From: Cryobacterium psychrophilum
Lineage (GTDB): Bacteria; Actinomycetota; Actinomycetes; Actinomycetales; Microbacteriaceae
Assembly (NCBI RefSeq): GCF_004365915.1
Contig: NZ_SODI01000001.1
Location: 1,550,001-1,614,000 of the forward strand
Length of the DNA stretch: 64,000 bases
Direction: 5' to 3'
The position numbers and the translations under genes are program-made. Under the pieces are notes generated by a model, which saw nothing but the letters and a program-made list of their open reading frames with translations, made no database searches and was not told the origin of the DNA. Below are positions 1-64,000 of the stretch, piece by piece; positions within the stretch are counted from its first letter, which is position 1; each line of letters begins with the position of its first letter.

Positions 1-426
1 GCGGCGGTCAGTTCGCATATGGACGACTGGTCCCTGACGTTTGGACACGGTGCGGGCCAAGCCGAGGTACTCGTCGAGAGAATCTTCGTCGTCATCACGC
101 AGCCTCACAACGACTACCTCAGGCTCCTATACGATTTTGGTCTTATCGGCTTGTTGCTTTGGATTATACCTCTCGTTTCTGCCCTCATTTTTACTTTCAG
201 GATGTCGTCCAAAATGCGCCATTCCAACGAAATTTCGCTCTTTCTCGCAACTTTCCTCTTGCTGGGGCTCCTCACGACCAGCGGGCTTTTGGACAACATG
301 ATTATCTACGTGTTCGTGATGGCACCCATAGCGGTTTTTATCGGTGCTTCACTACACGAGGCTGCGAATACGAACCGACGAATTTCACACAGCATCGACT
401 TACCGAGGGAACGCTCGCGAACCTAG
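1..426 (+). CDS. O-antigen ligase/polymerase-like membrane protein, C-terminal part
   Basis: The reading frame is open from the first base of the window, so the gene starts outside it. The visible 141 residues contain PHNDYLRLLYDFGLIGLLLW, the typical late motif of the Wzy/WaaL O-antigen ligase superfamily, in which the His lies in the periplasmic-type loop. Further hydrophobic segments and a short charged tail follow. The family polymerises or ligates lipid-linked saccharides at the membrane. The gene ends 41 bp before an IS1380 insertion, and with the sugar transferase at 14.3 kb it suggests a polysaccharide locus split by mobile DNA. Its base composition is visibly lower in GC than the rest of the window, as is common for polysaccharide genes. 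Family assignment is fairly sure; substrate is unknown. Confidence 0.7.
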   Translation, partial: AAVSSHMDDWSLTFGHGAGQAEVLVERIFVVITQPHNDYLRLLYDFGLIGLLLWIIPLVSALIFTFRMSSKMRHSNEISLFLATFLLLGLLTTSGLLDNMIIYVFVMAPIAVFIGASLHEAANTNRRISHSIDLPRERSRT

Positions 427-600
427 GTTCAAGTCGGCGGAATGGGCGCCCCAAGGTCGGTCTAAGCCTCGATCCACCGGTCCGCCTTGATTGATCGGCG
501 TCGCTGAATTCACAACCCGGGTTTTGGTGGCGGGCAGGGCGAAGCTGCCGGCCTTGCTGCCGGTGGTGTTCCAAGTCTTCGTTCGCCGTGTGGCTGGTGG

Positions 601-917
601 TCAGGTGGCGGCGGTTTGCGGCGGGCCGCAGGCCGCCGCGAACGCGGCCGTCCATCCGGGTTCCCACGGCCAGTTGGTCGGCAGGTGCAGGGTGATTTTT
701 CGCGCGGAGGTGGAGATGCGGGCGGGGACGCTGATGAGTTTGCGGCGGATTGTGCCGCTGCGTGCCTTGCCCAGATCTGCGTCGGCCAGCGAACCAACGG
801 CGCGCGAAAGGTTGAACGCGATCGTGGCCAGCACGAGCCAGGCCGCGTTGGCCGTGAACACACCCTCGGCAGGTGCGCCAGCGCGCTGTCCTTAAGATCT
901 GCGTTAATCTGCTCGAT
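601..917 (-). pseudogene. IS1380 transposase, C-terminal fragment
   Basis: On the minus strand the fragment begins with IEQINADLKDSALAHLP. After a one-base loss near 865 it continues in another frame as FTANAAWLVLATIAFNLSRA and a TIRRKLISVPARI segment ending at a stop at 601. These are typical C-terminal features of DDE transposases of the IS1380 family. Its N-terminal partner lies 3.4 kb away, beyond the RIT element. The frameshift means that excision of the RIT element alone would not restore the gene. Confidence 0.85.
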
Positions 918-918
918 C

Positions 919-938
919 TTATGCAGACGTCTGCATAA
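919..938. repeat. 20-bp perfect palindrome at left RIT end
   Basis: The sequence ttatgcagacgtctgcataa is its own reverse complement. It is absent from the right end of the element. Its half, TTATGC(A/C)GA, recurs inside both 87-bp repeats: at 962-970 and, reversed, at 1017-1025 on the left, with the mirror images on the right. Two abutting inverted half-sites are what a tyrosine-recombinase core site looks like, so this may be the site where strand exchange takes place; that is inference. Confidence 0.6.
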
Positions 939-1025
939 CATCGATTATCTTGATGTTCTGGTTATGCCGATGTTCTTCCTAAAAAGCTGGTCAGAGCCAG
1001 TTCCCTAGTGAATACTTCGGCATAA
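939..1025 (+). repeat. Left 87-bp inverted repeat of RIT element
   Basis: It is identical to the reverse complement of 4214-4300 over all 87 bases. The match stops at both sides, at 938 and at 1026. The outer part reads into the N-terminal transposase frame on the right-hand copy, where it adds a foreign tail ending in KSWSEPVP. Confidence 0.95.
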
Positions 1026-1078
1026 TTGGGTGAATAGATCCATGCTTGTCCTTTCCGATTCTTGAAAGGACAGAAGTT

Positions 1079-2299
1079 ATGAGTAACCCATCTAACGTCG
1101 TAGTTGTTGGTCCCCTTGCTGTTTTGAAAGAGCAGCTCGAGGATGAGTTTCTTCACCTGGGATATGCTCCGTCGACGGTTGCACGACAGCTGCAGCTCTT
1201 GGCGCATGTGTCCTCGTGGATGCAGGGCCGTGGAGTCGAGATTTCGCACCTCTCGTGGGTGGATATCGGCATGTTCTGTTCAGATCATGATCTGGCCTGC
1301 GTGCATCGGTACGCGCCGCCGCCCGTGATGGTCTTAATGAGAATGATTCAACCGGAGCTGGCCCCGACGCGAGCGGCGCTGCCGGGCACTGTGCTGCCGC
1401 TCGAGTCGGAAGAATTGTTGGCGTCGTTCGGCGTCTATCTTCGCGATGAACGAGCGCTGATGACATCGACGCGGGTGCTGTATCTGTATCAGGTTCGTTT
1501 GTTCGCGCTGTGGTTCGTTGGCCGATTCGGCCCGGATTTGTCTCGGATGACGATTACGGCTGTCGACGAGTTCTTCGCTGCTCGAGGCACGTTGTGGTCG
1601 ACGTCGGCGGCACGCTCCTCGGTCATTGCTCTGCGCGCGTTCGCGCGGTGGCTGTTCCTGATAGGGCGGTCGACGACGAATTTGTCGGCGGCCATTCTGA
1701 CCGTCAAGGACACATCGCAGGATGCCTTGCCGAAGGCGTTAGCGTCTGCCGATTTAGCGAAATTGCTGGCTATAACGATGTCGGCAAGAGACCGAGCGAT
1801 TCTTCTTTTGCTCACTCGGCTCGGTCTTCGCGCCCATGAGGTCTCAGGCCTAAGGATTCACGATTTCGATTGGCGTGCCGGGACAGTCCTGATTCATGGC
1901 AAAGGAAACGACTCCCAACTCATGCCAGTTCCGGTTGAGGTCGGTCAAGCGATCGCCGACTACCTCTCCGAATCGTTAAGGGCTCACTCGTCCCATGGAG
2001 AAGTGTTTCTGGGCGCCTACGCACCGCACCTGCCTTTGGGCCGATGCGCGGTCACGATGGTCGTTACGTATCTAGCCAGGCGGGCAGGGATCGCTGGTCG
2101 GGTCGGATCCCACCGCCTCCGTCACACCGCTGCAACAGCGGTCCTCACGGGCGGAGGAACGCTGGCCGAGGCGGGGCAACTTCTCCGTCATCGGAGCGCT
2201 CAATCGACGATGATTTATGCCCGAACGGACCTGGAAACGCTGGCTCAACTCGCGCGGCCCTGGCCTGGGCGCGCGGGCCAGGACAGCGCTCATGAATGA
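1079..2299 (+). CDS. RIT tyrosine recombinase, first gene
   Basis: This 406-residue tyrosine recombinase starts at the ATG preceded by GAAAGGACAG rather than at the upstream ATG-like codons. An N-terminal SAM-like core-binding region is followed by the catalytic domain. The arginine I region is LTRLGLRAHEVSGL, the box II region is HRLRHTAATAV, and the distal GQLLRHRSAQSTMIYARTD holds the last His and the nucleophilic Tyr. All catalytic residues appear present. It cuts and rejoins DNA through a 3'-phosphotyrosine. The stop overlaps the next start by 8 bp (ATGAATGA), so translation is probably coupled across the trio. Confidence 0.85.
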   Translation: MSNPSNVVVVGPLAVLKEQLEDEFLHLGYAPSTVARQLQLLAHVSSWMQGRGVEISHLSWVDIGMFCSDHDLACVHRYAPPPVMVLMRMIQPELAPTRAALPGTVLPLESEELLASFGVYLRDERALMTSTRVLYLYQVRLFALWFVGRFGPDLSRMTITAVDEFFAARGTLWSTSAARSSVIALRAFARWLFLIGRSTTNLSAAILTVKDTSQDALPKALASADLAKLLAITMSARDRAILLLLTRLGLRAHEVSGLRIHDFDWRAGTVLIHGKGNDSQLMPVPVEVGQAIADYLSESLRAHSSHGEVFLGAYAPHLPLGRCAVTMVVTYLARRAGIAGRVGSHRLRHTAATAVLTGGGTLAEAGQLLRHRSAQSTMIYARTDLETLAQLARPWPGRAGQDSAHE

Positions 2300-3221
2300 G
2301 CTGTTGCGCGCAAGCGCTGCTGACTACTTGTTGTTGCGCAAATTGCGCGGATACCAGCCCGGCGATCAGGTCTGGTTGCTTCGGGACTATCTCGACTACC
2401 TCGACACGCACGGTTTCACAACCATCACGGTGGCCAATGCAATGGCATGGGCGTGCTTGCCTGCACACGCCCAATCACGGTGGCACGCAGAGAGACTCAC
2501 AGTCCTGCGCCTTTTCGCCGGTCACCTCCATGCCAGCGCGCCAGATAGAGCTGAACTCATTCCGCTGGGACTGCTCCCCAGCCGTGTGGTGAGGGCCTCG
2601 CCGTATCTTTATAGTTCGAATCAGGTGGAGGTGCTCATCGCCCAGGCCGGCACGCTGAGACCAGTGCTCCTCGGGCACACGTTGGCGACGGTCATCGGGG
2701 TGATGGCCGCCACCGGGATGCGCACAGCCGAAGCGCTGAGTTTGAATATGACCGACGTTGACTCGGAGCTTGCAACAATCGTGGTCCGGGGAAAGGGCGG
2801 CCGGCAACGGATACTGCCAGTTCAGGCCTCGACGATATCGGCCCTGGCCCAGTACGTCACGACCAGCCGTGCCATTATGAAGCCCAGCGATAACGCGCTC
2901 TTCCTGAGTCCAGCAGGAGCGAGACCGCTTGCGAATACGATTCAGCAAGCATTTCGACGCGTTGCCACGGCCTGCCAATTGCAGCCGGGCTTAGGACAAC
3001 GAAAACCTCGCCTCCACGACCTGCGACATACCTTCGCGGTGAACACCCTGATCGACGCCCATCGGAGCGGTACTGGAATTGACGCGCGCATCGCCGCGCT
3101 GGCGACTTACCTCGGTCACGGCAGCCCGATCCATACCTATTGGTATCTCTCAGCCAGTCCCGAACTGCTCCACATCGTCAGCGAGCGGGTCGAACAATAC
3201 GCTCCAGGAGATCGATCATGA
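2292..3221 (+). CDS. RIT tyrosine recombinase, second gene
   Basis: The start chosen is the ATG inside the end of the previous gene, which gives 309 residues beginning MNELLRASAADYLLL. The catalytic domain shows ATGMRTAEALSL (Arg I region), the conserved Lys in VVRGKGGRQR, LHDLRHTFAVNTL (box II HxxR), and LGHGSPIHTYWYLSA with GH and candidate Tyr residues. The RIT model expects each of the three proteins to be a distinct subfamily, and this one is visibly different from its neighbours. It overlaps the third gene by ATGA at 3218-3221. Confidence 0.85.
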   Translation: MNELLRASAADYLLLRKLRGYQPGDQVWLLRDYLDYLDTHGFTTITVANAMAWACLPAHAQSRWHAERLTVLRLFAGHLHASAPDRAELIPLGLLPSRVVRASPYLYSSNQVEVLIAQAGTLRPVLLGHTLATVIGVMAATGMRTAEALSLNMTDVDSELATIVVRGKGGRQRILPVQASTISALAQYVTTSRAIMKPSDNALFLSPAGARPLANTIQQAFRRVATACQLQPGLGQRKPRLHDLRHTFAVNTLIDAHRSGTGIDARIAALATYLGHGSPIHTYWYLSASPELLHIVSERVEQYAPGDRS

Positions 3222-4213
3222 GCACTTTTACCGCGACCCTTCAGTCCTTCTTCACCACGTTTCTGGTCGGCCAGAAAGCGGCCAGCCACCACACCATCGC
3301 CGCTTACCGGGACACCTTCAGAATGCTGCTGCTCCAGCTTCACGATGCGACCGGAACGGCACCCGACGCGGTGGAATTCACCGACGTGAACGCCGAAGCG
3401 ATTACATCGTTCCTGACCTATCTAGAAATCGTTCGGAAGAACACGATCCGCACGCGCAACGCACGCCTCGCCGCACTGCACGCGTTCTTCACCTACGCCG
3501 CCTATCGACACCCCGAACACGCTGACCTGATCGCCCGAGTCTTGGCCATAAAGACCAAGAATACGAACACGACAGTTCTCACATACCTCACCCGCCCAGA
3601 GGTTGACGCGCTCCTCACCGCGCCCGATCAGAACACGGCGACCGGGCGGCGAGATCATGTGATCATCCTGGTATTCATAACTACCGGACTCCGTGTGAGC
3701 GAACTGACCGGGTTGACCCAGCAAGACCTTCAGCTGAGCAAACCTGCACACCTGCTTTGCCATGGCAAAGGTCGCAAGGATCGCATCACGCCCCTGAACA
3801 AGGAGACCACGCGTGCTCTTCAAGAATTCGGCGCAGGACGGCCCCCTGCGCTCCCGCACGATCCCCTTTTCACAGCTCAAGGCAGCGCTAAGGCGCTGGG
3901 TCGCGACGCGATCGCGGCTCGACTTCGGCTCTATTGCGCCGCCGCAGCCACTACCTGCCCGAGCTTGAAGAGCAAAACCGTTACACCCCACACGCTGCGC
4001 CACACCACAGCGATGAGGATGCTCGATGCGGGCATTGACATCACCACCATCGCCCTCTGGCTCGGCCACGAATCCACCCAAGCGACTCAGGCTTATCTCC
4101 ACGCCGACCTCGGCATGAAAGAGCGCGCCATGACAAGGATCGCTCCGATCGGAAGCAAAGGACTCCGATTCGTCCCCAAAGGGCGGCTGCTCTCCTTCCT
4201 GGAATCCCTGTAG
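3218..4213 (+). CDS. RIT tyrosine recombinase, third gene
   Basis: Starting at the ATG that overlaps the previous stop, this is a 331-residue recombinase of the XerC/D type. An N-terminal core-binding domain (TFTATLQSFFTTFLVGQK onwards) precedes TGLRVSELTGL, CHGKGRKDRITP, HTLRHTTAMRML and LGHESTQATQAYLHADL. Together these supply Arg, Lys, His-x-x-Arg, His and Tyr. The gene ends exactly one base before the right inverted repeat (4214), so the operon fills the whole interior of the element. Confidence 0.87.
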   Translation: MSTFTATLQSFFTTFLVGQKAASHHTIAAYRDTFRMLLLQLHDATGTAPDAVEFTDVNAEAITSFLTYLEIVRKNTIRTRNARLAALHAFFTYAAYRHPEHADLIARVLAIKTKNTNTTVLTYLTRPEVDALLTAPDQNTATGRRDHVIILVFITTGLRVSELTGLTQQDLQLSKPAHLLCHGKGRKDRITPLNKETTRALQEFGAGRPPALPHDPLFTAQGSAKALGRDAIAARLRLYCAAAATTCPSLKSKTVTPHTLRHTTAMRMLDAGIDITTIALWLGHESTQATQAYLHADLGMKERAMTRIAPIGSKGLRFVPKGRLLSFLESL

Positions 4214-4300
4214 TTATGCCGAAGTATTCACTAGGGAACTGGCTCTGACCAGCTTTTTAGGAAGAACATCGGCATAACCAGAACATCAAGATAATCGATG
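4214..4300 (-). repeat. Right 87-bp inverted repeat of RIT element
   Basis: This is a perfect inverted copy of 939-1025. It begins directly after the stop codon of the third recombinase. There is no palindrome outside this end, so the two ends of the element are not equivalent. Confidence 0.95.
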
Positions 4301-5376
4301 ATGGCATGCTGCCGGTGGGTCTGGTCCGCGGTGACAGTGTCCAGGTCGCTCGTGGTGAAGAATGCATGAAACGGGTGCGTGTCGAACAGGGTCGGCAGCC
4401 CTTCGGTGGCTTTCTGATTCAATTCCGGGATCCGGCGCACGACCAGGCGCCCCACGATGCGTTCGGCCTTCTTGCGCGAGCTGAACGCGGTGAACGGGAC
4501 TTCCGCAACCTCGGCGGACGATATCCAGGCGCCGGTAGCCTCGTCCCGGATCGCGTCCGTGTAGTTGATCGTCGCCCATTGGTCATCGGTGATCGTGCCG
4601 ATAGCGCGCTTCACAGCCGGGTCCATCCGGGCCGTGATGGAGACTTTCGCGCCAGCGCGGTGTGCCGCGGCGACGACCGCGTGTCCGTAGAACGCACTGT
4701 CCGCGCGCAGCAGCACCAGGCCGGCAGACGTCTGGGTGCGGAGGCGTTTCACCGTGGCAAGGACGTCCCCGACGAACTTTCCCGCGCCGCGCGGGGAACC
4801 CGCCGCTCCTTTCCGCAGCCGCGACCCGATGATAATCGGCGCGGCCTTGGGTGAGGAGACGATGCCGATCAGAGCGTTCAAGCCGCGCACTCCGGAGTAG
4901 CCGTAACCGGAGCCTTGCTTCTGATATCCGTGGACTTCCTTGATCGTGTCGTCGATATCCACCAGGGCATAATCATCGATTCCCGCCACGATCGGGGTGT
5001 GTGCGGCGACGTTGACCAGCCATCGCCAGGCGACGGCGTCCAACTGCCGGACGTGACCAAACGTGAACGACCGCAGGAACGACCCCAACGTCGACGGGGC
5101 ATACGTCCCGACGAAGAGTTTCTTCATACCGCCGTGCCGCAGCAACGCCATGTCATCAATCGAATCGGCACCAGCGAGCATCCCCGCAACCAACGCGGTC
5201 ACTTTCAACCCGGAGTTCGCGCCGAAGTACCCCGGCAAGGTCAGCCACGCGTCGGCGAGGTCGCTGAGCCCGGTTTTCACCGCCAACGCCATCGCGGGGA
5301 CCAGTCCCGCGGCCGACACGAGATTTGTGTCGTCGAAGGTGGCTGACAAGCGGCTGGAACTGTGGAAAAGTTGCAT
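4301..5376 (-). pseudogene. IS1380 transposase, N-terminal fragment
   Basis: The first 358 residues of an IS1380-family transposase run from MQLFHSSSRLSATFDDTNLV to TADQTHRQHAII. They include the DDE-type core segments IDDYALVDIDDTIKEVHGYQ and VLLRADSAFYGHAVV. The frame then enters the RIT inverted repeat and adds 23 foreign residues before a stop at 4231, so a truncated protein may still be made. It lacks the last part of the catalytic fold. The C-terminal remainder is at 601-917. The start lies about 120 bp inside the right end of the IS. Confidence 0.9.
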
Positions 5377-5496
5377 CTACGAGATGCCTCTCGAATCGGT
5401 TGAAATGAACCCTAAGTAAGTTCTATTTTTCCTGATCCGAGTGGCATTTTCGGTTTAACGCGCCGCTACAACCTCAACTCGACCGGTGGATCGAGG

Positions 5497-6204
5497 CTAA
5501 GGGACCCGAGCGAGGGTGTCAGATGGTCTGTGTTAGGGGCTGCGGATCTAACGGAAGGATTGCGAAAATCATGGTCATGATAATGGATCGGAAAGAACTA
5601 CATAAGCCACCGAAGTCCCCGGCGCAGCGTGCGGTGGACGCCCACCCGATGAGTTCTTCATGCCCGTCCGGCGTTGCGTCGAAGCGTTGTGGCGACGCGT
5701 TTACCCAACTGGGTGATCAACGCCGCGTCGTGAAAATCTTTGTGAGTAGCGACGCCGAGGACGAGATTTTGTCGAGGATGAGACATGCTTGAATACAGCC
5801 CTTCATATTGGGGTCAGCATTCAGGGGCGCTTGCAGACAAGTCAGTGAAGAGACGAGAGCCAAGCTCCTATTAAGTCATGTTGGCGCTCCTGAACGCGAC
5901 AATACGTTCAGGGATCGACCAGGTCGACGCATCGAGACAAAGACAACCGAAGCGTCAGACAAGCTCGAGCAACGGGTGGGCGGGCTCGGCACGCGGTCCA
6001 TAATCCGTCGCGTCCGCCCTGCGCGACTAAATGCCACGATTGCAACGACTGTTCAGATACTGGCGGCCCCGAGCACGCCATTACTCAAAGTGTTCCACGA
6101 CCCACCTGAGAAACTCGGCGTGCACGTCAACGACTTCCTCGCCACCAACGTCGTCGTCCGCATTTTCACTATCGGAGGCGTCGTCGACAAGATCGCACGC
6201 GTCA
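5497..6204. other. Gene-poor stretch between IS1380 copy and abiE
   Basis: About 700 bp hold no gene I can support. A reading frame of 89 codons at 5523-5792 matches nothing I recognise and has no good ribosome site. Near 5958-5976 the sequence gacaagctcgagcaacggg is a variant of the dispersed repeat found at 14298 and 15911. The region probably contains eroded remains of the original polysaccharide locus. Confidence 0.5.
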
Positions 6205-7098
6205 TCACTCGCCGCCTCCCGAAGTTCCCCATTCTCGGAGCTCTCTGTTCCACACCGCATCGTCACCGGCTGCGCCCGAGAACACGGGGTCGATGAAGGC
6301 GATAACCTCGGCGAGTTGCTCCTCGAACAATTCACGGCATCGGCTCTCGAGTTCGTTCTTACGTCGCCACGCCGACCACTTCGGTTGCGCGATATCTCCG
6401 TAACCGGCGGTCACGTCCGAGAGCGGGCCGAGGCTCACGCCGCGATGCCGAGCGACGCCTTCTGCCGCCGTGCGGAGGTCCCCCGCGCGAAAGGTGAGGG
6501 CTCCAGCCAGGCTGCTCAGATCCAGGAAATCCCGCCATCCGGTGCTCGTCACACCTCGTTGAAGGACAGTGACCGCCTTTTCGGCGATCACTGTCTCGGG
6601 AGGGTGGCCGGAAATTGCAAAATCCCCACCAAGGAGACGCGGGAGGCGCACGAGGCGAGGTGCTGGCCAAATCGGGTCGCCGATACTGATGTCGAGATGC
6701 AGATTGACTCGAGCAGTGTGGACTCGAGTGGGAACATGTACGCGAAGGCCAGAGTATTCATCGGCGTCGCGGATCTGCTCAACACGGATTGCGGTCGTAT
6801 CGATCACGAGAGCATCATCCATGATGACGTTGGCGACCTCCATGACCACGTCGCGCAGATGCCTCTCGTCCAGCATGAAATCCATGGCCTGCATGTCGAT
6901 ATCCCGAGTGGGCCGACGGAGCCGGTACGCGGCCAGGAGCACGCCACCCTTGAGAACGAAAGACTCCCGGTACTCGGTGAGCGTCAGCCGTTCCAGAAAG
7001 CGTTCGAGCACGTAGAGGGTCAGTAGCTCGCTGGTTGCGCGCCCCTGCCCGCGCGCGAGACGTTGCAGTGCTGTGTAAATTGTCGCGGGGTCACTCAC
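6205..7098 (-). CDS. abiEii: AbiEii-type nucleotidyltransferase toxin
   Basis: This 297-residue protein belongs to the AbiEii/AbiGii (DUF1814) family of nucleotidyltransferase toxins, which transfer nucleotides to cellular targets such as tRNA and block growth, often as a defence against phage. Motif I is visible as FVLKGGVLLAAY followed by RPTRDIDMQ (residues about 47-70). The later EKAVTVLQRGVTSTGWRDFLDL carries the conserved Lys, Arg and Asp residues. Length fits the family. Its start overlaps the end of the antitoxin gene by four bases (ATGA), the usual AbiE arrangement. The pair stands between two mobile-element nests, which fits an acquired defence module. Confidence 0.85.
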   Translation of the reverse strand: MSDPATIYTALQRLARGQGRATSELLTLYVLERFLERLTLTEYRESFVLKGGVLLAAYRLRRPTRDIDMQAMDFMLDERHLRDVVMEVANVIMDDALVIDTTAIRVEQIRDADEYSGLRVHVPTRVHTARVNLHLDISIGDPIWPAPRLVRLPRLLGGDFAISGHPPETVIAEKAVTVLQRGVTSTGWRDFLDLSSLAGALTFRAGDLRTAAEGVARHRGVSLGPLSDVTAGYGDIAQPKWSAWRRKNELESRCRELFEEQLAEVIAFIDPVFSGAAGDDAVWNRELREWGTSGGGE

Positions 7099-7679
7099 GC
7101 TAGATACTCCAATGCTCTGAGGATGGGACCCCGTGAGCGCGGTAACTTACTCGCCATCTCCAGTAAGGCTGCTGGTTGCGAGCCACGCTGGCGCAACCAG
7201 GCTCGGAGGGCTTCGGTGGCGATCTCGTACCCTTCGGTGCCGCGCAGCCGGAATGCGTCGACGATGGACCGCTCCGGCGAATACAGACCGATGCTCCTAC
7301 CCGTGCCGTCCAGGGGGATCTCTGTGCGACCAAGAGTGAACGTGTCGGCGTCAAAAATGTGCCAACTGATCGCTGGTGCCGTGGTGGGCGCGGCCTTTCC
7401 GCGCGGTATAGCGATGTCGGTTCGCGCGGGGATGGCATCGGTGAGCCCATGGTGAGCCAGTGCGCTGGTGAGGCAGATCGTCGACTCGACGCGACGCATG
7501 ACAGCCTCAACCAGGTCAAGGTCCTCGGTTTGAGAATCCATTCTCTGATAGAGCCCACGGGCTATCTGTTCGACCAAACCCGCATCCCGCAGACGGTAGA
7601 GGGTGCGGGAGCTGACCCCTGCTCGGGCAACGTCCGATTGTCGGAACGGTGACCGCGGGAGTGCGGTCGGTATCTTCAT
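7095..7679 (-). CDS. abiEi: AbiEi-type antitoxin and autorepressor
   Basis: This 194-residue protein starts with a winged-helix segment (FRQSDVARAGVSSRTLYRLRDAGLVEQIARGLYQ split over residues 12-46). The C-terminal AbiEi domain follows, with VESTICLTSALAHHGLTD and SPERSIVDAFRLRG. AbiEi proteins neutralise AbiEii without a stable complex (type IV toxin-antitoxin) and repress their own promoter. The ATG is preceded by GGAGGTGCC. The toxin gene follows directly with an ATGA overlap. Confidence 0.85.
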   Translation of the reverse strand: MKIPTALPRSPFRQSDVARAGVSSRTLYRLRDAGLVEQIARGLYQRMDSQTEDLDLVEAVMRRVESTICLTSALAHHGLTDAIPARTDIAIPRGKAAPTTAPAISWHIFDADTFTLGRTEIPLDGTGRSIGLYSPERSIVDAFRLRGTEGYEIATEALRAWLRQRGSQPAALLEMASKLPRSRGPILRALEYLA

Positions 7680-7709
7680 GGCACCTCCATATTGCCTAGT
7701 TTAGCTCAC

Positions 7710-7723
7710 AGATACGATTATCT
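7710..7723. promoter_or_regulatory. Candidate AbiEi operator
   Basis: The palindrome AGATA-CGAT-TATCT lies 31 bp upstream of the abiEi start in an AT-rich stretch that must hold the promoter. AbiEi proteins bind inverted repeats at such positions. No other operator copy is obvious nearby. Confidence 0.4.
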
Positions 7724-8038
7724 ATAGTGCTTTATAAGCGTTCCGGTAAATGCAATCCGAGATGACCGACCGTCACCAAATCGGAGAGCACGGCGACAGA
7801 AGCGCGGCTTGCCGCGGCGGATGCGCTCAAGTCGGAAGAAACCGCCGCGTAGATCAAGCGAGAAGCCTCTTCTCTGCCATCTACAGTTCCTCTGTTCCAA
7901 ACACTGTCAAGGGCCATGAAGAACTGCCCACTGGCGGACACGGAAAATGCCCGCTGATGGCCATGAAAACTGCCCACTCATGGCCAACAGATCTGCCCAC
8001 CAGGAGTTCGGCGGCGTTGGCCATGCGCGGAGCGAGTG

Positions 8039-8818
8039 TTAGCTCATCGGCGTCACGCCCTGCCCGGCGAGGGCCTGCGTGAGGCGGATCGATTCGCCCG
8101 ACGTCTGACAGACGTGAGCGTGGTGAAGTAGCCGGTCGACGGTCGCTGTCGCGAGGGTTTTGGGCATGAGCTCGTCAAAGCCGGCAGGATGTAAATTCGA
8201 CGAGACCGCGATGGACCGTTTTTCATAGGCCGCGTCGACGAGCCGATAGAGCCCCTCGGCCGCGTCTGTCCCCACGGCGAGGAGCCCTATGTCGTCAATC
8301 ACGATGAGGTCGGCGCGGAGGATGCGCGCGACGACTCGGGTGACGCTGTCGTCAGCGCGGTGGGCGCGCATCAATGCGCCGAGGTCCTCGAGGCGGAACC
8401 ACGCCACGCGCATGCCGGCCTCGACGACTTGCTGGCCGAGGGCCTCGAGGAAGAACGTTTTCCCCGTTCCGGAGGGACCGCAAACGACAACATTCTCTTT
8501 CCGGCTGATCCACTCGAGAGTGCGGAGGGCTTGCTGCGTCGGCAGCGGGATCGATGACACGGCCGGGTCCCAGGTGTCGAAGGTTTTCCCTGTGGGGAAC
8601 CCCGCGGCTTTCCGGCGGGTGGCGAGCATCGATCGGGACCGGCCGGTGACTTCCTCGACGAGGAGAGCTTTGACGACTTCGGCGGGTTCCCACCGTTGCG
8701 TGCGCGCCGTGATCAGCAGCTCCGGCGCTAACGCCCTCGCGTAGGGCATCTTCAGCTGCCGCATCAACGCCTCCAGGTCGGCCGGGAGCGCGGGGGCGGC
8801 GGTCGGGACGGGGCTCAT
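8039..8818 (-). CDS. istB: IS21-family ATPase IstB (element A)
   Basis: This 259-residue AAA+ protein is a DnaC-like helper that loads and regulates the IstA transposase. Walker A is VVCGPSGTGKTFFLEAL, Walker B is LIVIDDIGLL, and VSSNLHPAGFDELMPKTLATATVDRLLHHAH corresponds to the sensor and arginine region of the family. It starts within the last codons of istA (ATGA overlap at 8815-8818). The protein is complete, though its partner gene is broken. Confidence 0.93.
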   Translation of the reverse strand: MSPVPTAAPALPADLEALMRQLKMPYARALAPELLITARTQRWEPAEVVKALLVEEVTGRSRSMLATRRKAAGFPTGKTFDTWDPAVSSIPLPTQQALRTLEWISRKENVVVCGPSGTGKTFFLEALGQQVVEAGMRVAWFRLEDLGALMRAHRADDSVTRVVARILRADLIVIDDIGLLAVGTDAAEGLYRLVDAAYEKRSIAVSSNLHPAGFDELMPKTLATATVDRLLHHAHVCQTSGESIRLTQALAGQGVTPMS

Positions 8819-10329
8819 GCGCTTTCCTCCACGGTGTCGTCGATAACGCTCGCGGGCGGTTGACCGATCGCGGCCCAGCCTCGGGTTCCTTGGGTGAGGG
8901 ACTGGGTTTCGCTGGCCGTGTGGGTGCTCGCGCGCAACCCTGCCGCGTTCAGGATCGAGGCGAGGTCCTTGTGCGCGAAGCGGCCATGGATGGCTGCGGT
9001 GCCCAGGGCCTGGTCGACGTCTGCCTGCCCGGCGATCTTCGCCAGCGCCACGGCCTCAGCCATCTTCTGCGTGATCCGCATCGTCCCCACCGCGGCGGCC
9101 TCGAGCAGCCAGGTCCGGGCGCCGGCGCCGATTGCGAGGAACTCCAGTTCGGCGGCGTTCTTCCCTTTCACCGCGTAGTCGCCGGGGATTTTGGGGGCAT
9201 GATCGGGGAAATGAGCATCGTCGATGGCGGGGCTGCCCGGCCGGGCGCGCTGGTGCCGGGCGACCTCCACGGGCCCGTCTCTACCCTCGTGGACGACGAT
9301 GACCTGCTCAGCCAGGCCGAGGCCGTGGCTGCGCACGAACACTCGCGCGCCGAGCAGATAGGACGGCACCGAGTACTGAGCGTTCTCGAACGTGACCATC
9401 GGAGTGTTGTCCGGGACGCTGCGAGACATACCGAAGGAGATGGTGTGCGCGGCGTCTGGAACACGGTGCAACCGGGGCGCTTCCTCCAGAAGCATCGCGG
9501 TGGGCTTGCGGCGAGTGGCGCGATGCTCACGGTTGTTGACCAGGTCCATGAACTCCTGGCAGGCCGTTTCGATGTCAGCGAAGGAGTCATACTCGGGACG
9601 GAGGTTGGTGTCTTTGGGGACGATGTCGGCCTTGGCGAGCTTCACGGAGGACTCGACACCGCCCTTGGTCGCGGGGTCCGCTGGCTGGCAGGTGAGCACC
9701 GTGACGCCGTAGTGGCGGGCGAAGTCCACCGTCGCGACGTTCCGGACCGGAACGCCGGCGATGTGAGACACGGTGACAGTTTTCTCATTGTCGGTCAGGA
9801 CGTAGGTCGGGGCACCGCCAATGATGCGGAACGTGCGATCCAGCGCCGCGTAAACACTCGGCGCCGTGCGATCACGCATCACGATGACGACCCGGAACCG
9901 CGACCACGCAAGCCACGCGATGTAGAGCACGGTCTTCTTGCCGTCCATCAGTGGTCCGTCGCCGAAATCGTACTGAATCCACATACCTGGCTCCGAGATC
10001 CACGGCCGGTGCACGCGGGTGTTGCCAAGGCGGTAGGCGGCACGAACCTGAGCGAACGCGCGGCGAGTCGAGCGGTCCGACCCGGTGTAGCCGAGAGCAA
10101 CGAGTTTGGTGTGGGCGACGTCGGAGCGCAGCTTGCCTTTGGATTTGTCCATCCATTCCTCAAGCTTGGGCATGAACGGGTCGGTGATCCGGCCGCGGTT
10201 GACGGGGTTAGCGATCGGCTGGCCGGCGTCACGGGCCGCGACATGGCGGGCGACGGTGTGGTGCGAACACCCCGTCAGCTCTGCGGCGCCCCGCAAAGAT
10301 TTGGTCAGATCATACGCAGCGAGAATTTC
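8815..10329 (-). pseudogene. istA: IS21-family transposase IstA (element A), main part
   Basis: The frame holds almost the whole transposase: an N-terminal helix-turn-helix (LRGAAELTGCSHHTVARHV), the DDE core beginning PGMWIQYDFGDGP with YVLTDNEKTVT and KGGVESSVKLAKADI, and a C-terminal domain. Its first ten codons, reading MKVDVEIMEI, lie at 12930-12959, beyond element B. The junction codons match exactly once one copy of the AATTTC duplication is removed. The frame also reads into element B and could use a start at 10434, so a protein with a replaced N-terminus is possible. Activity is doubtful. Confidence 0.85.
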
Positions 10330-10424
10330 TGGCGAGTAGCCCTTGAAGGTAGCACTAGTCCGACGACACGGTAGCAAGATTCCGGGAACACGGTAGCGCT
10401 GATGCTGCCAATCTGCTCTGCTGT

Positions 10425-10455
10425 GGAAGGACAACGCGCAAGGCGTTGTCCTTCC
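10425..10455 (+). promoter_or_regulatory. Stem-loop upstream of istA (element B)
   Basis: A perfect 13-bp stem, ggaaggacaacgc with its complement, closes a 5-base loop 17 bp before the istA start. Hairpins at this place in insertion sequences commonly stop read-through transcription or hide the ribosome site, limiting transposase made from outside promoters. No U-rich tail follows directly. Confidence 0.5.
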
Positions 10456-10472
10456 ATTGTTAAGGGCGGGTC

Positions 10473-12062
10473 ATGGCGGATTATCGGAAAATATTGGGGT
10501 TGCTGCTCGAGGGGCGCAGCTACCGCGACGTCGTCGAGATCGTGGGGTGCTCGCATCGCGACGTGGCTCGGGTGCGGCAGGAGGTCGAGGCTCGAGGCCT
10601 GACCGCGACCGTTACGGTGAGTGATACCGAGTTGGCGGAATGGTTCCCCGACGGGCGTCGGAAAGTCTCAGACGAGTACGACCAACCCGACCTGGCACGG
10701 GTGCTGGCGGCGATGAAAGCAAACCGGCACTTCACGTTGCTGCTGGCCTGGCGCCGCTACGTCGACACCACAGATGCGGGCAAGAAGTACGGGTACTCGC
10801 AGTTCTGCGCCCTGTTCACCGGTTATCTTCGCACCCACGATCTCGTCGCGGTGCTCCGCCACGAGCCGGGACGGGCGATGTTGGTGGACTGGGCCGGCGA
10901 CACGATGGACATCGTCGACACCATCACCGGTGAAGTGGTCCGGGCCATCTTGTTCGTTGCGGTGCTTCCGTTTTCGGGGCTGATGTTTTGCCGCGCCTAC
11001 GCGGATATGAAGTCCCCCGCCTGGCTCGACGCCCACGTTCACGCATTCGCCTTCTTTGGAGGCGTCACGCAGATCATCGTGCCGGACAACCCGACGACGT
11101 CGACCCACCGAACCCACCAAGGCGATGCGGAGCGGGTCGTGAACGCCCGATATCAGCAACTCGCTGACCACTATCAGACAGCAATTGTCCCGGCCAGACC
11201 GAAAAAGCCGCGCGACAAGGCATCAGCCGAGAATGCGGTGAACGTCGTCAACAAACGCGTCATCGGCTATCTCGAAGACGATGTCTTCACGACCCTGAGC
11301 GAATTGAACACCGCAATCGAGGAACGGGTGCGAGAGATCAACCACGACATTCGCCGCGCCGACGACACCACCCGGTGGGAACGCTTCGACACCGAAGAGC
11401 GCGAGCTTTTGGGCTCGCTGCCTGATATCGGGTTCGAGGACGTCGAGTGGAAAGAGTTGAAAGCTGCCCGGAACTACCACGTCACCGCGGACACGCAACG
11501 CTATTCCGTGCCCTTTGCCCTAGCGGGCAAGCTGCTGCGGGTCCGGGTGACATCGTCTCGGGTGACGATCTTCGACGGCAACGACAGCATCTGCGAACAC
11601 CCAAGGCTGACAGGTCGGAAGGGCCAGTACTCGACTCTTCCCGAGCATGTTCCGCCGCAGCACCGCGATATCGACGGGTTGTGGTCGAGGCGGTGGTTCA
11701 TTGACCGGGCGCGCAGCGCCGGGCCGGCGACCGTCACGGTGATCGAGCAGATCCTCGACAGCCAAGCAATCGAAGCGCAAGGATACCTGTCCTGCCAGAA
11801 CATCCTCGACGGCCTCGGCAAGAACAACCGAGAACGCTTGGAGGCCGCCTGCCAAGACCTCGTCAACCGCAAAGCCCATCCGACGTATTCCACTCTGAAA
11901 CGGTTGATGGCGGCCATTGATAGTGACGTGAAAAAGCCCCGACCGGTGACCCCGGCGGCCTCGACACGCAAACGCAGCAGCACTGTCGTGTTCCGCGACA
12001 CCGTCACGGACGTCTATGTCCGTGACGCCTCCCACTACGCCCGAAACGAGGACGGAAAGTGA
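10473..12062 (+). CDS. istA: IS21-family transposase IstA (element B)
   Basis: This is a 529-residue DDE transposase. The N-terminal helix-turn-helix is YRDVVEIVGCSHRDVARVRQ. The core shows RAMLVDWAGDTMDI, TQIIVPDN and KPRDKASAENAVNVVNKRVI, which supply Asp, Asp and Glu. The C-terminal part (PVTPAASTRKRSSTVVF) is basic. It catalyses cut-and-paste or circle-mediated transposition together with IstB, whose gene overlaps by ATGA-type coupling at 12059-12062 (GTGA here). It is clearly a different subgroup from the istA of element A. Confidence 0.93.
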   Translation: MADYRKILGLLLEGRSYRDVVEIVGCSHRDVARVRQEVEARGLTATVTVSDTELAEWFPDGRRKVSDEYDQPDLARVLAAMKANRHFTLLLAWRRYVDTTDAGKKYGYSQFCALFTGYLRTHDLVAVLRHEPGRAMLVDWAGDTMDIVDTITGEVVRAILFVAVLPFSGLMFCRAYADMKSPAWLDAHVHAFAFFGGVTQIIVPDNPTTSTHRTHQGDAERVVNARYQQLADHYQTAIVPARPKKPRDKASAENAVNVVNKRVIGYLEDDVFTTLSELNTAIEERVREINHDIRRADDTTRWERFDTEERELLGSLPDIGFEDVEWKELKAARNYHVTADTQRYSVPFALAGKLLRVRVTSSRVTIFDGNDSICEHPRLTGRKGQYSTLPEHVPPQHRDIDGLWSRRWFIDRARSAGPATVTVIEQILDSQAIEAQGYLSCQNILDGLGKNNRERLEAACQDLVNRKAHPTYSTLKRLMAAIDSDVKKPRPVTPAASTRKRSSTVVFRDTVTDVYVRDASHYARNEDGK

Positions 12063-12829
12063 CGTTCACCAGCGTTGACTATGACAAGTTCCGCGCACTG
12101 CGCGTAACCCACGTCGCGACCCGGCTGGAGGAACTCATCCAAGACGAAGCCAACGACACCCTCACGCCAGAGCAGCTGTTCCTCACTGCGGTCGATGACG
12201 CGTTGGAATCCCGACGCGTCAGCCGGGTCGACAAACTCATCCGCCAGGCAGCCCTCCCCATCCCTGGCGCCACCGTCGCTGAGGTCGACTACCGCGAGGG
12301 ACGCGGCATCACCGCCGTCAGAATGCGGCGCTATGCCGCCCATGACTGGCGCTTGGATGCGACCAACCTGCTCATCATCTCGCCTACCGGTGGCGGGAAA
12401 ACCTACCTCGCCTGCGCGCTGGCCATCGGCGCTTGCCACAGTGAGCACTCCGTTCTCTACTCCCGGATGGACGACCTCGCCCGGAGACTCGTCATCGCTC
12501 GCGGCGACGGCATCGCGCATCAGAAACTGTTGAACGAGCTCTCCAACATCGATTTGCTGATCATTGATGATTTCCTGACCGTCGGCGTTGACAGCGACGC
12601 AGCCAGCGACTTGTTCGCGATCCTCGCGAACCGGGAGCACCGACTGCCGACGATGATCGCCTCGCAGACCGGACCCGCGCATTGGGTCGCCGAGCTGCCC
12701 GACCGCGTCGCGGCGGACTCAATCGTGAACCGCCTCGCCAACAACGCCCGCATCATCAACCTCGGCCAGATCGACATGCGTCAGCACCGAAACGACCAAG
12801 CCCGCGCCGAGAAGAGCTACTGGGAGTAA
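12059..12829 (+). CDS. istB: IS21-family ATPase IstB (element B)
   Basis: This 256-residue IstB-like AAA+ ATPase has Walker A in LIISPTGGGKTYLACAL and Walker B in DLLIIDDFLTVG. The sensor-type sequence MIASQTGPAHWVAELPDRVAADSIVNRL follows. It begins at a GTG that overlaps the istA stop. It assists IstA in target choice and complex assembly. The gene is complete and followed by about 100 bp of terminal repeats of the element. Confidence 0.92.
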   Translation: MTFTSVDYDKFRALRVTHVATRLEELIQDEANDTLTPEQLFLTAVDDALESRRVSRVDKLIRQAALPIPGATVAEVDYREGRGITAVRMRRYAAHDWRLDATNLLIISPTGGGKTYLACALAIGACHSEHSVLYSRMDDLARRLVIARGDGIAHQKLLNELSNIDLLIIDDFLTVGVDSDAASDLFAILANREHRLPTMIASQTGPAHWVAELPDRVAADSIVNRLANNARIINLGQIDMRQHRNDQARAEKSYWE

Positions 12830-12929
12830 CACCGGAGCGGCTCGGGCGCCAAGCTCGGGCCGCTACCCCCTCGTCAGAACAGCGCTACCACGTGCTCGGA
12901 CGTGCGCTACCGCCAGGGGCTACTCGTCA

Positions 12930-12959
12930 AATTTCCATGATTTCTACGTCTACCTTCAT
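12930..12959 (-). pseudogene. First codons of istA of element A
   Basis: Ten codons reading MKVDVEIMEI on the minus strand are the missing 5' tip of the istA at 8815-10329. Joining them after the AATTTC duplication gives MEILAAYDLTKSLRGAAEL, the normal IstA N-terminus. The remaining DNA to 13152 is the upstream and terminal-repeat region of element A. Confidence 0.8.
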
Positions 12960-13329
12960 AAGTGGGCCTCTTCCTGAGCTGTTTGATGCGTCTAGATACC
13001 GCAATCAAACCCCAGGGAGAGGTTCCGCCGTTTTAACGGGCGGGTTCAGATAAGGAAGTGGGCAGATCTCATGGCCACCAGCAGGCAGTTTTCCTGGCCG
13101 TCAGTGGGCAGTTCCGTGGCCGCCTATGGGCAGCTTGTCATGGCCGCCGACAAAAGTACGTGGCTCGCCTAAGTTATCCACAGGCGGGCACGTCGAAGTT
13201 CTCCACACTTTGCCCCTCATCGCTGTATTCATCGTGGCGGGTGCGTAGCCTTCTTTCACCGCACAGTGCGATACCCCGTCGGGTCATCACCGCAGGAGCG
13301 ACCCTTCCATTGGCACCTGGAGGTCGACC

Positions 13330-14244
13330 ATGTTTAAGCCTGGCCCGATCGAGCCCATGTTCAACGCCCACATGACCGCCGAGGAGATCGCCGCCACGGC
13401 CTTCCTCGCCGGTTATAAAGGCGCCACCCGTGCCCTGTACATCGGCGATCTGCGCATCTTCTTCGAATGGTGCTCGGTGAACGGAGTTAGGCCACTCGGG
13501 GCTGAGCGCGTGCACATCGAATTCTTCGCTCGATACCTTGAGGAAGTGCGCGGCAATGGTGCCGCGGCGACCTTTCGCCGGCTGTCCGTTCTCAAGGGCT
13601 TTTACCGAATCGCGGAGGCCGATAACCGCATCAAGCACTCTCCCATGACGTATGTGCGCATGCCCAGAGTAGTCTGGGACGAAAACGCCGCAATGGGCCT
13701 TGACCGCTCCCAGCTGCGTCAGCTTCTTCAGACAGCTCGAGCGAAGTCGACGACCGACGCCGCGCTCGTGATTCTCATGGGCATGCTCGGCCTTCGCGTG
13801 AGTGAGGCCTGCAGCGTGCAAATTGAGGATTTCACCGAGACTCAGAGCGGGCATCGAGTGCTGCGCGTCATGGGCAAAGGCGGGAAGCCGGCCACGATTC
13901 CTCTGCCCATGCCCGTACTGCGTGCCCTCGAGGAGTGCGCCGGAGAGCGCACAGCCGGCCAGCTTCTTGTTACGAACATCGGCACGGCCATGGAGCGTCG
14001 ATCGGCCTATCGCCGCATCAAATCCCTCGGCAAGCAGGCCGGCCTGCCGGCGGGGCTGCATCCACATACCCTCCGCCATAGTGCGATCACTGCCGCTCTC
14101 GACAGCGGAGCGACGCTGCGGGACGCGCAGATTTTCGCTCGACATGCCGACCCTCGAATGACCGTGCGCTATGACCGCAATCGCGGCAACCTCGACCGGC
14201 ACGCCGCGCACGGGCTGGCGGCCTACCTTGACGACGATTCGTAG
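13330..14244 (+). CDS. Tyrosine recombinase/integrase, XerC/D-like
   Basis: This is a stand-alone 304-residue recombinase whose ATG follows CTGGAGGTCGACC. The core-binding domain (AFLAGYKGATRALYIGDLRIFFEWC) is followed by MLGLRVSEACSV (Arg I), VMGKGGKPATIPLP (Lys), HPHTLRHSAITAAL (box II) and ARHADPRMTVRYDR with His and the nucleophile Tyr. All key residues are present. It is not part of the RIT trio and carries no recognisable cargo. It could be a solitary integrase left from another island, or a chromosomal resolvase-type recombinase. It starts 178 bp after the end of the IS21 nest. Confidence 0.85.
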   Translation: MFKPGPIEPMFNAHMTAEEIAATAFLAGYKGATRALYIGDLRIFFEWCSVNGVRPLGAERVHIEFFARYLEEVRGNGAAATFRRLSVLKGFYRIAEADNRIKHSPMTYVRMPRVVWDENAAMGLDRSQLRQLLQTARAKSTTDAALVILMGMLGLRVSEACSVQIEDFTETQSGHRVLRVMGKGGKPATIPLPMPVLRALEECAGERTAGQLLVTNIGTAMERRSAYRRIKSLGKQAGLPAGLHPHTLRHSAITAALDSGATLRDAQIFARHADPRMTVRYDRNRGNLDRHAAHGLAAYLDDDS

Positions 14245-14297
14245 CTACCCGGGAGAGGGTCGGGCGGCGTCGACGCGGAAAGACTGGCGATTTGTGG

Positions 14298-14320
14298 TCT
14301 CGACAAGCTCGACCAACGGG
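14298..14320 (+). repeat. Dispersed intergenic repeat, copy near sugar transferase
   Basis: The sequence tctcgacaagctcgaccaac followed by ggg lies downstream of the recombinase and of the convergent sugar-transferase gene. A degenerate second copy (aacaagctcgacc) follows at 14321. Related copies are at 5958-5976 and 15911-15933. Confidence 0.6.
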
Positions 14321-14342
14321 AACAAGCTCGACCGGGCGGTAG

Positions 14343-15818
14343 TTAGTAGGCGCCATCTCGTTGTAGGACGGCACGGGCGGTGCGCCAGAGAATGACCAGG
14401 TCGCCGGTCATGGACCAGTTCTCCACGTAATAGAGGTCGAGGCGCACGGTCTCGGCCCAGGAGAGGTTGGAACGGCCGCTGATCTGCCACAGACCGGTGA
14501 TTCCAGGCTTGACCAGAAAACGACGGTGCACGTGGTTCTCATAATCACCGACTTCACGCTCTAATGGCGGACGCGGGCCGACCAACGACATCGACCCCGC
14601 GAGCACGTTGAACAATTGCGGCAGCTCATCAATGCTGTAACGCCGAATGAACCGGCCAACCGGCGTGACCCGTGGGTCGTTGCGCATCTTGAACATGACC
14701 GTGTTGCCTTCGGTGCGTGCCTGGTTTTGCAGACCATCTAGCAGGGTCTCAGCATCCGTTACCATCGAACGAAACTTGAACATTCGAAAACGTGAGCCGT
14801 TGATACCCACCCGGTCTTGCCTGAAAAACACGGCGCCGGGGCTGCTCAGGCGCACAATCAGGGCGACGACAAACAGGAACGGCGACAAGACCAGCAGCAG
14901 GCTGGCCGAGCCAACAATATCGAACGCGCGTTTTGCGAACAGAGTGCGGCCCTCGTAGCGCGGGGTTTCAACATGAATGAGCGGCAGGCCCGAGACCGGC
15001 CGGGTGTGAATGCGCGGGCCGCCGATGTCGATCAGCTGCGGAACGACGACCATGTGGTAACGACCGGGTTCCAGCCCCCAGCTGAGTTCGCGCATGCTCG
15101 TGGGGGTGAGGTCGCTGCTGCTCGTGACGACGACGGTGTCGGCATCCGTTGTCTCAAGCGCGGAGTGCACGTCGTCGAGGCCGCCGAATATGGGGATATC
15201 GGTGCCGGGCAGTTCGGCGTCTTCCGGCCCCGTGGTCACCACGGCACCCACCACGCGGTAGCCCGCACCGGGCGTGCTGCGCAGCTCGCGGGCGATTCGG
15301 GCTGAGGAAGCCAGCGTGCCCACCAGAATCACGCGGGCGGTGAAGTGGCCATCCATGCGCTTCACCACCAGCCACTGGCGCCAGACCCAGCGCGAGAAGA
15401 TCAGTACGGAGACGCCGAGGGGGAACGCCAGCAGAATGTAGCCGCGGGCGATGTCGATCTTGAACAGAAACGAGATGATCGCGATGATGCCAAACAGGCG
15501 AATGGATGCGTTGACGATGAGTTTGTACTCGTCGGGGCCGGTGCCGAGCACCCGGTGCTCACGGGTGCCGAAGACACTGAGCAGAGCCATCCAGCCGGCA
15601 ATAAGAATGATCGAGAACGAGGTGTAGGTGACGGCGAGGTAGCCGACGTCGCCGCTGAACTGAACGTCGGCGGTGTCGAAGCCGAACCAGGCCAGCTGCA
15701 CGCCGAAGACAACCCAGATGAGCACCAGAAAGTCGGTCAGGGCGAGGCGGGCGGCGTACTGGTCGCGCCAGTCGCGCGCATGCGGGTTGCGCGTCGTCGC
15801 TTTCGTTGCGTTCGACAT
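14343..15818 (-). CDS. Undecaprenyl-phosphate sugar phosphotransferase (polyprenyl glycosylphosphotransferase)
   Basis: This 491-residue membrane enzyme starts polysaccharide repeat-unit synthesis by moving a sugar-1-phosphate onto undecaprenyl phosphate. Four N-terminal transmembrane segments (about residues 25-150) precede a CoA-binding-like Rossmann region (VILVGTLASSARIARELRS) and the conserved bacterial sugar-transferase domain (about 290-490). That domain contains KRAFDIVGSASLLLVLSPF, FRQDRVG, FKFRSM, IDELPQLFNVLAGSMSLVGPRP and KPGITGLWQISGRS. Full length fits WcaJ/WbaP-type proteins. The start is preceded by GGGGAGAGTG. It probably belonged to the same locus as the ligase-like gene at the left edge. 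The sugar cannot be told. Confidence 0.92.
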   Translation of the reverse strand: MSNATKATTRNPHARDWRDQYAARLALTDFLVLIWVVFGVQLAWFGFDTADVQFSGDVGYLAVTYTSFSIILIAGWMALLSVFGTREHRVLGTGPDEYKLIVNASIRLFGIIAIISFLFKIDIARGYILLAFPLGVSVLIFSRWVWRQWLVVKRMDGHFTARVILVGTLASSARIARELRSTPGAGYRVVGAVVTTGPEDAELPGTDIPIFGGLDDVHSALETTDADTVVVTSSSDLTPTSMRELSWGLEPGRYHMVVVPQLIDIGGPRIHTRPVSGLPLIHVETPRYEGRTLFAKRAFDIVGSASLLLVLSPFLFVVALIVRLSSPGAVFFRQDRVGINGSRFRMFKFRSMVTDAETLLDGLQNQARTEGNTVMFKMRNDPRVTPVGRFIRRYSIDELPQLFNVLAGSMSLVGPRPPLEREVGDYENHVHRRFLVKPGITGLWQISGRSNLSWAETVRLDLYYVENWSMTGDLVILWRTARAVLQRDGAY

Positions 15819-15910
15819 TGCACTCTCCCCGGGTGGCGACCTCTGTCACCTAGGTTGCAGTCTACTAACAGTGAGTAGACCCCATTGCGAGGGGCGGTCG
15901 GGAGGTGAGT

Positions 15911-16020
15911 GGTCTTGACAAGCTCGACCAACGGCTTCAAGGGTCGACCAACGGCTTCAAGGGCTCAACCAAAGACTTTGGCAGGGTCGACCCACGACTT
16001 TGAGAAGGTCGAACAATAGG
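15911..16020 (+). repeat. Short tandem array of the dispersed intergenic repeat
   Basis: The core gacaagctcgaccaacgg (from 15917) runs into two exact 20-bp units, tcgaccaacggcttcaaggg, at 15924-15943 and 15944-15963. These are followed by two decayed units at 15964-15986 and 15987-16008 and a partial unit. The array lies in the 380-bp gap upstream of the sugar transferase and contains no gene. Short-period intergenic repeats of this kind look family-specific rather than functional sites, but that is inference. Confidence 0.75.
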
Positions 16021-16154
16021 GGTGGACGTTGTCGTCGTGCTCGGCATGTCACATCAGCGTGCTCACCAACTCGCCAATAGGTGCAGTCGCTGCGTGAAAC
16101 CAAACTTCGCGGGCGCGCGGGGCGACATTCGTCGTGGGACGCGCGGACAGAGAA

Positions 16155-16182
16155 ATGGCCGGGAGCGTGTGCTCCCGGCCAT
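16155..16182 (-). terminator. Hairpin terminator after secreted repeat protein
   Basis: A perfect 12-bp stem (atggccgggagc and its complement) with a GTGT loop lies 17 bp after the stop codon of the leftward gene at 16199. There is no clear T-run, as is common for actinobacterial terminators. Confidence 0.7.
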
Positions 16183-16198
16183 CATGGTGCTGGTGTGG

Positions 16199-17020
16199 CT
16201 AGCGGTCGGCGTCGGCCTTGGCTTCGGCGTGCATCGGCGCGTCGGCGTTCGCAGCGCCGTTGGCCTGGAGGTGCTCGGCGATCTTCTGAATCTCGGCACC
16301 GTACTCGCCCGCGAGACCGTTGGCCTCGATGGCGTCGGCGGCAGCCGAGCGGTCGCCGGCCGGGGCATCCTTGAGCGCCGTCAGGTCGTTCTGCAGCTCG
16401 GTCGGCAGGTTCGCGAAGAGCCCGGGGTTGCTCAGGAGAGCGCCTGTGATCCTCTCGGCCGTGGCCTCGGCCCGGCCGCCGCGCCCCTCCTCGGCCTCGC
16501 CGGCGTCAAGCGACACGAGTGCGCGCATGGCTGCGGCAAGCGGGTGCTTCGGGTTGTCCTGCACGGCCGTGGCGACCTTCTGCGCTTCCTCTCCGTAGCC
16601 ACCATCGAGGGCGGTGGTACCGATCTGCGCGGCGAGCGCGTCACGCTCGTCGTCGGATGCGGCGTTGAGCTCGGTAAGGTCGGCCTGCAGGTTCGCGGGC
16701 AGGCTGGCGAAGAGCTCGGCGTGGCTCTCGAGCGTGATCGACACGTTCTGCGCCTTCTCGCCCACGCTGTCGCCCGAGCGGATGTCGGCGCGCAACTGAT
16801 GCTTGACCGCGGCGATCACGTCGTCGGTGTTGCTGGCCGAACCCTCGGCCGAGGCGCTGGTCTTGGTGGAGGCGTCGGTGGCCTCGTCGGCGGGGACTGC
16901 CTGAGCGCCGACCGCACCGAGGCCCAGCAGGGATCCTGCGGTCATCACGGTGACGGCTCCGCCGAACAGCTTCTTCTTGAGGGGAGTGTTGAACGCCTTG
17001 GGGGTGTGGTTCTGGGGCAT
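16199..17020 (-). CDS. Secreted alanine-rich protein with two internal repeats
   Basis: The start is the ATG preceded by AAAGGAACGACAG, giving 273 residues. A Sec signal peptide (KKKLFGGAVTVMTAGSLLGLGAVGAQA) ends near AQA-VPAD. The mature protein is acidic and alanine-rich with two similar blocks: LFASLPANLQADLTELNAAS with a following EEAQKVATAV, and LFANLPTELQNDLTALKDAP with a following AEIQKIAEHL. Each block looks helical. I know no family for it. It stands divergent from a two-component system that starts 480 bp away, so it may be one of that system's targets; this is inference. Confidence 0.75.
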   Translation of the reverse strand: MPQNHTPKAFNTPLKKKLFGGAVTVMTAGSLLGLGAVGAQAVPADEATDASTKTSASAEGSASNTDDVIAAVKHQLRADIRSGDSVGEKAQNVSITLESHAELFASLPANLQADLTELNAASDDERDALAAQIGTTALDGGYGEEAQKVATAVQDNPKHPLAAAMRALVSLDAGEAEEGRGGRAEATAERITGALLSNPGLFANLPTELQNDLTALKDAPAGDRSAAADAIEANGLAGEYGAEIQKIAEHLQANGAANADAPMHAEAKADADR

Positions 17021-17497
17021 CTGTCGTTCCTTTCGATAGCTCGTGACATCCGACGGGTCGGCTGCCACCTGGGCATGGCCCGAGCATAGGTATCGATTTG
17101 TTGCCGAGGATCCGAAAAGGCTGAGTACTCAGGTTTGGGCGGAGTGGCTTTTCGGGGGCCACGGCCGGTCACCGGCTGTCCCGCGAGGGCTCCGCGGAGG
17201 GTGTGGTGGGGATGCTTTCGGCCCGGGAGGCTCAGCTTTCTCCCACCACTTTCCCATGTGCGGGCCAACGGGCCTTGTCGAGGGAGGGCTCGTGATGGCG
17301 ACGTCCGAGCTGAACTCCGGCGAGAACGCCGACGCCCTCAATTGAGAAGTCTCAGACGGCGGAGATCGCCGAGATGACGAGCCTGATTGCGGCACTCTAG
17401 CCCGTCGGGGTCGCGCGCCGTGCAGCAGCCGGTGCGGTCGACGACGAATCGCCGTGCGGCATCCGCGTGGAGAAGCCAGAATGGCAGTGTGGTGATC
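17021..17497. other. Intergenic region upstream of two-component system
   Basis: About 480 bp separate two divergent genes and must contain their promoters. A 16-codon frame (17294-17344) after GGGAGGGCTCGTG, reading ATSELNSGEN in its middle, could be a leader peptide but has no other support. The stretch has no recognisable RNA structure beyond short GC-rich palindromes. Confidence 0.4.
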
Positions 17498-18187
17498 ATG
17501 GGCGAGACCTTGGGCCGACTTCTGGTGGTTGAAGATGACGAGGAGATGGGGCGGCTGCTCGTGCGTGGCCTCACCGAAGACGGATATGTTGTGGAGTGGG
17601 CACGCACCGGCGTGGACGCACTGATCGTGGCCGGCGAGCAGGAGTTCTCCGCGACCATTCTCGACATCATGCTGCCGGGAATGTCCGGCTTCGAGGTGTG
17701 CCGGCGCCTGCGGGTGGCGCAACCGTTGCTGCCGATCCTGCTGCTCACCGCCCGTGACGCGGTGGACGACCGCGTGCGCGGGCTCGATGCGGGAGCGGAT
17801 GACTACCTCATCAAGCCGTTCGCGTTCACTGAACTGAATGCCCGATTGCGCGCCATTCGCCGGCGGGAGCAGCTCGTTCCGACCCAGGTGCTGCGCGTGG
17901 GAGCCCTGCGCATCGACAGCCATGACCACGAGGTGACGAGCGACGATCGCACCATCTCGCTCAGCCCGAAGGAGTTCGCCGTGCTGCGCCTGCTGGCGGA
18001 GAACGTGAACAGCACCGTCAGCCGCGAAAGCATCCTCACCGACGTTTGGGGATCGAGCGACTACACCGACGCGAATGTCGTGGACCAATACGTGAGCTAC
18101 CTGCGTCGCAAAATGGACCCGGAGAACGACGGCGTCGCCATCGTGACGGAACGCGGCATCGGCTTCCGACTCCACATCGTGCCGTGA
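17498..18187 (+). CDS. OmpR-family response regulator
   Basis: This 229-residue regulator has a receiver domain (about residues 6-120) with the acidic pair in VVEDDEE, the phosphorylated Asp in ATILDIMLPGMSG, Thr in LLTARD and Lys in YLIKPF. A winged-helix effector domain (about 130-228) follows with SPKEFAVLRLL and VDQYVSYLRRKM. The ATG at 17498 is chosen because it starts the receiver fold; GTG codons just upstream are alternatives. The stop overlaps the kinase start by one base (TGATG), so the pair is co-translated. The signal is unknown. Confidence 0.92.
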   Translation: MGETLGRLLVVEDDEEMGRLLVRGLTEDGYVVEWARTGVDALIVAGEQEFSATILDIMLPGMSGFEVCRRLRVAQPLLPILLLTARDAVDDRVRGLDAGADDYLIKPFAFTELNARLRAIRRREQLVPTQVLRVGALRIDSHDHEVTSDDRTISLSPKEFAVLRLLAENVNSTVSRESILTDVWGSSDYTDANVVDQYVSYLRRKMDPENDGVAIVTERGIGFRLHIVP

Positions 18188-19572
18188 TGGTGCTGCACCG
18201 GCTTTCGATCCGCACGCGGATCACGATGGGAACGCTGCTGCTGGCGGCGCTGTTTTTCGGCGGCGCGGCGTTCGTGGTGCACTCGCAGGTGCGGGCGGTG
18301 CTCGTGAACGCGTCGACGCAGCTGCTGAAGAGCGCCGCCTCGCCGTACGTGTCGGCCATCGCGCGGGAGGCGGGAGAGATGGACAGTCCCGGCGGGGGGC
18401 AGCTCATCACCGTCGTCGACCCGAGCGGAGCGGTGGCCCTGTCGAAGTTCCCGCGGTCTCTCGAAGAACAGATCGGCAGCATCCCCACCGACGAGAGCGA
18501 CCCGCAGACGATTACCGCCGGCACGGCCAACTACCTCGTACTCGTGACGAACGTGCCCGCACCGGCGGGAACCTGGCACGTGTATTCGGCGGTGAACCAA
18601 GCCGCATCCCGCCTCGTGCTCGCTGGCATCACCGAGCAGCTGGGGATCGCGCTCGTGCTGCTCACGCTCGTGTTCGGCGCCGCATCGTGGCTGCTCACCG
18701 GAGCCGCGTTGCGCCCGGTCGCCCAGCTGCGGCGAAGCGCCGACTCCCTCATCGACTCGAATTCGTCCGAGACGCTTCCGGTGGGCCCGGCGAACGACGA
18801 GGTGCAGCAGCTCGCGCGAACGCTCAACACCCTGATTGTGAGCCTGCGTGCCGCGGCGGAACGTGAACGCCAGCTCGTCTCCGACGCGAGCCACGAACTA
18901 CGAACGCCAGTCGCCATTCTGCAGGCGCAACTCGAACTCATTCGCACCGGAGACCAGTCGACGCTCTCGAGCGATCTGGCCGCGGCGGAACGTGCCGTGC
19001 ACCGCCTGGGCGGCCTGGTGTCGAGCCTGTTGGCACTCTCACGCATCGAGGCCGGATCCGAAACGGGGCTGGCGACGGTACGGGAGCTGGCAGATGAGCT
19101 GGTTGCCGCCGTGGACCGGGCCCGGTCCACGGCCCGATCCACCGACATCACCATCGACTTCGAGCTACCGTCTACCGCCGACGGGGCTCGGCAGGTGCCG
19201 ATCTCAGCCGACGAGTTCGGCCGGATCGTCGATAATCTCCTGGGCAACGCCATTCACGCGATGGGAGATGCCGGTCTCGTCACGGCGTCCCTCACGGCAA
19301 CGACGACGGGGACCGTTTTGACCGTGCTCGACTCGGGCCCGGGAATCGACGAAGCATTTCTCCCGCGAGCACTGGACCGGTTCTCGCAGGCCAAACCCTC
19401 CCGAGACGGGGCCGCCGGCACGGGACTCGGCCTCGCCATTGTGGCGGCCGCGGCGCGTGCCGCCCACGGCACGGTCACCCTCAGCAACGTTGCCGGCTCG
19501 GGCGTGAGCGTCGTTGTCAGTCTTCCGGATGCTGTGGGGGCGACCGAGACACACGGGCCGGGCAGGAGCTAG
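18187..19572 (+). CDS. Sensor histidine kinase
   Basis: This 461-residue membrane kinase has one transmembrane segment near residues 15-33, an extracytoplasmic sensor region of about 125 residues, and a second membrane segment (ITEQLGIALVLLTLVFGAASWLL). HAMP, HisKA (VSDASHELRTPVAILQAQLELI, His in the H-box) and HATPase_c domains follow, with N-box LGNAIHAM and G-boxes DSGPGID and GTGLGLAIV. It phosphorylates the regulator encoded just before it. The layout resembles PhoR/CutS-type kinases of actinobacteria. Its stop codon lies inside a 30-bp palindrome. Confidence 0.93.
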   Translation: MVLHRLSIRTRITMGTLLLAALFFGGAAFVVHSQVRAVLVNASTQLLKSAASPYVSAIAREAGEMDSPGGGQLITVVDPSGAVALSKFPRSLEEQIGSIPTDESDPQTITAGTANYLVLVTNVPAPAGTWHVYSAVNQAASRLVLAGITEQLGIALVLLTLVFGAASWLLTGAALRPVAQLRRSADSLIDSNSSETLPVGPANDEVQQLARTLNTLIVSLRAAAERERQLVSDASHELRTPVAILQAQLELIRTGDQSTLSSDLAAAERAVHRLGGLVSSLLALSRIEAGSETGLATVRELADELVAAVDRARSTARSTDITIDFELPSTADGARQVPISADEFGRIVDNLLGNAIHAMGDAGLVTASLTATTTGTVLTVLDSGPGIDEAFLPRALDRFSQAKPSRDGAAGTGLGLAIVAAAARAAHGTVTLSNVAGSGVSVVVSLPDAVGATETHGPGRS

Positions 19573-19585
19573 CTCCTGCCCGGCC
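19556..19585. terminator. Bidirectional terminator overlapping the kinase stop codon
   Basis: A perfect 30-bp palindrome centred on AGCT (half ggccgggcaggagct) covers the last codons and stop of the kinase gene. It also serves the leftward gene that ends at 19610. Confidence 0.75.
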
Positions 19586-19609
19586 ACCACCCACGGCTCC
19601 CCCGACGAA

Positions 19610-20050
19610 CTACTGGATCGAGCGCGGTGCTGCGGACAGCTGCACGACCGCCGAGATGGCCTGCCACACCACAAATGCCTCGATGACGAGGGAAAGCAGC
19701 CCGAGCGGCTCGAACCAGTTACCGATGTCGTCCATGGCACCGGGCATTCCCACCGTGCGATTGATGGTGAATCCGATGAGCACGGCGGCGGCCAGCGCGG
19801 CGGCGGCCGCGAAGTCCAGCCTCGACCCGCCCGTGATGAGCCGCTCCATGATGACGAACGACGCCACGATCAGCAGGAGGTACACGTAGCCGAGGTACGG
19901 TGTCTCCGCGAATTTTCCGGGGAGGTCAAGAATGTGCACCGCGGCAATGCCGGCCAGTCCGAGTGCCACGGCGATCCGCCGACTCAGGAGCACGGCGCTG
20001 TGGTTCTGGCCGGTGATACCGGTCTCGACTCCTTCGATAACACTGGTCAT
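19610..20050 (-). CDS. Small four-helix membrane protein, unknown
   Basis: The ATG at 20050 follows TACGGAGGAATC, a strong ribosome site, giving 146 residues that begin TSVIEGVETG. Four hydrophobic stretches are visible, starting near RIAVALGLAGIAAVHILDL, YLGYVYLLLIVASFVIM, FAAAAALAAAVLIGFTI and LGLLSLVIEAFVVWQAISAV. I do not recognise a domain family. Similar small proteins of actinobacteria are annotated only as integral membrane proteins. It stands divergent from the DUF2127 gene. Confidence 0.75.
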   Translation of the reverse strand: MTSVIEGVETGITGQNHSAVLLSRRIAVALGLAGIAAVHILDLPGKFAETPYLGYVYLLLIVASFVIMERLITGGSRLDFAAAAALAAAVLIGFTINRTVGMPGAMDDIGNWFEPLGLLSLVIEAFVVWQAISAVVQLSAAPRSIQ

Positions 20051-20237
20051 GATTCCTCCGTAGCGTTGCGTTGGGGTGCCCCTGTGGCTGTATGGGAGTA
20101 AGGCTAGATCGCTGGGGAACGGCGCGTCGGGGCATCCGTTGTTCCTGTGAGCATTCACATCGAAAAGCGGAGCGTCTCAGGTAGATTCGGAGCCTCGGCA
20201 GTCGTACGGCCGGAGATCACCAATTCGGGGAGGCCTC

Positions 20238-20720
20238 ATGAGCAGCCTCCTTGATCGAACCTTTCGGGTCAGCTTGATCCTGAAGGGTCTCGACGGGGTG
20301 CTGGAGCTGATTGGTGGGGTACTGCTCCTGGTGGTTGCGCCGGAGCAACTCGGAGCGATCACCCGGTTGCTCACTCAGCATGAGATCTCCGAAGATCCGC
20401 ACGACGTGATCGCGAACAGCCTGCTGAACCTGACGGCTGACCTCAGCGTGTCTGCCACACTCTTCGGCGCGGCCTACCTGCTGCTGCACGGCCTCGTGAA
20501 AGTGGTGCTCGTGTGGGCAGTGCTGCGGGACCAGCTCTGGGCCTACCCCTGGATGATCGGGTTTCTCCTGGTCTTCATCGCGTACCAGTCGTACCAGATC
20601 GCCACGGCACCCTCCTGGGGAATGATTCTCCTCACCGCGTTTGACATCTTCATCGTGTGGCTCACCTGGCGGGAATATGGCCTGCACCGCACCCGGCACA
20701 CCCCCGCAGCAGACCGCTAG
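20238..20720 (+). CDS. DUF2127 family membrane protein
   Basis: The 160-residue sequence has the DUF2127 pattern: a start with LILKGLDGVLELIGGVLLL, an internal LFGAAYLLLHGLVKVVLVWAV, and a last segment FDIFIVWLTWREY. Four transmembrane helices are predicted by eye. The family is widespread in bacteria, and its role is unknown. A weak site (GGGGAGGCCTC) precedes the ATG. The next gene follows after 20 bp. Confidence 0.85.
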   Translation: MSSLLDRTFRVSLILKGLDGVLELIGGVLLLVVAPEQLGAITRLLTQHEISEDPHDVIANSLLNLTADLSVSATLFGAAYLLLHGLVKVVLVWAVLRDQLWAYPWMIGFLLVFIAYQSYQIATAPSWGMILLTAFDIFIVWLTWREYGLHRTRHTPAADR

Positions 20721-20740
20721 CTCACTTCACCGGGAGCTTG

Positions 20741-21037
20741 ATGTTCGACACCTTCTTCGGCCTTGCGCTGCATCCCTTCATCGTGCACGCGACCGAAGTG
20801 ATCGTGCCGACCGCTGCCCTCGTGGTTCTGGTCGCGGCGCTCTGGCCACGGTTTCGCAAATGGGAGCGGTTTCTCCCCCTCGCACTGGCCCTCGCGGCCC
20901 TCGTTCTCGTGCCGCTATCGACCGAGTCGGGCGAAAGCCTTGAGGCTCGCGTCGGCGGTTCTGCGCTGATTGAGACCCACGCGGATCTCGCCGAGGGCCT
21001 GCTGCCCTGGGTGAGAGGCGCGCCCGGAACGCGGTAG
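20741..21037 (+). CDS. DUF2231-like membrane protein, apparently shortened
   Basis: The ATG at 20741 follows CGGGAGCTTG, giving 98 residues. The beginning, FGLALHPFIVHATEVIVPTAALVVLVAALWPRFRKWERFLP, matches DUF2231 proteins, which usually have about 150 or more residues and four helices. This copy has two helices and ends shortly after SGESLEARV and HADLAEGLLPWV, where family members continue with two further helices. No continuation is convincing in the other frames, so the 3' part seems lost or badly eroded. Confidence 0.65.
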   Translation: MFDTFFGLALHPFIVHATEVIVPTAALVVLVAALWPRFRKWERFLPLALALAALVLVPLSTESGESLEARVGGSALIETHADLAEGLLPWVRGAPGTR

Positions 21038-21174
21038 CACCGCCGGCACGCGCTCGGACCAGTGCCAGGGGCCGGCAGGAGTGCCACGGCGACGGAACCG
21101 GCCACACGGAGCGGGTCAGCGGAGGCCGCGGCGGCCTCGAGAGGCGCGCCGCGGCATCCGTTCGTGAGTGCGGG

Positions 21175-23568
21175 TCAGGCGATTCCGGCGAGCACGTAGG
21201 GCACCGCGTCGCGCTTGCGGTGCGCGTCGAGCAGCTGCGCGCAGCGGATGAACCCGAGGTGCGAGTACGCCTGCGGGTGGTTGCCGAGGTGCGTCTCCGT
21301 GGCCGGGTCGAACTCCTCGGAGAGCAACCCGGTGGGGCCGGCGAGGCTGATCAGCTGGTCGAACAGGGCCTCGGCCTCGTCGAAACGACCGGTCAGCATG
21401 TACGCCTCGATGAGCCACGTGGTGCAGATGTGGAACCCGCCCTCGAGGCCGGGCAGACCGTCGTCGTAGCGGTAGCGGAAGACCGTGGGGCCCACGCGCA
21501 ACTCACGCTCGACGGCGCTGACGGTCTGGTAGAAGCGCGGGTCCGACACGTCGAGCAGTCCGGAAAGCCCGATGTGCAGCACGGCAGCGTCGAGGTCGGG
21601 GCTGTCATAGGCCACGGTGTACGACTTCACGTCGTCGTCCCAGCCCTCGCGCAGCACGTCTTCACGAATCGTCTCGGCGAGCAGCTCCCAGTGCGGTTCG
21701 GGCGTACGGCCGTGGCGGGCAGCCACGCGCAGGGCCCGGTCAACCGTCACCCAGCACATGGTCTTCGTGTACGTGTGGTGACGCGGGCTGCGGCGGGCTT
21801 CCCAGATGCCGTGGTCGGGTTCATACCAACGACTGTCGACGGCCTCCACCATCTGCGAGAGCAGGCCCCACTGAAAGTCGCTGATCTCGCCGGTGCGTGC
21901 CGTCAGGGTATCGATGAGCTCGGCAACGGGGCCGAACACGTCAAGCTGCACCTGGTTGTCGGCGGCGTTTCCGATGCGCACCGGGCGTGAGCCCGCGTAG
22001 CCGGGCAACGACTCCAGGCTCGCCTCGGTGGAGAGCGACGATCCCGAAACCGAATACAGCGGATGCAACCACTCAGCTCCCGGGCTGCGCTCAAGAATAT
22101 CGTCGAGCCAGACCAAAAAGCCCTCGGCTTCGGCGGTCGAACCCAGGTCGGCGAGCGCCTTCACCGTCATGGAACCGTCGCGCAGCCAGCAGTAGCGGTA
22201 GTCCCAGTTGCGGGTGCCGCCGATGCCTTCGGGAAGGGAGGTGGTGGACGCGGCCAGCACTGCTCCGGTCGGTTCGTAGACGAGCGCTCGCAGCACGAGG
22301 GCAGAACGGCCCACGAGGGCAGGCTTGACGCTCGGCAGGTCGAGGGAGCTCACCCAGGCGCGCGACGCGGAGGCAACTGCCGCGCGACGCTCGCGTTCGG
22401 TCGAGGCCTCGGGGGGCACGGGCTCGGTGTCGCCGCACCGCATGTTGAGCACGACCGGTCCGTGGGAGAGGTCGACGATCGCGGTCGCGGTGGCGTTACG
22501 ACCGTCGGACGTGATCGCGAAGTCCATGCCGGGCGAGGAGAGCGTGATCGGATCCGGCGTGCCGGTGATGTGCACGCCAAGCGAGTCCGCGTGCATGTTG
22601 AAATAGGCCGCCGCGTAGTCCGGGCGGGGGGCAAAGATCACGCGCGCCGATCCGGTGCCGGTGAGCACGCGTACCAGGCTGGTGATTCCGAGAGGCGACG
22701 GTTCGATGTAGTCCGTCACCGTCACATCCGCCCACCGGGTCTCAACGATCATGGTGTTGTCGAGGTAACGCTGTCCGAGCACGCGCGACTTCTTCACCGG
22801 TTCGATGGAGAAGTGGCCGGCCTCGTCGCTGCCGAGAATGCTCGCGAAGAGTGAGCCGGAGTCGGGCAGCGGATGCGTCATCCAGCAGATGCGGGCATCC
22901 GGCGTCACGAGGGCGGTCGTTGTGCCGTCGCCGATCATGGAGTGGCGTTCGATGGCCACGACTTCCTGGCCGAAGAGCCAGTCCTTGCGCAGCTCGAAGA
23001 GCAGGGCGAGCATCTGGGCGAGGACCTCGGGGCCGCTGATGTGGTGGCGCGCCACCGACTGGCCGGGACCCACGCGCACACCCATGTCGGGACCGTGCAG
23101 GGTGCTCATGGCATGCTCGTCGCTCTCCGCGTCGCCGGCGAAGAACGCGGCACTCACGCCAAGCCGGGAGCGGAGGCGATCGAGGGCAACGCCGGAGTCT
23201 TCGACTCCCCCGCCTCCGGGCGAGGACGAGGTGAAGAACTCGGAGTCGAATTCGGCCCCGTGGTCTCCCACCAGGTGCACCTCACGCGGGAGGCGCGAAT
23301 CGGCCGCGAGATCGCGCAGGGGGCGGCCGGACAGCACCGCGGTATGCGTGTTGGGCAGCGAGGCCAGCGCGCGCAGCGCCGTCGCCGATTCGGCGAGCGG
23401 TTGCGAGGGCACCGACGAATCACCGTGGTACGACAGGGTGCCGCCGTAGTTGCAGGCCACGAGCAGCGACGGCGTGCGGGCAAGCTGCTGCAGGTCCTGC
23501 AGGAGGCCGAGTGACAAGCCGGCAACAGAGCGTGGGAGAGAACTCGAACGAATCAGGCGTTGTGGCAT
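21175..23568 (-). CDS. GH15 trehalase/glucoamylase-like enzyme with degenerate trehalose-phosphatase domain
   Basis: This is a 797-residue two-domain protein. Residues 30-190 resemble trehalose-6-phosphate phosphatase (TAVLSGRPLRDLAADSRLP, VHLVGDHGAEFDSEF, FFAGDAESDEHAM). The HAD nucleophile motif DxDGTL is changed to CNYGGTL (residues 39-45), so both catalytic Asp residues are missing. Residues 200-790 are a GH15 domain with GTRNWDYRYCWLRD, LEGGFHICTTWLIEAY and the terminal LGFIRCAQLLD. The GH15 part probably hydrolyses trehalose or a related alpha-glucoside. The dead domain may bind sugar phosphate as a sensor or scaffold, which is inference. The start follows AAGGACACGCC. Confidence 0.85.
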   Translation of the reverse strand: MPQRLIRSSSLPRSVAGLSLGLLQDLQQLARTPSLLVACNYGGTLSYHGDSSVPSQPLAESATALRALASLPNTHTAVLSGRPLRDLAADSRLPREVHLVGDHGAEFDSEFFTSSSPGGGGVEDSGVALDRLRSRLGVSAAFFAGDAESDEHAMSTLHGPDMGVRVGPGQSVARHHISGPEVLAQMLALLFELRKDWLFGQEVVAIERHSMIGDGTTTALVTPDARICWMTHPLPDSGSLFASILGSDEAGHFSIEPVKKSRVLGQRYLDNTMIVETRWADVTVTDYIEPSPLGITSLVRVLTGTGSARVIFAPRPDYAAAYFNMHADSLGVHITGTPDPITLSSPGMDFAITSDGRNATATAIVDLSHGPVVLNMRCGDTEPVPPEASTERERRAAVASASRAWVSSLDLPSVKPALVGRSALVLRALVYEPTGAVLAASTTSLPEGIGGTRNWDYRYCWLRDGSMTVKALADLGSTAEAEGFLVWLDDILERSPGAEWLHPLYSVSGSSLSTEASLESLPGYAGSRPVRIGNAADNQVQLDVFGPVAELIDTLTARTGEISDFQWGLLSQMVEAVDSRWYEPDHGIWEARRSPRHHTYTKTMCWVTVDRALRVAARHGRTPEPHWELLAETIREDVLREGWDDDVKSYTVAYDSPDLDAAVLHIGLSGLLDVSDPRFYQTVSAVERELRVGPTVFRYRYDDGLPGLEGGFHICTTWLIEAYMLTGRFDEAEALFDQLISLAGPTGLLSEEFDPATETHLGNHPQAYSHLGFIRCAQLLDAHRKRDAVPYVLAGIA

Positions 23569-23727
23569 GGCGTGTCCTTGGGGCTGGGGTACGGGGGCAT
23601 CGGCTCAGCGTTGTGCCGCAATCGGAGAGAGTCCGCGCCTATTAATAGTGTCATCGACTGCGCGAATTCGGGAATTTCTGAGGTATTTGTACAGATTTTT
23701 ACTGCCAAACAGGTCGGATGGCGGTTC

Positions 23728-23744
23728 TTCGGGGGTTCCCCGAA
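23728..23744 (-). terminator. Short hairpin after phnA-like gene
   Basis: A 7-bp stem (ttcgggg and ccccgaa) around a 3-base loop lies directly after the stop of the leftward gene ending at 23747. It is weak but well placed. Confidence 0.5.
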
Positions 23745-23746
23745 CG

Positions 23747-24133
23747 TTAGACCTTCTTCACGAGGCCTGATTTCAGCTGCATCGGACCAAAGCCGTCGAC
23801 CTTGCAATCGATGTCGTGGCCGTCAACGGGAGTAATGAGGCGAATGTTGCGCACCTTGGTTCCCACCTTGATGGCGGCCCCGCCGCCCTTGAATTTGAGG
23901 TCCTTGATCACGGTCACGGTGTCACCGTCGGTGAGAACGGTACCGAAGGCATCCTTGAACACGGGCTCGGTCGCTTCTTCGACCGGTTCGTCCGACCATT
24001 CGTGGGCGCACATGGGGCAGACGAGCAGGGCACCCATCTCATAGGCGAGGTCGCTGGAGCATTCGGGGCAGGGAGGCAAGGTGTCATTCACCTGCTTAAC
24101 GTTACTCCCGGACTCCGGCGAGTCGTAACTCAC
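23747..24133 (-). CDS. PhnA/YjdM family zinc-ribbon protein
   Basis: This 128-residue protein has an N-terminal zinc ribbon, CPECSSDLAYEMGALLVCPMC, read in two parts (residues 22-25 and 38-41 supply the four Cys). The conserved PhnA C-terminal domain has KDAFGTVLTDGDTVTVIKDL and GTKVRNIRL followed by DGHDIDCKVDGFG. The family's role is unclear despite its link by name to phosphonate use. A GTG start overlapping the PBP stop (GTGA, 24130-24133) argues for translational coupling. A GTG at 24094 would give the shorter form seen in E. coli. Confidence 0.85.
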   Translation of the reverse strand: MSYDSPESGSNVKQVNDTLPPCPECSSDLAYEMGALLVCPMCAHEWSDEPVEEATEPVFKDAFGTVLTDGDTVTVIKDLKFKGGGAAIKVGTKVRNIRLITPVDGHDIDCKVDGFGPMQLKSGLVKKV

Positions 24134-26562
24134 AGGGGCGGGAGCGGCAGAGGTGAGGCGGTGGGGCTGGGCGTGCTGGTGGGCTTGGGCGTCTTGGTGG
24201 GCTTGGGCGCGTGGGGCTTCTCGGTGGGGATCGGGCCTTCACTGGTGCGCACGGTAATCGTGCTCCCCGGATATGCGCGGCCGGGTGAGAAGGAGACGAC
24301 CGTTCCCTGGGGTGCGTCTGACGCCGTCGTTCCCCCGTCGGACAGGGTGAACCCGGCGCTGCCCAGTGCCGTCTCGGCATCCGCGAGCGACAGGCCAACC
24401 AGGTCGGGAACGGTCGCTTTCGCCCCGTAGATCATGGAACGGTTAGGCGTGGCGAAGGCATCTCCGCCATATTTGGCGTTGGCGACGCTCATGACGTCGG
24501 GCCACATGCGGTGCCGCGCGGTGGCGGCCGACCCACTGTCGAAGCTCACCCGACGCTGGTTGATCTCCCCGGTCACGCTCACGACGCCGACGACCGTGGC
24601 GACGTTGCTGCTCGCCCCGCTCATCCAGGTGTCCTGGCTGCCGTCGGTGGTGCCGGTTTTCGCGATCATCGGAACTCGTGGTGATGTTGCCGCATAGGAC
24701 TGCCGGGCGGTTCCACTCGTCATTACGCGGTGCATCGCATAGGTCATGCCGGCGGCCACCTTCGGGGTCACCGACTCGGAGCAGTCGGAGTGAGAGAGGG
24801 GAATCTCGTCACCATTCGGGCCGGTGACCGTGTCGATGGCGACGGGGCTGCAGGTGGTACCGCTGTTGGCGATGCCGGCAAAGGCAGCCGCCATGGTGAG
24901 CGGCGCGATCTCGTTGGTGCCGATCACGGTCGCCGCGCTTTGCCGCAGCGGATCACCGTCGGCACGGTGAACGTCGAACTTTTCTGCGGTCTTACGAATA
25001 GCGCAGAGGTCGAGTTCTTTGGCCATGCCGATGAACCCGGTGTTGATCGAGCTGATCGTGGACTCCAGGGCGCTGTAGTGCGGGTTGTTCTCGCCGGACG
25101 AATCGTTGCGCGGGTTCCATCCGGGGTATCGCTGCGGGCCGCGGCAGCTGTCCTGAAAGGTGCCCCAATTGCTCGTGCGGCTGGAGTCGACGCGCTCCCT
25201 CAGGGCATGGCCGGCGGAGAGCCATTCGGCCAGAGTGAAGACCTTGTACGTGGACCCCGGCTGAAACCCGCTTGATCCACCGTGCGCGAAGTCGGTGTTG
25301 TAGTTGATGGCGGTAGCGGATGCCCCGCGCGACGCCACATCCGGATTCTGGCTGTACGTCTTGTTCTGGGCCATGGCGAGCACTCGGCCTGTGCCGACCT
25401 GCACGCTGCTGATGACGCCACCGACGTCCCCGCCGGGATACGACTGCGGCACATTCTCGGCCATCGTCGTGACGGCGGCATTCTGCAGGTCGAGGTCGAG
25501 GGTCGTGTAGACGTCGTATCCCCCGCGGCCGAAGTTGACCAGGCGGCTGTCGGCATCCTCTCCGAAGGCGGGATCGTTCTGCAGTTCCTTGACCACGTAG
25601 TCACAGAAGAACGCGTTGGCACCCGCGGCCTGGCATCCGGTACTCGGCTGGGTAATGGTGGGGGTGATCACCGTAGCGACGGCGTCGTCGTACTGGGCGA
25701 TACCGATCTTGTCGTGCACGAGCATCTCGCCGAGGATGTAGTCACGACGGCTCTTGTTGGCGGCATACCCGCCGGCCGCACCGTTGCTCTCACTGTTGGG
25801 CTTGTCGAGCTGGAACTTGACCGGGTTGTTCACAATGGCCACGAGGCTCGCGGCCTGCGGAAGCGTGAGGTCAGCCGCCGAGGTATCGAAGTAGTGCCGC
25901 GCCGCGGCCTCGATGCCATAGACCGCCCCGCCGAAACCGATGATGTTGAGGTACTGGCGAAGGATGTCGCTCTTCTCGTACTTCTTCTCCACGCCGATGG
26001 CGAGGCGCATCTCCTCCAACTTGCGACCCGCGGTCGTCTCGGTCGCGGCGACGTAGCACGCCTCACTGTCGGACTTGTTGGCGATCAGCTCGCACTTCTG
26101 CACGAGTACGTTCTTGACGTACTGCTGGGTAATGGATGACCCGCCCTGGGTCGCACTCCCTGTGGCGGTTTTCAGAACGGCACGGATGGTGCCCTGAATG
26201 TCGACGCCGTTGTGCTCATAGAAGCGCGGATCCTCGCCGGCCACGGCGGCGTCTTTCACGAACTGACTGATCTGGTGCGAGGCGACCTCGACCCGGTTCT
26301 GGTCGTAGAACGACGCCAACAACACCGGGGAACCGTCGGCCTGTTTCGCGTAGATATTGCTCCTCTGAGAGAGCCGACCGATCTCGAGGCTGCCGGGAAG
26401 GCTATCGAAGGCGGTGATCGCCGTGCCGGCGGACAGGCCGCTGAGAGCGAGGACCGGCGTCACGCCGATCGCGGCCAGCACCCCAACCGCGGCGCTCATG
26501 GCAATGAAACCCAGAAGCGCAATCGACTTCCTCCCGCGTTTGCGGCCTGTCGATTTGTCACG
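24130..26562 (-). CDS. Bifunctional penicillin-binding protein with PASTA domain
   Basis: The protein has about 810 residues. A cytoplasmic basic start and one membrane anchor (SIALLGFIAMSAAVGVLAAIGV) precede a GT51 transglycosylase domain (EDPRFYEHNGVDIQGT, QGGSSITQQYVKN). A transpeptidase domain follows with the SxxK motif in QPGSTYKVF, SIN in SSINTGF and KTGT in IAKTGTTDGSQ. One PASTA repeat (VPDLVGLSLADAETALGSAG) comes before a Pro/Thr-rich tail. It polymerises and cross-links peptidoglycan outside the membrane. The ATG at 26562 is chosen over the GTG at 26592 because AGAAGGA lies upstream of it. The family corresponds to PonA-type class A PBPs of actinobacteria. Confidence 0.92.
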   Translation of the reverse strand, partial: RDKSTGRKRGRKSIALLGFIAMSAAVGVLAAIGVTPVLALSGLSAGTAITAFDSLPGSLEIGRLSQRSNIYAKQADGSPVLLASFYDQNRVEVASHQISQFVKDAAVAGEDPRFYEHNGVDIQGTIRAVLKTATGSATQGGSSITQQYVKNVLVQKCELIANKSDSEACYVAATETTAGRKLEEMRLAIGVEKKYEKSDILRQYLNIIGFGGAVYGIEAAARHYFDTSAADLTLPQAASLVAIVNNPVKFQLDKPNSESNGAAGGYAANKSRRDYILGEMLVHDKIGIAQYDDAVATVITPTITQPSTGCQAAGANAFFCDYVVKELQNDPAFGEDADSRLVNFGRGGYDVYTTLDLDLQNAAVTTMAENVPQSYPGGDVGGVISSVQVGTGRVLAMAQNKTYSQNPDVASRGASATAINYNTDFAHGGSSGFQPGSTYKVFTLAEWLSAGHALRERVDSSRTSNWGTFQDSCRGPQRYPGWNPRNDSSGENNPHYSALESTISSINTGFIGMAKELDLCAIRKTAEKFDVHRADGDPLRQSAATVIGTNEIAPLTMAAAFAGIANSGTTCSPVAIDTVTGPNGDEIPLSHSDCSESVTPKVAAGMTYAMHRVMTSGTARQSYAATSPRVPMIAKTGTTDGSQDTWMSGASSNVATVVGVVSVTGEINQRRVSFDSGSAATARHRMWPDVMSVANAKYGGDAFATPNRSMIYGAKATVPDLVGLSLADAETALGSAGFTLSDGGTTASDAPQGTVVSFSPGRAYPGSTITVRTSEGPIPTEKPHAPKPTKTPKPTSTPSPTASPLPLPPL

Positions 26563-26675
26563 CATATGGAGAATGTGTTCCTTCTGGGTCACTCATGAAA
26601 GCGGTATTCACCCTTCACCGTACGCGGGGCAGACTGGACGACCCCTGAGCGCTCTCGCGGAGGCCGCCCAATCGC

Positions 26676-27656
26676 CTACTCTTCGACAGAGTTCACGAAC
26701 GCCACGCTCGCTTGTGACACCGTGTGGCGCGCGGCATCGTGAGTGATGGTCGGCTCGCCATCGCCCGCCTGGGCTCCGTAGTCGCCGAAGTACGAGTGGA
26801 CTCCCCCGTTGATCACCAGATAGGTGGAGCCTGACGGTAAAACAGCCTTTGACGCATCGATCTTGGCGACAGTTGCCAAGCCGTCGTTCGAACCCGAGAT
26901 TGACGTGACCTGTGCCTGCAGCCCGCCCAAGTCGGTGGCCGGGTAGGAGGCGTAGAGCAAGAGGCCGACGGCCGGTTCGGTCGGCGCCTCGGCGAACGCC
27001 TCCGCATTCATCGCAGCGACCGTGCCGCCGAGCGAATGCCCGCCGACCACCCAGCGGGTCACGGTCGTGTCCTCGTCACGAAGGGACGCGAACACCTGCG
27101 TCGACAAAAAGGCGATGCCGAGGGGCTGCTTGGGAATGACCACGAGGTGGCCGGCTTCGGCGATCGGCCGCAGCACAGCGGCGTACGCCCGGGCGTCGAC
27201 GAGCGCTCCCGGCTGAAAGAACACCCCGACGGTGCTTTCGGTGCTTTCGGTGCTTTCGGTGCTTTCGGCACGCGTCGGTGTCATGACGATCCGGTCGACG
27301 GTCTCGGTGACAGTCACAGCCTGGTCGGAGTTCATCGCAGACAGCGCTGGCTGCTGCGCAGACGAGGGCACGAGCCACCAGACCAGTGCGATCACGCCGA
27401 GCGACATGACGGCGAGAGCGCTCCTGGCAACCTTGCGCTTGCGGGGCGTGACCCGGCGCATCGGCCAGGAACGCACCGCGAAAACGGCGCTGACCACGAA
27501 CGCCAGAACGAGAAGCACCAGGTACGCCGGATGCCCGTGCACGAGCATCGACCCGGTGGCCACCGCTGCCCATGCGGTGACAATCACGCCCAGCGCCGAC
27601 ACCACGCGAGTGACCCAGAAGAAGGCCTTGTCGCCGCGGGTGAGTGTGAGATCCAT
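26676..27656 (-). CDS. Membrane-anchored alpha/beta hydrolase
   Basis: The ATG at 27656 gives 326 residues. Three N-terminal hydrophobic segments are followed by an extracytoplasmic alpha/beta-hydrolase domain of the fold-5 type. It has nucleophile elbow VVGGHSLGGTVAAM, an Asp in the SGSNDGLAT loop and the terminal His in INGGVHSYFGDYG. A low-complexity stretch ESTESTESTEST arises from a 9-bp tandem repeat (gtgctttcg on the plus strand, about 27231-27268) just before the hydrolase domain. Substrate unknown; lipase- or esterase-like proteins of this type are common in actinobacteria. Confidence 0.82.
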   Translation of the reverse strand: MDLTLTRGDKAFFWVTRVVSALGVIVTAWAAVATGSMLVHGHPAYLVLLVLAFVVSAVFAVRSWPMRRVTPRKRKVARSALAVMSLGVIALVWWLVPSSAQQPALSAMNSDQAVTVTETVDRIVMTPTRAESTESTESTESTVGVFFQPGALVDARAYAAVLRPIAEAGHLVVIPKQPLGIAFLSTQVFASLRDEDTTVTRWVVGGHSLGGTVAAMNAEAFAEAPTEPAVGLLLYASYPATDLGGLQAQVTSISGSNDGLATVAKIDASKAVLPSGSTYLVINGGVHSYFGDYGAQAGDGEPTITHDAARHTVSQASVAFVNSVEE

Positions 27657-27762
27657 GGTTCTAAAGTAGCCGGGTTCATTCTTCGCGGCCGGCCGCTCGA
27701 CCTCCCGCTGCCGACGTTGATCGAGATGATCTGCGGGCGTTCGTGAACGCCATGGGTGCCTG

Positions 27763-28530
27763 CTAGCTGATGCCACCCATGCGTTCGAGGGCCGCGCGCA
27801 TGATCTGCGCCTCCGGGGTGGGCGCAACGTGGTGATTCACGTAGATTCCGAGCAGCCACTGCAGCACCTCGTCCTCGCTCATGGCCACGGCGGCCCAGTC
27901 CACGTCGGGGACCGCCTCGGTGCGCGGTTCGCCGGTGGCCGGGTCAAGCCAGGCACGGGCGATCTGCTCGCCGGAACGGTCGGGATCCGCAGACCAGACG
28001 AGGGCGATGGGGTGGTTGTCCCCGTCGATGTGTTCGTGGTCGACGCTTCCGGAACCCAGCCATGGGAGGGTGAGCAGCTCGCCGGTGATGCCCACCTCGA
28101 TGAGCTCGAGCTGGGTCGGTTCAGTTTCGGGCACGTAGAGGGTGAACCCCTGCTCGAACCAGTCGGCGGCATCCGCGATCGTGTCGAGCAAGTCGCCCAG
28201 TGAGTAGACCTCCTGGGCCAGGGTGAGCGCCCACTTGAGCAGCACCTCGGCCTGGTCGCTGGGCCACGGGCTCTCGAACGGGTCGTGGGTGCCGTGGTAG
28301 TGAAATGCGGGCCCGGATTCGTCGAGCACAATGTGTAGCTGGCCCTCTTCGAAATCGACGGACAGGTTGAGGGCATCGCCGTCGCTCTCGCCGTCGTCGC
28401 CTTCCCAATCTGCGAAGAGGTCGGGGTGGGCGAGGGCTTCGGGCAGCGGGATCGCCGAGGCGAGCCTCTCCCCCAGGTCGAGCACGGCACGAAACTGGAT
28501 GGTCGGCAGGCGCAGGGTTTCGTCGGTCAT
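27763..28530 (-). CDS. Acidic cytosolic protein, unknown
   Basis: The 255-residue protein starts TDETLRLPTIQFRAVLDLG and is rich in Asp, Glu and Trp, with no signal peptide or membrane segment. I recognise no domain; the composition and EVLQWLLGIYVNHH end suggest a globular soluble protein. The start at 28530 is preferred to the upstream frame start because AGAAGTGAACGAGTG precedes it. Codon use looks normal for the genome, so the gene is probably real. Confidence 0.65.
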   Translation of the reverse strand: MTDETLRLPTIQFRAVLDLGERLASAIPLPEALAHPDLFADWEGDDGESDGDALNLSVDFEEGQLHIVLDESGPAFHYHGTHDPFESPWPSDQAEVLLKWALTLAQEVYSLGDLLDTIADAADWFEQGFTLYVPETEPTQLELIEVGITGELLTLPWLGSGSVDHEHIDGDNHPIALVWSADPDRSGEQIARAWLDPATGEPRTEAVPDVDWAAVAMSEDEVLQWLLGIYVNHHVAPTPEAQIMRAALERMGGIS

Positions 28531-28623
28531 CACTCGTTCACTTCTTGGGACATAGAGCAAGTTTATCGAAAGCGGGGCGGTGGTCGGGCTGGCGGTTCTG
28601 CGCGCGTCGTTGCGGCGTCGGGG

Positions 28624-28682
28624 CGCGGCGGCGTTGCGCGCGGCGGCGTTGCGCGCGGCGGCGTTGCGCGCGGCGGCGTTGC
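28624..28682 (+). repeat. 15-bp GC-rich tandem repeat
   Basis: The unit gttgcgcgcggcggc recurs with exact 15-bp spacing; its GTT falls at 28633, 28648, 28663 and 28678. The last unit runs into the left arm of the inverted repeat described at 28678. The 514-bp gap between 28530 and 29045 holds no gene. Confidence 0.85.
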
Positions 28683-28774
28683 TACTTCAGGAGATCCGGC
28701 CGGGAACATCCACTCGCCCGCGAGACTGCGCGGCGGTCGGGTGCTGTCGACCGCGGATCTCCTGAAGTAGCAAC
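28678..28774. repeat. 21-bp inverted repeat with 55-bp spacer
   Basis: The left arm (28678-28698, beginning gttgctacttcaggagat) and right arm (28754-28774) are perfect reverse complements. The spacer codes for nothing. The form resembles a small REP/MITE-like unit or an end pair of a lost element. It could also form a long hairpin in RNA. Confidence 0.75.
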
Positions 28775-28811
28775 CGGGGGGCGGATGCCGAGGGCGCGTT
28801 CGGAGTGCGGC

Positions 28812-28857
28812 GCTGGGTGCGCAGGGTGCGCTGGGTGCGCTGGGTGCGCTGGGTGCC
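28812..28857 (+). repeat. 9-bp tandem repeat
   Basis: Five units of ctgggtgcg, one with cagggtgcg, lie end to end in the intergenic region upstream of the HNH gene. No reading frame with support crosses them. Confidence 0.8.
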
Positions 28858-29044
28858 CATCTCCGGGCCGAGGAATGGCCGGTAGGCGGGCTGCGTTGGC
28901 GACGAGAACCGGCGTCAGCGCCGCCCGTGAGGGCGCTGGCGGGCTCGTTTGCGGACTTCGGCTGGCAGAATTACTTACTAAGGTCTATAAAGAAATAGGT
29001 GAGCAACTCTCGCGTTTACGTTCGATTCGCGCTAAAATGGGGGT

Positions 29045-30529
29045 ATGTTCACGACGGTGAAGTCCGGAGCTGAGATGGTCGCCCTGCTACTGCAGGCCGG
29101 CGAACTCGTCACGGCCGCCCTCGCCGGAGTGCAGTTCAGCCTCCTCGATGATGACGATGCACTCGGCGTCATGGCGGCGCTGGAGGCCGTGGGGCGTCGG
29201 GTGGATGGTGGCCGGATCAGCTCCGCCGCCAACGTGGCTTTTCGCGCCGATTCCGGGCTCGGTCATGACTCGCTCGCGTGGAAGAACGGATGCCGCGGCA
29301 AGTTCGAACTGATCACCGGGGTGACGCGTATCTCCAGCAGCGAGGCGAAACGGCGGATGCGCCTCGGCGGCACCATCACCGGGGTCTCGTCCGCGACCAG
29401 CGGACTGGTCGGGCAAGTCATGCCGGTGCGGCACCCCGCCGTCGCCGACAGTCTGGCCGCCGGGGAACTCGGCATCGACGCCGCCGACGTGATCGTCACC
29501 GCACTGGAACAGATTTCGACCCGGGTCGCCCCGGACGACCTCGACCGGGCCGAACGCGCCCTGGTGGCGTCGGCGACGGGGGCGATCACCCCCGAGACCG
29601 AAGGACTCCCGGGCGCGGGGATCGCGTTCAGTGCCGACCTCATTCGGGCGCAGGCCCACGAATGGGCGGCGATGCTCGACCCTGATGGGGCGGCGCCGAG
29701 CGACGACAAGACGGCCGCGAAGAGCACGTTCGGGTTCGGGCTCCTGCGGGATGGGCTGTATCCGCTGCGCGGCGGCGTGACGCCCGACCTTCGCGGCGTG
29801 ATGAACGGGGTGTTCAACACGTTCCTCAGTGCCCACGCGGCACCGGCGTTTCCGTCGGCGGAGGACCAGGCGCGCCTGGAGGCCGGGGAACTCATCCCCG
29901 GCGCCGAAGAAGCCGTCGATGACCGTACCGGCGGGGAGAAGTGCGCCGACATTCTGCGGGCGGTGTTCGATAAGACCGCGCGTGACCCGAAAACCCCGAC
30001 CATGGGCGGCGCGGCGCCCGTCGTGATGGTGCACGTGAACGCCCGCGACCTGAAGAACGGTCGCGGCGTCGGCTGGATCGACGGCGTGGACGCCCCGATC
30101 AGCCTCCGCAGCGTAAACCAGCGGCTGTGCGCGGGCGGCTACCAGCAGGTCATCATCGGCGACGACGGCCACGTACTGCACCTGGGAGCGAAGGAACGAT
30201 TCTTCAGCCCCGCCCAGCGCCGCGCGATCGCCGCCCGCGACGGCGGCTGCGTCATCCCCGGCTGCAAAATCGCCGCCGCCTGGTGCGAGGTGCACCACGT
30301 GATTCCGTGGCAATCCCACGGACTGACCGACGTGGAAAACGGTGTGCTGCTGTGCTGGTTCCACCACCACACCATCGACACCGCCGGGTGGGACATCCAG
30401 ATGATCAACGGGAGGCCCCACCTGCGCGGCCCGGTGCTCTTCGACCCCACCCGAACCTGGCGGCCCGCCGCCGCCCACCGCGCGAACACCCCGAGTGCCG
30501 ATCCGCCGTGGAGCAGATCCAGACAGTAG
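29045..30529 (+). CDS. DUF222/HNH endonuclease-domain protein (13E12-like)
   Basis: The 494-residue protein has an N-terminal DUF222 domain (GVMAALEAVGRRVDGGRISSAANV onwards) and a C-terminal HNH nuclease domain (about residues 390-445). The HNH part contains RDGGCVIPGC, CEVHHVIPWQSHG and NGVLLCWFHHHTID, with the zinc Cys and the His-Asn-His residues in place. Proteins of this kind occur in many copies in actinobacterial genomes and their role is not settled. They are often near repeats, as here. The ATG is preceded by AAAATGGGGGT. Confidence 0.9.
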   Translation: MFTTVKSGAEMVALLLQAGELVTAALAGVQFSLLDDDDALGVMAALEAVGRRVDGGRISSAANVAFRADSGLGHDSLAWKNGCRGKFELITGVTRISSSEAKRRMRLGGTITGVSSATSGLVGQVMPVRHPAVADSLAAGELGIDAADVIVTALEQISTRVAPDDLDRAERALVASATGAITPETEGLPGAGIAFSADLIRAQAHEWAAMLDPDGAAPSDDKTAAKSTFGFGLLRDGLYPLRGGVTPDLRGVMNGVFNTFLSAHAAPAFPSAEDQARLEAGELIPGAEEAVDDRTGGEKCADILRAVFDKTARDPKTPTMGGAAPVVMVHVNARDLKNGRGVGWIDGVDAPISLRSVNQRLCAGGYQQVIIGDDGHVLHLGAKERFFSPAQRRAIAARDGGCVIPGCKIAAAWCEVHHVIPWQSHGLTDVENGVLLCWFHHHTIDTAGWDIQMINGRPHLRGPVLFDPTRTWRPAAAHRANTPSADPPWSRSRQ

Positions 30530-30756
30530 GCACGACTGAGGCGAGGCGATCGGGCATTCCGTGTGGTCGAAGGGTGGCGGCATCCGTTATCTGGCGGGCA
30601 ACCAGAGGATGCCGAGGCACCAAGGCTGATCTGATCGCGGACTAAACTGCGGATCGCACGCTCGTGAAGTTCCCAGGGATGGCTCGGGACGGCTCGGGAC
30701 GGCTATCAATCGGTGCGCGGCCTGAGCGCTCACTGTCTGACCGTAAGGGAGACAAC

Positions 30757-31303
30757 TTGTCGTTGACGGCGATCGAGATTGCGGGTTTGACCAAATCGTT
30801 CGGTTCCCACCGGGGGATCGTGGATGTCGACCTCCGGACTCGACCCCCTTCTTCAGCACGAGTTCATCTCGCTGTTGGAGGAGACAGCCGCAGATGGACG
30901 AACCGTCTTTCTCTCCTCTCACGATCTCGATGAGGTGCAACGCACGGTGAACCGGCTGGCCATCATCAAGGAGGGCCGCATCGTCGTGACCGACACGGTC
31001 GATGGTCTGCGCGAGCGCGCTCCCCGCACCGTCGAGCTGACCTTCGATCCCGGCGTCGACGTGACCCCGATCACCCGTCTCGCGGGCGTGACGGTCAACC
31101 ACCAGAGTCCAGGCCGACTGGCACTCACCCTGCGCGGGCCCGTCGCGCCACTGCTGCACGTAGTGACGCCGTTGGAGCCCCTGGACATCGTGGCCAGACC
31201 GGCCAACCTCGACGAACTTTTTCTCGACTACTACGGTGCCACCGAAGCCAAAGCCGATGCCGATACCGACACCGCGAGCCAGGAGCCAACCCATGAGAAG
31301 TGA
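30757..31303 (+). pseudogene. ABC-2 type transporter ATPase with internal deletion
   Basis: A TTG start after AAGGGAGACAAC begins LSLTAIEIAGLTKSFGSHRG, the usual first strand of an ABC ATPase. Near 30825-30840 the sequence jumps, with a frame change, to TSGLDPLLQHEFISLLEET, the region just after Walker B. It then continues to the normal C-terminal end (FLSSHDLDEVQRTVNRL). Walker A, the Q-loop, the signature motif and Walker B are all missing, so it cannot bind ATP. The junction has short homology (around gtcgacctc), pointing to a simple deletion. It overlaps the intact permease gene by 11 bp. Confidence 0.85.
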
Positions 31304-32081
31304 CATCGCTCGCATCGACCTTCGACTGCGTCGACGCTCCATGATCTGGTTCGCCGTTGGCCTGGCGGCATATGCCTATCTGATCGTGGCCATGTACCCG
31401 CTCGTGAAGTCGGACCAGTCGCTGGGATCGCTCACGGCAGACAACCCCACTGTCGCTGCGCTTCTGGGCGTCAGCGGCTCGCTGACCTCACCGGTCGGAT
31501 GGATCAACGGCAACCTGTACACCAACTTCTTACCGCTGATGATTCTGCTGGTGACCATCGGGTACGGGGCGTCCTCGCTAGCCGGTCAATCAGAGGCCGG
31601 GTCACTGGGGCTGATCGCCACCTTGCCGATCAGTAGGCGCAGTATCGTTCAGCAGAAGGCACTGGCCCTGGCCCTGCTCGCCCTTCCGCTCACGCTCGTG
31701 ACCCTGGCGTGCATCCTCATCGGGAGGTTCTATGACCTCTCGCTTCCGATTGGGGCCGTGGTGGGCACTACCTTCGCCGTCTGGCTGATGTGCGTCGACT
31801 TCGGCCTGGCGGCTCTTCTCATCGGCGTGCTGAGCGGAAGCCGCGGCCTTGCCATGGGGCTCGCTTCCGCTATCGCGGCTGCCTCCTTCCTCATCAGCTC
31901 CCTGGCCCCGATCGTGGACGCGGTGCACTCCATCCGCTGGATGTCCCTGTTCTACTGGGCGGTCGGCAGCAACCAGCTCACCGATGGCCCAACGGTCATC
32001 GCCTGGGTGGTGCTCGGTGCTGTCGCGGCGTTGCTCCTCGTCGCCAGCGTCCTGCTGGTCGACCGCATGGACATTCCCTGA
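31293..32081 (+). CDS. ABC-2 family transporter permease
   Basis: The 262-residue protein has about six transmembrane segments. It starts with a cytoplasmic RSDIARIDLRLRRRSMIWFAVG and ends in WVVLGAVAALLLVASVLLVDRMDIP. ISRRSIVQQKALALALLALP is typical of ABC-2 (NatB/antibiotic exporter) permeases. It would export a drug, lipid or sodium with the ATPase encoded upstream, but that partner has lost its core, so the gene is probably without function unless another ATPase pairs with it. Confidence 0.8.
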   Translation: MRSDIARIDLRLRRRSMIWFAVGLAAYAYLIVAMYPLVKSDQSLGSLTADNPTVAALLGVSGSLTSPVGWINGNLYTNFLPLMILLVTIGYGASSLAGQSEAGSLGLIATLPISRRSIVQQKALALALLALPLTLVTLACILIGRFYDLSLPIGAVVGTTFAVWLMCVDFGLAALLIGVLSGSRGLAMGLASAIAAASFLISSLAPIVDAVHSIRWMSLFYWAVGSNQLTDGPTVIAWVVLGAVAALLLVASVLLVDRMDIP

Positions 32082-32294
32082 CCTGAAGACGCGAGCGCGA
32101 CGATCGTCGGCTTGCGGCACCTCTGCTGTTGACCCCGTCGTCGCTCAGCAGGAACGTGATCGAGTCGGCAAGCCGGTCAGCCGTCGCTATCGAGGGAATC
32201 GTGCGGTGGAACGGACTCAGCCGAGCCTCCCCGCCCTCCCCCGGTGCGCCGCCGAGGCCGGGCGCGGCGTTCTGTCCTAATATCGAACACGAGG

Positions 32295-32309
32295 ATCACA
32301 TAGTGTGAT
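32295..32309. promoter_or_regulatory. Candidate operator upstream of iclR-family gene
   Basis: The perfect inverted repeat ATCACA-TAG-TGTGAT lies 36 bp before the ATG of the IclR gene, overlapping the expected promoter. Autoregulation by the IclR protein is likely but a GntR-type protein could bind too. Confidence 0.45.
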
Positions 32310-32345
32310 GCTCCCTCGCGCGGTGATAGGAAGGCCGAGTCCCAG

Positions 32346-33059
32346 ATGACTACACAAGCTGGCAGCCAAGCCGGTTCTCAGACGCTCGACCGCGGCATCC
32401 GCTTGCTCGAAATTCTGGCTGCCGCCGACCGCAATCTGTCAATCGCCGAGCTCGCCGGCGCGTTGGAGGTACACCGTTCGGTGGCGTATCGACTGCTGCG
32501 TACGCTCGAGGAGCACGACCTCGTCATACGCGACGATGGCGGAAATTTCACCCTCGGAGTCGGACTCGTCGCGCTCACCTCCGGGGTGGCACGCAACCTG
32601 CAGCAGGCCGCACTGCCAGTGCTCAACGACATCGCCAACGAGCTCGGGATGACGTGTTTGATCGCCGTGCTCGCAGACGGCGGCGAAGCCGTGACCCTGG
32701 CGAGCGCTGCACCGCGCCAGACGGTCGCCGTGGTGTCGTACCGGCCCGGCCACCGGCATCCGATCACCCGCGGCGGCCCCGGCAAGGCAATTCTGCTGGG
32801 GCTGCCCGAGAGCGCCTGGCCCACCGACCTGAGCGCCGAACTGCGCGCCGAAATCGTGCTCAGCCGAACCCGCGGGTACGCCTCCAGCCATGACGAAGTC
32901 GTGCCATCACTGCTCTCGGTGGCGGTGCCGCTGGCTCTGCCCGGACAGCCGCCCGCGTCGCTTGCGGTGATCCATATCTCACTGCCACGCCCGGAAACCG
33001 AGATCGCCGAGCGCCTTCGCCTCGGAGCTCAGGCCGTGGCGCGCGCCTACGGAGCCTGA
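32346..33059 (+). CDS. IclR-family transcriptional regulator
   Basis: The 237-residue protein has an N-terminal winged HTH (QTLDRGIRLLEILAAADRNLSIAELAGALEVHRSVAYRLLRTLEE in several parts, residues 13-57). The C-terminal IclR effector-binding domain has GMTCLIAVLADGGEAVTLAS and ITRGGPGKAILLGLPESAWP. Such regulators usually control a neighbouring aromatic or acid catabolic gene. The convergent FAD monooxygenase ends 8 bp away and is the natural target. Confidence 0.9.
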   Translation: MTTQAGSQAGSQTLDRGIRLLEILAAADRNLSIAELAGALEVHRSVAYRLLRTLEEHDLVIRDDGGNFTLGVGLVALTSGVARNLQQAALPVLNDIANELGMTCLIAVLADGGEAVTLASAAPRQTVAVVSYRPGHRHPITRGGPGKAILLGLPESAWPTDLSAELRAEIVLSRTRGYASSHDEVVPSLLSVAVPLALPGQPPASLAVIHISLPRPETEIAERLRLGAQAVARAYGA

Positions 33060-33067
33060 ACCACACG

Positions 33068-34975
33068 TCACACGGCGGTCACCCGGGCACCGAGCAGAAT
33101 CGGCCGAAAGAAGGCGGCCAGCTCCGCGGTTGCCGCCAGCGGCAAGACGTGCGCCACATACTGGTCGGGACGAACCACCACAACGGCGCCCGATCGGTCA
33201 ATGTCGCGCAGGTCGAAAATGTCCTGCTCGGGGTCGGCGGCGTAGAGCTTTTCATAGTCGATCAGCTCAAAGGGGCCCGTTCGCGGCAGGAACACCGCGG
33301 GAACCCTCGTCACGTCGACGTCTCGGTGTGCCTGCTGGTAGATGACCTTGATATCGAAGACGCTGTCGATGTCGGCGCCTTCGGGAGTGTGCGCCAACAG
33401 CGGGGAATCAGGTGACGACTGCAACCAGGCCGCCCACTCGGTGAGCGCCGAGGCCGCACCCGGGGTGGCAGCATCCGCAAAGGCATACAGGCGCCAGCGC
33501 CCGTCGGCACGGTGGTGATGGCCGAGCTGCACCGGATTGGCGTCGGCGACACGCACCACCTGGGCAGATTTGAAACGCTTGCCGATGGGGAACCCGTCGG
33601 CGAGCGCCTGGTGGGTGGCCTCGCCGATCAACATCGACGGCGGGTATTGCGTCATGAAGCCGGCCGGGAACTCGGCCGTTCTCACGTAGAAATCCTCGAG
33701 CTCCGACGGGTCCGCGAGGTCTTCCTGCCTGGTGGCCATCAGCGTCGACCACTGCTTGTCGAAGTCAATGAGGTTCTTGGCGATCACCTGACGCTCTGCC
33801 GAGTACGTGCCCAGCAGGCTCTCCGGGCTGCGACCGGAGAGCACGGCACCGAGCTTCCACGCGAGGTTGAAGCCGTCCTGCATCGACACGTTCATGCCCT
33901 GACCGGCCTTGGCACTGTGCGTGTGGCAGGCGTCACCGGCGATGAAGACCCGCGGAGTTCTGGTGCCAACCTCGTGCGGCAGCAGGTTGTCGAACCTGTC
34001 GGTGAGGCGGTGGGCGACCTCGTACACGCTGTGCCACGCGACGTTCTTCACGTCCAGTACATAGGGGTGAAGGATCTCGTTCGCCTTCTTGATGATCTCC
34101 GCAATCGTGGTCTTGCGCACGGCGCCCTTGTCGTCCGGGCGCACCTCGCCCAGGTCGACATACATGCGGAACAGGTATCCGCCCTCGCGGGGAATGAGCA
34201 GAATGTTGCCGCCAGCGCCCGACTGGATCGCGCACTTCGTGCGGATGTCCGGAAAGTCGGTGACCGCAAGAACGTCCATGACACCCCACGCATGGAACGC
34301 CTGGTCGCCGGCCATGGTGCATCCGATGGAATCGCGCACGGCACTGCGTGCGCCGTCGGCGCCGAGCACGTATTTGGCGTTCACGATGCGCTCGGGGCCG
34401 TCGACGCCGTGCCGGAGTGTCACCGCGACGGGGTAGTCACCGTCGTCCGCGACCTCGAGGCTCTGAAACTCGAAGCCGTAGTCGGGCGTCATGCGGGTCG
34501 GTGCGTTCTCCATCACCTCGGCGAAGTAGTCCAGAACGCGCGCCTGGTTGACGATCAGGTGCGGGAACTCGCTGATGCCGGTGGGGTCATCAACGGCGCG
34601 AGCCGTACGGACAATGCGCGACGGGTCACGGGGATCGGGCTTCCAGAACGCCATCTCGGTGATGCGGTACGCCTCGGCGATGATGCGCTCGGCAAACCCG
34701 AAGGCCTGGAAGGTCTCCACGCTGCGGGCCTGGATGCCGTCGGCTTGGCCGATGGCGAGGCGCTCCCCGCGACGCTCGACGATGCGCGTCGTGATGCCGG
34801 GATACTGCGACAGCTGGGCCGCGGCGATCATGCCTGCGGGACCCGATCCGACGATGAGCACGTCAACGTTCTCGGGGAGCTGGGCGGGGCGGTCTATTCC
34901 CACGCCCGCAGGGTCTTGTATGCGCGGGTCTGTGGACACGTATCCGTGGTGGTGGAATTGCACGGCATTCCTCAC
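33068..34975 (-). CDS. FAD-dependent aromatic-ring monooxygenase (3-hydroxybenzoate 4-monooxygenase-like)
   Basis: This 635-residue group A flavoprotein hydroxylase has the Rossmann GxGxxG in VLIVGSGPAGMIAAAQLS (about residue 40), the DG motif in VLGADGARSAVR and the GD motif in FIAGDACHTHSAKAGQGMN. A C-terminal thioredoxin-like domain of phenol-hydroxylase type follows (from PVQLGHHHRADG). It most resembles 3-hydroxybenzoate 4-monooxygenase and phenol 2-monooxygenase, which use NADPH and O2 to add a hydroxyl group to a phenolic ring. No ring-cleavage gene is nearby, so the exact substrate is open. Confidence 0.85.
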   Translation of the reverse strand: MRNAVQFHHHGYVSTDPRIQDPAGVGIDRPAQLPENVDVLIVGSGPAGMIAAAQLSQYPGITTRIVERRGERLAIGQADGIQARSVETFQAFGFAERIIAEAYRITEMAFWKPDPRDPSRIVRTARAVDDPTGISEFPHLIVNQARVLDYFAEVMENAPTRMTPDYGFEFQSLEVADDGDYPVAVTLRHGVDGPERIVNAKYVLGADGARSAVRDSIGCTMAGDQAFHAWGVMDVLAVTDFPDIRTKCAIQSGAGGNILLIPREGGYLFRMYVDLGEVRPDDKGAVRKTTIAEIIKKANEILHPYVLDVKNVAWHSVYEVAHRLTDRFDNLLPHEVGTRTPRVFIAGDACHTHSAKAGQGMNVSMQDGFNLAWKLGAVLSGRSPESLLGTYSAERQVIAKNLIDFDKQWSTLMATRQEDLADPSELEDFYVRTAEFPAGFMTQYPPSMLIGEATHQALADGFPIGKRFKSAQVVRVADANPVQLGHHHRADGRWRLYAFADAATPGAASALTEWAAWLQSSPDSPLLAHTPEGADIDSVFDIKVIYQQAHRDVDVTRVPAVFLPRTGPFELIDYEKLYAADPEQDIFDLRDIDRSGAVVVVRPDQYVAHVLPLAATAELAAFFRPILLGARVTAV

Positions 34976-35152
34976 TTCTCTGTGGTGAATCGAACGGTAT
35001 CATCAGTGGGAGTTCTATAATCGAACTGGTGATTCTAATATCGCTTTTTGTATCATACGGCGGCCCTCTCGAGAGAACAAGCACTTCGCCCCGTACCCGG
35101 CTTCGCGTAGCGTGTGAAATACCGTCCCGTTGAGCACCATCCGGCCGAATGG
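34976..35152. promoter_or_regulatory. Divergent promoter region of monooxygenase and MOSC genes
   Basis: The AT-rich stretch contains two similar sequences, ttctataatcg near 35012 and ttctaatatcg near 35034, and the inverted pair GTTC-N7-GAAC around the first. These are candidate IclR-type sites and -10 regions for the leftward monooxygenase gene. No gene is present. Confidence 0.35.
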
Positions 35153-35938
35153 ATGACCCGCACCATGCACGTAGAAGCCATTGGAGTATCGCCGCTCAAG
35201 GGCGGCCGCCATCGCTCACGGGAGCACGTTCTGCTCCAAGCGGATGGCCCGGCCGATGACCGCGTCTTTGCGTTCATCGATCTTGATGCCGGACAGGTCG
35301 TGAAAACCGTTGAGCATCCGTCCCTGGTGACCTGCCAAGCGCATTGGGACGACGGGACGCTGTCGTTGCAGATCGACGGGCGGTGGATCACGGCGGCGCC
35401 CGAACCGAGCGGGCACCATGTCGCAATCGACTATTGGGGCCGAACCGCGTCACTGGAGGTGGTGGAGGGACCCTGGGCCCGGGAATTCTCCCGGTTCCTG
35501 GGACGAAAAGTGGTTCTCGCGCGGAGCGCCGCCGCGGGTGAGGTGGTCTACGGCGCTGCCGTCACAATCGCCACAACCAGTTCACTGCGTCACCTGACCC
35601 GCGAATCCGGAATCGATGTCGATGAGCGCCGGTTCCGGCCCACCTTCACGATTGACACCGGCGAGTGCGCTGCGCACGTTGAGGATGCCTGGGCCGGCCG
35701 CGAACTCGAGCTGGGGAGCGCTCGGCTGCTCGTGCAGGGCGGCGTTGCCCGCTGCGCGGTCATCGACCTCGACCCCGACACCGGCGCTCGCGGAACGAAC
35801 CTGCTGAAGACACTGGCCGGCTATCGACTGCAGTCCGGTGATATCAACTTCGCCGTCTACGCCGAGGTCGTACACCCGGGGATCGTTCACCGGGGCGACC
35901 GGGCCACGCTGCTGCCCGCGCCCATCCCGCGAACCTGA
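35153..35938 (+). CDS. MOSC-domain protein
   Basis: About 261 residues from the ATG at 35153 (35165 is an alternative). The N-terminal part VEAIGVSPLKGGRHRSREHVLLQADGPADDR and the C-terminal MOSC beta-barrel core (RFRPTFTIDTGECAAHVEDAW, LLVQGGVARCAVIDLDPDTG with the conserved Cys) match YcbX/YiiM-like molybdenum-cofactor sulfurase C-terminal proteins. Such proteins bind the molybdenum cofactor and reduce N-hydroxylated compounds or carry sulfur. No ferredoxin domain is attached. Confidence 0.82.
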   Translation: MTRTMHVEAIGVSPLKGGRHRSREHVLLQADGPADDRVFAFIDLDAGQVVKTVEHPSLVTCQAHWDDGTLSLQIDGRWITAAPEPSGHHVAIDYWGRTASLEVVEGPWAREFSRFLGRKVVLARSAAAGEVVYGAAVTIATTSSLRHLTRESGIDVDERRFRPTFTIDTGECAAHVEDAWAGRELELGSARLLVQGGVARCAVIDLDPDTGARGTNLLKTLAGYRLQSGDINFAVYAEVVHPGIVHRGDRATLLPAPIPRT

Positions 35939-35956
35939 CCACCGCCCTCGCGGTGG
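35939..35956. terminator. Small hairpin between convergent genes
   Basis: A 7-bp stem (ccaccgc, loop cctc, gcggtgg) lies directly after the MOSC stop codon and just before the convergent end of the ABC ATPase gene, fitting a bidirectional terminator. Confidence 0.5.
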
Positions 35957-35972
35957 CCAGGCTGGGCCGCGA

Positions 35973-36743
35973 TCACATCACACTGTCGAGGAATGCCTTG
36001 GTGCGCTCATTCTGCGGGTTGTCGAGCACGCTGGACGGCGGACCGGATTCCACGACGACTCCCCCGTCCATGAACACCACTTCGTCGGCCGCCCCGCGGG
36101 CGAACCCGATCTCGTGCGTCACCACGATCATCGTCATCCCATCGGCAGCGAGCTGACGCATGACATCGAGCACGTCCCCCACAAGTTCCGGGTCCAGCGC
36201 ACTGGTGGGCTCATCGAACAGCAACAGTTTCGGATCCATTGCCAGGGCCCTGGCAATGGCCACTCTCTGCTGCTGCCCACCGGACAGCTGCGCCGGGTAG
36301 GAGGCGGCGTGGTCGGCCAGACCCACCCGATCAAGCAGCTCCAGGCCCCTGGCGTTCGCGGTCTGCTTGGGCAGTCGCCGCACCCCCGTGGGTGCCGCCG
36401 TGATGTTTTCGAGCGCCGTCATGTGCGGGAACAGGTTGAACCGCTGGAACACCATGCCGATGTCGCGGCGCTGCCTGGCCACTTCCCGGGGGTTCATCTC
36501 GTAGATCCGGTTGCGCCGTTCGGCGTAGCCGACCAGTTCTCCGGCCACCGAGATTCGCCCGCCATCGACCCGTTCCAGATGGTTGATGCAGCGCAGGAAC
36601 GTCGACTTACCCGAGCCGGAAGGGCCGAGAAGACACATCACCTGGCCGGCGTCGACGGTCAGGGAAATTCCCTTCAGCACCTGGACTGCCCCATAGTGCT
36701 TGCGAACCTTCACAGCGGAGAGCAGCGGTTCAGTCCTGGTCAT
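35973..36743 (-). CDS. Polar amino-acid ABC transporter ATPase (GlnQ-like)
   Basis: The 256-residue ATPase shows Walker A LLGPSGSGKSTFLRC, the signature LSGGQQQRVAIARAL, Walker B LLLFDEPTSALDPE and the switch His in IVVTHEIGFARG. The NMVFQRFNLFPHMT-like Q-loop is typical of the PAAT family. It is the last gene of the leftward operon and overlaps the permease by ATGA (36740-36743). It energises import of an amino acid or derivative delivered by one or both binding proteins encoded upstream. Confidence 0.93.
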   Translation of the reverse strand: MTRTEPLLSAVKVRKHYGAVQVLKGISLTVDAGQVMCLLGPSGSGKSTFLRCINHLERVDGGRISVAGELVGYAERRNRIYEMNPREVARQRRDIGMVFQRFNLFPHMTALENITAAPTGVRRLPKQTANARGLELLDRVGLADHAASYPAQLSGGQQQRVAIARALAMDPKLLLFDEPTSALDPELVGDVLDVMRQLAADGMTMIVVTHEIGFARGAADEVVFMDGGVVVESGPPSSVLDNPQNERTKAFLDSVM

Positions 36744-37774
36744 CGTTCATCCGCCTTATCTGTCGTTGTCGCCGCTTGTGTCGCGGCCGACCTTCCTGTC
36801 ACGGCCGTGGCTTGCGTCCCGGTCGTCGTTCGTGCCGGGCGCAGTGCGCTCCACACTCGTTCCAGCGGCGTCCGAGGCCGCTGTCGTGCATTGCCACGCC
36901 CGTAATGACGTTCCAGGTAGTACTGGGGAATCGAGAGCACCGACGTGAGGAACAGGTACCAGCAGCTGACGACCACGAGCAGTTCCACCTGGCGGAGGTT
37001 CTGCGACGAGATCTGAGTGGCCACCGTGTACAGCTCGAGCACGGCGATCACCGACAGGAGCGACGTGTTCTTCAGCATCGAAATTGTCTCGTTGCCCATG
37101 GGCGGGATGATGACACGCATGGCCTGCGGCAGAATCACCTTGAACAGGGTCAACGCCGGGCTCATGCCCACCGAGTACGCCGCCTCATGCTGCCCCTCGT
37201 CCACGGAGAGCATCCCGGCGCGCACAATCTCTGCCGAGTACGCCGCCTGGTTCAACGTCAACGCCAGCAGCCCGGCCGTGAACGCCGGAATCAGGGTGTT
37301 GGTGTCGATGGAGAAGAGGTTGAGATCGGTGAACGGCACGCCCAGGGTGATCTGGGAGTACAGCAGACCGAGGTACCCCCAGAAGACGATCTGGATCAGC
37401 AGCGGAGTGCCGCGGAAGATCCAGACGTACAGCCACGCGAGGGAGTTCATGACCGGGTTCGTCGACAGTCGCATGACCGCGAGGATCACGGCCAGGATTG
37501 TCGACACGATCATCGAGACGACGGTGAGCACCAGGGTGAGCACCACGCCATCGAGGATGCGGTTGTTGAAGAGGTACTCGCTGATGGTCGAATGGTCAAT
37601 GTTCTCGTTCTCCCACAACGACGTCGCGAGGGCCACGAACGCGCCGCCGAGCACCACCGCAGCAGCCCAGCGCCACGGATGGCGAAGCGGCACGGCAACG
37701 ATGTCGTCAGGATCAACGTCGGCCGCAGTCACATCCGACGGGCGCTTGGGCGCAATTACTCCGTTGTTCATCAT
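36740..37774 (-). CDS. Polar amino-acid ABC transporter permease
   Basis: The 344-residue permease has a HisM-type domain: VLTLVLTVVSMIVSTILAVILAVMR, VWIFRGTPLLIQIVFWGYLG, and the EAA loop GMLSVDEGQHEAAYSVGMSPALTLFKVILPQA. The N-terminal extension of about 70 residues and the Thr/Ala-rich tail of about 40 are longer than in enteric relatives but usual in actinobacteria. The start with GGAAAG upstream is chosen; it lies 4 bp after the end of the binding-protein gene. As the only permease gene of the operon it presumably forms a homodimer. Confidence 0.92.
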   Translation of the reverse strand: MMNNGVIAPKRPSDVTAADVDPDDIVAVPLRHPWRWAAAVVLGGAFVALATSLWENENIDHSTISEYLFNNRILDGVVLTLVLTVVSMIVSTILAVILAVMRLSTNPVMNSLAWLYVWIFRGTPLLIQIVFWGYLGLLYSQITLGVPFTDLNLFSIDTNTLIPAFTAGLLALTLNQAAYSAEIVRAGMLSVDEGQHEAAYSVGMSPALTLFKVILPQAMRVIIPPMGNETISMLKNTSLLSVIAVLELYTVATQISSQNLRQVELLVVVSCWYLFLTSVLSIPQYYLERHYGRGNARQRPRTPLERVWSALRPARTTTGTQATAVTGRSAATQAATTTDKADER

Positions 37775-37778
37775 CAGG

Positions 37779-38711
37779 TCACTTTCCGAGGTTGAGTCCG
37801 GCAGCGTCGACCGCATAGTCGCCCAGGTCGTACTTCTCGAGAATCTCCTGGTAGCTGCCGTCCGCGATGACCGACTTCAGGGCGAGCAGGAGGGCCTCGG
37901 ACAGTTCGGCGTCTGCCTTCAGAACACCGATCCCGGTGTAGACCGGGTTGTACCCTGCCGGGTTCTCCGGGTCTCTGACCATGTCAAACATCGTGCCGCC
38001 ACCGGCCGTCTGTGCGGCATACGCTGCGACGGCCGAGTCGACGACATCGGCCACAGCCTTGCCGCTTCGAACGGCCGTTTGCACGTCGGTCTCGAGCGGG
38101 AGCTCCACCACGCCAATCGGGCCGTCGCCGAGTGACGCGCACTGGTCGTCATAGCTGTGCAGAATCTGCGCCTGAACGGTGGCCTTCTGTACCGCGACGT
38201 CCTTGCCGCAGAGGTCAAGCACGCCGGTGATGTTCTCGGGGTTCCCCTTCATCACCAGGATGGAGAAACCGGCATGGAAGTAGTCGACGAAGTCGAGGGT
38301 CTCCTGCCTGGCCTGGGTGTCGTTCAGCCCGGCGATGATGATGTCGTGCTTTCCGGACTGCAGCGACGGAATGATGCTGTCGAACTGCTGCTGGCGCATG
38401 TCCACCTGCACGCCGAGTTTCGCGCCGAGGGCGTTGGCGAGGTCAACGTCAAAGCCCGTCAGTTTCTGGTTGTCGTCAAACATCTCCATCGGCGGGTAGA
38501 TGCCCGTCGCGGCATTGATCACACCGGCGTCAGCGTATTTCGCGGGAAGCGCTGCCGCGGCCGCCGCATCCACATCGCCGGCCGATCCGGAACCAGCCGG
38601 TACGGCAGTGGGGTCGGGAGTGGCCGCGCACGCTGACAGGGCCAGCATGCTGGCGAAACCCAGGGACACGGCGATCTTCCATGACGACCGGTTGCTGTGG
38701 GTGGTTCTCAT
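37779..38711 (-). CDS. Amino-acid ABC transporter substrate-binding lipoprotein, paralogue 1
   Basis: The 310-residue lipoprotein has a signal with lipobox LALSAC (Cys about residue 28) and a SBP_bac_3 fold: ATGIYPPMEMFDDNQKLTGFDVDLANALG, DIIIAGLNDTQARQETLDFVDYF, and the C-terminal DGSYQEILEKYDLGDYA. It is closely similar over its whole length to the protein at 40251-41183, so the operon contains a gene duplication with an amidohydrolase gene between the copies. GGAGAACAACA precedes the ATG. Substrate is probably an N-modified or polar amino acid, judged from the operon. Confidence 0.9.
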   Translation of the reverse strand: MRTTHSNRSSWKIAVSLGFASMLALSACAATPDPTAVPAGSGSAGDVDAAAAAALPAKYADAGVINAATGIYPPMEMFDDNQKLTGFDVDLANALGAKLGVQVDMRQQQFDSIIPSLQSGKHDIIIAGLNDTQARQETLDFVDYFHAGFSILVMKGNPENITGVLDLCGKDVAVQKATVQAQILHSYDDQCASLGDGPIGVVELPLETDVQTAVRSGKAVADVVDSAVAAYAAQTAGGGTMFDMVRDPENPAGYNPVYTGIGVLKADAELSEALLLALKSVIADGSYQEILEKYDLGDYAVDAAGLNLGK

Positions 38712-38765
38712 TGTTGTTCTCCAAACGTGTGTGTGTTGCGTGACTTCAACGGAGTGAAAAGAGGT

Positions 38766-40247
38766 TCAGAGGCGGTTGTGTGTGAAACGCCCGGCAAGCA
38801 GGGTCGCGGCGACGGGCATCCGCCTCAGTTCGTCGACGGATGCCGTGAACGGGTCGCTCTCGCAGATCGCCAGGTCGGCAACATCACCGACGGCGATGCC
38901 GGAACGCCCGCGGGCAGAGGCCGCGAGCGCCGCCGCCCGGGAAACCGACTGTTCGGGATGCCACGGCTCGCGCCCATCCCTGGTGCGTCCCACGGCGGAT
39001 GCCATTGCCGCCCACGGATCGAGCGGCGCCACCGGGGCGTCCGAACCGAATGCCAGCTCCACACCGGCTTCGAGCAGGCTGGCGAGGGGAAACGCCCGGT
39101 CTGTCTCGCCAGCCCAGAACCGGTCGGCCACATCCCGGTCGTCCATGGCATGTTCGGGTTGCACGCTGGCCACAACACCGAGTGTTGCGAAGCGTTCGAT
39201 ATCGGCACGCATCAGCAACTGCGCATGCTCGATGCTCCCGGTACAGCCGACGGCCTCGAAGGCGTCAAGCGCGTAGCTGTTGGCCCGGTCGCCGATGGCG
39301 TGCACGGCAGGACGGATTCCGGCCTGCGCCGCCATCTGCATCCAGGACTGCAGTTCCCGTGGCGGCACGGTCGATAACCCCCGGGAGCCGCAGGTGTCTT
39401 CCAAGCCGGGGTATTCGTTGACGCAGAGAGCCGTGCGGGTGTTGAGCGATCCATCGGTCAGAACCTTGAATGGCCCGACCGTGAGGAGGCCGTCCGTGCC
39501 GTCGATGACGGCGCCCGTTCTAAGCCCCAGCTCAATCGCGCGTTGCAGATGCGCGGCGTAGATGCCGAACTCCACCCGCAGCGACGTGCTGCCCCCGTTG
39601 ATGCGGCGGCGCCACGTGTCGAGGTTCCAGGCCATCTCCAGATCCACGATTCCCACGACACCCCGCGCGGCGGCGTTCACCGCCGCGCCCTCCGCCCAGG
39701 CATCCATGCTTTCGTCAGCAACCGTGCCGATGGCCGACACCACGGTGAAGCACTCGTCCTCCCGCAGGAGTCCTGTCGGGTGGTCGGCGAACCCGTGAAG
39801 GGCCAGCGCGGCGGAGTTCAGCCAGCAGCAGTGCAGATCGCCGCTGACCAGTATCACCGGAACGGTCGGTGATGCGGCGTCCAGCACCGCGCGGCTCGGG
39901 GCATCCGGCCAGAGTCCGTCGCGAAAGCCGCTGCCGACGATGGTGTCCGACGGTGCGACGTGTGCGGCGTGCCCGGCCACCAGCGCGGCCGTCTCCGCGG
40001 CGCTGCCGCATGTGGAGAGGTCGAGTCGGCTGGAATTCTGCGCCCACTGACTGAAGTGCACATGGTTGTCCCAGAGACCCGGGACCAGCCAGCGTCCGTC
40101 GAGATCGACGGATTCGGCCGACGACAGGGCGCCGGTGCTTCGCGAAATGCGCCGCAGCACGGGCTCATTGGTGTCGGTGTCGCCGATCTCGACGTCCCAG
40201 CTGACCTCGCTGCCCGGAAGCCTGCCGTTGCGCAGAACGAGCGTCAT
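38766..40247 (-). CDS. YtcJ-like amidohydrolase (amidohydrolase 3 family)
   Basis: The 493-residue protein belongs to the metal-dependent amidohydrolase superfamily. It has the N-terminal HxH in LVPGLWDNHVHFSQWA, an active-site Lys in FKVLTDGSLNTRTAL, His in PAVHAIGDRANSY and SIEHAQLL, and the Asp in AFGSDAPVAPLDPW. A C-terminal beta-sandwich completes it. Relatives hydrolyse N-formyl or N-acyl amino compounds and exoenzyme-type amides. Its place between two amino-acid binding proteins suggests it removes the substituent of the imported compound. The ATG has only a weak AAGG site close to it. Confidence 0.85.
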   Translation of the reverse strand: MTLVLRNGRLPGSEVSWDVEIGDTDTNEPVLRRISRSTGALSSAESVDLDGRWLVPGLWDNHVHFSQWAQNSSRLDLSTCGSAAETAALVAGHAAHVAPSDTIVGSGFRDGLWPDAPSRAVLDAASPTVPVILVSGDLHCCWLNSAALALHGFADHPTGLLREDECFTVVSAIGTVADESMDAWAEGAAVNAAARGVVGIVDLEMAWNLDTWRRRINGGSTSLRVEFGIYAAHLQRAIELGLRTGAVIDGTDGLLTVGPFKVLTDGSLNTRTALCVNEYPGLEDTCGSRGLSTVPPRELQSWMQMAAQAGIRPAVHAIGDRANSYALDAFEAVGCTGSIEHAQLLMRADIERFATLGVVASVQPEHAMDDRDVADRFWAGETDRAFPLASLLEAGVELAFGSDAPVAPLDPWAAMASAVGRTRDGREPWHPEQSVSRAAALAASARGRSGIAVGDVADLAICESDPFTASVDELRRMPVAATLLAGRFTHNRL

Positions 40248-40250
40248 GCC

Positions 40251-41183
40251 TTACGACCCGAGGTTCAGGCCGGCTTTGTCGATGGCGTAGTCACCCAGGT
40301 CGTACTTCTCAAGAATCTCCTGGTAGCTGCCATCGGCAATGATCGAGTCGAGCGCCAGCACGAGCGCACTGGTCAACTCGGAGTCCTTCTTGAGCACGCC
40401 GATCCCGGTGAAGACCGGGTTGTATCCGTTGGGGTTGGCGGGGTCGCGCACCACCTCGAACATCTCGCCGTCGCCGGCGGTCTGTGCGGAGTAGGCGGCC
40501 ACGGCGGAGTCGACGACGTCGGCAATGGCTTTGCCGGAGCGCACGGCGGTCTGCACGTCGGTCTCGCTGGGCAGTTCGGCGATCTTGATCGGGCCCGGCC
40601 CGGCCTGCGTGCACTGGTCGTCGTAGCCGCGCAGGATCTCGGCCTGGATCGTCGCCTTCGACACGGCGACGTCCTTGCCGCACAGATCGAGCACGGTCGT
40701 GATCTTCTCGGGGTTGCCGGCCAGCACCATGATCGAGAATCCGGCGTGGAAGTAGTCGACGAAGTCGAGCGTTTCCTGCCGCTTGGCGGTGTCGTTCATG
40801 CCGGACATGATGATGTCGCTCTGTCCGGATTGCAGGGCCGGGATGTTGGTGGCGAATGCCTGCTTCTCCAACGTCAGGGGCACACCCAGCTTGACGCCGA
40901 GGGCCTGTGCGAGGTCGAAGTCCAGTCCGGTGAGGTTCTGATCCTCATCGAGCATCTCCATGGGCGGGTAGGGATAGTCGGAAGCCACGCGGATGACACC
41001 GGCCTTCACGTATTTCTCCGGAAGCGCCGCTGCGGCGGCCGCATCGACCTCGCCGACAGGCGCCTCCTCAACGGGAGCGGCCGGCGCGGGGGCTGCGGAG
41101 CAGGCACTCAAAGCGAGAGTTGCCGCAAACCCGAGTGATACCGCTATCTGCCACGATGGCCGACTGCGCTGTGGTGTGTTCAT
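40251..41183 (-). CDS. Amino-acid ABC transporter substrate-binding lipoprotein, paralogue 2
   Basis: The 310-residue lipoprotein begins NTPQRSRPSWQIAVSLGFAATLALSAC split by the signal cleavage (lipobox LALSAC). It keeps the SBP_bac_3 pattern with SDYPYPPMEMLDEDQNLTGL, DIIMSGMNDTAKRQETLDFV and DGSYQEILEKYDLGDYAID. The ATG at 41183 follows GAGGAGAGCAGC and is preferred to the one 15 bases earlier. Differences to paralogue 1 cluster in the stretch after GLDFDLAQALG and around the central hinge, so ligand range may differ. Confidence 0.9.
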   Translation of the reverse strand: MNTPQRSRPSWQIAVSLGFAATLALSACSAAPAPAAPVEEAPVGEVDAAAAAALPEKYVKAGVIRVASDYPYPPMEMLDEDQNLTGLDFDLAQALGVKLGVPLTLEKQAFATNIPALQSGQSDIIMSGMNDTAKRQETLDFVDYFHAGFSIMVLAGNPEKITTVLDLCGKDVAVSKATIQAEILRGYDDQCTQAGPGPIKIAELPSETDVQTAVRSGKAIADVVDSAVAAYSAQTAGDGEMFEVVRDPANPNGYNPVFTGIGVLKKDSELTSALVLALDSIIADGSYQEILEKYDLGDYAIDKAGLNLGS

Positions 41184-41260
41184 TGCTGCTCTCCTCATTG
41201 CTGTGCGGAGCCGGGCGTCGTTGCCCGGCTGTGCGGTCTAGCGTGCGTAGGGCCGTGGCC

Positions 41261-42370
41261 CTAGAAAGCGATGTCGGTTCGTGATGTCGTGACGTTGGCC
41301 AGGGCATCCGGCAGAACGTCGACGCCGATCCCCGGCCCGGTCGGCACCGGAAGGCACCCGTCCTGCAACACGAACGGCGCGGTCAGGTCCTGGGCGTAGT
41401 AGCGGCTGGAAGCCGACGTGTCACCGGGGAGGGTGAAGTTGGGCAACCCGGCGAGCGCAACATTCGCCGCACGCCCAATCCCCGTTTCGAGCATCCCTCC
41501 ACACCACACGGGCACCCCATGCGCGGCTGCAACATCGTGGATGCGCCTGGCTTCCAGAAAACCGCCGACCCGAGCCGGCTTCACGTTGATGATGCTGCAG
41601 GCACCGAGAACGATGGCGGCGGCGGCGTCACGGGCGGATTCGATCGACTCGTCGAGGCAGATCGGTGTCGTCATCAGCTTGGCCAGGCTGGCGTGGCCGA
41701 GGATGTCGTCCTCCGGCAGCGGCTGCTCGATCAGCAGCAGGTTGAAGGGGTCGAGCCGGGCAAGGTGCCGGGCATCGGCCAGCGAATAGGCGGTGTTGGC
41801 GTCAACCTGCAGCAGGATGTCGTCGCCGAAACGTTCGCGCACGGCACGAACCGGCTCGATGTCCCATCCCGGTTCGATCTTCAGCTTGATCCGCAGGTAT
41901 CCCTCGGCGAGGTACTCGCCGACGACGTCGAGCAGACCATCAATCGACTCCATGATTCCGACGGAGACACCGGACGGCACCGTCTGATTGACCGCACCCA
42001 GGTGCTGGCCGAAGGACACGCCACGTTCCTTGAGCTGCGCGTCGAGGATGGCGGTCTCCAGCACGGCTTTGGACATCGGATGCCCCTTCACCGGCGCCAG
42101 CGTCGTCGCGACATGTTCGGCGGTCAGTCCGTCTCCGACAGCCCGAAGCCGGGGAAGCAGATGATCGCGGATCACGAGGTCGCAGCCGTCGAGAAACTCG
42201 GAGCTGTAGAGCGGATCGGGTTCGGCGGCGCATTCTGCCCAGCCCTCGGCGTTGGCGGTCGTTACGCGCACAATCGTCATTTCGCGGTGGTCGATCTGTC
42301 CGAATGACGTACGGAAGGGGCGCACCAGAGGCATCGTCACCCGGCGTAGTTCAACATTCTCGATCTTCAT
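41261..42370 (-). CDS. N-acyl(N-succinyl)amino-acid racemase, enolase superfamily
   Basis: The 369-residue muconate-lactonizing-subgroup enzyme shows the acid-base Lys in RIKLKIEPGWD, metal ligands Asp in LLQVDANTAYS, Glu in LLIEQPLPEDD and Asp in ICLDESIES, and the second Lys in IINVKPARVGGF. A C-terminal cap segment is WCGGMLETGIGRAANVALAGLP. This pattern is shared by o-succinylbenzoate synthase and N-succinylamino-acid racemase. No menaquinone genes are nearby, whereas an acyltransferase/deacylase gene overlaps it by ATGA, so racemisation of N-acyl amino acids is more likely. The ribosome site GGAGGACAGCA lies in the end of the upstream gene. Confidence 0.85.
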   Translation of the reverse strand: MKIENVELRRVTMPLVRPFRTSFGQIDHREMTIVRVTTANAEGWAECAAEPDPLYSSEFLDGCDLVIRDHLLPRLRAVGDGLTAEHVATTLAPVKGHPMSKAVLETAILDAQLKERGVSFGQHLGAVNQTVPSGVSVGIMESIDGLLDVVGEYLAEGYLRIKLKIEPGWDIEPVRAVRERFGDDILLQVDANTAYSLADARHLARLDPFNLLLIEQPLPEDDILGHASLAKLMTTPICLDESIESARDAAAAIVLGACSIINVKPARVGGFLEARRIHDVAAAHGVPVWCGGMLETGIGRAANVALAGLPNFTLPGDTSASSRYYAQDLTAPFVLQDGCLPVPTGPGIGVDVLPDALANVTTSRTDIAF

Positions 42371-44454
42371 TGCTGTCCTCCTGTTGCGAGCCGATACCAA
42401 CCTGCTCGAGTGACCCCGCGGGCGATGTGTCCCGAGGAAAAATTTGTGGCGAACACGTTCCGTGCAAAGCGTCGCCAGTCCGCGGCAAGGATCGGGCTCT
42501 GCCCGCGGAGCCCGACGATGTCAGTCGGCACCCGGCACCAGAGCGCTCCAGCCGTCTCGACCAACGCCGGCTGGTCGTCGGGGCCAAGCTCCCGCACCTG
42601 ATCGGGCGAGAACGGGGGCAAATCCGTGGTTTCCGGCCGTCCCTCGCTGCACGCGATGGCCAGGTCCGACGTCAGCGGCCAGTGGGCCGTCAACCGGTCG
42701 CTCTCATCGTTGGCGTTGATCGACCCGCTCATCGCACCATAGAAGTTCCGCGTGTACTCGGACGAGTGGGCGCCGAGCTTGGTCAGGTTGAATCGGGCGT
42801 TGCGACTGACCAGGGGGTCGAAGGTCCAGCGGATGGCTTCGATGTCACGCGCCAGCGCCCACGCCCGCTGATGCTGCTTGAGCGCAAACCCCACGCCCTG
42901 ATCGGCGTTCCCCGGGAGGACTCCGGCGAGCAGGGAGTATGCCGACACCGCCCCCGGCGACACGACGAGCACCGCGACGCCACAGAGGATTCCGGCCCGG
43001 TCGTAGGCGGCCGTCACGGCGCTACCCGCATGGCCGAGGCTGCGCAGGAGTTCTGCGTTCATCGGACTCTCGTCGGGCTCAAGGCCCCAGACCGAAACGA
43101 GCAGCGCCGAGATCGGTTGCAGGCGGTCCATCTCGGTCTCGTCCCGGATGCTCACCCCGGCGAGCGCCGCAGCCCGGGCTGCGGCGGCACCGGCCTGGCG
43201 AGCGAGCGGATGGCCGGTCTCCAGGAGAGGGCTGGTGTTCAGGAGAGGGCTGGTGTTCGCGGCCTCCGCTGCGGGAGCCGGCCGCGCGGAGTCCGAGAGC
43301 AGCAGGCCCGCGGCGAGCGCGGCGCGTTCGACCAGACCCGATCGGCTGGTGTGTTCGTGCCGGGCGTGCGCGCCGTCACCGACCGCCCCCAGACCATCGA
43401 GTACCGGTACGCCGAGCGCGGCCACGAAGTTCGCATCGCTGGCCCCGCCCACGGAGACTTCAGCCAGCTCAACCCCGAGCATCCGCCCGACGCGGGCCGC
43501 CCTCTCGAAGAGCACCCCGATCTCGGCGGTGCGCTCGAACGGTGGCCGGTTCCAGTCGGTATCGACGCTGAAGGTCACGTGCGGGTCGCTCGTGGTCAGG
43601 CCGGTGAAGCAGGCGTCAATGCGTGCCATTTCGGCGGCGCTCGTCACGCGAACGTCAACACATGTCTCGGCGGTACCGGCCGAGACGTTGCTGCGTGACC
43701 CGCCGGTGACCAGGCCGGCGTTCACGGTCGTGCCCGCGGCGTGGTCGGCGAATCCCACAATCCGGGTGATGGCCTCTGCGATCGCGTGCACCGCACTGGC
43801 ACCATCGAGCGGGTTCAGGCCGGCATGAGCTTCGATGCCGGTGGCGGTCACGGTGAAGAGTCCGACGCCCTTCCTCCCCGTTTTCAAGGCGCCGGCCGCG
43901 CTTCCCTCGAAGACGTAGACGGCGGGCATCCCGCTCGTTTCGGACTCGATGATGGCGCGGGAGGCGTGGCTGCCGGTCTCTTCATCACCGGTGAGGATCA
44001 GCCGGGTGTTCGGCGTGAAATCGGCGGTTTGTTGTAGCGCCCGGACGCCCCAGACCGCCTGTACGAGACCGGCTTTCATATCGAAGATGCCCGGGCCGGA
44101 CAGTCGCTCGTCATCGAATTGCAGCGGCCACGTCGTCGTTGTTCCCGCGGGCCACACCGTGTCGTAGTGCGCGAGCAGCACCGACTCGGGGGCGCGGCCG
44201 AAGTCGAGCACCGCGATGTTGCCAAGATCGGCGCTTTCAAAGATTTCTTCGCGGGTGGGCATTCCGATGCGGGCGTAGATCCAGTCGAGGATGAGCGGGA
44301 AGGCACGGTCGAGCAGACCCTTGTCGTCGCTGGGGGTTTCCCACCGCACGTACGCCTCCAGGTCATCCACCATGTCGTCGCGATGGGCCGTGAGATAGGC
44401 GAGCGCGTCGCTGATGATGAGACTGGGATCGGCCGCAGCTGCACGTTTAGACAT
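42367..44454 (-). CDS. M20 metallopeptidase fused to COG3375-type GNAT-like domain
   Basis: The chain has 695 residues from the ATG at 44454; a GTG at 44487 is possible. Residues about 20-390 are an M20/carboxypeptidase-G2-like deacylase: metal ligands in LLAHYDTVWPAG, FDMKAGLVQAVWG, TGDEETGSHASRA and ARHEHTSRSG, with the dimerisation lid in between. A linker with NTSPLL twice in a row follows. Residues about 425-690 form a GNAT-superfamily acetyltransferase-like domain (ISALLVSVWGLEP, GVGFALKQHQRAWALARDIE, FDPLVSRNARFNLTKLGA). In known D-to-L amino-acid conversion an N-succinyltransferase and an M20 desuccinylase are separate proteins; here they are joined and coupled to the racemase gene. 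Confidence 0.85.
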   Translation of the reverse strand: MSKRAAAADPSLIISDALAYLTAHRDDMVDDLEAYVRWETPSDDKGLLDRAFPLILDWIYARIGMPTREEIFESADLGNIAVLDFGRAPESVLLAHYDTVWPAGTTTTWPLQFDDERLSGPGIFDMKAGLVQAVWGVRALQQTADFTPNTRLILTGDEETGSHASRAIIESETSGMPAVYVFEGSAAGALKTGRKGVGLFTVTATGIEAHAGLNPLDGASAVHAIAEAITRIVGFADHAAGTTVNAGLVTGGSRSNVSAGTAETCVDVRVTSAAEMARIDACFTGLTTSDPHVTFSVDTDWNRPPFERTAEIGVLFERAARVGRMLGVELAEVSVGGASDANFVAALGVPVLDGLGAVGDGAHARHEHTSRSGLVERAALAAGLLLSDSARPAPAAEAANTSPLLNTSPLLETGHPLARQAGAAAARAAALAGVSIRDETEMDRLQPISALLVSVWGLEPDESPMNAELLRSLGHAGSAVTAAYDRAGILCGVAVLVVSPGAVSAYSLLAGVLPGNADQGVGFALKQHQRAWALARDIEAIRWTFDPLVSRNARFNLTKLGAHSSEYTRNFYGAMSGSINANDESDRLTAHWPLTSDLAIACSEGRPETTDLPPFSPDQVRELGPDDQPALVETAGALWCRVPTDIVGLRGQSPILAADWRRFARNVFATNFSSGHIARGVTRAGWYRLATGGQQ

Positions 44455-44525
44455 GACGACAGTCTTTGGCCCGTAGTGTTGATCCACCGAACAAGTGCTG
44501 AATCATTTCAGATGCGGAGGCGAGT

Positions 44526-45530
44526 ATGCCGGATTCTTACGTACCCGATGAGCTGGACATCGCCATCGTCGACAGTCTCAGCATCCACCCGCGCGCCAGC
44601 TGGATCGCCGTTGCCGACGCTCTCGGGAGCAATGCGTCAACGGTGGCACGCCGGTGGGATCGGTTGAAACTTCTCGGGCTCGCGTGGACGCTCTGCGTGC
44701 GTGACTACACGGCGCTGGCGGTGCAGGACCATCTCGATATTCGCTGCCGCCCCGGCTTCATCGAGGAGCTCGCCGCCCTGTTCTGCGAGGTGAAGTGTTG
44801 CCTCACGGTGTCGGCGGTGTCCGGCAACGCCGACCTGCGCATCCTCGTCGATGTGCCGGATATCAGCTCCCTGCACGCCTTCATGAATCATGAGGTGTGG
44901 CGCAATCCCGGCATTGTGAGCGTTGAGCACAACATCGCGACGGAGGTCTTTCAAACCGCTCGCGGCTGGGTGTCCGGATCGTTGTCGCTCAGGCAGCGGA
45001 CGGCCCTGCGGCAGTCGATCACGGTGCACCGGCCGGCGCTGGCCAGGCTGACGGCCAGGGAAGAGCAGATCGCGATCATCCTGCAACGTGATGCTCGAAC
45101 ATCGGCCAGCGACATCGCCGACGAGCTGGGCATGAGTCTTCCGTCGGCCAGCCGACAGATCAGCAGGTTGATCGCGTCGAACAAGATCGAGCTGCGCGCT
45201 GAAGCCGCTCACGCGGTGGTGGGCTGGCCGATCTCGGTGTGCCTGTATTCGCAGGTGAAACCGGGCCGGCTGCGCGCGGCAGCGGCCGGAGCGGCCAAGC
45301 TGCCCCGGTCCCGTGCCACCCACACGGTCGTGAGCCCGCGGTGGAACCTGATGACAATCTATTGGATGCGCGATCTGGCTGACATCCATCGGATCGAGGA
45401 AGCGCTGGAGACGTCAAACGAGTCATTGACCGTCGTGGCCAGGCAGGTCACCCTGAAGTCCTACAAACGCATGGGCATGATCTTCGATGCGAACGCGCGC
45501 GCCGTGCGCAATGTGCTGACGGACCTGTAG
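44526..45530 (+). CDS. Lrp/AsnC-like transcriptional regulator, double-module type
   Basis: The 334-residue protein starts after GCGGAGGCGAGT. It has two helix-turn-helix regions: IVDSLSIHPRASWIAVADALGSNASTVARRWDRL (split, residues 11-46) and IILQRDARTSASDIADELGMSLPSASRQISRL (split, about 178-215). Each is followed by an AsnC-type ligand-binding segment. Such tandem regulators sense amino acids. It is divergent from the M20-GNAT gene with 71 bp between, the normal place for control of the seven-gene operon. Confidence 0.85.
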   Translation: MPDSYVPDELDIAIVDSLSIHPRASWIAVADALGSNASTVARRWDRLKLLGLAWTLCVRDYTALAVQDHLDIRCRPGFIEELAALFCEVKCCLTVSAVSGNADLRILVDVPDISSLHAFMNHEVWRNPGIVSVEHNIATEVFQTARGWVSGSLSLRQRTALRQSITVHRPALARLTAREEQIAIILQRDARTSASDIADELGMSLPSASRQISRLIASNKIELRAEAAHAVVGWPISVCLYSQVKPGRLRAAAAGAAKLPRSRATHTVVSPRWNLMTIYWMRDLADIHRIEEALETSNESLTVVARQVTLKSYKRMGMIFDANARAVRNVLTDL

Positions 45531-45615
45531 CGAGGGACCACCCGGCGAAATGTCGCCAATGCGGCCGCTCAGCGGCAGACTTGAGGGCACCGGCACATTC
45601 TCAAAAGGAGAGCCC

Positions 45616-46293
45616 ATGACCACCGTCCCGCCCGTCATCGTTTTCGACGTGAACGAAACCCTCTCCGACATGTCCCCCCTGGCCCAGCGCTTCCGAGACA
45701 TCGGGGCACCGGTCGGCCTGGCCGCGCTCTGGTTCGCCACCCTGCTGCGCGACGGATTCGCCCTCACTGCCAGCGGCGACCACGCCTCGTTCTCCGTGAT
45801 CGGTGCCGATGCCCTGCGGCGGCTTCTGGCCGACGTCAAGCTGGACCGCTCCGCGGACGCGGCGGTCGACCATGTGATGACCGGCCTGACCAGCCTCGGG
45901 GTGCACCCCGACGTCCCCGCGGGCATCCGGGCGCTCTCCGCCGCCGGGTTGCGGCTGACCACCCTCAGCAACGGCTCGGCCAGAATAGCGGATGCGTTGT
46001 TGAGCGCGGCCGGGATCCGGAACGAGTTCGAGGCGTTGCTCTCGGTCGACGATGCGCCCGCCTGGAAACCTGCCCGCGCCTCGTACGACTATGCCGCCGC
46101 CGCGCTCGGGACGGATCCGGCCGGCATGCTGCTGGTAGCCGTGCACCCGTGGGACATCCACGGTGCCGCCCGCGCGGGACTGCGCACGGCCTGGGTGAAC
46201 CGCACCGGGGAACGCTACCCGGGATACTTCGAGGCTCCCGAATTCACCGTGGCCGCCCTGACCGAGCTTCCGGCGGCCCTCGCCACCGCCTGA
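45616..46293 (+). CDS. Haloacid dehalogenase type II-like hydrolase
   Basis: The 225-residue HAD protein starts after AAAAGGAGAGCCC. The nucleophile motif is VIVFDVNETLSDM (Asp and Asn-Glu-Thr as in L-2-haloacid dehalogenases), motif II is LSNGSARIADA, the Lys is in DAPAWKPARASYDYAA, and the acidic motif is LLVAVHPWDIHGAARAGL with Asp. Relatives dehalogenate short 2-haloacids, though many act on other substrates. No partner gene is evident. Confidence 0.87.
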   Translation: MTTVPPVIVFDVNETLSDMSPLAQRFRDIGAPVGLAALWFATLLRDGFALTASGDHASFSVIGADALRRLLADVKLDRSADAAVDHVMTGLTSLGVHPDVPAGIRALSAAGLRLTTLSNGSARIADALLSAAGIRNEFEALLSVDDAPAWKPARASYDYAAAALGTDPAGMLLVAVHPWDIHGAARAGLRTAWVNRTGERYPGYFEAPEFTVAALTELPAALATA

Positions 46294-46306
46294 CCCCGCC
46301 GCGCCG

Positions 46307-46337
46307 CGCCGCCGCGAACGACGGTATCGCGGCGGCG
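46307..46337. terminator. Bidirectional terminator between convergent genes
   Basis: An 11-bp GC-rich stem (cgccgccgcga and tcgcggcggcg) around a 9-base loop fills the 45-bp gap between the rightward dehalogenase-like gene and the leftward Crp-type gene. Confidence 0.7.
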
Positions 46338-46338
46338 A

Positions 46339-47127
46339 TCAGGCGGTGCTGCGGGCGAGCCTGTGCAACATGTCGCGGTCCTGAATGACGATGCGTCCGC
46401 GGCCCTGACGGATCGCCTTCCGGGCCGCGAGGTCACTCATCACCTTGCTGGTCGCCTCCCGCGAGGCTCCGAGCAGACCGGCAAGTTGTTCGTGGGTCAA
46501 ACGGATCGTGCGGGCCTGCCCGAAACGCGGCGGCGCCGCCGCATCACCGAGTTTCAGCAGGGTCGACGCCACCTGGGCGGCCAGTGGTCGCAGCGCCAGG
46601 TTGGTCAGCCGTTCTTCGAGGCGAGCAACCTGCTCGCCGAGAAGGTGGGAGATGCGGATGGCGATGCGCGGGTCCGAGAGCAGAAAACGTTCGACGTCCT
46701 CCACGCTGAGCTGGCAGATGGCCGAGTCCTCGATGGCCTCGGCGTAGTTGTCGTACATCCGCTGTCCCACGAGCATCATCTCCCCGAAGACCGCTCCCGG
46801 CTCCAGGATGGCCATCGTCAGGGCTTTTCCGTCTTCGGCGATCCGGAACACTCGCACTCGACCGGACTTGAGAATGAACAGGGCCGTAGCGGGTTGGCTT
46901 TGACTGAACAGCAGTTCCCCGCGGCGGAACAACCGGGCCGGGGCCATGACATCCAGGGCCTGGATCTCCTGCGGGCTCAGGTCGGCGAACAGGTCAACCT
47001 CGTTCAGGCAACTGAACGGCTCTGCGGGTGCTGCCATGAGCGGGTTGGCCTCTCGTTGCTGCGGGGCCCACGGTCGCAGGTCTCCGGATATGGTGCCCGC
47101 CACGTCGACCCTGCAGCTCTCGGTCAT
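46339..47127 (-). CDS. Crp/Fnr-family transcriptional regulator
   Basis: The 262-residue protein has a cyclic-nucleotide-binding-like domain (FILKSGRVRVFRIAEDGKALTMAILEPGAVFGEMML) in the first 150 residues. A C-terminal winged HTH follows with RLTHEQLAGLLGASREATSKVMSDLAARKAI. No Cys cluster for an iron-sulfur sensor is present. The start overlaps the stop of the upstream membrane-protein gene (ATGA at 47124-47127), so the two may work together. Confidence 0.88.
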   Translation of the reverse strand: MTESCRVDVAGTISGDLRPWAPQQREANPLMAAPAEPFSCLNEVDLFADLSPQEIQALDVMAPARLFRRGELLFSQSQPATALFILKSGRVRVFRIAEDGKALTMAILEPGAVFGEMMLVGQRMYDNYAEAIEDSAICQLSVEDVERFLLSDPRIAIRISHLLGEQVARLEERLTNLALRPLAAQVASTLLKLGDAAAPPRFGQARTIRLTHEQLAGLLGASREATSKVMSDLAARKAIRQGRGRIVIQDRDMLHRLARSTA

Positions 47128-47576
47128 GCCCGGTGCGCGAGGATGCGGACCGCCACCAGCCCCAGAATAGCGCCATAGATCAGGTGACCCATGAGACTCA
47201 TCAGAGCAATCGTGTCAACGTTGAACAGCGGCATGCCCATCAGGAGCGGCATCATCAGCAGCGGGCCGAGTACCCACCAGATGGCCCCGTAGCCGAGCCC
47301 GACGAGGGCGCCGCGACCGTACCCGGTGAGCAGGCTGTTGCCGAACAGCACCGTCAGTCCCAGTCCGATCAGGATCGAAATCATGATGTGCACGCCGAAC
47401 CCGACCACGGCCGAGGTGGAGCCGACCATGGATGCGATGACGGGCAGCGTGCCCATCGTCGCCATGAGCATCCCGAACACGATACCGCCGGCGATGCCGC
47501 CGATGGCTCCGGCAGCCATGCGCCGACCCAGGCTCGCGGTGAACGTTCGGTGTGTGAGAGTTGATGCAGTTGTCAT
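47124..47576 (-). CDS. Small glycine-rich membrane protein, unknown
   Basis: The ATG at 47576 follows GAAAGGTCACGCTC and gives 150 residues. Four hydrophobic segments are visible (AAGAIGGIAGGIVFGMLMATM, VVGFGVHIMISILIGLGLTVLF, WWVLGPLLMMPLLMGMPLF, LMGHLIYGAILGLVAVRIL). I know of no named family with certainty. The overlap with a Crp-type gene suggests a stress- or energy-related role, but this is only context. Confidence 0.7.
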   Translation of the reverse strand: MTTASTLTHRTFTASLGRRMAAGAIGGIAGGIVFGMLMATMGTLPVIASMVGSTSAVVGFGVHIMISILIGLGLTVLFGNSLLTGYGRGALVGLGYGAIWWVLGPLLMMPLLMGMPLFNVDTIALMSLMGHLIYGAILGLVAVRILAHRA

Positions 47577-47701
47577 GAGCGTGACCTTTCGGTGAAGTGT
47601 TTGTGTGAACGCCTTCACGCTATGACCGGGCCCTGACGCCGGTCAGTAATCTGCGCTACACAACACAACAAATATCGCTGGCTGAGCTTGTGCCAGCGCG
47701 G

Positions 47702-48063
47702 TCAGCCCGTGACGGGGCTCGTCGCGAAGCCGACCCGGCGCCGGGCGAGCAGATCCACGATGGCTAGCGCGAAGGCCGCGACGCAGAGCAGCCCCACGAG
47801 CGGCGCGGCGATGTCGATGGCGGTGGCCAGGCCGAGGGACGGCCGATGGCATCGGACACTCCCCCGAAGAACAACAGCACAAGCAGCAACGCGAGCGGGT
47901 ACGCGCCGAAGACGGATGTCGTCACGACCGCCGGGAGATCCCAGTCGGCGGCGTACACCGGGTACAGCACGCTCGGAGCGCCGCTGGCCCACAGGCACAG
48001 CGCCAGCACGACCGCGGCCGACCAGAACGTTCCCCGGCGACCGAGGCTGAGAATCTTCCTCAT
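47702..48063 (-). pseudogene. MFS transporter remnant with large internal deletion
   Basis: The start at 48063 reads a typical major-facilitator N-terminus (FWSAAVVLALCLWASGAPSVLYPVY, then FGAYPLALLLVLLFFGGVSDAIGR). Near 47845 it changes frame and joins a last membrane segment and tail (ATAIDIAAPLVGLLCVAAFALAI, then LLARRRVGFATSPVTG). Roughly the middle nine or ten helices are missing. It lies just downstream of the XRE-cupin gene at 48152, in the same direction, and was probably its regulated transporter. Confidence 0.75.
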
Positions 48064-48151
48064 TCCGCCAACCTACGGCACCCCGACGGCCCCCTCGCCC
48101 TGCCGCGGGGGAACCGACCGGAATGTCGGGAAGAGCCTGAGTGGAGGGTCC

Positions 48152-48757
48152 TCACCGAGCGGGAGGGGTGCTCACCCAGACTGCTACGCATGGTTCTTCG
48201 TAGCGGTTGATGTACCAGTGCGGAATCGTGGAGGCGAAGGTCATTGAATCGCCCGCCTCCACGGTGTGGCGTTCTCCGTCAAGATAGACGTCGATCTTGC
48301 CGGAGATGACGATGCCGAACTCCTCACCACCATGATGGAAGGGAGTTGCACTCGTGTCGTGCCCTGGGGGGCTCACAATCCACTGCGCCTCGAGGAGGCC
48401 GTTCTGATCCGGGGTCAGCAGTTCGTGGGCTGCTTCGCCCACGGACTCCCGGGTGACACCCTGCAGGTTGCGCCGGTCGGTACCGCGCACGACGGGCGAC
48501 ACCGGTTCGTCATGACCGAAGAAGAATCGACCCACCGGAATTTCGAGGCCATGGGCCAGCTGCGCCAGCGTCGTGAACGACGGGTTGGCCTTGCCGCGTT
48601 CGATCTGGCTCACAATGGCCGGACTCAGACCGGACGTCTCGGCCAGCTGCGCCAGGGTCATTCCCTTTTCTTTTCGCAGGGAGTGCACCATGGTCCCGAC
48701 CGTGGCCAGGAGGCCGCTCAGCGCAGCTGAAGCGACCCCCGTTTTTGTGTCAGTCAT
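48152..48757 (-). CDS. XRE-family regulator with cupin domain, copy 1
   Basis: The 201-residue protein starts MTDTKTGVASAAL. It has an N-terminal Cro/C1-type HTH (MTLAQLAETSGLSPAIVSQIERGKAN, in two parts) and a C-terminal cupin (EEFGIVISGKIDVYLDGER, PHWYINRYEEPCVAVWV). Such PuuR-like regulators sense small metabolites through the cupin pocket. It is nearly identical to the gene at 52147-52752, and the similarity continues for about 35 bp past the stop and into the promoter. Downstream lies a deleted MFS gene. Confidence 0.9.
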   Translation of the reverse strand: MTDTKTGVASAALSGLLATVGTMVHSLRKEKGMTLAQLAETSGLSPAIVSQIERGKANPSFTTLAQLAHGLEIPVGRFFFGHDEPVSPVVRGTDRRNLQGVTRESVGEAAHELLTPDQNGLLEAQWIVSPPGHDTSATPFHHGGEEFGIVISGKIDVYLDGERHTVEAGDSMTFASTIPHWYINRYEEPCVAVWVSTPPAR

Positions 48758-48778
48758 CGCGCTCCCATGTCGAATAAA

Positions 48779-48795
48779 GAAATATTCACTATTAT
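48779..48795. promoter_or_regulatory. Candidate XRE-cupin operator, copy 1
   Basis: The sequence gaaatattcactattat, 22 bp before the start codon, closely matches gaaatattcattatgg upstream of copy 2. On the minus strand it reads ATAATAGTGAATATTTC and overlaps a TATAAT-like -10 box (48793-48798 region), so binding would block the promoter. Confidence 0.45.
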
Positions 48796-48845
48796 AGAAT
48801 AATTTAGTGCATCGTCGTTCTCCTTCCGTCACCACCTCCGCCGGC

Positions 48846-49295
48846 CTACGCTGTCGTGGCTGTGGGTTGCGGCACCACCCAGTCGGTTTCGTTGGCTCGC
48901 ATCCACGGGAGCGGCAACAACTCTGCCATCGTGACTTTTGCTATTGTGCCCTGAGCATCCACCAGAACGGACATGTCCGGACCGTACGTACTGAATAGTT
49001 CCCGGCACACACCGCAGGGATTGACGACCTGCGGAATGCCTGTGTTCGCGTTCATGCATACCGCAACCGCGTTGCTGAGGTGGGTCTCACCGGCCATGCG
49101 GGCGTTGGCTATGGCAGACGATTCTGCACAGATATTCACTCGCTTCGACCCCAGGTGCAACCCGAGGTAGATCGTCCCCGATGCGCCGCGGATCGCGGAT
49201 GCAACCCGATGATTGTCAGCGTGGTGAGACGCGAGCAGCATTCGGGATGCGGCCCGGTAGAGGTCGATGTCGAGTGGGTCAAGAACAGTATTCAT
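48846..49295 (-). CDS. Cytidine-deaminase-like enzyme
   Basis: The ATG at 49295 gives 149 residues. The zinc site of the CDA fold is complete: NICAESSAIANARMAGE supplies the Cys-Ala-Glu box and NPCGVCRELFSTYG the PCxxCR box. Length fits single-domain cytidine or blasticidin-S deaminases. It is the last gene of the ABC-importer operon, 14 bp after the permease stop, so it probably deaminates the imported compound, likely a pyrimidine-like or aminated heterocycle. An antibiotic-inactivating role is less likely in this context. Confidence 0.85.
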   Translation of the reverse strand: MNTVLDPLDIDLYRAASRMLLASHHADNHRVASAIRGASGTIYLGLHLGSKRVNICAESSAIANARMAGETHLSNAVAVCMNANTGIPQVVNPCGVCRELFSTYGPDMSVLVDAQGTIAKVTMAELLPLPWMRANETDWVVPQPTATTA

Positions 49296-49309
49296 AGCGG
49301 GCCGGCCTT

Positions 49310-50128
49310 CTAGCTGTCTTCCGCTGGTTTCCAGCGCACGATGAGGCGTTCGGCGGTGGCCACAATCGAGAAGAGAGAGATCGACAGGATGGACGCGGCG
49401 AGCATGACGACGTAGAGCAGAGGCGTGTCGTAACTGTAGGTGGTTTGGATGATGAGGTAGCCCAGCCCCTGTTGAGAGCCGATCCATTCGGCGATGATCG
49501 CACCGATAAAGGCACTGCCGGCCGCGATCTTGAGTGCGGAAAACAGGAATGGCAGGCACGCATAGGCGCGAATATTGGTGAGCGTTTCGGTCTTGCTCGC
49601 CGAGAGCACCTGCATGAGTTCGATGGACTGGCGGTCCGCTGATCGCAGTCCTTTGACCATGTTCACGAGAGTCGGAAAGAAACAGACCAACGCTGCAACG
49701 GCGATCTTCGACGTGTATCCGCTTCCCATCATGATCACGAGCACCGGGGCGATGGCCACAACCGGGATGGTGTGCGCAATGATCGCCATCGGCATCACCA
49801 TGCGTTCGGCCGACCGCCAGTACATGAAGGTCACGGCCAGCAGAATTGCAACGGAGTTGCCCAGGAGGAAGCCCATCACGGCTTCAAAGATCGTCGGCCA
49901 CATGTGAGTCAGCACAAGCGGATAATTACTTATCAGCGCGCCGAACACGTCGGTGGGTGCCGGGAAGATGTAGACGGGGATCGAAAACGCCGTAGTGACT
50001 ATCTGGGCGACGATAACCAGGACAACGATCCCCGCGATGGGTACGAATCGGTGGCCTCCGTGGCGACGTTTTCGGCTCGGTGCCGGTCCTGCCGGTCGTC
50101 GCGTGGCGACGGGGCTGATGGTGGCCAT
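49310..50128 (-). CDS. ABC transporter permease, SsuC/TauC/ThiX-like
   Basis: The 272-residue permease has about six transmembrane segments. The BPD_transp_1 core is marked by VNMVKGLRSADRQSIELMQVL and SASKTETLTNIRAYACLPFLFSALKIA, followed by GSAFIGAIIAEWIG and GLGYLIIQ. This group serves nitrate/sulfonate/taurine and pyrimidine-precursor importers with NMT1/THI5-like binding proteins. The TAATG overlap with the ATPase gene (50128) shows one operon. Confidence 0.9.
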   Translation of the reverse strand: MATISPVATRRPAGPAPSRKRRHGGHRFVPIAGIVVLVIVAQIVTTAFSIPVYIFPAPTDVFGALISNYPLVLTHMWPTIFEAVMGFLLGNSVAILLAVTFMYWRSAERMVMPMAIIAHTIPVVAIAPVLVIMMGSGYTSKIAVAALVCFFPTLVNMVKGLRSADRQSIELMQVLSASKTETLTNIRAYACLPFLFSALKIAAGSAFIGAIIAEWIGSQQGLGYLIIQTTYSYDTPLLYVVMLAASILSISLFSIVATAERLIVRWKPAEDS

Positions 50129-50949
50129 TAGCAGACCTCCAGAACGCGCCGCAGATGTGCGGCCACGTTCGTAAATTCCATGGAATCTCGAACGCTCAGC
50201 TCGCGCGGCTGCGGGAGATCGATCGTCACGATCTCCTGCACGCGTCCCGGATTTGCCGCCAGGAGGATGACTTGCTCAGACAAGAACGCGGCTTCGGCGA
50301 TCGAGTGGGTGACAAACACAATCGTGGTCCCGGTGGTCTGCCAGATCCGCAGCAGTTCGCCGTTCAAGTGATCGCGGGTGATCTCATCCAGCGCCCCGAA
50401 CGGCTCGTCCATGAGCAGGATCTTCGGCTTGCAGATCAGGGCTCGCGCGATGGCGACGCGCTGGCGCATACCACCGGACAATTCGTGCGGAAACGCCATC
50501 TCCCGTCCTTCCAGTCCCACGAGCTTCAAGAGTTCGTGCGGGTCGGCGTGGTCGGTGATGCTGGCGCCTCCACCCACCTGGAGCGGCAGAAGAATGTTGT
50601 CTAAGACATTTCGCCAGGGCAACAGGGTCGCGTCCTGGAAGACAAATCCGATTTTGCGTGTGGTGCGGGCTTCATGCGGGCTCTGGCCAAAGAGGTTGAC
50701 TGTTCCCTTCGTCGGCTGTACGAGGTCGGAGATCACCCGGAGCAGTGTGGACTTTCCGCAGCCTGACGGCCCGAGCAGCGACGTGAAGCTTCCTGCCGGG
50801 AAGACGGCGCTCAGCCCGGCGATTGCGGTGATCGTGGCGCGGTTGGTGTCAAAGGTCACCGTGACGTCGCTCACCCGCAGCTCATCGATTGCCGCTGCCG
50901 CTGCCGTTGCCGTTGCCGCTGCCGTTGCCGTTGCCGTTGCGGCGGTCAT
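50128..50949 (-). CDS. ABC transporter ATPase, SsuB/TauB-like
   Basis: The 273-residue ATPase has Walker A LLGPSGCGKSTLLRV, Q-loop FVFQDATLLPWRNV, signature LSGGMRQRVAIARAL, Walker B ILLMDEPFGALDE and the switch His in VFVTHSIAEA. Its N-terminus is an odd Ala-Thr repeat of about 20 residues coded by a 6-bp tandem repeat (50891-50940), which could change length by slippage. It starts four bases before the end of the binding-protein gene (ATGA). Confidence 0.92.
   Translation of the reverse strand: MTAATATATAAATATAAAAAIDELRVSDVTVTFDTNRATITAIAGLSAVFPAGSFTSLLGPSGCGKSTLLRVISDLVQPTKGTVNLFGQSPHEARTTRKIGFVFQDATLLPWRNVLDNILLPLQVGGGASITDHADPHELLKLVGLEGREMAFPHELSGGMRQRVAIARALICKPKILLMDEPFGALDEITRDHLNGELLRIWQTTGTTIVFVTHSIAEAAFLSEQVILLAANPGRVQEIVTIDLPQPRELSVRDSMEFTNVAAHLRRVLEVC
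50891..50940 (+). repeat. 6-bp tandem repeat in ATPase 5' end
   Basis: About eight units of gccgtt/gccgct lie in the first 60 bases of the ATPase gene. They encode alternating Ala and Thr/Ala residues. Because the unit is a multiple of three, slippage changes protein length but not frame. Confidence 0.9.
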
Positions 50950-52043
50950 AGTTCGTCACTGATTTTCACTCGGGTGGTCTTGGTATCGTCCAGGATGGTG
51001 GTGTTGATGACATCGTCGAGCGCAGGAACAGCGTTCGGGAACAGGCCGAGGGATTCCCACGTATCGAGTTGGTTGGCCCAGACGTCGGGGTCCATGGTCC
51101 CCCAATTCACTCGAGTGCCCGAACCGTCAGCCTCATAGGCGTGGGCGATGGTGATACCTTCGGCGATGATCTCCGTGTCGAGTCCTGGCGCGAGCGCGGC
51201 CACCGCGGCGGCGGCCTCATCCAGATTGGCGTAGGCGTACTCCCATCCGCGCGAGGTGACTTCGAGATACGTCGCAAGAGTTTCGGGCTTGTCGGCCAGA
51301 GTCGACTCGGTCGCGTAGTACACCCGGGGATACAGCTGCACGCCGGCATCCCACAGCGCCATTTCGAAGTAGTCCTTGTCGACTTCGCCGAGGGTGCGTG
51401 CGATAGAGGCCGTTGTCGCCCAGCCCGTCCAAACGTCGACGGCGCCGGTCGTGAGGGGTGTGATCTCGGATCCAACAACCTGCACGGTCACGTCGGACGG
51501 ATCGATGTCGTTGGCGGCCAGCACTGCCTGGAGGAGCACCTGGCCGGTTGCCTGGACACCAACGGTCTTGCCGATCAGGTCGCGTGGCTCGGTGACGGCG
51601 TTGTCCTCGAGGGAAAAGAAGGTGTACGGGTGCTTCTGGAGTCCCGCAGCAAATGCTTGCACCGGGATGCCCTGCGAACGTGCCAGCATCAAACTCGGGC
51701 TGGACGACAACTGTCCGATGTCGCTGGCACCGCTGGACACCAGCGCAACACCGTCAAGGCTGGGACCGCCGGCCTTGATCTCAAGGTCGATGCCGGCGTC
51801 CTCGTACCAGCCCTTCGAGAGAGCAACAGCCTCGCCGGCGATTCCGTCATCAATTAGCCACCCCAGTTGCAATGACAGGGGCGTCAGTTCCGCACCTGAA
51901 TCGACGGCGGCAGCGTCCGTCGATGGGAGTGCTGAGCTGCACGAGGCGAGCACAAGCGAGAGGGAAGCCGCTGCAACAGCGGCGGCAACGAAGCGGCGAG
52001 ACAGACCCTGGCGATGCGTGTTGGGTCGACGAAAATTAGGCAT
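50946..52043 (-). CDS. NMT1/THI5-like ABC transporter binding lipoprotein
   Basis: The ATG at 52043 follows GAGGAGCTTC, giving 365 residues with a twin basic start, a signal peptide and lipobox LVLASC. The mature part has LQLGWLIDDGIAGEAVALSKGWYEDAGIDLEIKAGG (in parts) and PRDLIGKTVGVQATGQVLL, typical of the NMT1 family that binds thiamine pyrimidine precursors, riboflavin-type or sulfonate ligands. The glycine-rich phosphate loop of THI5 enzymes is absent. It opens the importer operon under the XRE-cupin copy 2. Confidence 0.87.
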   Translation of the reverse strand: MPNFRRPNTHRQGLSRRFVAAAVAAASLSLVLASCSSALPSTDAAAVDSGAELTPLSLQLGWLIDDGIAGEAVALSKGWYEDAGIDLEIKAGGPSLDGVALVSSGASDIGQLSSSPSLMLARSQGIPVQAFAAGLQKHPYTFFSLEDNAVTEPRDLIGKTVGVQATGQVLLQAVLAANDIDPSDVTVQVVGSEITPLTTGAVDVWTGWATTASIARTLGEVDKDYFEMALWDAGVQLYPRVYYATESTLADKPETLATYLEVTSRGWEYAYANLDEAAAAVAALAPGLDTEIIAEGITIAHAYEADGSGTRVNWGTMDPDVWANQLDTWESLGLFPNAVPALDDVINTTILDDTKTTRVKISDEL

Positions 52044-52146
52044 GAAGCTCCTCATAAAACTTTTCGGGACCGAAAATCGACGCGGCACGTACGCCGCAGC
52101 GAGGCAATCGATCGGAATGTTGGGAAGAGCCTGGGTGGAAGGGGCC

Positions 52147-52752
52147 TCACCGAGCGGGAGGGGTGCTCACCCAGACTGCTACGCATGACTCTTCGTAGCG
52201 GTTGATGTACCAATGCGGCACGGTGGAGGCATAGGTGATCGAATCGCCCGCCTCCAGGATGTGACGTTCTCCGTCAAGATAGATGTCGATCTTTCCGGAA
52301 AGGACGATGCCGAACTCTTCCCCGCGGTGGCGGAAAGGAGTCTCACTCGTGTTGTGCCCCGGGGGGCTCACAATCCACTGCGCCTCAAGGAGGCCATTGT
52401 GATCCGGGGTCAGCAGTTCATGGGCTGCTTCTCCCACGGACTCCCGGGTGACACCTTGCAGATTGCGCCGATCCGTTCTGCGCACGACGGGTGATGCTGG
52501 TTCGTCGTGGCCGAGGAAGAACCGACCCACAGGAATTTCGAGGCCGTGGGCCAGCTGCGCCAGCGTGATAAACGCTGGGTTGGCCTTGCCACGTTCGATC
52601 TGACTCACGATCGCCGGGCTCAGCCCGGCGGTCTCGGCCAACTGCGCCAGAGTCATTCCTTTCTCCTTCCGCAGGGAGTGCACCAGAGTTCCGACCGTTG
52701 CCAGCAGTCCATTCAGCGCAGCTGAGGGGACCCCCGTCTTGGTGTCGGTCAT
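52147..52752 (-). CDS. XRE-family regulator with cupin domain, copy 2
   Basis: The 201-residue paralogue of the gene at 48152 differs at about one residue in ten by eye. The HTH is MTLAQLAETAGLSPAIVSQIERGKAN in two parts and the cupin contains EEFGIVLSGKIDIYLDGER and PHWYINRYEESCVAVWV. AGGATGTACC precedes the ATG. It lies 103 bp upstream of the binding-lipoprotein gene on the same strand, so it is probably cotranscribed with, or the local regulator of, the importer and deaminase genes. Confidence 0.9.
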   Translation of the reverse strand: MTDTKTGVPSAALNGLLATVGTLVHSLRKEKGMTLAQLAETAGLSPAIVSQIERGKANPAFITLAQLAHGLEIPVGRFFLGHDEPASPVVRRTDRRNLQGVTRESVGEAAHELLTPDHNGLLEAQWIVSPPGHNTSETPFRHRGEEFGIVLSGKIDIYLDGERHILEAGDSITYASTVPHWYINRYEESCVAVWVSTPPAR

Positions 52753-52786
52753 TGGTACATCCTGTCGATTGGAGAGTGAGTACAAC

Positions 52787-52828
52787 AATATTCAAGATAT
52801 TCACCTTGTCAAGAGAAATATTCATTAT
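52787..52828. promoter_or_regulatory. Candidate XRE-cupin operators, copy 2
   Basis: Three ATATTCA-type motifs lie in 42 bp: aatattcaagatattcac (52787-52804) and gaaatattcattat (52815-52828). The last matches the site upstream of copy 1, and the bases that follow (attatggtaaa) recur upstream of the decayed third copy near 60260. Confidence 0.45.
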
Positions 52829-52919
52829 GGTAAAAGACTTTATTGAATCGTCACCTTGCTTCCATCACCACCTCCCGCGACAAGGATGAGGGCAGAACCC
52901 ACCCACCCGAGGGCGTCGA

Positions 52920-53252
52920 TCACACCGGTGCTCCCTGATTCTGCGGTGTGAGCGCTGCAATGAACGGATGATCCCGGCCGGTGTTCCCCAGCGAGACGGC
53001 GCCCAGGGGTGAGCCCAGTTCGCTGAAGAATTCGACGTTGGCTCGCGTGTACTCTGCCCATTCATCGGGTACGTCGTCGACGTAGAAGATGGCCTCCACA
53101 GGGCAGACCGGATCGCAGGCCCCGCAGTCGACGCACTCATCCGGGTGGATATACAGCGACCGCTCGCCCTCGTAGATGCAGTCCACGGGGCAGGCCTCGA
53201 TGCAGGCCTTGTCCTTGACGTCCACGCAGGGCTGGGCGATGACGAATGTCAT
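52920..53252 (-). CDS. Seven-iron ferredoxin (FdxA-like)
   Basis: The 110-residue ferredoxin begins TFVIAQPCVDVKDKACIEACPVDCI (in parts), giving the 3Fe-4S ligands and one Cys of the 4Fe-4S cluster. It continues with HPDECVDCGACDPVCPVEAIF. The length and the C-terminal extension match actinobacterial FdxA. As the last gene of the catabolic operon, 10 bp after the aldehyde dehydrogenase, it could accept electrons from the FAD oxidoreductase; that link is inference. Confidence 0.9.
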   Translation of the reverse strand: MTFVIAQPCVDVKDKACIEACPVDCIYEGERSLYIHPDECVDCGACDPVCPVEAIFYVDDVPDEWAEYTRANVEFFSELGSPLGAVSLGNTGRDHPFIAALTPQNQGAPV

Positions 53253-53261
53253 GGCCGGGGA

Positions 53262-54695
53262 TCACACCCCGGTGTAGACGGTCTTGCCCCAGGTGAAGAA
53301 GTCCAGCGCGGTGCGACCCTGTTCCCGGAACGTGTTCGTGGAGGAGTCCTTGACGCCGCCGAACGGCACATTGAGGTCAAGACCCGCCGTCGGACGATTG
53401 ACCTTGATGACGCCGGCCTGGGCACGCTGGGCGAAATCGGTGGAGCGGGCGAGGCTGTCGGTACAGATTCCGGCGGTGAGGCCGTAGCGCGAGTCGTTGA
53501 TGGCAGTGAGCCCGGACTCGTAGTCCGGCACCTCGAGGGCAGCGATGACCGGGCCGAAGATCTCGTCGCGCACGGCGGGATCGTCATGCGCGATATCGGT
53601 GAGCACCGTCGGGGCGAAGTGCAGGCCGTTGTCGGCGGGTGCGCCGTGCAGGGCGGTCGCGCCGCGGCCGAGCGCGTCGCGCACGGCGCCCTCGTTCTGC
53701 TCCAGCTGGTTGTCGCTGACCACGACGCCCATCTTCGTCGCCGCGTCAAGGCCGTCGCCGGGCGCATAGGAACCGGCCTGCGCCACAAGTTCTTCAAGGA
53801 ATGCGGAGCGGATGCCCGGGGTGACGTACACGCGCGACGTCGCCGTGCACGCCTGCCCGGTGAGGCCGAAGCCGCCAGCCGCGACCACCTGGGCGGCCTT
53901 GCGGGGGTCGGCATCGTCGAGCACGAGAACGCCGTTCTTGCCCCCCATTTCGAGCTGCACGCGGGCGCGGCGCTCACTCATCACCTGATGCAGACCCAGG
54001 CCGACGGCCGTGGAACCGGTGAACGAGAGCCCGGCGACACGGGGGTCGTGTGCGAGGGCGGAGCCGATGATGCGTCCCTTGCCGTGCACGATGTTGAGCA
54101 CGCCGGCCGGCAGCCCGGCATCGGCCAGTGCCTTGGCGAGGTGGGTGGCCGACATCGGTGTCATTTCGGCGGGCTTGAGGATGACGGCGTTGCCGCTGAT
54201 CAGCGCCGGGGCGGTCTTCCACGCGGGAATGGCGATGGGGAAGTTCCACGGTGTGATCAACCCGACGACGCCGATGGGCTCCCGGCGCGTGTAGATCGAG
54301 GTGTTCGGGAGCCCGCTCGGCAGGACCTCCCCCGTCGGGGCCCAGCCGAGCGATCCGAAGAAGCGCATCACGTCGATGGCGCGAGTGACCTCGCCCATGG
54401 CCTCGGCGATCGTCTTGCCCTCTTCACGCACGAGGTCTTCGGCAATGGCGCGCTTGCGTTCCTGTAGCAGCGTACCGGCGGTGATCAGGATGGCACCGCG
54501 GGCGGGCATCGGCATGGCGGCCCACTCGGCTTGCGCCGACTCGGCGGCCGCGATGGCCTGGTCGAGGGCCTCGAGGTTCGCGGTCGGAGAGACGACCGCG
54601 ACCTGGCCGGGGCGCGCCGGGTTCATTCTCTCGACGTCGGCTCCGCCGAGCCATTCGCCGTTGATCAGGTTCTGTGCAATTGCTGCGTTACTCAT
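53262..54695 (-). CDS. Aldehyde dehydrogenase (semialdehyde dehydrogenase type)
   Basis: The 477-residue NAD(P)-dependent enzyme has the proton-relay Asn in GLITPWNFPIAIPAWK, cofactor Lys in VILKPAEMTP, FTGSTAVG, the general base Glu in VQLEMGGKN and the nucleophile Cys in GLTGQACTATSRV. GQxCTATSR is characteristic of the 2-oxoglutarate-semialdehyde and succinate-semialdehyde dehydrogenase groups. It would oxidise the aldehyde released by the DHDPS-type enzyme of the same operon. The start at 54695 is preferred for the normal N-terminus SNAAIAQNLINGEW. Confidence 0.9.
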   Translation of the reverse strand: MSNAAIAQNLINGEWLGGADVERMNPARPGQVAVVSPTANLEALDQAIAAAESAQAEWAAMPMPARGAILITAGTLLQERKRAIAEDLVREEGKTIAEAMGEVTRAIDVMRFFGSLGWAPTGEVLPSGLPNTSIYTRREPIGVVGLITPWNFPIAIPAWKTAPALISGNAVILKPAEMTPMSATHLAKALADAGLPAGVLNIVHGKGRIIGSALAHDPRVAGLSFTGSTAVGLGLHQVMSERRARVQLEMGGKNGVLVLDDADPRKAAQVVAAGGFGLTGQACTATSRVYVTPGIRSAFLEELVAQAGSYAPGDGLDAATKMGVVVSDNQLEQNEGAVRDALGRGATALHGAPADNGLHFAPTVLTDIAHDDPAVRDEIFGPVIAALEVPDYESGLTAINDSRYGLTAGICTDSLARSTDFAQRAQAGVIKVNRPTAGLDLNVPFGGVKDSSTNTFREQGRTALDFFTWGKTVYTGV

Positions 54696-54721
54696 GGGGA
54701 TTCCTTCGTTGGGGTCGATGT

Positions 54722-55495
54722 CTAGAGGCTGCGAACGAGGCCGCCGTCGCAGCGCAGGGCCACTCCGGTAATGTACGAGGCCGGTCCACTGCACAGGAAG
54801 GCTGCCGAGGCGCCGAACTCCGCCGGTTCGCCGTAGCGGCGGGCGGGAATGCTGGTGCGCGATTCCTGCTGGATCGCTTCAACGGTCGTACCGCGCCGTT
54901 TGGCCGCGGCGTGATCGAGTTCGCCGACCCGGTCGGTGTCGATCCTGCCGGGCAGGAGCAGGTTGACCGTCACGGCGTCGAGGGCGACTTCGGCAGCCAG
55001 GGTCTTGAGGTAGCCGGCGAGTGCCGCCCGGCCGATGTTGGAGACGGCCAGGTTGGGCAGCGGCGCGACGATTCCGCTCGAACCGAGCGCGAGGATGCGC
55101 CCCCAACGCCGGGATCGCATGCCGGGCAACACCCGGCTGATCAGCGCGTGCTGAGGCTTGACAAGCAGGTCAAAGCTCGCGGCGATGTCGTCACTGCTCA
55201 GCGCTGCAGCGGCCCCGGGTTTGGGTCCGGGGCCGTTGAGCACGAGAATGTCGATGGGACCGAAGGCCGCGACGGCGCCGTCGACCGCCAGGTCGATGCC
55301 CTCGTCGGTGTTGAGGTCGGCCGCAATGCCGATGGCGCTCGGTAACGCGTCTGCGACCTCCCTGGCGCGGTCCGCCCGCCGACCGGTGATGACGACATTG
55401 GCGCCCTCCTCGGCCAGTGCGGTGGCCACGGCGAGGCCGAGGCCCCCGGTGGACGCGGCAACGAGTGCCGTCTTTCCCTGCAGTTTGAGATCCAT
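54722..55495 (-). CDS. SDR-family protein lacking the usual Tyr-Lys pair
   Basis: The 257-residue Rossmann protein has TGxxxGxG replaced by AASTGGLGLAVATAL, the NAG-type motif as LVLNGPGPKPG, and Ser in LALGSSGIVAPLP. At the usual YxxxK position it reads SNIGR, so both Tyr and Lys are gone. The same SN...R pattern occurs in a subgroup of SDRs annotated as 3-oxoacyl reductases, so the gene is probably functional with altered chemistry. The end, ASYITGVALRCDGGLVRSL, is normal. It starts one base into the stop of the aldolase gene. Confidence 0.8.
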   Translation of the reverse strand: MDLKLQGKTALVAASTGGLGLAVATALAEEGANVVITGRRADRAREVADALPSAIGIAADLNTDEGIDLAVDGAVAAFGPIDILVLNGPGPKPGAAAALSSDDIAASFDLLVKPQHALISRVLPGMRSRRWGRILALGSSGIVAPLPNLAVSNIGRAALAGYLKTLAAEVALDAVTVNLLLPGRIDTDRVGELDHAAAKRRGTTVEAIQQESRTSIPARRYGEPAEFGASAAFLCSGPASYITGVALRCDGGLVRSL

Positions 55496-56421
55496 CAGTT
55501 CCTCCCTGGGTAGGCTGCGGCGGCTTCGCGCAGGTGAATGAGCATCGCGTCGCGCAGGCTCTCCGGGTAATCCGCGGCGGGGGGCCGCGCTCCGGATTCC
55601 TTGATCAGGCCGCGCTGGCGGAAGCATTCCTTGCGCAGGGCAAGGGCGATCCTGGCCTGCTGCTCGAAGTTGATCAACGGCAGCACGGGCAGGAGCGCGT
55701 CGCGCGCCGCCTCGTACCCCGAGCTCGTCCACGCGTTCACGCAGGCGATGAGAGCCTCGGGGTAGGAGAATCCCGTCATCGCGCCGGCGGCACCGGACAC
55801 CAGCTCGTCGAGCAGTCCCTGGCCGCCCAAACCGCCGAAGACGGGCACGTCGAGGGCCGCGGTGAGGGCGGCAATGGCCACCGGTGTCGGCGGCGCCTCT
55901 GCCTTGACCGCAATGACGAACGCACAGGCTGAGACCACCGAGATCAGGGCCGGCGTCGGAATGGCCACTCCGCTGGCCATGGGGTAGTCCTGCAGTACGA
56001 TGAACGCGCCCGTCGCCTCATGGATGGCCTGCAGGTGGTGGGTCACGACGCGGGGGTTCGGGGAATTGGCCTGCACCATCACGGCGGCGATCCGGTCGCC
56101 AGCGGCGGCCTGCGCTGCTCGAATCTCCTCGATCGCCGGCTGTGTGGCCAGGGCGGAGATGCCGACGACGAGCGGGAGGGTCGTGGTCTCGGTCACAATT
56201 TCGAGAACCAGCTCGCGCTCCGGGGCGGACAGCGCTGCGGCTTCACCGAAGACTCCGAGTACGGTCAGTCCGGTCGCGCCGATCGCCTCATAGTGCTCGG
56301 CCAACATGGCGAGACTGTCGACGTCAACGTCGAAGGTGCTGCCCTGGAAGGGCGTCGCGAGCACGCCCCAGACGCCGGGCGTGAAGGTCCGGCGCGCGGG
56401 CATGCTCTGCTGCCCGGTCAT
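55495..56421 (-). CDS. DHDPS/NAL-family lyase or dehydratase
   Basis: The 308-residue TIM-barrel protein of the dihydrodipicolinate synthase/N-acetylneuraminate lyase family has the Schiff-base Lys in FVIAVKAEAPPTPVAI. The GxxGE-type motif is VLGVFGEAAALSAPER and the Tyr-containing strand is IVLQDYPMASGV. Family members split or dehydrate 2-oxo acids. The substrate cannot be told from the motifs. The ATG overlaps the hydratase stop (ATGA, 56418-56421). Together with an aldehyde dehydrogenase it could release a small aldehyde or semialdehyde that is then oxidised. Confidence 0.85.
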   Translation of the reverse strand: MTGQQSMPARRTFTPGVWGVLATPFQGSTFDVDVDSLAMLAEHYEAIGATGLTVLGVFGEAAALSAPERELVLEIVTETTTLPLVVGISALATQPAIEEIRAAQAAAGDRIAAVMVQANSPNPRVVTHHLQAIHEATGAFIVLQDYPMASGVAIPTPALISVVSACAFVIAVKAEAPPTPVAIAALTAALDVPVFGGLGGQGLLDELVSGAAGAMTGFSYPEALIACVNAWTSSGYEAARDALLPVLPLINFEQQARIALALRKECFRQRGLIKESGARPPAADYPESLRDAMLIHLREAAAAYPGRN

Positions 56422-57218
56422 TTTCCGGGCCAAACGGGTCGACGCTTCTCTTGGAAGGCCAGGACGCCTTCGGCGGAGTCGCTGCTGTCGAGGGAATCCA
56501 TCAGGGCGGGCAGCCGAACCCGGCGGGCGTCGTGGGCGGAGAGGTGCGTGGTGCGGGTCACCATCTGCTTGACCGCTCGCACGGAGGTCGGGGCGCAGGA
56601 GAGGATCTGCTGCACCCAGCGGTCAACGGCTTCGTCCAGTTCGGCGGCGGGAACCACCTCGTTGACGAGGCCCAGGGTTGCCATTTCGGAGGCCGGTGCC
56701 TTGCGCCCGGTGAGGAGCAGCCCCATGGCCTGGGTGTAGGGAATCTTGCGCACGAGCTGGCTGATTCCGCCGTCGAGGGCGAGTCGTCCCACACGCGGTT
56801 CGGTCAGGCCGAACTGGGCGGACTCGGCCGCCACGACGATGTCGGTGCCGAGCACCATTTCCATGCCGCCGCCGAGTGCATAGCCGTTGACGCGGGCGAT
56901 GACGGGGATATCCAGCGTGGTGCGCAGGCTGAGGCCGCCGAAGCCGTTGGGATCGAGGTCGGCCCAGTACTGCAGGCCGGTCTTGTCCACCGCCGCGGCG
57001 GACATGTCGGCGCCGACGCAGAAGGCGCGGTCCCCGGCGCCGGTCAGCACGACGACGCGAATGTCGCGGTCGTTCTCGATCTGGTCCCAGATCTCGTTGA
57101 GCCGGGCCGTCGTGGTCTCGTCGACGGCGTTCATCACCTGCGGGCGGTTGATGGTCACGGTGGCAACGTGGTTGTCGATCTCCAGCACGACGCCGTCGCT
57201 CGGCAGCGCCGCGCTCAT
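56418..57218 (-). CDS. Enoyl-CoA hydratase/isomerase family protein
   Basis: The 266-residue crotonase has the oxyanion-hole segments AGDRAFCVGADMSA and YALGGGMEMVLGTDIV, the catalytic-region FGLTEPRVGRLALDGGISQL and the C-terminal AFQEKRRPVWPGK. At the catalytic positions Glu of TEPRVG is kept and the second Glu is replaced by a Gly/Asp region. This occurs in several subfamilies that act as dehalogenases, hydrolases or isomerases. It works on a CoA thioester made by the CoA-transferase gene that overlaps it (57215-57218). Confidence 0.85.
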   Translation of the reverse strand: MSAALPSDGVVLEIDNHVATVTINRPQVMNAVDETTTARLNEIWDQIENDRDIRVVVLTGAGDRAFCVGADMSAAAVDKTGLQYWADLDPNGFGGLSLRTTLDIPVIARVNGYALGGGMEMVLGTDIVVAAESAQFGLTEPRVGRLALDGGISQLVRKIPYTQAMGLLLTGRKAPASEMATLGLVNEVVPAAELDEAVDRWVQQILSCAPTSVRAVKQMVTRTTHLSAHDARRVRLPALMDSLDSSDSAEGVLAFQEKRRPVWPGK

Positions 57219-58408
57219 CGCAGCACGCCCAGCTCCTGCAGCCGCGCTATGGCCGCCTCGTCGTATCCGTTTTCCTGCAGCACTTCCACGTTGTGTTCCC
57301 CGAGACGCGGGGCGCTTCTGCGGATTGTCGGCGGCGTCGCCGACAGCCGAATGGGGGCGTTGAGCATGCGCACCGTTCCCACCGACGGGTGCTCGACCTC
57401 GACGATCATCTTGTTCGCCGTGGTCTGCTCATCGGCCAGCGCCTGCTCCAGCGTGTGTACCGGTGCGTTGAGCAGGCCTTCGTTCTCCAGTCGCTCGACC
57501 CAGTACGCGGTGGTGTTGGTGGCAATCTTGTCGCGGAAGATGCCCTGGAGAACGGGCTTGTGTTCGAACTGCTGCTCGAGCGTGGCGAATTCGGGCCGCA
57601 GGCTGAGGTCCTCGTCGAGTTCGAGGGCCGCGGAGATGTGCTGCAGCGGGTCGGGGGTGAAGCCGCCGACCATGGTGATGGCGCCATCCGTCGTGGCATA
57701 GACGCCGCTGAGCGGCATGGCTCCCCAGTTGACCTCGTAACCACGGTTGAGCTGCATGCACGCCTCCTGCATCTGCATGTGCAGCATGGAGTCGTACATG
57801 GTGACCTCGACTTTTTGGCCGACACCGGATTCGTCGCGGGTGCGCAGCGCCAGCAGGATGCCCTGCATCAGGTGCATGCCGGTCGTGTAGTCACACAGCG
57901 TGGTCGGGTAGACGGAGAGCGGGGAGTCCGCGGATTCCCGGCGCCACATCACACCCGAGTAGGCCTGGGCGATGACGTCCTGGCCGCCCTTGTGCGAGTA
58001 GGGGCCCTCCGTGCCGAACCCGGTGCCGGAGGCCCAGATGATGCCGGGGTTGATCTTCTTCAGCTCCTCGTAGCCGAAACCCATGCGCTCCATCACGCCG
58101 GCGCGGAAGTTGCTGACGACGACGTCGGCGTCGACCAGGAGCTGGTGCAGAACCTCGCGACCCTCCTCCTTACGGGTGTCGATGGAGAGGCTGCGCTTGT
58201 TGCGGTTGATTGCGAGGAAGATCGGGTTGTCCTGACCGTCCTTATCCGGGAAGGAGTTGCGGGAGATGTCTCCCAGGCCCGGTCGTTCGATCTTGATGAT
58301 GTCGGCGCCGTAGTCACCGAGCAGCTGGGTACAGCTGGGCCCCATGTACACCTGGGTGAAGTCGACGATGGTGACGCCGGAAAGCGGCATCGGAGCGGGG
58401 GCGGTCAT
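57215..58408 (-). CDS. CaiB/BaiF family CoA-transferase
   Basis: The 397-residue class III CoA-transferase starts GVTIVDFTQVYMGPSCTQLLGDYGADIIKIERPGLGD (in parts), the CoA-binding start, with the catalytic Asp in FPDKDGQDNPIFLAINRNKRS region. SNFRAGVMERMGFGYEEL and GFGTEGPYSHKGGQD are also typical. It moves CoA from a donor thioester to a carboxylic acid and so activates the pathway substrate. The ATG overlaps the stop of the oxidoreductase gene (ATGA at 58405-58408). Confidence 0.92.
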   Translation of the reverse strand: MTAPAPMPLSGVTIVDFTQVYMGPSCTQLLGDYGADIIKIERPGLGDISRNSFPDKDGQDNPIFLAINRNKRSLSIDTRKEEGREVLHQLLVDADVVVSNFRAGVMERMGFGYEELKKINPGIIWASGTGFGTEGPYSHKGGQDVIAQAYSGVMWRRESADSPLSVYPTTLCDYTTGMHLMQGILLALRTRDESGVGQKVEVTMYDSMLHMQMQEACMQLNRGYEVNWGAMPLSGVYATTDGAITMVGGFTPDPLQHISAALELDEDLSLRPEFATLEQQFEHKPVLQGIFRDKIATNTTAYWVERLENEGLLNAPVHTLEQALADEQTTANKMIVEVEHPSVGTVRMLNAPIRLSATPPTIRRSAPRLGEHNVEVLQENGYDEAAIARLQELGVLR

Positions 58409-59769
58409 ACCTGGGCCAGCGCTTCCGAGTCGATGGTGGCGTTGGCGGACGGCACGTCTCCCGGGTCGGCACCGTGCTTGTGCATTTCGCGCTGGATGTC
58501 GGCGACCGGCACGTCGCGTACGAGCACGCCCTGGTCCACGGCGAGCGCGGCGGCCGCGCCGACGGCCTGTCCCATGGCCATGCACGGCGGGATCTCGCGG
58601 GACATCTTCTGCGCCTCCGGGGTGGCGGAGTAGTGCCGTCCGGCAACGAGCAGCTGGTCGACCTCCTTGGGCAGAAGGGACCGGTAGGGGTAGTAGTAGT
58701 CGCGGCCGCGGGCCACAGAGTCGGCGAAGTGGCGCCTGGAGGTGACGTCTTCCTTGGTCATGACGTATTCGCCCTCGAGGAGCCTGGTCTGGCGCACGCC
58801 CATCTGCTGGGCGACGTCGACGATGTAGGTGTTCTCGAAGCCGGGCAGGTTGGCCTTGACGAAGTCGACCGCCGCGGTGATGCGGTCCCGCGCGGCGAAC
58901 TCGGCCTTCGTCATGTCTTCCGGATCAACACCGTCGAATCCGGTCATGTGCGGGGCGTTGCACCAGACCACGCCGGGGATGGGCGTCTTCAACCACCACA
59001 GCTCCCACGCTCCGCCGAGCAGGCGCTTCACCTGACGGTTGATGGCGCGAGCTTCCTTGGGGTGGTCCTGCTCATACTGTTCGGCGGCGACGGTGTCGAC
59101 GCCGCCGAGGCGGAAGACGAGGGTGGTCATGTAGCTGTCGTGGGCGTAGCTCGCGCCGGCCCGGGAGGCGACGTCGATGTCGCCGGTGGTGTCGATGACG
59201 ACGTCGGCCATGAACGCCTGCGGGCCCGACTTGGTCTCGCAGATGACGCCCTTCATGACGCCGTTGTCGACGATCGGCCGGGAGAACCAGGAGTGCAGGC
59301 GCAGGTTCACGCCGGCCTCGCGCACGAGGTCGTTGGAGACGCGCTTCCAGCCGTCCGGGTCGAATGCGGCCGCGTAGCAGATCGGCTTAGGGTTGCTGTG
59401 CGAGTGGAAGTCGAAGAGGCCGAAGCGGCCCCACTTGTTCCAGGTTTCGGTGGCAGCGTGGCGATCCTCTTCCGGCGGAACCACGGCCAGTCCGATGCTT
59501 TCGAGCCGGTCGACGTACTCGCTGACAATCCCGGTGACGGTCATCTCCGGGCCGTTGATCATGTCATCGAGCACCAGGACCATCCCGCCGGAGGCGAGGC
59601 CTCCGAGCGCGGAGTATCGCTCCAGCAGGGTGACGCTGGCGCCGCTTCGCGCGGCGGTGACGGCCGCGGCGACGCCGGCCGGGCCGCCGCCCACCACGAG
59701 GATGTCGGAGCGGGAGATGACGGGTGCCGTGAGGTCGGCGGTGTTGGTGCGCAGGTCGAGAGTAGTCAT
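58405..59769 (-). CDS. FAD-dependent oxidoreductase (FAD_oxidored family)
   Basis: The 454-residue flavoprotein has the dinucleotide-binding motif DILVVGGGPAGVAAAVTAARSG, with LLERYSALGGLASGGMV following. A mid-section ADVVIDTTGDIDVASRAGA and the closing LLVAGRHYSATPEAQKMSREIPPCMAMGQAVGAAAALAV complete the FAD site. There is no signal peptide and no CxxC disulfide. Relatives oxidise varied small acids and are found in sugar-acid and terpenoid islands. It opens the operon after AAGGACACTCC, 9 bp behind a transporter remnant. Confidence 0.87.
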   Translation of the reverse strand: MTTLDLRTNTADLTAPVISRSDILVVGGGPAGVAAAVTAARSGASVTLLERYSALGGLASGGMVLVLDDMINGPEMTVTGIVSEYVDRLESIGLAVVPPEEDRHAATETWNKWGRFGLFDFHSHSNPKPICYAAAFDPDGWKRVSNDLVREAGVNLRLHSWFSRPIVDNGVMKGVICETKSGPQAFMADVVIDTTGDIDVASRAGASYAHDSYMTTLVFRLGGVDTVAAEQYEQDHPKEARAINRQVKRLLGGAWELWWLKTPIPGVVWCNAPHMTGFDGVDPEDMTKAEFAARDRITAAVDFVKANLPGFENTYIVDVAQQMGVRQTRLLEGEYVMTKEDVTSRRHFADSVARGRDYYYPYRSLLPKEVDQLLVAGRHYSATPEAQKMSREIPPCMAMGQAVGAAAALAVDQGVLVRDVPVADIQREMHKHGADPGDVPSANATIDSEALAQV

Positions 59770-59778
59770 GGAGTGTCC

Positions 59779-59908
59779 TTACTTTCCAACGAACAAGCCG
59801 TTGGAGCGGCGGGCGAGCAGATAGAAGATGATGCTGAGAAGGGAGAGCACGGCGACGTAAAAGGGGAAGACCCAGGTTTTCCCAGGCTAAGGAGACCTCG
59901 GCGAACAT
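59779..59908 (-). pseudogene. Transporter C-terminal remnant
   Basis: The last about 30 codons of a membrane protein read WVFPFYVAVLSLLSIIFYLL and ARRSNGLFVGK and end 9 bp before the FAD oxidoreductase start. A second frame (MFAEVSLAWENLG) covers the beginning. The form, one helix and a short charged tail, fits the end of an MFS or similar carrier whose remainder has been deleted. An intact transporter gene thus probably once headed this operon. Confidence 0.55.
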
Positions 59909-60049
59909 CCGGAGAAAGCCGAGATCGTGTGTGGGCCTCGTGTTTGACTGCAGTGCTGAGCATGTGTGTTTCCTTCTTTGACGCGACTATTGGCGCATGA
60001 GGGTGCTGGCATTCGCCGCCGTGACGGGGTCACGTCGGCGAGCGCCTAT

Positions 60050-60178
60050 CGGGTGTCGGGACAGCCACTGGAGGGAAGGGGACCCCAGGGGCGGGGCGGG
60101 CGCCAACCCGGGGTGCTACGCATGTCTCTTCGTAGCGGTTGACGTTCAGTACGGGGTCGTGGAGGCGTGCGTGATGGA
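60050..60178 (-). pseudogene. XRE-cupin regulator, decayed third copy
   Basis: On the minus strand GDSITHASTTPY then, after a frameshift, VNRYEETCVA reproduces the C-terminal cupin end of the regulators at 48152 and 52147 (GDSITYASTVPHW, INRYEESCVA). The HTH and most of the cupin are missing. The DNA upstream (60215-60280) still holds the AT-rich operator-like sequence with ttcattatggtaaa. The 540-bp stretch 59881-60421 contains nothing else. Confidence 0.75.
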
Positions 60179-60421
60179 ATCGCCGCCTACAGCATTGGCA
60201 CTAGGTTTGATAACTAGGCACAACTATATTGAATAAATTTACGAAGTCAACGATTTTCTTCATTATGGTAAAGAAGTGTTATCTCGGCAGATTTCTGGGT
60301 GGTGGATGGCGTTGTTCCGCGCATCGGCAGCCAGCGTTCAGGCCGTCGTTACCTGCCGGACAGCTTCGGCGACTTGTGTGGTCTGCGGGGTTGGGCACCG
60401 GCTCGCCCCGAGGAGGGCACA

Positions 60422-62002
60422 ATGAAGTACACAAAAATCGGTGTGACCACGGCCGTAGGCCTGGGACTCAGCCTGGCCGCGCTGGCCGGAGCCTCGCTTC
60501 CCGCCGCCGCGACGCCCGACGCCGCCACAGGCGGCGTCGCCGCGAACTCGGCATTCGGCATCCAGGGCAACGTTCTCGCCGCCGGCCTCGAGCAGAGCCC
60601 AGTGGCGTGGGGCCAGTTGCCGCTCTCCAATCCGAACGGCGGAATCTCGCACTACGGCTACAACACGTCCAATGGCGGTCCGCTGACGCAGGACCCGAAA
60701 GAGGCGTTCAAGACCGAGCCTGACAAGAACGTCTACCTCGTTTTCGGCGGCAAGCACTACCTGTTCCAGGGGCACGAGGGCGGGCCGCAGGGATACGTCA
60801 CGCGCATCAACCTCGACGAGAAGGACCCGGCCAAGAGGGTGACGCTCATTGCGGCTGCCCGGTCCGACGGCGCCGAGGTTCCCACCTTCGACGGCATCAC
60901 CTGGGATCCGTTCACCCACCAGCTGCTCCTGACCGCAGAGGCTTCGGCCCCGAAGGGCGGCGTCTTCGGTGTCACCCTGGACGACCAGGGAGACCCGGTC
61001 GACGGCAAGATCACCCCGCTTCCGGCGCTGGGCTCCGGTGGCTACGAGGGTATCCAGAACGACTCGGCCGGTAACGTGTGGCTGGTTGAGGACATCGGCG
61101 GCGCCAAGGTGTCCGGCGGCAAGGTGCCCAACAGCTACGTCTACCGCTTCACTCCCACGGAGGCGGGCGACCTGTCCACCGGAACGCTCCAGGCGCTGCA
61201 GGTGAGCAGGACCGACGGCACCGCGGTCACCGCGAAGCAGCTTGCCGACAACCCGTCTGACCCGTTCATCACCGACCTGCACAGCTATGGTGCGTCGTTC
61301 GACACGAAGTGGGTCACGGTCACCCCTGGCGCCGACAACAGTTCGGCCGCCGCCGCTGCCGCCGCGGGCGCCACCCCGTTCAAACGGCCCGAGAACGGCG
61401 TCTTCCGCCCGGGCACCGATTTCGGTGAGTTCTACTTCACCGAGACCGGCGACACGAACAAGGACAGCACTCTCCCCGGTGCGTTTGGCGCGGTGTTCAA
61501 GCTCAGCCAGTCGTCACCGACGGCGCAGACCGGCACGCTGTCCCCCGCGTTCCTCGGCGACCTGGAGCACACGGGCCTGGACAACATCCAGTTCGCCGGC
61601 GAGAACAAGCTACTGGTGACTGAGGATGCCGGCGATTCGCTCCACGCCCAGCGTGACGCGCTCGACTCCGGCTACGAGCTCGACATCTCCAAGAAGAGCA
61701 AGAAGGGGCCGGAGGCTGTGCGCTGGCTGGCCGAGGGCCGGGACGCCTCCGCGACCTACGACCACACCACGAGCCCCGGCTACAACGACGGCGACAACGA
61801 GATCACGGGTATCCACGTCTCCAACGGTGACCCGACGGCCGCCGGAATCCTCGGCGCCCAGGTCCCGCAGATGATGACCGGCGACTGGCGCACGTTCTGG
61901 ACCCAGCAGCACGGCGATAATGTGACGTGGGAGCTGCACAACGCGGCATCCGCTGACCCGCACGGTGATGACCAGCACGACGACAAGGACGACAAGGACT
62001 AG
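60422..62002 (+). CDS. Secreted PhoX-like (DUF839) protein
   Basis: The ATG at 60422 follows GAGGAGGGCACA; the 526-residue protein starts with a Sec signal peptide (VTTAVGLGLSLAALAGASLPAAATP). The mature part is a beta-propeller-type DUF839 domain with GGYEGIQNDSAGNVWLVEDIGG, FKRPENGVFRPGTDFGEFYF and GLDNIQFAGENKLLVTEDAGDS. The Arg-Pro-Glu-Asn and Glu-Asp residues match calcium-binding positions of PhoX-type phosphatases. The end is very acidic and His/Asp-rich (HGDDQHDDKDDKD) and may bind metal. No twin-arginine motif is visible, unlike classical PhoX. Confidence 0.82.
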   Translation: MKYTKIGVTTAVGLGLSLAALAGASLPAAATPDAATGGVAANSAFGIQGNVLAAGLEQSPVAWGQLPLSNPNGGISHYGYNTSNGGPLTQDPKEAFKTEPDKNVYLVFGGKHYLFQGHEGGPQGYVTRINLDEKDPAKRVTLIAAARSDGAEVPTFDGITWDPFTHQLLLTAEASAPKGGVFGVTLDDQGDPVDGKITPLPALGSGGYEGIQNDSAGNVWLVEDIGGAKVSGGKVPNSYVYRFTPTEAGDLSTGTLQALQVSRTDGTAVTAKQLADNPSDPFITDLHSYGASFDTKWVTVTPGADNSSAAAAAAAGATPFKRPENGVFRPGTDFGEFYFTETGDTNKDSTLPGAFGAVFKLSQSSPTAQTGTLSPAFLGDLEHTGLDNIQFAGENKLLVTEDAGDSLHAQRDALDSGYELDISKKSKKGPEAVRWLAEGRDASATYDHTTSPGYNDGDNEITGIHVSNGDPTAAGILGAQVPQMMTGDWRTFWTQQHGDNVTWELHNAASADPHGDDQHDDKDDKD

Positions 62003-62026
62003 GCACCCGTCCGCTCCGCACCACCC

Positions 62027-62066
62027 CGACGATGCCCCGGTTGCCGCCGCAACCGGGGCATCGTCG
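62027..62066. terminator. Strong bidirectional terminator
   Basis: A perfect 18-bp stem (cgacgatgccccggttgc and its complement) around the loop cgcc lies between the convergent PhoX-like and DyP genes. Confidence 0.85.
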
Positions 62067-62121
62067 CGTCCGGAGCCAACCAGTCGACGGCGGCAGGCCT
62101 CGCTGAACCCCACGGGGCACG

Positions 62122-63354
62122 CTAGAAGAGAGTGTCACCGATGTAACCGCCCGGGGAGCATCCCGGCGGGATGGCGAACACGGCGGAGCCGATCGGAGTG
62201 ATCCACTCGTTGAGCAGGTCGAGGGTGTCGAGGCGCTGCTGGATGGGAACGAATTGCCGGTCCACATCGGCCTGGAACGAGACGAAGAGCAGCCCGGAAT
62301 TGGAGATGCCCTCCCCGACACGCACGTCGTCGTAGTTGTAGCCACGCCGCACAATTCGCTCCGCTGGGTTCTCTGACCGGGCACGCCGCAGGTGCGAGTA
62401 CTCGGGGATGACCGGGAAGCCAAGCGGCGTCGTGGCCGCGAAATCCGGTTCGTCTCGTTCGTTCGTGCCGGTCAGTGGCGCCCCGTTGGCGAGCGTGCGC
62501 CCGACAGCCGATTCGCGACCGGAGCGGTCGAGCTGGTCCCATTTGTCGAGGTCCATGCTGACCCGGCGGAGCACGAAGCCCGTGCCGCCGGTCAGCCACC
62601 CGGGGTTCTCGCCGGTCGCCCAGACCAGTTGCTCGAAGTCGTGGGTACCGGGGCCCGCATTCACGGTGCCGTCGACCTGGCCGAACAGGTTGCGCATGGT
62701 CGTTCCCGGCTTTTCGGATCCCGGGGCCCGCCGGAACCCCGTCTGCACCCAATGGACGGTGGCAAAGGACCGGAGGTCCTTGAGGAGCATCCGGGTTGCG
62801 TGCGCGATTGTCACCGGGTCGTCGGCAGCAACCTGGAGCAGGAGATCGCCGCCGGTCCAGGCCGGGTCGAGCCGGTCGATGCCAAAGGCGGGCAGGGGCC
62901 GAAGCCAGCCGGGCGCCTGCCCTCCGGCGCGTGACACCAGGCCCGGCCCGAAGCCGAACGTGATGGTGAGGCGCGCGGGGGTGACCGCCAGTTCGGGCTC
63001 GGAGTCGGCCAGTGCCCCCTCGCCCCGGGTGAGGCGAGCCGCGTCATCGGTCAGGATGCGCATCATCCGTCTGAGCGCTTCCCGGTCGACGTCGGCGCGC
63101 AGGTTCAGCGCGACCAGAGTGGCGTGGCCCTGGGGCGTCGTTTCGATGCCCGCCTGGTGGATGCCGTAGAAGGGCACGATTTGCGTGCCGTTGAGGGGCA
63201 CATCGACGGCTGGCGACAAGGATGTCGCGCCAGCCCTTCCGGCGAGGTCGATACCGATGGCACCGGCCGCGCCGATGCCGGCGGCGGCACCGCCCAGAAG
63301 GAGGTGCCGCCTGCTGAGGCCGCGTGCCGTCGGGGGCTGCTGGCCGGCGGTCAT
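62122..63354 (-). CDS. DyP-type heme peroxidase, Tat-exported
   Basis: The 410-residue protein has a twin-arginine signal (RGLSRRHLLLGGAAAGIGAAG). The DyP motif GxxDG appears as NLFGQVDGTVNAG, the distal Arg region as FDLNKWDQLDRSG-like RVSMDLDKWDQLDRSGRE, and the proximal His lies in the LVWATGENPGWL to FPVIPEYSHLRRARSEN part. It is an A-type (EfeB/DtpA-like) secreted peroxidase. The TAATG overlap with the copper-chaperone gene matches the Streptomyces arrangement in which DtpA, a PCu(A)C-type protein and Sco handle copper for a radical oxidase. Confidence 0.9.
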   Translation of the reverse strand: MTAGQQPPTARGLSRRHLLLGGAAAGIGAAGAIGIDLAGRAGATSLSPAVDVPLNGTQIVPFYGIHQAGIETTPQGHATLVALNLRADVDREALRRMMRILTDDAARLTRGEGALADSEPELAVTPARLTITFGFGPGLVSRAGGQAPGWLRPLPAFGIDRLDPAWTGGDLLLQVAADDPVTIAHATRMLLKDLRSFATVHWVQTGFRRAPGSEKPGTTMRNLFGQVDGTVNAGPGTHDFEQLVWATGENPGWLTGGTGFVLRRVSMDLDKWDQLDRSGRESAVGRTLANGAPLTGTNERDEPDFAATTPLGFPVIPEYSHLRRARSENPAERIVRRGYNYDDVRVGEGISNSGLLFVSFQADVDRQFVPIQQRLDTLDLLNEWITPIGSAVFAIPPGCSPGGYIGDTLF

Positions 63355-63902
63355 TACTCCGTGTCCATGTTCATCTCGCCCGTGTACGTTTCGTTGGCGC
63401 CGGAGAAGTCCTTGGCCGCTGCGGTGAACTCAGACGCGGAGCCGTCGGAGAGGGTCAACGTGACGGTAATCTCGTCACCGGCGTTGATCGGCCCCGTCAA
63501 CGCCATGAACATGATGTGATTGCCGCCGGGGGCGAGCGTGAGGGAGCCGCCGGCCGGCACGACGAAACCGGTCTGCTTTTTCTGCATCACCATGTCCCCC
63601 GCGTCGTTGACGACGGTCTCGTGCAACTCCAGCATGCCCGCCGCCGGGGATTCGGCTGACACGACGGTCACGACGGTCGTGCCTGAGTTTTCGAGAATGC
63701 CGAAGGCGGCGGACATGCCCGTATCGGCGGCCTTCACCCAGGCATCCGTGACATTCAGTGCGTCTGCGGCCACGGCCTCGGCCGGCGTCGAGGCCGGGGC
63801 CGCGGCACTGCCGGCGCCAGCGCAGCCGGTGAGGGCGAGGATCAGGACGACGGCGCCAACGGCAAGTCGACCGGTGATGGTGGTGGTGGTGGTCTTGTTC
63901 AT
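63354..63902 (-). CDS. PCu(A)C-type copper chaperone lipoprotein
   Basis: The 182-residue lipoprotein has a signal with lipobox LALTGC (Cys27) and the DUF461/PCu(A)C domain. The copper ligands of the H-M motif are visible as His94 in LELHETV, Met104 and Met106 in DMVMQKK, His129 and Met131 in GGNHIMFMAL. It carries Cu(I) outside the membrane. The start overlaps the upstream gene by ATGA and the stop overlaps the DyP start, so the three form one operon. Confidence 0.92.
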   Translation of the reverse strand: MNKTTTTTITGRLAVGAVVLILALTGCAGAGSAAAPASTPAEAVAADALNVTDAWVKAADTGMSAAFGILENSGTTVVTVVSAESPAAGMLELHETVVNDAGDMVMQKKQTGFVVPAGGSLTLAPGGNHIMFMALTGPINAGDEITVTLTLSDGSASEFTAAAKDFSGANETYTGEMNMDTE

Positions 63903-64000
63903 GGGGAGTACTCCTGGGTTGCGTGGTGATGTTCGTGGCGGTGTGCGGGCGCGGGCGCGGTGGTGCCGAGCCTGCTGAGACTCAGGTTCGGCGACGACGC
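63899..64000 (-). CDS. C-terminal end of an upstream copper-cluster gene (partial)
   Basis: The frame is open to the right edge and ends in HRHEHHHATQEYSP with a stop overlapping the chaperone start (ATGA). The 33 residues seen are Ala/Pro-rich and then His-rich, as in tails of copper-handling membrane proteins. Sco, CopC/CopD or YcnI-like proteins are the usual neighbours, but the family cannot be fixed from this end. Confidence 0.6.
   Translation of the reverse strand, partial: ASSPNLSLSRLGTTAPAPAHRHEHHHATQEYSP

Follow-up and report, generated by a model that had tools for sequence, protein, structure and literature searches.

A fused M20 hydrolase-GNAT protein encoded beside an N-acylamino-acid racemase in Cryobacterium psychrophilum: a candidate variant of the three-activity D-to-L amino acid route

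We analyzed a 64,000-nucleotide stretch of the Cryobacterium psychrophilum genome (contig NZ_SODI01000001.1; hereafter, the window) in which seven minus-strand genes lie in a row over positions 35973-44487, spaced by -38 to +62 bases. The first is a fused M20 hydrolase-GNAT gene (42367..44487), followed by the gene for an N-succinyl/N-acylamino-acid racemase of the NSAR/OSBS type (41261..42370, 369 amino acids). The remaining genes encode a family 3 solute-binding protein of the polar amino acid ABC importer type (40251..41198), an amidohydrolase (38766..40247; PF07969) whose nearest solved relatives are uncharacterised metal-dependent hydrolases, a second family 3 solute-binding protein that is a paralogue of the first (37779..38711), an amino-acid-type ABC permease (36740..37816) and an amino-acid-type ABC ATPase (35973..36743). 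A divergent AsnC/Lrp-type regulator of 334 amino acids with two helix-turn-helix stretches is encoded on the plus strand at 44526..45530. Domain matches bear out the initial annotation, which had described a seven-gene operon with its own amino acid importer and an Lrp-like regulator.

The fused gene has 706 codons when read from a GTG at 44487 and 695 from an ATG at 44454. Its product is composed of an M20 (carboxypeptidase G2-like) domain (residues ~30-398; 43294..44400, minus strand), a linker (residues 399-430; 43198..43293, minus strand) and a GNAT-fold domain (residues 431-706; 42370..43197, minus strand) to which we presume the number COG3375 applies. Linker residues 405-421 have low confidence in the structure model, and the full-length model has a pTM of 0.62, which leaves the domain arrangement uncertain. 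The proposal that an M20 deacylase-family domain and a COG3375-type GNAT domain form a single chain is confirmed, and a second genome carries the same fusion. The M20 domain matched PF01546 (80.7 bits) and PF07687 (44.7 bits), both above cut-off; none of the 25 NCBIfam matches listed for this part exceeded its own cut-off. The nearest solved fold to the N-terminal half is carboxypeptidase G2 (CPG2; PDB 1cg2; E 2.5e-29, TM 0.81 on the target, 25% identity), an M20 family enzyme that, unlike the fusion, carries no C-terminal GNAT. Both the catalytic and dimerisation domains of M20 enzymes are present, and H107, D136, E169/E170, E194 and H374 align with CPG2. Borrowing roles from CPG2, we take H107, D109, D136, E169, E170, E194 and H374 to be the putative metal-binding and catalytic residues. 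The likely substrate of the fused M20 domain is an N-acyl-L-amino acid rather than the folate of carboxypeptidase G2.

The racemase gene overlaps the fusion gene, as had been annotated, with the fusion TGA and the racemase ATG sharing the sequence ATGA. Because an AGGAGG also precedes this ATG, translational coupling of the two genes is predicted. The racemase matched TIGR01928 with 287.7 bits against a cut-off of 200.65; the title of that model is itself o-succinylbenzoate synthase. The match to the Amycolatopsis NSAR extends over 365 residues at 525 bits, and the structures of the Amycolatopsis N-acyl/N-succinylamino-acid racemase (PDB 1sja, 4a6g, 5fjr, 7s8w), none of which covers the fused neighbor, are the nearest solved relatives. 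Two lysines (K164 and K264) and three acidic ligands (D190, E215 and D240) align with this enzyme. We assume that its catalytic and metal-ligand numbering carries over to the window's racemase, in which we also marked K162 and R267, the latter presumably at the NSAR-specificity position. The genome has a dedicated MenC elsewhere (PRK02901, 461 bits), located ~7 kb from menD, which rules out the menaquinone enzyme as the identity of the operon's racemase. The original assignment to the N-acylamino-acid racemase type therefore holds, since the protein groups with NSAR/OSBS enzymes and not with MenC. What promiscuous NSAR/OSBS racemases do in nature has been difficult to establish.

Structure prediction, which the initial annotation had proposed for the C-terminal domain, yielded a GNAT fold; the N-alpha-acetyltransferases Naa10, RimI and Ard1 top the VIA-align list, in which many rows are tied. 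When members of this GNAT family were compared with the profile libraries, one of five scored above the Pfam cut-off and none of four above that of NCBIfam; against PDB sequences, the GNAT profile reached an E of 0.19 at best. Nine of the 120 close relatives listed bear the name 'Chorismate synthase'. Standalone GNATs of the COG3375 type share the core motifs of the fused domain at 51-65% identity in Cryobacterium, Arthrobacter and relatives, and at 34-37% in Acidimicrobia-type MAGs. These proteins have their own genes, which often overlap or abut the racemase start and have no M20 attached, whereas the window's copy is fused. The fused domain retains 56 of 57 positions that are invariant across 11 standalone relatives; one further column, a Met in those 11 proteins, is without counterpart in the fusion. 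Nothing on COG3375 or this GNAT family was found in the literature searched, including excerpts of PMC8142540 and PMC8305020.

The earlier reading had hinged on a CoA site in this domain, and its refuting outcome, a domain without any such site, did not arise, although the evidence is divided: the GNAT fold and the Gly-x-Gly of the P-loop (A528-D-Q-G-V-G533) are present, but the usual Arg/Gln is missing, the first residue being Ala. The consensus in the excerpted GNAT review is Gln/Arg-x-x-Gly-x-Gly/Ala (PMC4964394). The same excerpts describe the central Eis domain, which is without the P-loop Arg/Gln, as inactive, and also include an enzyme with an atypical P-loop that binds CoA (PMC4964394). 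Neither Arg nor Gln begins the P-loop in any of the 120 close relatives listed or in any of 22 loci (L009-L030), and Arg does so in all seven Acidimicrobia-type loci (L031-L037). Across 29 non-self loci from the phylum, the first residue is Arg/Gln in 15 and another residue in nine, with five unmatched by the search pattern. Residue 553 is Arg in the window, Ser in the second fusion-bearing genome and Thr in the 11 standalone relatives aligned; Arg is also found at this position in other relatives, namely P0241, P0242 and the genome's own second GNAT copy.

Intact M20-GNAT fusions are rare. A genus search of 57 genomes, which included the window's own (G000), found the fusion in two, G000 and G046, and the GNAT as a separate gene in 26 others. 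We also searched a set of 5.8 billion proteins by scoring the candidates that share most words, an approach by which remote fusions may be missed. In the whole-protein search, P0001 was the sole protein covering both domains among the best 120 of 991 hits listed; its source, Cryobacterium sp. CG_9.6, is the same genome as G046. Long proteins were also searched with the GNAT domain: 7,997 candidates of ~388-1,235 amino acids were scored and 12 proteins emerged, among which reading by eye identified no intact M20-GNAT chain besides P0001. The search for M20-COG3375 fusions that the initial annotation suggested thus produced one other intact case among the matches listed. We rejected P0243 and P0246, in which the GNAT occurs with glyoxalase-type domains, as well as an 801-residue open frame in G153, where the M20 and GNAT matches lie in different frames. 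P0247 (M20 and GNAT) and P0241 (GNAT and racemase) were also set aside, because by inspection each reads like frameshifted neighbors with an out-of-frame stretch near the junction. Literature searched on an M20/GNAT fusion with a racemase yielded nothing relevant by title, and the 10 of 796 matches listed for Cryobacterium with racemase or D-amino acid gave nothing useful.

Judged from codon comparison of the two fused genes, both domains are under purifying selection and the linker is drifting. The G000/G046 pair has a dN/dS of 0.079/0.97 over the M20 part and 0.17/0.88 over the GNAT part; over linker residues 401-428, where dN and dS are nearly the same, it is 0.811/0.86. In a FastTree phylogeny built from 33 sequences (17 taken from the genus search, 13 from more loci and three from outgroup loci), the two fused GNAT domains group as a single clade with support 1.0.

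The usual partner of this GNAT family is the racemase. A sample of 296 genomes from the phylum Actinomycetota contained 56 with a GNAT match (61 match rows), and we read the gene context of the 29 best-scoring non-self loci, which represent 10 families, together with G238, G147, G333, G281 and the genome's own second copy. A racemase lies within ~1.5 kb of the GNAT in 28 of the 29 loci and one gene away in the other (G092). Among the five lower-scoring copies, it is near the GNAT in G238, G147 and G333; the flanks read around the GNAT of G281 and the own second copy contain none. Within the genus, all 18 separate-gene loci read (out of 26 such genomes) have a racemase beside the GNAT. Another set of 29 loci comprises six from Cryobacterium and seven of Acidimicrobia type (L031-L037) with this arrangement, and 16 Arthrobacter-like loci without a close NSAR. 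Of these 16, 13 contain an enolase-type relative that scores lower (81-104 bits), and three contain none. One of the L031-L037 loci carries only the title 'Actinobacteria bacterium'. The GNAT also matched 45 plasmid records, and in four of the five plasmid regions read a racemase is within two genes. The order is SBP-permease-permease-ATPase-'menC'-GNAT in Sulfitobacter indolifex and S. mediterraneus and 'menC'-SBP-GNAT on D. radiodurans pMP1; a D. ficus plasmid has 'menC'-SBP-GNAT-M20 clustered, and the Microbacterium plasmid region has no annotated racemase of NSAR type near the GNAT. The pMP1 racemase was considered as the crystallised 1r0m and rejected, the match being 525 bits only. This regular proximity fits a role for the GNAT family as an N-acyltransferase that would feed the racemase.

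The M20 gene, in contrast, is an infrequent and not an obligate partner of the GNAT-racemase pair, since it adjoins the pair in only two of the 29 non-self phylum loci, and the M20 profile had no match in five wider separate-gene regions of the genus (L061, L063-L066). Wider flanks, read for 14 of the 29 loci, added one weak M20 match of 41 bits (G184). Two distant genomes, G153 and G269, carry M20, GNAT and racemase as three neighboring but separate genes whose order matches that of the fusion, and more distant relatives of the three cluster in G238 (L101) and G036 (L062). G006 has an M20 relative (72%) and the same divergent regulator (72%) on a contig apart from its GNAT operon, accompanied by transporter-like genes and a further racemase-like gene (45%). 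Given this Lrp-M20 unit and the adjacency in G153 and G269, the fusion looks as though an Lrp-M20 unit became joined to an operon of GNAT, racemase and importer genes.

The two fusion-bearing species carry the operon at different chromosomal sites. The block from regulator to ATPase, ~9.7 kb, aligns at ~82% DNA identity, and then the alignment stops. In G000, ~80 bp separate the sequences that flank the G046 operon, at a site more than 1.1 Mb away from the window's operon; in G046, ~36 bp separate the flanks of the window's operon, at a site ~2.2 Mb distant on the contig from the G046 operon. Each species therefore has an empty site for the other's operon. On one side in G046 there is ~1 kb more, with one further open reading frame, which is absent from the G000 empty site. 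Because flank identities (73-83%) are similar to that of the block, the operon may either have been inherited long ago and since relocated or have been acquired separately. No terminal repeats of at least 20 bp were found bounding the cassette.

Geobacillus kaustophilus is said to convert D- to L-amino acids by means of an NSAR, a GNAT succinyltransferase and an L-desuccinylase (reportedly Sakai et al. 2006). By family, the same three predicted activities (GNAT, NSAR and L-acyl hydrolase) are encoded in the window, and they are also co-encoded in D. ficus, G153 and G269. The window differs from G. kaustophilus in having GNAT and M20 in one chain and in adding an importer, an extra amidohydrolase and an Lrp-type regulator. 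An NSAR/L-succinylase pair from G. kaustophilus appears in an excerpt of PMC7431475. On this reading, the operon would import amino acids, D-forms included; the GNAT domain would acylate a D-amino acid from succinyl- or acetyl-CoA, the racemase would interconvert the N-acyl-D and N-acyl-L forms, and hydrolysis of the N-acyl-L form would fall to the M20 domain fused to the GNAT. Deacylation would make the route irreversible at a cost of one thioester, and a futile cycle would be avoided only if the GNAT prefers D- and the M20 L-substrates. That each of the three enzymes acts on such substrates is inferred, as are the acyl group, the direction, the stereoselectivity and the translational coupling. 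The fusion and its conservation, the GNAT fold, the intact M20 and racemase residues, the linkage to racemase and M20, the importer and the separate MenC favor this route; the P-loop Ala, Arg at residue 553, the infrequency of the M20 partner, the loci without a racemase and the pTM of the fusion model count against it. The D-to-L reading of the initial annotation is thus partly upheld: the three families are co-encoded and GNAT-racemase linkage is strong, but M20 is rarer and the P-loop is without Arg/Gln. On balance, we consider it somewhat probable that the operon imports amino acids and converts D- to L-forms through N-acylation, racemisation and deacylation.

The cassette could instead salvage imported N-acylated amino acids or dipeptide-like compounds, with racemase and M20 releasing L-amino acids and the GNAT serving in detoxification or only conditionally. 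Carboxypeptidase G2-type hydrolases are the closest relatives of the M20 part, the extra amidohydrolase is common to the operons of both fusion-bearing species, and the G006 M20 relative lies beside genes that, from sequence inspection only, seem to be transporters of the oligopeptide type. However, the importer encoded in the window belongs to the polar amino acid class, and linkage to the racemase is far tighter for the GNAT than for M20, which fits acylation as an entry step. We regard salvage as unlikely.

Slightly less likely still is a non-catalytic GNAT domain that gives the M20 deacylase structural support, holds its substrate or regulates it, while another enzyme acylates. The P-loop without Arg/Gln in the fusion, its listed relatives and L009-L030 would suit such a role, as would Arg at residue 553. 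The GNAT domain is also only 73% identical between the two fused species, compared with 96% for the racemase. Yet many genus genomes retain standalone relatives with this P-loop next to a racemase, and the GNAT domain has a dN/dS of ~0.19 overall and 0.11 over residues 480-600. Moreover, standalone copies outpace the racemase as well, by a mean of 22 points over 105 pairs. Degeneration after fusion was rejected because 73 versus 96% falls inside the spread of other pairs, in which GNAT identity is 69-97% where the racemase is 93-98.5%. Finally, although P0241 and P0247 look like frame-shifted read-throughs of adjacent genes, it is highly improbable that a sequencing or assembly frameshift created the window's fusion, because an independent genome has the same fusion with codon-level constraint on both sides of the junction, and the protein retains a normal M20 end and a normal GNAT start; the fusion is a confirmed observation.

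Returning to the D-to-L route, anatomy and linkage give good support to the M20-GNAT fusion beside a racemase as a variant of the known three-activity pathway, with chemistry that would follow from family membership; the new part is that the first and last steps would reside in one chain. More tentatively, and at somewhat less than even chances, we picture a bifunctional enzyme of opposite stereoselectivity (GNAT for D-, M20 for L-substrates) that, with its coupled racemase, would form a two-protein, CoA-driven D-to-L converter. This converter would be carried on a relocatable ~9.7-kb operon with its own importer and regulator, its GNAT drawn from a large family that usually partners a racemase. 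Joining the GNAT partner to a deacylase makes the fusion a 'Rosetta stone' from which every step of a single route can be read, and the route could be tested directly with two purified proteins. A chain that both adds and removes the same group would be unusual and could serve L-amino acid production. The fusion also points to a possible function for a widespread GNAT family that libraries hardly recognise.

The operon block that runs from the AsnC/Lrp-type regulator through the importer ATPase (window positions 35880-45614) was compared with loci L059, L133 and L134, and its chromosomal site differs between the two fusion-bearing species, C. psychrophilum and Cryobacterium sp. CG_9.6. Each species carries an empty site for the other's block, and these sites are near-seamless, at about 36 and 80 bp. 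No repeats of at least 20 bp were found bounding the block. Two paralogous solute-binding proteins enclose a PF07969 amidohydrolase in both operons; in the window, the amidohydrolase gene occupies 38766-40247 and the binding-protein genes 40251-41198 and 37779-38711. The window's amidohydrolase was unmatched by tblastn in six Cryobacterium loci and in L061 and L063-L066.

The C. psychrophilum genome also encodes a second member of the fusion's GNAT family (261 aa; locus L100, 6772-7557, contig C1 at about 2,340,800), with the P-loop R-S-H-G-V-G. No racemase match was detected near this gene within the 14 kb read. Among the GNAT relatives listed, 9 of 120 bear the UniRef or NCBI name "Chorismate synthase" (P0121, P0152, P0171, P0186, P0188, P0211, P0224, P0230 and P0239), which looks like a misannotation.

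Other domain combinations were also seen. Precomputed Pfam assignments place M20 and ketopantoate-reductase-type domains in one chain in the long proteins P0066 and P0076, and inspection of loci L060 and L062 revealed a gene resembling this ketopantoate-reductase type directly before M20. Glyoxalase-type domains are fused to the GNAT family in the metagenome proteins P0243 and P0246.

Sixteen Arthrobacter-like loci (L013-L015, L017-L026 and L028-L030) contain a GNAT family gene, and a close NSAR is absent beside it in all of them. In 12 of the 16, the GNAT gene is followed by a window-type importer and then by a divergent enolase-superfamily gene, whose product is about 28% identical to NSAR. 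This recurrent arrangement of GNAT gene, importer and divergent enolase-superfamily gene suggests that these loci represent a variant of the pathway.
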